Positions 1-13,580 of a stretch of 13,580 nucleotides of DNA are shown here, one piece after another (positions within the stretch are counted from its first letter, which is position 1; every line of letters begins with the position of its first letter). A program made the position numbers and the translations under genes. The notes beneath the pieces were generated by a model. The model ran no database searches, was not told where the DNA came from, and worked only from the letters and a program-made list of their open reading frames with translations. The DNA lies in the NCBI GenBank assembly GCA_027021085.1, contig JALUVB010000035.1, positions 1 through 13,580 of the forward strand, read 5' to 3'. The stretch comes from a bacterium. Its GTDB lineage: Bacteria > CAIJMQ01 > JAADFP01.

Positions 1-30
1 TAAGGAGTTTTGTTAGGGAAACACGATTTC

Positions 31-48
31 TCCCGACATTCGTCGGGA
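31..48. repeat. Small perfect hairpin TCCCGAC-ATTC-GTCGGGA
   Basis: A 7-bp perfect stem closes a 4-base ATTC loop. The stem words (TCCCGA/TCGGGA) recur in the hairpin at 643-660 and, degraded, at 568-586, so this looks like one member of a local family of CCCGA/TCGGG hairpins. No T-run follows on either strand, so I do not call it an intrinsic terminator. Confidence 0.6.
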
Positions 49-95
49 TGCCGAATCAACCAGGCTCTCGCACCTCTCCATCTGGAGGTATTATA

Positions 96-113
96 AAAAA
101 ACAGCTGTTTTTT
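96..113. repeat. 18-bp AT-rich perfect palindrome
   Basis: A6-CAGCTG-T6 is perfectly self-complementary. The A and T tracts give it a symmetric, terminator-like look on both strands, but the GC core is only CAGCTG with no loop, so the RNA hairpin would be weak. Function is unknown. Confidence 0.45.
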
Positions 114-146
114 CAGGTAATAGTGGGAAATGGGTAGTTAGGGGAG

Positions 147-181
147 TAGTAAACAGTAAGCAGTGAACAGTTAACGGTAAC
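147..181 (+). repeat. Period-7 repeat array (copy 1)
   Basis: Five consecutive heptamers of the form (T/C)AG-N4 begin at 147, 154, 161, 168 and (degenerate) 175. The units read roughly AGTAAAC, AGTAAGC, AGTGAAC, AGTTAAC. The spacing stays exactly 7 while the inner bases drift. The same words return in the larger array at 295-454 and as a short remnant at about 11018-11034. Confidence 0.65.
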
Positions 182-260
182 TCGGTATCGTGGTTCCCTG
201 GTAGTCCTGGTTTCCTGGTAAAGGGGATAGATTTTGCAAGAATGACAAGAACCAGTCCGC

Positions 261-290
261 ATGTCATGCCTGCGAAAGCAGGCATCCAGT
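261..290. repeat. Dispersed hairpin repeat of the ATGCCTGC-GAAA-GCAGGCAT type
   Basis: A perfect 8-bp stem at 266-273 and 278-285 closes a GAAA loop and is flanked by TGTC and CCAG. This matches a very common dispersed intergenic repeat seen in many bacterial genomes, where its spurious translation reads MPAFAGMT. An open frame on the minus strand starting at 285 is exactly that artefact and is not called as a gene. Confidence 0.7.
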
Positions 291-294
291 AAAG

Positions 295-454
295 CAGTGA
301 GTAGATAGTAGCGGGTAGCGGGTAGATTTTAGACCTTAGACCATAGACTTTAGACTATAGACTGGGAGGATAGTAAGCAGTAAATAGTGAACAGTGAACA
401 GTGAGACAGTAAGTAGCGGGTAGTTAGTAGTGAGGGAAGATAGTAAATAGTGAG
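295..454 (+). repeat. Long period-7 repeat array (copy 2)
   Basis: The trinucleotide TAG or CAG recurs every 7 bases. It begins at 302, 309, 316, 323, 330, 337, 344, 351 and 358, continues after a 1-base phase slip at 371, 378, 385, 392 and 399, then 407, 414, 421 and 428, and ends at 441 and 448. The inner four bases vary: a TAGACNN block lies at 330-364 and AGTAA/AGTGA blocks follow it. Conserved phase with variable interior is what slippage or unit-by-unit amplification leaves behind. No protein-coding sense is visible. Confidence 0.7.
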
Positions 455-482
455 TTGGTCCCGCGTATCATGTGTCTTTCCC

Positions 483-517
483 GTCTAATGTCTAAAGTCT
501 ACGGTCTATAGTCTAAC
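483..517 (-). repeat. Period-7 array in inverted orientation (GTCTANN x5)
   Basis: Five heptamers starting with GTC lie at 483, 490, 497, 504 and 511. They are the reverse complement of the TAGACNN block at 330-364, so the two blocks form an imperfect inverted repeat of about 35 bp around roughly 118 bp of AGTAA/AGTGA repeats. A transcript could fold into a long interrupted stem. Confidence 0.65.
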
Positions 518-519
518 AT

Positions 520-676
520 GGGGGCATAGGTGCCCCGGCATGTGCCAGGACAGGGAACTGGCAACTCATCCCAACGTCCATCGGGAATAACTCCCAACTC
601 TTCCAGGATACAGGCGGGGGCATAGGTGGAACTCACAACTCATCCCGATGAACATCGGGAGCAACTCACAACTCTT
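520..676. repeat. Local direct duplication with CCCGAT hairpin
   Basis: A 13-base word (GGGGGCATAGGTG) occurs at 520-532 and 616-628. A 42-base segment at 561-602 is repeated imperfectly at 635-676. The second copy contains a perfect hairpin at 643-660 (TCCCGATG, AA, CATCGGGA); the first copy has a damaged version. The hairpin lies 38-55 bases beyond the stop codon of the minus-strand kinase gene, but no T-run follows it in that direction, so a terminator role is unproven. Confidence 0.55.
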
Positions 677-697
677 AGCCCATGGTATTTACCCTGG

Positions 698-1597
698 TTA
701 TATTTTCCCCAGGAGGGATAAGCATTGGTTAACGTGCTCTCTGGCTGTGCGAGGTCTATTGTTGCGGGCAAGCCTGATAAAGGCATATTTTATGAGTTCG
801 TATACCAGGTAGAGTATCCTTCTTATCCCTGCTTTATAGGTTTGGGGTCTGGGGTGGCCATAGCCGGCAAAAAACTCTGGAGTGGCGGAAGCATAGGTGT
901 CCAGCACGGCAAACTCCAGTTCTATATCACCATACATGCCCCGGTCAAAGTCCAGGACAGCAGTAATTTTGCGGTTTTCCGTGAGTATGTTCGTGTACCA
1001 GAGGTCAAGGTGTAGTAACGAGGGCTCGCATTCTTCCAGGGATGAACTATGCTTTTTATATGCGGCCAGGAAGGTATCGTATTCTTTCCGGGTAATTGCT
1101 CCTACCCTGAGACAGTCAGAAAATATTCTTTCTGCATATTCCAGAAATGTTTTCTGCCAGGTTTCACCCAGGGGAAAATGTCTGTCGGGGTAACCGAAAC
1201 CTTCGCCTTTGATGCTGTGTAGCTGTGCAATATATTTTCCCAATTCTCTCAAGTCGTATCCGCCTTCCCTGCCCGGCATCTTTTTCATGATTAAGTAATC
1301 CCGCTTTAGGTGGCTCTTGCTGAAGTCGCAGAAGACAATCTCGGGCACGGGGATGTTGGTATGATGTCTGACCTTTTTATGAATCGGCGGCTCTGAGTGC
1401 ATCATGTCTATCTCGTAGAAGAGCTTGGGGACACTTTCTTCGGGAGCTATCCTGAGTATATACCACTCTTTCCCATCGGAGAACTCGTATACTTCATTGT
1501 AATGGCCTGAACCTACTGGGTGCAGGTTGAGCCTTTCTATATTTTTCCATGCGTTTATCCCGGCATGAAGCTGGGATTCTATCCTTCCGGCAGTCAT
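698..1597 (-). CDS. Aminoglycoside phosphotransferase (APH)-fold kinase
   Basis: This 299-residue protein belongs to the APH/choline-kinase superfamily of small-molecule kinases. The catalytic loop HLDLWYTN fits the superfamily's HxDxxxxN motif (Brenner motif) in the C-terminal lobe. It is followed by LDFDRGMYGD, which carries the metal-binding Asp. An N-terminal glycine-rich turn (VGSGHYNEVYEF) and a beta-strand with a possible ATP-lysine region resemble the N-lobe. The substrate cannot be read from sequence: relatives phosphorylate antibiotics, choline, homoserine, fructosamines or sugars. It is the last gene of the minus-strand operon, only 12 bases after the protease gene. The ATG at 1597 has no obvious Shine-Dalgarno, which fits coupled translation. 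Resistance should not be inferred from the family name alone. Confidence 0.8.
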   Translation of the reverse strand: MTAGRIESQLHAGINAWKNIERLNLHPVGSGHYNEVYEFSDGKEWYILRIAPEESVPKLFYEIDMMHSEPPIHKKVRHHTNIPVPEIVFCDFSKSHLKRDYLIMKKMPGREGGYDLRELGKYIAQLHSIKGEGFGYPDRHFPLGETWQKTFLEYAERIFSDCLRVGAITRKEYDTFLAAYKKHSSSLEECEPSLLHLDLWYTNILTENRKITAVLDFDRGMYGDIELEFAVLDTYASATPEFFAGYGHPRPQTYKAGIRRILYLVYELIKYAFIRLARNNRPRTAREHVNQCLSLLGKI

Positions 1598-1609
1598 TTT
1601 TAGCTATTT

Positions 1610-2698
1610 TTAGGGGATGGCAATGTATTTGACAGGCACGGGCATGAAAGAAAGGATGAAAATCAGGGCGCATACTAAGGCAATAATTTTTTCCCGTTTT
1701 CCTACCTTGCTTAATCCATTCAGCGGCCCCGGGTTTCCTGCAAAGGAGAAGAAGATGCCGATGAATGCCCAGAACAGCCATCCTTCCCAGTAGCGCAGGC
1801 CGGCAATGAAGAGTGCTCCTATGATGAAAAAGCTCAGCTTGCGAAACCTTTTTTCTCCGATAATGGACATCAAGACATGTCCCCCGTCCAATTGCCCCAG
1901 GGGGATTAGATTGAGAGCAGTAACGAATAGTCCTACCCAGCCCGAGAAGGCAAGCGGATGCAGGATAATGTCTTTCCCGGGAGGGAGGTTTAGTATCAGG
2001 TGTTTAAGCCATTGGAAAATAAGCGGTTCTCCGAAAATAAGCACCTCTTTCCCTGATATGTAGGTAGAGTAATCCACGGGGATGGAAAGTTTTATCCCCA
2101 GGATGAGAATGGGGATGCTCAACAGGAATCCTGTAATGGGGCCGTTTGCTCCCAGGGCTATCTCCGCATTGCGATCCGGCGCAGGGGATTTCATTTTTAT
2201 TATTGCTCCCATTGTTCCCAGGGGAAAGATAAAGGGAGGCAGGGGTATGAAAAAGGGGCCGGAGGCGCGCACGCGGTGGTTGAGGGAGGTGAATTTATGT
2301 CCTAGTTCATGCCCTCCCAGGATTATTAACAGGCTTATGGAAAAGCTTAATGCTCCCACCCATACACTTGAAATGTAGCCTGCTCTTACCAGGGAATAGG
2401 AATAGTTTGCTCCTGCCCAGGTGGTGGTGATAAATGTTAATACCAGGAGGATGAGGGGAACACGGGGGGAATCGGGCTTTTGTGGCGGGATTCTTACTAA
2501 GATGCCGAATTTCTCTTGCCCTCTTTTTCTTAAAAATATGTGAAATCCTCTGCTCTCGAATTCCTGCCTGATTTCCTTGAAGGGGGCAAACATCTGGTGA
2601 AAAATAAACTGGTACCCGGAAGGAGTGGCTTGAAAGCCAACCGGGTCAAAGAAGCGGATTATCTGGGAGTAGATGTCATTCTCTTCCGATATATTCAT
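1610..2698 (-). CDS. Site-2 protease family (M50) membrane metalloprotease, EGY-like
   Basis: An integral-membrane zinc protease of about 362 residues. The zinc-binding motif HELGH lies in the membrane segment beginning FSISLLIILGG. The third-ligand motif appears later as NLIPLGQLDGGH. The sequence after HELGH (RASGPFFIPLPPFIFPLGTMGAII) is typical of the EGY/S2P-like subgroup rather than RseP, and there is no PDZ domain. About 80 N-terminal residues form a soluble domain ahead of the first helix, and at least six hydrophobic segments follow. I chose ATG at 2698 over a GTG at 2710. The ATG shares an ATGA overlap with the helicase stop codon and has GGAG six bases upstream. Family members cut transmembrane substrates, but this target is unknown. 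Confidence 0.9.
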   Translation of the reverse strand: MNISEENDIYSQIIRFFDPVGFQATPSGYQFIFHQMFAPFKEIRQEFESRGFHIFLRKRGQEKFGILVRIPPQKPDSPRVPLILLVLTFITTTWAGANYSYSLVRAGYISSVWVGALSFSISLLIILGGHELGHKFTSLNHRVRASGPFFIPLPPFIFPLGTMGAIIKMKSPAPDRNAEIALGANGPITGFLLSIPILILGIKLSIPVDYSTYISGKEVLIFGEPLIFQWLKHLILNLPPGKDIILHPLAFSGWVGLFVTALNLIPLGQLDGGHVLMSIIGEKRFRKLSFFIIGALFIAGLRYWEGWLFWAFIGIFFSFAGNPGPLNGLSKVGKREKIIALVCALIFILSFMPVPVKYIAIP

Positions 2699-4656
2699 GT
2701 TATACTCCACTCTTCGTAAGAAGAATCATCCAGGTCGTCTAAGAAAGGAGAAGGTTTTAAGAGAAGAAAATTATGCGGGTCTGAGCCAGAAGTGAGGGGA
2801 TAGAGCAGGTAGAGCAGGTCTTTGGCTCTGGTTACTGCTACGTAGAATACTCTCCTTTCTTCTTCTATTTCTTCTGGGGTGATGGATTTGTAGTAAGGGA
2901 AATGGTTCTCGGCCAGCCAGATAATGAAAACCACTTTCCACTCCAGCCCTTTTGCCTGGTGCACGGTGGTAAGGATTACTGCTTCTCCGTCTTCTCGTGC
3001 AAACATGCTTTCTCCCCGTGCTCCGCCCATGAGAGATAATTCGCTCAGGAATTCTTCCAGGGTAGAGAAAGTTTCCGAGTAGCGTGCCAGCTGTTTTATG
3101 TCTTCCACTCTTACTCGCCAGTTGGGGTAATTGGCTTCCAGGTATTGGGCGTAGAAACTGTCCAGTAGTTCTTCAATCATCAGGGAAATATTATCCTTGT
3201 TTCTTTCTGCCCGGGAAAGTATTTCGTATATTTCCCTTATGCTTTCCCGCATGGATTCTCTTTTTATTTCCATTCCCCCCAGTGCTTTAAGGGGAAGAGA
3301 AGATTTTCTTACTCTTTCCCAGATCTGGTGCGCTGTCTTCTCCCCGATAGAAGGGAAAAGTCTAAGCCCTCTTTTCCAGGCGAGCTCATCCTTCGGGTTC
3401 TGGATAATTTTCAGGAAGCTTACTATATCCTTGATGTGAGCTTGCTCGAAGAATCTCAGGCCGGAGCGTACAGTGAAAGGTATCTCTCGCCGGATGAATT
3501 CCATCTGCAGTTCCATGGAGTGGAAATGGTTGCGGTAGAGAACCGCCATTTCAGAAAACGGGATGCCCTCTTCGTATAATTCTAAGATTCTCTGGGCCAC
3601 GAAAGAGGCTTGCTGGTAGACGTCCTGGCACGCGGCTAATACCGGGTTTTCACCGTTTGGCCGTACGGGTCTGAGCCCTTTCTTAAAGGAAAACTTGGAG
3701 GATGAAATTATAGAGGTAGCCAGGCGGAGTATTTCCGGGGTGCTGCGGTAATTTGTTTCAATAGTATAAATCTTAGTCTCTGGATACTCTTCAAGGAAAT
3801 CCAGAAGGTTTTGAAAACGTGCTCCGCGAAAGGAATAGATGGATTGATGTTCATCTCCTACCACCATTATGTTGTGGTGGAGAGAACCGAGCTTTTGGAC
3901 GATTTCTGCCTGGAGAAGGTTGGTATCCTGATACTCGTCTACTAATATGTGGAGAAAGTAATTGCCGTACGTCTCCCGGAAGCGCGGTTCATCCAGCAGG
4001 ATATCCAGGTAGTAAAGCAGGTCATCAAAATCCATGAGGTTTGATTCTTTTTTTCTCTTCCGGTAATCCTGGAATATAACCTTGAAAATTTCCGTCATCT
4101 CAATAAAGTCCGGGTATTTCTCCAGCACTACTTCGTCCAGGCTCTTCTTGGTGTTAATGAGGAAGGAATGGATGTCCTGCAGCACATTTGCCCGGGGGAA
4201 CCTTTTCTTGTCCCCCTTTTTTACTCTTTCATTTCTTATGGTTTTGATGAGTTCTCGGCTGTCTTCCCGGTCTAAAATGGTAAAAGAACGGGAATAACCG
4301 ATAAATGAAGCATTTTTTCTTAACAGGAGGTTAGATAAATGATGGAATGTACCTGCCCAGAGGGAAGAGAGGTCTAAGCCAACCAGGCTGCTTGCTCTTC
4401 TGACCATCTCCTTTGCCGCACGGTTGGTGAAGGTAGCCAGGAATATGCGAGAGGGAGATATCCCCTTGTTTATTAAATAAGCTACCCGGTAGGTAATTAC
4501 CCTGGTCTTGCCGCTTCCTGCCCCGGCCAGCACCAGGGCTGGCCCGGAATCGTGCAATACAGCGGCTCGCTGCTCCGGGTTTAAAGCCTCTTCGAAGTCT
4601 ATTGCGTTGGCGTTTTCTACGGAAGGCGTTACCTGGTAAACTTTGCTTTTGTTCAT
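2695..4656 (-). CDS. UvrD/PcrA/Rep-type superfamily 1 DNA helicase
   Basis: This 653-residue 3'-5' DNA helicase has all the main SF1A motifs in order. They are a Q-motif (LNPEQ, 25-29), Walker A AGAGSGKT (44-51), motif Ia (LATFTNRAAKEM), Walker B VDEYQDTN, motif III VVGDEHQSIYSFRGA, motif IV NYRSTPEI, motif V TVHQAKGLEWKVVF and motif VI RRVFYVAVTRAKDLLYL. It is somewhat shorter than typical PcrA/UvrD (about 700-740), mainly because it stops soon after motif VI and lacks the long C-terminal tail. The likely role is DNA repair or replication-fork maintenance; PcrA, UvrD and Rep cannot be separated by eye. It heads the minus-strand operon. The ATG at 4656 has only a weak GGAA-like element upstream. 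The gene shares a divergent promoter region with murB. Confidence 0.93.
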   Translation of the reverse strand: MNKSKVYQVTPSVENANAIDFEEALNPEQRAAVLHDSGPALVLAGAGSGKTRVITYRVAYLINKGISPSRIFLATFTNRAAKEMVRRASSLVGLDLSSLWAGTFHHLSNLLLRKNASFIGYSRSFTILDREDSRELIKTIRNERVKKGDKKRFPRANVLQDIHSFLINTKKSLDEVVLEKYPDFIEMTEIFKVIFQDYRKRKKESNLMDFDDLLYYLDILLDEPRFRETYGNYFLHILVDEYQDTNLLQAEIVQKLGSLHHNIMVVGDEHQSIYSFRGARFQNLLDFLEEYPETKIYTIETNYRSTPEILRLATSIISSSKFSFKKGLRPVRPNGENPVLAACQDVYQQASFVAQRILELYEEGIPFSEMAVLYRNHFHSMELQMEFIRREIPFTVRSGLRFFEQAHIKDIVSFLKIIQNPKDELAWKRGLRLFPSIGEKTAHQIWERVRKSSLPLKALGGMEIKRESMRESIREIYEILSRAERNKDNISLMIEELLDSFYAQYLEANYPNWRVRVEDIKQLARYSETFSTLEEFLSELSLMGGARGESMFAREDGEAVILTTVHQAKGLEWKVVFIIWLAENHFPYYKSITPEEIEEERRVFYVAVTRAKDLLYLLYPLTSGSDPHNFLLLKPSPFLDDLDDSSYEEWSIT

Positions 4657-4794
4657 TTTATTTTATCCATTCCTTTCCTGCTCACTTACTTAATATCTTG
4701 CCTGCCTGTTCCCCCCGGTATAAATCGGGGTCGGGAAACGGACAGATATCCTGTATCTTGCCTCCTGCCTTCCCACTCACATCCTCCATCCCTG

Positions 4795-4803
4795 TGGTAT
4801 AAT
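4795..4803 (+). promoter_or_regulatory. Extended -10 promoter for the murB-fts operon
   Basis: TGG-TATAAT is a consensus -10 hexamer with the TGn extension used by sigma-70-type polymerase. There is no good -35 at 17 bases upstream, as is usual for extended -10 promoters. The start of transcription should fall near 4810, giving a leader of about 29 bases with no clear Shine-Dalgarno before murB. Confidence 0.65.
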
Positions 4804-4812
4804 TTACCTGTG

Positions 4813-4821
4813 ATTTTACCA
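4813..4821 (-). promoter_or_regulatory. Extended -10 promoter candidate for the helicase operon
   Basis: Read on the minus strand this is TGG-TAAAAT, matching the plus-strand element TGG-TATAAT at 8 of 9 bases and arranged symmetrically around 4808. It would start transcription near 4806 and give the helicase mRNA a leader of about 150 bases containing the 4713-4730 hairpin. The polymerase sites for the two directions would overlap. Confidence 0.4.
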
Positions 4822-4838
4822 TATCTCTTCATCAAGTG

Positions 4839-5720
4839 ATGGAAAACTGGAAGAAGAGCTTGATTGAGCATGTAAAAGGAGATTTTTACCCTGAGTATCC
4901 TTTGAGCAGGTTGAATGCTATGGGAGTGGGGGGGAAGGCAGCTCTTTTTCTTATACTGAACTCGGAAGATGAGATACTTCCCCTGCTAAAAATAAAAGAT
5001 GAGTTTAATTTCCCTCTTTTTGTTATAGGAGAGGGGAAGAATACTCTTTTTCGGGAAGAAGGGTTCCCCGGCGTGGTTTTAAAGCTAAAGGGCAGTTTTC
5101 GGAAAATAATTCCACAGCATGATAAAGTATGGACAGGATGCGGTGTGCGTTTGGCCTCTCTGCTGAATTTTTTTATCTCGCATGCCTGGGGAGGCATAGA
5201 GGGGCTTTCCGGTATCCCGGGAAGTGTGGGGGGAGCGCTGGTAATGAATGCAGGAGGCGAGGGCTTTTCTCTGGGTGAGTATGTGGAGAGCGTAGAGGTG
5301 TGGGAGGGAAGCAGTAAAAGAGTGATGCGTCCCCGCTTCGCTTATAGAGAAGGAGTGCATACCTCCGGTATAATAACGGGGGCATGGCTGCGCTTTGTTT
5401 CTTCGGATAAGAAAAAAGTAAAACAAAAGATAAAGGAGATAATGGAGAAAAGACGCAAGAAATTCCCTCATGCCTATCCTTCCTTAGGCTGTACTTTTAA
5501 GAATCCTTCTCCCCGGATGCCGGCCGGACTTTTGATTGAGCGCGCGGGATTGAAGGGATTGCGGAAAGGAGGGGCGCTTGTTTCTCCCAAGCATGCCAAT
5601 TTTATTGTCCGGGTGGGAAAATGCAAAACAACGGATATCCTGGACTTGATGCAGACTATTCAGGAAAAAGTTTACCGGATGTGGGGGATACTATTGGAGC
5701 CGGAGGTAAGAGTTGTTTAA
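4839..5720 (+). CDS. murB: UDP-N-acetylenolpyruvoylglucosamine reductase
   Basis: MurB reduces UDP-GlcNAc-enolpyruvate to UDP-MurNAc with NADPH and FAD, in the cytoplasmic stage of peptidoglycan synthesis. The protein is about 293 residues. It has the FAD-binding N-domain (IGEGKNTLF near 63-71; GIEGLSGIPGSVGG near 119-132), the FAYREG segment and the C-terminal LEPEVR that supplies the conserved acid. The compact size and YREG loop fit the type II MurB group. The catalytic-serine position in PSLGCTFKNP is Cys218 (codon 5490-5492) instead of Ser; a Cys here occurs in some MurBs and is chemically plausible. The frame opens with GTG at 4836 immediately followed by ATG at 4839; I prefer the ATG. 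There is no clear Shine-Dalgarno. It is the first gene of the division operon and overlaps ftsQ by 8 bases. Confidence 0.93.
   Translation: MENWKKSLIEHVKGDFYPEYPLSRLNAMGVGGKAALFLILNSEDEILPLLKIKDEFNFPLFVIGEGKNTLFREEGFPGVVLKLKGSFRKIIPQHDKVWTGCGVRLASLLNFFISHAWGGIEGLSGIPGSVGGALVMNAGGEGFSLGEYVESVEVWEGSSKRVMRPRFAYREGVHTSGIITGAWLRFVSSDKKKVKQKIKEIMEKRRKKFPHAYPSLGCTFKNPSPRMPAGLLIERAGLKGLRKGGALVSPKHANFIVRVGKCKTTDILDLMQTIQEKVYRMWGILLEPEVRVV
5702..5706 (+). promoter_or_regulatory. Shine-Dalgarno GGAGG deciding the TTG start of ftsQ
   Basis: A full GGAGG lies six bases before TTG at 5713, inside the last codons of murB. No ATG with comparable support lies nearby in that frame, so this site fixes the rare TTG start of the downstream gene. 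Confidence 0.7.
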
Positions 5721-6366
5721 GAAAAAAATCATTTTTAAACTTCTTCCCTGGGTGATAGGGATAGGAGGTTTTTTCTGGTTTATCTTTTTCTCCCCTTTTC
5801 TTCGTATTGCCAGCGTTATAGTAAATCCTCCCTCTTTAGCCTACCTGGTGGAGGAGTCCCGGGGGGAGAATATATTTCTTTTCTCCCTGGCAGACAAGGC
5901 CCGGGCACTGGAGGAAGACCCCCGCATAAAAGAAGTAAGGACAAAAAAATTGCTTCCCTCCACCGTAGAATGGAAAATAGTGCTTAGAAAACCGGTCTTG
6001 TGCATAAGAAAAGGAAGCAAATGGTGGGGGATTGATGAGGAAGGCATGGCTTTTGCGGTAAGTAACCCCGTCAAGTATCCCATTCTTCTGCGCAGAGGAG
6101 AGATAGAAGGAGGGAAAGTGTATCCTGATTTGAAGAGTGCAGTGCTTATTTACAGGGATTTGCAGAAAGAGATTCCGGAACTTATGGTGAGAAGCATAGA
6201 GGTAAAGAGTGAGGCGGTGATTTTCAGGATAGGTAAGGGGATTAAAGTGATATTTGCCCAGAAAGACGTTGAACCCCAGATACGGAGGCTAAAGAAAATT
6301 TTAGGCAGGGTAAAAGTCTCTTATTATATAGACCTGAGATTTGGGGAGCAGGTGATAGTGAAATGA
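5713..6366 (+). CDS. ftsQ: Cell division protein FtsQ (POTRA domain)
   Basis: A single-pass membrane protein of 217 residues. It has a short basic cytoplasmic N-terminus (MFKKKIIFK), one transmembrane helix (about 10-30) and an extracytoplasmic POTRA-like domain. In that domain NIFLFSLADKARALEEDP...IKEVRTKKLLPSTVEWKIVLRKPV has the typical FtsQ/DivIB pattern (loop, helix, then conserved KxxPsxv-i-v-eR/KxPv). A beta-rich C-terminal part follows. FtsQ links FtsB/FtsL to the divisome in the periplasm. It begins at TTG (5713) behind a perfect GGAGG. It overlaps murB by 8 bases and ftsA by 4 (ATGA). The position between murB and ftsA is the classical one. Sequence conservation is low, as usual in this family, so the call rests on topology, the POTRA pattern and context together. 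Confidence 0.85.
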   Translation: MFKKKIIFKLLPWVIGIGGFFWFIFFSPFLRIASVIVNPPSLAYLVEESRGENIFLFSLADKARALEEDPRIKEVRTKKLLPSTVEWKIVLRKPVLCIRKGSKWWGIDEEGMAFAVSNPVKYPILLRRGEIEGGKVYPDLKSAVLIYRDLQKEIPELMVRSIEVKSEAVIFRIGKGIKVIFAQKDVEPQIRRLKKILGRVKVSYYIDLRFGEQVIVK

Positions 6367-7541
6367 GAGATAAGGGATTTTCTCTTGCAGTGGATGTAGG
6401 AACTTCCAAAACCGTGGCTTTTCTCATATCCGGGGAAGAGGAGATTTACGTGGGGGTAGCTCCCTCCCAGGGGATGAATATGGGTAAAATAGTTGACCTG
6501 GAAACACAGGCTGAGAGTATAAAAGAGGCAATAGAGCGCATTTCCTCTCCCTCCCTGCCCGATTCTCTTACCCTGGGTATATCGGGCGGGGTTTTCCATG
6601 TAAGAAAAGAAACCACTACCCTGGAGATTGACTCTTCTGACGTCGAGATAACCGAGAAAGAAATCAAAAAGGTGCTCTCCATGGCGGGTGAAAAGGCCAA
6701 ACGGGGCAGTGGATGGGAGGTTATTCATACTATCCCTCTTACCTACCAGGTGGGAGAGGTATCCGAAGTGGTTAATCCCCTGTATATGGAAGGAAAGAAC
6801 CTAGATACGGAAGCTATGGTTATTCTCACCCTTTCCACTACCCTGGATAATTTTATTCGTTGTGTAAACCGGGCTGGATTCAAAGTGGATAGGATTGTTT
6901 TTTCCCCTTATCCCCAGAGCATATACATCCCGCACGCGGAAGAGAAAAACTTGGGTGTGGCTGTAGTAGATATAGGAGAGGGGACCATAGAGATATGTGT
7001 GTTTCGGGAAGGCAGAATTGAAGAAATAAAAGTGCTGCCGAGGGGCGGGAAGGAGCTTACCCGCATGTTAGCTTCGCGGTTGCGCCTTACCCTCTCTGAG
7101 GCAGAAAGGATAAAGAAAGAAGAAGGGGTGTGCCTCAGGTATCTTTCGGAGCATCGTCCTGTAAAGGCAAAAGGCTTGAGAAAAGAGGTGACTTTCTCCC
7201 AGTGGGAGGTGGCAGAAATCCTGGAGGAAGGGGTGGAAAAGCTACTCAGAGAACTTTCTGTTATTCTTAGGCCCTATCTTGCACATCTTTCTGCCGGATT
7301 TATTCTTACGGGTGGTTCTTCTAACTTGAAAGGAATTGATGAATTCTTTGAAGAATTTTTCAACTTGCCTGTACGGGTATCCCATCCTCCGGGTACTGTG
7401 CTGCCTTCGCTTCCTGAATATGCTTCTGCCTGGGCCCTTATGGAATTTGTCCGCAGAGAGAGCCCGGATAGTTATTCCATTCCCCCCCGTTTTCTCAAAC
7501 CTTTTTATATACTATTGAACTGGATAAAAGAAAAGATATGA
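6363..7541 (+). CDS. ftsA: Cell division actin-like protein FtsA (divergent)
   Basis: An actin/Hsp70-fold ATPase of 392 residues that anchors FtsZ to the membrane. Visible motifs are phosphate-1 AVDVGTSKT (9-17), the 1C domain (about 84-165), the FtsA-like segment VIHTIPLTYQV...VNPLYMEGKNL (120-147), phosphate-2 DIGEGTIEI (203-211) and the adenosine motif ILTGGSSNLKG (314-324). The C-terminal [17 protein letters not shown] can form the amphipathic membrane-targeting helix. Phosphate-2 departs from the usual DIGGGTTD at two positions (G to E, T to I), which may weaken ATP hydrolysis. AGGTGA lies seven bases before the ATG. The gene overlaps ftsQ by ATGA and overlaps the ftsZ-like gene by ATGA. 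FtsA identity is well supported by order and size; biochemical competence is less certain. Confidence 0.88.
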   Translation: MRDKGFSLAVDVGTSKTVAFLISGEEEIYVGVAPSQGMNMGKIVDLETQAESIKEAIERISSPSLPDSLTLGISGGVFHVRKETTTLEIDSSDVEITEKEIKKVLSMAGEKAKRGSGWEVIHTIPLTYQVGEVSEVVNPLYMEGKNLDTEAMVILTLSTTLDNFIRCVNRAGFKVDRIVFSPYPQSIYIPHAEEKNLGVAVVDIGEGTIEICVFREGRIEEIKVLPRGGKELTRMLASRLRLTLSEAERIKKEEGVCLRYLSEHRPVKAKGLRKEVTFSQWEVAEILEEGVEKLLRELSVILRPYLAHLSAGFILTGGSSNLKGIDEFFEEFFNLPVRVSHPPGTVLPSLPEYASAWALMEFVRRESPDSYSIPPRFLKPFYILLNWIKEKI

Positions 7542-8515
7542 CTTTTGAACTGGAATTATCTACTATTTCCGGGATAAAAATCCTGGGATTGGGAGGGGCA
7601 GGGGTAAATATACTGAAAGCTTTCCAGGAGCTTTCTTTAAATGGCCTGGAACTTATTGCCCTGGATTCATCCCCCCTTTCTCTGGAAGGAATAAGCCTTC
7701 CCTACAAGGTGCAGCTCAGCCGGGGAGAAGGCAGAAAGAAAGGAAGTCTGAGTCTATTGAGAGAAGAATTGTCTCCTTACCTGGAGAATGCCGAGATTGC
7801 TTTGATAGTCTCCGGTCTGGGAGGGGAAACCAGCGCCTTATATCTCCCTCCCCTGACCAGAATCCTGAAGGACCTGGGTATTTTAACTATTGCTGTGCTT
7901 CTTTTCCCCTTTCATTTTGAAGGGAAAATGCGCAGAAACAGGGCGGAAAGCATCAAAGAGAGCTTAGGGGAAAGCGCTGATGCCATATTGGTTTTCCCGA
8001 ATGAGCATTTTTACCAGTTGTATCCCAATCTTCCTCTGGCGGAATTTTTCTCCCGGGTGAACTCCACGATTTGCGATGTGGTAAATGGCCTGCTTGAACC
8101 AATGCTTTACCCTTCTCTTATCAACCTGGAAGTCAGCACCCTGCGCCGGATTCTGGAAGGGGCGGGAGAGGTAATGATAGGATGGGCGGAAGAGAGCGGG
8201 GAAAAGCGTGCGTTGAAGGCAATAGAAAAAGGTTTTAACTCTATGGGCTGGAAAAAGGAGGAATCCAGGAAGATTAAAAGACTGCTCATAAGTATTGCCG
8301 GCGGGGAGGATCTCACCATCCAGGAGGTATCAAAAATATGTGAGTCTCTGACTTATCGGGTATATCCTGAGGCAGACATTGCCGTAGGCACAGTGACGAG
8401 AGAAAATTTTAGAGGTATAATAAGGCTGACTTTCTGCGGAATTAAGTCTTTGGGGAGCAAGCTTTCCCCTAAACCGCTTATAGAAGAAAGGAAAACGCTA
8501 TGGGAGAAGATTTAA
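7538..8515 (+). CDS. Divergent FtsZ/tubulin-superfamily protein with degraded GTPase motifs
   Basis: A 325-residue FtsZ homologue in the normal ftsZ position. Recognisable parts are T1 GLGGAGVN (17-24), the strand-loop [20 protein letters not shown] (113-132), [10 protein letters not shown] (147-156), Asn175 aligned to the guanine-contacting Asn of E. coli FtsZ, and the helix-to-C-domain segment PSLINLEV...[13 protein letters not shown] (192-233). Key losses follow. The tubulin signature GGGTGTG reads GGETSAL (95-101). The T3 loop is replaced by a basic stretch, SRGEGRKKG. The T7 catalytic NxDxxD reads NLEVST (196-201). The protein ends without a linker or an FtsA-binding tail. Nucleotide may bind, but polymer-stimulated hydrolysis is unlikely. 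It overlaps ftsA by ATGA with no strong Shine-Dalgarno and overlaps glyA by 16 bases. I give no symbol because a canonical ftsZ may exist elsewhere. Homology is firm; function is inferred. Confidence 0.85.
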
Positions 8516-9738
8516 AAGTTGTTGACCCCCAGATTTATCACTCCATAAAAAATGAAGAAGACAGGGAAATGAACAACCTGGTTCTTATTGCTTCAGAAAA
8601 TTACACTTCCCGGGCAGTAAGAGAAGCACAGGGCTCCATTCTTACCCACAAATACGCGGAAGGCTATCCGGGAAAGAGGTATTACGGAGGATGTGAATAT
8701 GTGGATGTAGTGGAAAAATTAGCCGTGGAAAGAGCCAAGAAACTCTTTTCCTCTCCCCACGCGAATGTACAGCCTCACTCGGGGAGTCAGGCAAACATGG
8801 CTGTCTATTTCTCGGTGATGAATCCGGGCGATGTTCTCCTGGGAATGGATATTTCTTCCGGTGGGCATCTCACGCATGGACACAGGGTAAATTTCTCCGG
8901 AAAAGTATTTCGTCCATGTTTCTACGGGGTTAGAAAAGAGGATGAACTTATTGATTTTAACGATGTGGAGGATAAAGCCAAGAAATATCTTCCCCGCATT
9001 ATCGTATGCGGTGCAAGTGCATACTCTCGTATAATAGATTTCAAGACTTTTCGTGAGATTGCCGACAAAGTAGGAGCATACCTCCTGGCGGATATTGCTC
9101 ATATAGCGGGTGAAGTGGCTGCCGGCGTGCATCCTTCTCCTTTCCCGCATGCTCACTTTGTTACTACTACTACTCATAAGACATTGAGGGGGCCCAGGGG
9201 AGGGCTGATTATGTGTAAGGAAGAATTTGCCCATGCTATTGATACCATGGTGTTTCCCGGTATCCAGGGTGGACCGCTCATGCACATTATTGCAGCCAAG
9301 GCAGTATGTTTAAAAGAAGCCCTCTCAGAAGACTTTAAAGAGTACCAGAAACAGATAGTAAAAAATGCGCGGCTTCTGGCAAATTTGCTCCGGGAGAAGG
9401 GATATAGAATAGTAAGCGGAGGCACGGATAATCATCTCTTCCTGGTCGATTTGAGGGCTAAAAAAATGACCGGCAAAGAAGCAGAAACAATGCTGGGAAA
9501 GGCAGGCATAAGTGTAAATAAAAACACCATTCCCTTTGACCCTCTGCCTCCTGCTTTAACCAGCGGGATAAGAATCGGCACGCCTTCTATTACTACACGG
9601 GGGATGAAAGAAGAAGAAATAGAAATCATAGCCAATTTAATAGACGAGGTGCTGTCTCACCGGGGGGAAGAGAAAATTTTAGAAAAAGCAAAAAAGGAGG
9701 TGAGAGAATTGTGCGAAAGGTTTCCTGTTTCTTTTTAG
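8500..9738 (+). CDS. glyA: Serine hydroxymethyltransferase
   Basis: A PLP enzyme that interconverts serine plus tetrahydrofolate with glycine plus 5,10-methylene-THF in the cytoplasm, supplying one-carbon units. It is a standard length at 412 residues. Family signatures are clear: LIASENYTS (29-37), [13 protein letters not shown] (52-64), [11 protein letters not shown] (93-103), [14 protein letters not shown] (196-209) with Asp198 and His201 for PLP, and [14 protein letters not shown] with the Schiff-base lysine at 227. The C-domain ends with [15 protein letters not shown], typical of bacterial GlyA. AAAGGA precedes the ATG at 8500, which lies inside the end of the ftsZ-like gene. Coupling of a one-carbon gene to division genes is unusual but may simply reflect operon growth. 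No key residue is missing. Confidence 0.96.
9694..9703 (+). promoter_or_regulatory. Strong Shine-Dalgarno AAGGAGGTGA inside the end of glyA
   Basis: This is a complete anti-16S match, seven bases before GTG at 9711, embedded in glyA codons for Lys-Lys-Glu-Val-Arg. It supports the GTG start of the secreted-protein gene and indicates independent, efficient initiation there. Confidence 0.75.
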
Positions 9739-10526
9739 TATTCAGCCTGTTGTTAATCACCCTGCAGTTATATCCTGCTGAAGAAAAATTTGGCTATCAG
9801 CTGGTAAAGATGAACGACAAGATAGCCATGGTAAAGCTATTTTCAGAAGGATACAGCTACCGGATTCTACCGGAGGTTTTCAGGATAGGGAGCTATCTTG
9901 CTTATTTTGCCGCACAAGATTTTACCAATAAAGAGGAAATGACTTTAAAAAGGTTTGACGAGGTTAAGGTGGTAATGGATGAGGAAAACCAAAAAGGAAT
10001 AAAAATAAAATTTGTCTTACAGGACCAGGAGCAGCGGGATATTACTGATTACGTGCTTGAGACAAACCTGGAGATAAGAAAAGGCTATCCTGGTTTGGTT
10101 CTGGTCTCCAAACTTAGGTACATAGGAGAAGGTAAAGCAGAAGCAGGTTTCAACTGGGGATTCAGTGACCACTTTAAATACTATGTGGTTCCAGAGGGCA
10201 GAAAGGTCAGGGCATTTACTATAGTAAGAAAAGGTCTGCTCTCGGGCAGGTCCATGAAGATAGGAAAGGGTGCATATCCCTGGGTATGGTTTACTGACGG
10301 AAAAGGCAAGGGATTGGGCATGATAACCGATGGCATGCTGGTGGCGGGAGTTCTGGGGGGAGAACTGCAGGTGGGGGTTAGCGATGTCCCTCCCAAGAAG
10401 AAGCTTGCTTCAGGAGAAAGTATGGATGTAATCTTCTTCCTGCTTCCTACCATGAAAGGCTACAAACCGGTAAGGAAGATGTTTGAAGAGACGAAAGGGG
10501 TTCGCTGGGAGACAGATAAATGGTGA
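9711..10526 (+). CDS. Secreted protein of unknown function
   Basis: I do not recognise this 271-residue protein. It starts with a clear Sec signal peptide: basic MRK, then a hydrophobic run to about residue 21, and a likely cleavage site after LYPA before EEKFGYQ. No lipobox is present, so it should be released into the periplasm or outside. The mature part is rich in alternating beta-strand patterns (for example [28 protein letters not shown]) and aromatic residues ([17 protein letters not shown]), suggesting a beta-sandwich, possibly of galactose-mutarotase type; that is inference only. The GTG start has an excellent Shine-Dalgarno and overlaps glyA by 28 bases. It overlaps the next membrane-protein gene by 7 bases, so the pair probably acts together at the envelope. 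Confidence 0.75.
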
Positions 10527-10906
10527 AAAGTAAAGAGTATAAAAAAATCATGCTGAGGAGCCTGCTCTGGCCAGGCTGGGGGCACCTGTATGCAGGGGAA
10601 AAGAAAAAGGGGTGGATCCTTTTTACCTTGACGCTTATAGGCCTGGTTCTCCTCGCCTGGGGGGCACAACTGTGGTTATTCCCCCAAGGTGCAGCAGTAA
10701 AAGAGAAAGAGGTAAATATAGATGAAGAGGGAATAATCCTGGATGAGGAGGTTGACCTGGAGGCAACCGAGGAAGTATCCTCTGCTATTCCTCCTCCTTC
10801 ACCGCTTTCCATTGTACTGCTACTGGTGGGGCTGGGAGTACCTTTCTGGACAGCCCTTTACGGGATAAAGGATAGCAGAAGGCTTTCTGTAAAGAAGGGA
10901 GTGTGA
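10520..10906 (+). CDS. Small two-helix membrane protein with PGWGHLYAG motif
   Basis: A 128-residue protein. The basic N-terminus is followed by LWPGWGHLYAGEKKKG (16-31), a motif common in small DUF5683/TM2-like membrane proteins of unknown role (family resemblance only). The first transmembrane helix spans about 31-54 and the second about 95-115, with a basic tail. Positive-inside logic places both ends in the cytoplasm and the acidic loop 55-94 outside. That loop contains KEVNIDEEGII (63-73), matching 7 of 11 residues of KEVPVNDEGII in the lipoprotein encoded next door. A GGGAG lies eight bases before the ATG, and the gene overlaps the upstream secreted-protein gene by 7 bases. Function is unknown. 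Confidence 0.75.
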   Translation: MVKSKEYKKIMLRSLLWPGWGHLYAGEKKKGWILFTLTLIGLVLLAWGAQLWLFPQGAAVKEKEVNIDEEGIILDEEVDLEATEEVSSAIPPPSPLSIVLLLVGLGVPFWTALYGIKDSRRLSVKKGV

Positions 10907-10912
10907 GTTATC

Positions 10913-11026
10913 ATGAGATGGTGGCTGGTAATAATGTTGTGCCTGTTAATTCTTGCCGGTTGTGTTGCTGTTCAGAAAGAAGTACCCGTGAATGACGAAG
11001 GTATCATCAAGGAGACAAGCAAGTAA
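10913..11026 (+). CDS. Tiny lipoprotein (37 residues)
   Basis: The short frame encodes a 37-residue precursor: basic/aromatic start MRWW, hydrophobic core to residue 14, then lipobox LAGC with Cys17. Signal peptidase II cleavage would leave a 20-residue peptide after the lipidated cysteine. The mature peptide includes KEVPVNDEGII (22-32), which resembles a segment of the preceding membrane protein. The ATG lies 6 bases after that gene's stop, with GGAG 11 bases upstream. The stop codon sits inside a short AGTAAGC/AGTGAGC heptamer remnant, so the C-terminus may have been set by repeat insertion. The lipobox and shared motif make me believe the gene despite its size. Its role is unknown. Confidence 0.6.
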   Translation: MRWWLVIMLCLLILAGCVAVQKEVPVNDEGIIKETSK

Positions 11027-11175
11027 GCAGTGAGCCGGGTTTTCTCCTGAGGTAAATCGGGAGCAGCGGGAAACTATCGCTGTTCACTTGCCTGCTTCTT
11101 CCCCTCTGTAATCTTACATCTTGCCTGAAAACCCGGTCCCGGAATGCCCCGGGAAACATGGTATAATTTAGCTGG
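11027..11175. promoter_or_regulatory. Intergenic region before ispF
   Basis: 149 bases with no gene. It opens with a heptamer remnant (AGTAAGC, AGTGAGC). Then come GGTAAATCGGG and GGGAAAC, also found before murB, an imperfect inverted match (GCAAGT...ACTTGC around 11018-11093), ATCTTGCCT at 11118-11126, and a hairpin at 11137-11154 (TCCCGG, 6-base loop, CCGGGA) that occupies the -35 zone of the promoter. No intrinsic terminator with a T-run is visible for the upstream operon. Confidence 0.5.
11159..11167 (+). promoter_or_regulatory. Extended -10 promoter for ispF
   Basis: TGG-TATAAT is identical to the element before murB, and the flanking TTTA is shared as well. The hexamer ends only 8 bases before the ispF ATG, so the expected transcription start falls at or within two or three bases of the ATG. 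There is no Shine-Dalgarno between them, so the mRNA is probably leaderless. Confidence 0.65.
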
Positions 11176-11658
11176 ATGGAACTGAGAGTAGGGATAGGAA
11201 TAGACATTCACCCCTGGGAGCGGGGGCGGGATTTTTACCTGGGGGGGATAAAACTCCCTTATCCCCTGGGTCTTTCCGGACACTCGGACGGAGATGTTCT
11301 CATACATGCCCTTATGGATGCCCTCCTGGGAAGCTTGGGATTGGGGGATATAGGGGAATACTTTCCACCTTCTAAGAAGGAATTGAAAAACATTTCTTCC
11401 ATTAAACTCCTTAAAGAAGTGATGCAAAAGGTAAAGGAAAACGGGGGTAAGGTAGTAAATGTTGATGCTGTGGTTATGATGGAAGAGCCCATGATTCTTG
11501 CTTACAAGCCTGCCATGAAAGATGTCCTATGCCGGGAACTGGGAATATCTTCTTCCCGGGTCAACATAAAAGCAACTACTTGCGAAGGATTGGGGTTCGT
11601 GGGCAGGAAGGAGGGAGTAGTCTCTGTAGTTACTGTAATGGTCAGGAAAGATGACTAA
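11176..11658 (+). CDS. ispF: 2-C-methyl-D-erythritol 2,4-cyclodiphosphate synthase
   Basis: IspF cyclises CDP-methylerythritol 2-phosphate to MEcPP with release of CMP, in the MEP route to isoprenoids; the enzyme is a trimer. At 160 residues it has the usual length. The zinc ligands are visible as GIDIH (Asp10, His12) and His44 in GHSDGDVLIHALMDA. LGDIGEYFP carries the next conserved block, and NIKATTCEGLGFVGRKEG holds the C-terminal signature with the TT.E..GF.GR pattern. The first 12 residues match the family start closely, so the ATG at 11176 is secure even though it has no Shine-Dalgarno and lies just after a -10 box. It overlaps polX by 8 bases. Confidence 0.96.
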   Translation: MELRVGIGIDIHPWERGRDFYLGGIKLPYPLGLSGHSDGDVLIHALMDALLGSLGLGDIGEYFPPSKKELKNISSIKLLKEVMQKVKENGGKVVNVDAVVMMEEPMILAYKPAMKDVLCRELGISSSRVNIKATTCEGLGFVGRKEGVVSVVTVMVRKDD

Positions 11659-13378
11659 TGTAGAAATTGCCAGGATATTTTCTGAAATTGCCGACATACT
11701 GGAGATAAAAGAAGAGAACCCCTTCAAAGTGAGAGCCTACCGGAAAGTTACCCAGCTTCTGGAGAGCCTTCCGCAGGAAATAGAAGAAATCTACAAAAAG
11801 GGGGAATTGTATAAACTCCCCGGGGTAGGGCAGAGTATAGCAGAAAAAATTACAGAGATAATTGAGACAGGCAGGCTGAAATATCACCAGAAGCTTAAGG
11901 AAGGCGTTCCTCCGGGTCTTTTGGAAATGCTGCGTATCCCGGATATGGGGCCAAAGACCGTGGCATTAGTGTATAAAAAACTTGGGATTTCCACCCTGAA
12001 AGAGCTTGAAAAAGCGGCCCGGGAAAAAAAGTTGAGAAATGTTTACGGCCTGGGGCCAAAGACAGAGGAGAATATACTTAAGGGTATGAAGCTGGTAAAA
12101 GAAAGAAAAGAGCGTATTCCTCTGCACGAGGCTTTGGTGCTGGCAGAGGACATAGTAAAAAAATTGCAGGAGGCGGGAATTGTGGAAAGGATTGCCTACT
12201 GCGGAAGTGTAAGGAGGAGGAGAGAGACGATAGGCGATGTTGACATACTGGCCACTTCCCCGCATCCGGCAAGGGTGATGGATATATTCACCTCCTTGCC
12301 CCGGGTGGAAGAAGTGCTGGCAAAGGGAAGCACGAAATCCAGCATCCTGGTAGGAGAAGGGAGACAGGTGGATTTAAGGGTGGTGGAACAGGAGAGTTTC
12401 GGGGCTGCACTTCACTACTTTACCGGCTCCAAGGCTCACAATATCAGGATAAGGGAATTGGGAGTGAGAAAAGGCTTAAAGATAAATGAGTACGGTGTTT
12501 TTGTGAAGAAAGGAGAAAAAGAGGAAAGGATAGGGGGCAGAGAAGAGGAGGATATTTTCCAATCCGTAGGCCTTCCCTATATTCCTCCCGAGCTCAGGGA
12601 AGATTGGGGGGAGGTTGAAGCTGCCCAGAGAGGTGAATTGCCCAGGCTTGTGCGGATGGAAGAAATAAAAGGAGACCTTCACATTCATACCATGTGGAGC
12701 GACGGTGCGAACACGGTGAGAGAAGTAGCTATTGCCGCTCGCGAGAAGGGTTATGAGTATATCGGCATCTCTGATCATTCCCAGAGCCTTAAAGTGGCCG
12801 GGGGAGTAAGCAAAGATAGTTTCTTTCAAAGGATACGGGAAATCCGCGCCGTGGATGAAGAGATGCCGGAGATAAAGGTGCTGGCAGGAACGGAAGTGGA
12901 TATTCTTCCCGATGGCACCCTGGATTACCCGGATGAATTTTTAAGAGAATTAGATGTAGTTATAGCTTCTGTACATTCCAACTTCAAACAGGAAGAAGAA
13001 AGCATGACTAAAAGGATTATGAAGGCAATGGAAAATCCTTTTGTGGATATAATAGGCCATCCCACGGGAAGATTGCTGGGAGAGAGGGAAGCATACAGGA
13101 TTAATATGGAGAAACTACTGCATCATGCTGCTAAAACCGGCACAGCCATGGAGATAAATGCCTATCCCGACAGGATGGACCTCAAAGACACCCATGTACG
13201 TATGGCAAAAGATATGGGAGTTAAGTTGGTTATTGGGACTGATGCGCATCATTTGTTACAATTGGAGTGGATAAAATACGGGGTATGGGTAGCCAGAAGA
13301 GGCTGGCTGGAGAGTAAGGATGTGCTTAATACTCTCGACTTCCCTGATTTTTTCACGCGTTTAAAGAAAAGGAGCTGA
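11651..13378 (+). CDS. polX: DNA polymerase/3'-5' exonuclease PolX (family X plus PHP)
   Basis: A 575-residue bacterial PolX, the normal length. Domains in order: helix-hairpin-helix region (about 1-145, with [12 protein letters not shown] and [12 protein letters not shown]), nucleotidyltransferase palm (about 155-310, [17 protein letters not shown] with Asp196 and Asp198, and third Asp241 in RQVDLRVV), then a PHP domain (340-575). All expected PHP metal ligands are visible: HIH 344-346, Asp351, His376, Glu415, His442, His470, Asp531 and His533, so the exonuclease or AP-endonuclease activity should be intact. The likely role is gap-filling in base excision repair. ATG 11651 overlaps ispF by 8 bases, with AGGA close upstream. 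Its partners ispF and the sugar dehydrogenase are not functionally related in any obvious way. Confidence 0.95.
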
Positions 13379-13380
13379 GT

Positions 13381-13580
13381 ATGGAGATAAGTATCATAGG
13401 TTCAGGACATGTAGGATTGGTAACCGGAGCCTGCTTTGCAGAATTGGGTAATAGCGTGGTTTGTGTGGATAATGATGAGAGAAAAATAGAAATTCTTAAA
13501 AAGGGAGATGTCCCTTTTTATGAGCCTGGATTAGAGGAGATAGTAAGGGCAAACGTGGGAGAAGGAAGGCTGAGATTTGC
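13381..13580 (+). CDS. UDP-glucose/GDP-mannose dehydrogenase, N-terminal part (cut by window edge)
   Basis: Only the first 66 residues are inside the window. They show the NAD-binding Rossmann start [21 protein letters not shown], an acidic residue ending the second strand (CVDND) and the family block [16 protein letters not shown]. These are diagnostic for UDP-glucose 6-dehydrogenase/GDP-mannose dehydrogenase enzymes, which oxidise nucleotide sugars for surface polysaccharide synthesis. The YEPGL wording favours UDP-glucose dehydrogenase, but the substrate cannot be fixed from this fragment. GGAG lies six bases before the ATG, which is two bases after the polX stop, so the gene is in the ispF-polX operon. 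Confidence 0.9.

Follow-up and report, generated by a model that had tools for sequence, protein, structure and literature searches.

The only detectable FtsZ in one family of uncultured bacteria appears to be a pseudo-GTPase. We favor, with moderate confidence, a reading in which it would be kept as a scaffold that is either static or driven by a partner, the likely nucleotide-driven partner being FtsA. The gene lies in the division operon on the stretch of DNA analyzed here, which is 13,580 nucleotides long (the window). We found no report of a natural pseudo-GTPase division FtsZ in the open-access literature.

An FtsZ orthologue in the division operon

The genes around ftsZ in the window are the following:

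4836..5720, + strand: murB (Pfam MurB_C)
5713..6366, + strand: ftsQ (Pfam FtsQ_DivIB_C and POTRA_1)
6363..7541, + strand: ftsA, with a 4-nt overlap (ATGA) with ftsZ (TIGR01174, 228.3 bits, above the cut-off; motif alignment)
7538..8515, + strand: ftsZ orthologue with GTPase motifs lost, 325 aa (Pfam, TIGR00065, AlphaFold2, dN/dS)
8500..9738, + strand: glyA, overlapping ftsZ at its start and in the same position in both families described below (Pfam SHMT; loci L034, L035 and L037)

The predicted FtsZ matches the Pfam domains Tubulin (58 bits) and FtsZ_C (49.4 bits), and it scores 155.5 bits against the TIGR00065 ftsZ model, below the equivalog cut-off of 295.2 bits. FtsZs of a sister family score 277.6 to 299.3 bits against the same model. 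For the protein from the second genus of the family (genome G002), the Tubulin match is below the cut-off (21 of 33 bits) and the FtsZ_C match is above it (47 of 27). AlphaFold2 models of both proteins have an FtsZ-like fold (pLDDT 85.9 and pTM 0.84 for the window protein, pLDDT 86.4 for G002). The PDB structures nearest to the window model are FtsZs, including E. coli FtsZ (6ll6; VIA Z 36.6, rmsd 1.8 over 290 residues), and Foldseek places the model in the FtsZ/tubulin fold (E 6e-30). FtsZ also gives the best PDB sequence match (5e-38); 3zid, which we take to be a CetZ structure, reaches only 4e-5, so the protein is not closer to CetZ. Between the window genome and its relative in the same genus (G001), dN/dS is 0.036 for ftsZ, 0.038 for ftsA, 0.044 for glyA, and 0.033 for the T4 region of ftsZ. 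The window FtsZ is thus under purifying selection and, as modeled, folded. An earlier note on this DNA had described an FtsZ homologue at the ftsZ locus that has lost its GTPase signatures, and the Pfam matches, synteny, phylogeny, and alignment bear this out.

Three further genes in the window were recorded. The 271-aa protein at 9711-10526 has a hydrophobic N-terminus and no Pfam match; it also follows glyA in G001 and G002 and was not seen there in the sister-family genome G004. A small hydrophobic 128-aa protein at 10520-10906, likewise without a Pfam match, is present in G001 too. A phosphotransferase-like (APH/fructosamine kinase) gene is intact at 698-1597 and split into two frames in G001 (L034 379-1288). 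A scan of viral contigs with GlyA returned nothing useful.

A family and its sister family

The family comprises three metagenome-assembled genomes (MAGs) in two genera: the window genome (G000), G001, and G002, which are 93.9, 86, and 64% complete, respectively. In public records G001 is a Caldisericota bacterium (JAADFP01) and G002 is Candidatus Calescamantes bacterium AUK166 (JAGGYA01); the labels disagree as to phylum, and Calescamantes is the likelier. The FtsZ of G001 is 95% identical to that of the window, and the FtsZ of G002 is 43% identical. Both genomes carry the altered loops and the same gene order.

The four genomes of the sister family (G003-G006) retain T1 to T4, including GGGTGTG. 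In all four the T7 loop reads NMDMAA, which preserves Asp209 and has Ala instead of Asp212. The sister-family locus, read at length in G004, has the order uvrD, M50 protease gene, murB, ftsQ, ftsA, ftsZ, glyA, and this arrangement is syntenic in both families. The FtsZs of the two families form one group on a long branch (ultrafast bootstrap 98, SH-aLRT 95; 98 in a second tree). In comparisons between genomes, the conservation of FtsZ usually exceeds that of FtsA by about 14 points, whereas here it does not exceed it. Judged from gene order and phylogeny, the gene is a vertically inherited FtsZ orthologue. The simplest order of loss, which we infer from the two families, would be Asp212 first, followed by collapse of T2 to T4.

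Loops lost and kept

Motif losses were read from an alignment with 68 other FtsZs; at 59 columns, at least 90% of those sequences share a conserved residue. The window protein keeps 29 of the 59 and the protein of the second genus 27; every other sequence keeps at least 36 (median 58). Residue numbers are those of E. coli FtsZ, transferred by way of the alignment. The regions concerned are the following (evidence is the alignment unless stated):

7583..7612, + strand: T1 loop, retained (GGAGVN)
7658..7684, + strand: T2 loop ALDSSPLSL, canonical NTD lost
7709..7744, + strand: T3 region, about 10 alignment columns deleted
7820..7840, + strand: T4 loop, GGGTGTG changed to GGETSAL (GGDISQK in the second genus)
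8123..8140, + strand: T7 loop, NxDxxD changed to NLEVST (PLDFPT in the second genus, NMDMAA in the sister family)
8276..8362, + strand: S8-H10 region, with unusually high conservation between the two families (regional identities)
8447..8512, + strand: short C-terminal stretch with P..EER and no long linker (family alignment; pLDDT <50 over most of residues 307-325)

The T4 glycines Gly107, Gly109, and Gly111, the T7 Asp212, the T2 Asp, and the T3 loop are gone in both genera, and the NTD of T2 has become DSS in the window protein and DTL in the second genus. The position of Gly107 is acidic in both genera (Glu in the window, Asp in the second genus), and such a residue in the phosphate loop would be expected to disfavor a bound triphosphate. 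Asp209 of T7 is kept, within the family, only in the second genus. The window protein also carries Leu in place of Phe39 and, in H7, Asn in place of Asp187. Between the two genera, identity is 55% over the altered T4-H4 region, versus about 44% overall. Conserved features include T5 PFxFEG and T6 Asn155. The earlier note had placed GGETSAL at codons 7820-7840 and NLEVST at 8123-8140, and both positions are correct; T1 GGAGVN, the FEGKMR block, and the Asn at the guanine-contact position (T6 Asn155), all claimed there, are likewise present in the alignment. The losses of the T2 NTD and the T3 loop, F39L, and the H7 Asp187Asn change go beyond it.

We consider it very likely, from the residues lost, that the FtsZ of this family no longer hydrolyzes GTP, and likely that it no longer binds a nucleotide triphosphate, given the Glu or Asp where the phosphate-loop Gly107 was. 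Retention of T1, T5, and the T6 Asn means that weak nucleotide binding may remain.

Two regions outside the pocket are informative. Over S8-H10 the window protein is 57% identical to the sister family, and ordinary FtsZs are 49% identical among themselves; one helix of this region lies at the contact between FtsZ subunits (PMC3618327). At the C-terminus, the chain continues for about 20 residues past the globular domain, and P..EER near the end is common to all three family members. The conservation of P..EER is ambiguous because the EER codons coincide with the likely glyA Shine-Dalgarno sequence. The earlier claim that the C-terminal linker and FtsA-binding tail are lacking therefore stands in part: the linker is absent and no canonical tail is visible, but the family shares this short P..EER stretch.

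The sole detectable FtsZ

No second FtsZ was identified in the window genome with PF00091. TIGR00065 and a seven-sequence lineage profile recovered one FtsZ, and no second, in each of the seven genomes of the class (G000-G006), and none of the seven has a match to PF13809 (Tubulin_2) at an E-value of 1 or less. The lineage profile gave one extra match, C18 in G002 (E 0.003), and this ORF resembles a type IV pilin and not an FtsZ. By these searches the window-type protein is the sole detectable FtsZ of the family, within the limits of incomplete assemblies: all family genomes are incomplete MAGs, and each may have failed to capture a second FtsZ.

An FtsZ match was obtained in 233 of 242 genomes with a completeness of at least 90%, and the weakest best E-value in these 233 is that of the window genome (6.2e-45). 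The next weakest are G188 and G249, in each of which the gene is broken up by contig ends, then G040, G172, G132, G125, G176, and G107. Wherever T4 could be read, which for G188 was on a partial contig piece and for G249 nowhere, a GxGxG-type core is preserved, the mildest departures being GKGLGTG in G172 and GGGTGTA in G132. G172 (L132), from an unrelated family, has another divergent sole FtsZ, with T2 CDSSM and T4 GKGLGTG, which departs less than the window protein does. In G040 (L041), G176 (L128), and G132 (L131), T4 is intact or near-intact and the second T7 acid is changed (DFGS, DFGS, and DFSA, respectively).

Other components of the divisome

The FtsA encoded upstream of ftsZ keeps the phosphate and adenosine (ATP-binding) motifs and a C-terminal amphipathic-looking segment. 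The ATGA overlap of the ftsA stop and ftsZ start is found in all three family members, and in the sister family the two genes are separated by gaps of 98-181 nt. The FtsA position aligned with Arg300 of PDB 7q6d is 97% conserved elsewhere; it is Gly or Tyr in the family and Lys in the sister family. We take 7q6d to be E. coli FtsA and Arg300 to be required for FtsZ binding, in which case the FtsA-FtsZ contact is probably altered.

The division cluster of G001, G002, and G004 includes mraZ, rsmH, an FtsI-type penicillin-binding protein (PBP) gene, murE, murF, mraY, murD, and ftsW; in G002 and G004, murG and murC were also observed. The fragments of the window genome are consistent with this order. 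Gene names were assigned from order, size, and sequence, and ftsW and the PBP were checked separately. There is one SEDS protein, and its score exceeds the FtsW cut-off. Where detected, G000-G006 (L115, L118, L119, L054-L059, L068-L074) have one SEDS protein (FtsW) and one strong class-B PBP match. MreB is present in these genomes, the RodA/PBP2 pair was not found, and mreB lies beside other genes with no evident mreCD.

MinC and SepF, considered as alternative partners, were not found in any of the seven genomes. The ESCRT-III search (PF03357) also returned no match, its control responding weakly, in Sulfolobus, and replacement of FtsZ by ESCRT-III is unsupported.

A proposed scaffold model and its alternatives

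We propose that the FtsZ of this family would serve as a static scaffold at the membrane, where it would still assemble either head-to-tail or templated by a partner. FtsA, an actin-like ATPase whose gene overlaps ftsZ at an ATGA junction and whose ATP motifs and membrane tail are kept, would recruit or order FtsZ. The scaffold would then bring FtsQ, FtsW, and FtsI to the septum, and constriction would be driven by cell-wall synthesis and not by FtsZ treadmilling. Cells of this family would thus probably divide without a GTP-driven engine. The earlier suggestion of static assembly is supported as a probable reading, given the lost GTPase signatures. S8-H10, as the part best shared with the sister family, favors self-association or docking to FtsA.

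Several observations in model organisms bear on this proposal. In Bacillus subtilis, treadmilling is needed to start constriction and dispensable afterwards (PMC8079713). In E. coli, FtsZ(D212A) and FtsA overproduced over the cell's own FtsZ give functional extra septa (PMC4383033). Cells with FtsZ84 divide in vivo, though the protein does not assemble in vitro, and F39L is an intragenic suppressor of this T4 mutant in E. coli (PMC4603965). In our alignment F39L is a fixed change in the family that the sister family does not share, a suggestive correlation only. It is possible, and we say so tentatively, that the engine was dismantled stepwise until FtsZ neither bound nor hydrolyzed GTP and FtsA or septal synthesis supplied the drive.

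Of the alternatives, a rearranged site that still binds or turns over nucleotide, slowly or with another nucleotide, so that assembly stays nucleotide-regulated, is unlikely. In its favor, the protein still has the T1 glycines, T5 PFxFEG, and T6 Asn, the family conserves its altered T4-H4 region, and another natural low-GTPase FtsZ has been described (PMC8953583). These points are set against the absence from both genera of the T2 Asp, the T3 loop, the three T4 glycines, and Asp212, the acidic residue at position 107 in both, and an Asp209 kept in the second genus only. Rather less probable is an FtsZ that acts as a monomeric FtsA adaptor and not as a polymer, with FtsA filaments alone organizing septal synthesis. 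The 4-nt ftsA-ftsZ overlap suggests coupled, near-equal synthesis, FtsA keeps its motifs, and FtsZ has lost its linker. Against this reading, conservation of S8-H10, which lies at the FtsZ-FtsZ interface (PMC3618327), exceeds that among ordinary FtsZs, and the search for MinC, which is known to bind H10, gave no match.

The earlier note had also suggested that this protein caps or regulates a true FtsZ. This was not borne out, as two HMMs and the lineage profile revealed no second FtsZ in the three family genomes. We consider it improbable that a second, canonical copy was missed: the MAGs are in 307, about 160, and about 30 contigs and are 94, 86, and 64% complete, but no second copy appears in the four sister-family genomes either, the gene holds the orthologous ftsZ slot between ftsA and glyA in both families, and independent omission from all three genomes would be improbable. 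The least credible explanation by far is that the gene is decaying or artefactual, whether as a pseudogene, a chimera, or the product of sequencing error. The window does come from a fragmented MAG; against this, the frame is open, the same kind of changes occur in three genomes, and two members have confident predicted folds. Sequencing error and pseudogene status in particular are ruled out by the shared changes and the dN/dS of 0.036. Relatives with intact motifs in the same clade, together with signs of sequencing error, had been named as a refutation; we found instead that G001 and G002 carry the altered loops and that the gene is under purifying selection.

The need for FtsZ GTP turnover and treadmilling in division has so far been tested mainly with laboratory mutants and drugs. 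A natural lineage whose sole detectable FtsZ has lost its catalytic and nucleotide loops, together with a closely related lineage partway to that state, would make this need directly testable and allow the scaffold role of FtsZ to be told apart from its motor role.

Comparison with known systems

Canonical FtsZ (TIGR00065; PDB 6ll6 and 5zue) and the window protein are alike in fold, operon position, T1, T5, the T6 Asn, and phylogenetic orthology. The window protein differs in the loss of T2, T3, T4, and T7 residues and in having neither a long linker nor a canonical C-terminal tail. The laboratory mutants FtsZ84 (G105S), E. coli D212A, and B. subtilis D213A likewise lose T4 or T7 function, and FtsZ84, whose suppressor residue F39L is present in the window family, still supports division in permissive conditions (PMC4603965). 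These mutants are single substitutions, whereas in the window family the whole pocket is altered and the changes are fixed in nature; moreover, the D212A and D213A studies expressed the mutant alongside wild-type FtsZ (PMC4383033, PMC8079713). The FtsZ of Candidatus Thiosymbion oneisti is a natural protein reported to have weak GTPase activity and not to polymerize in vitro (PMC8953583). Its abstract describes a weakly active protein, not one that has lost its signatures.

FtsZl-1 and FtsZl-2, like the window protein, are divergent members of the FtsZ-tubulin superfamily, and the earlier note had cited them as families with altered catalytic loops. The comparison is inapt, as these families are recognized by an intact GGGTG(S/T)G T4 loop (PMC2875224), the very part that is lost here. 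They also lie in other neighborhoods (for FtsZl-1, with vWA, kinase, and GTPase genes), whereas the window protein is the division-operon copy and lacks T4.
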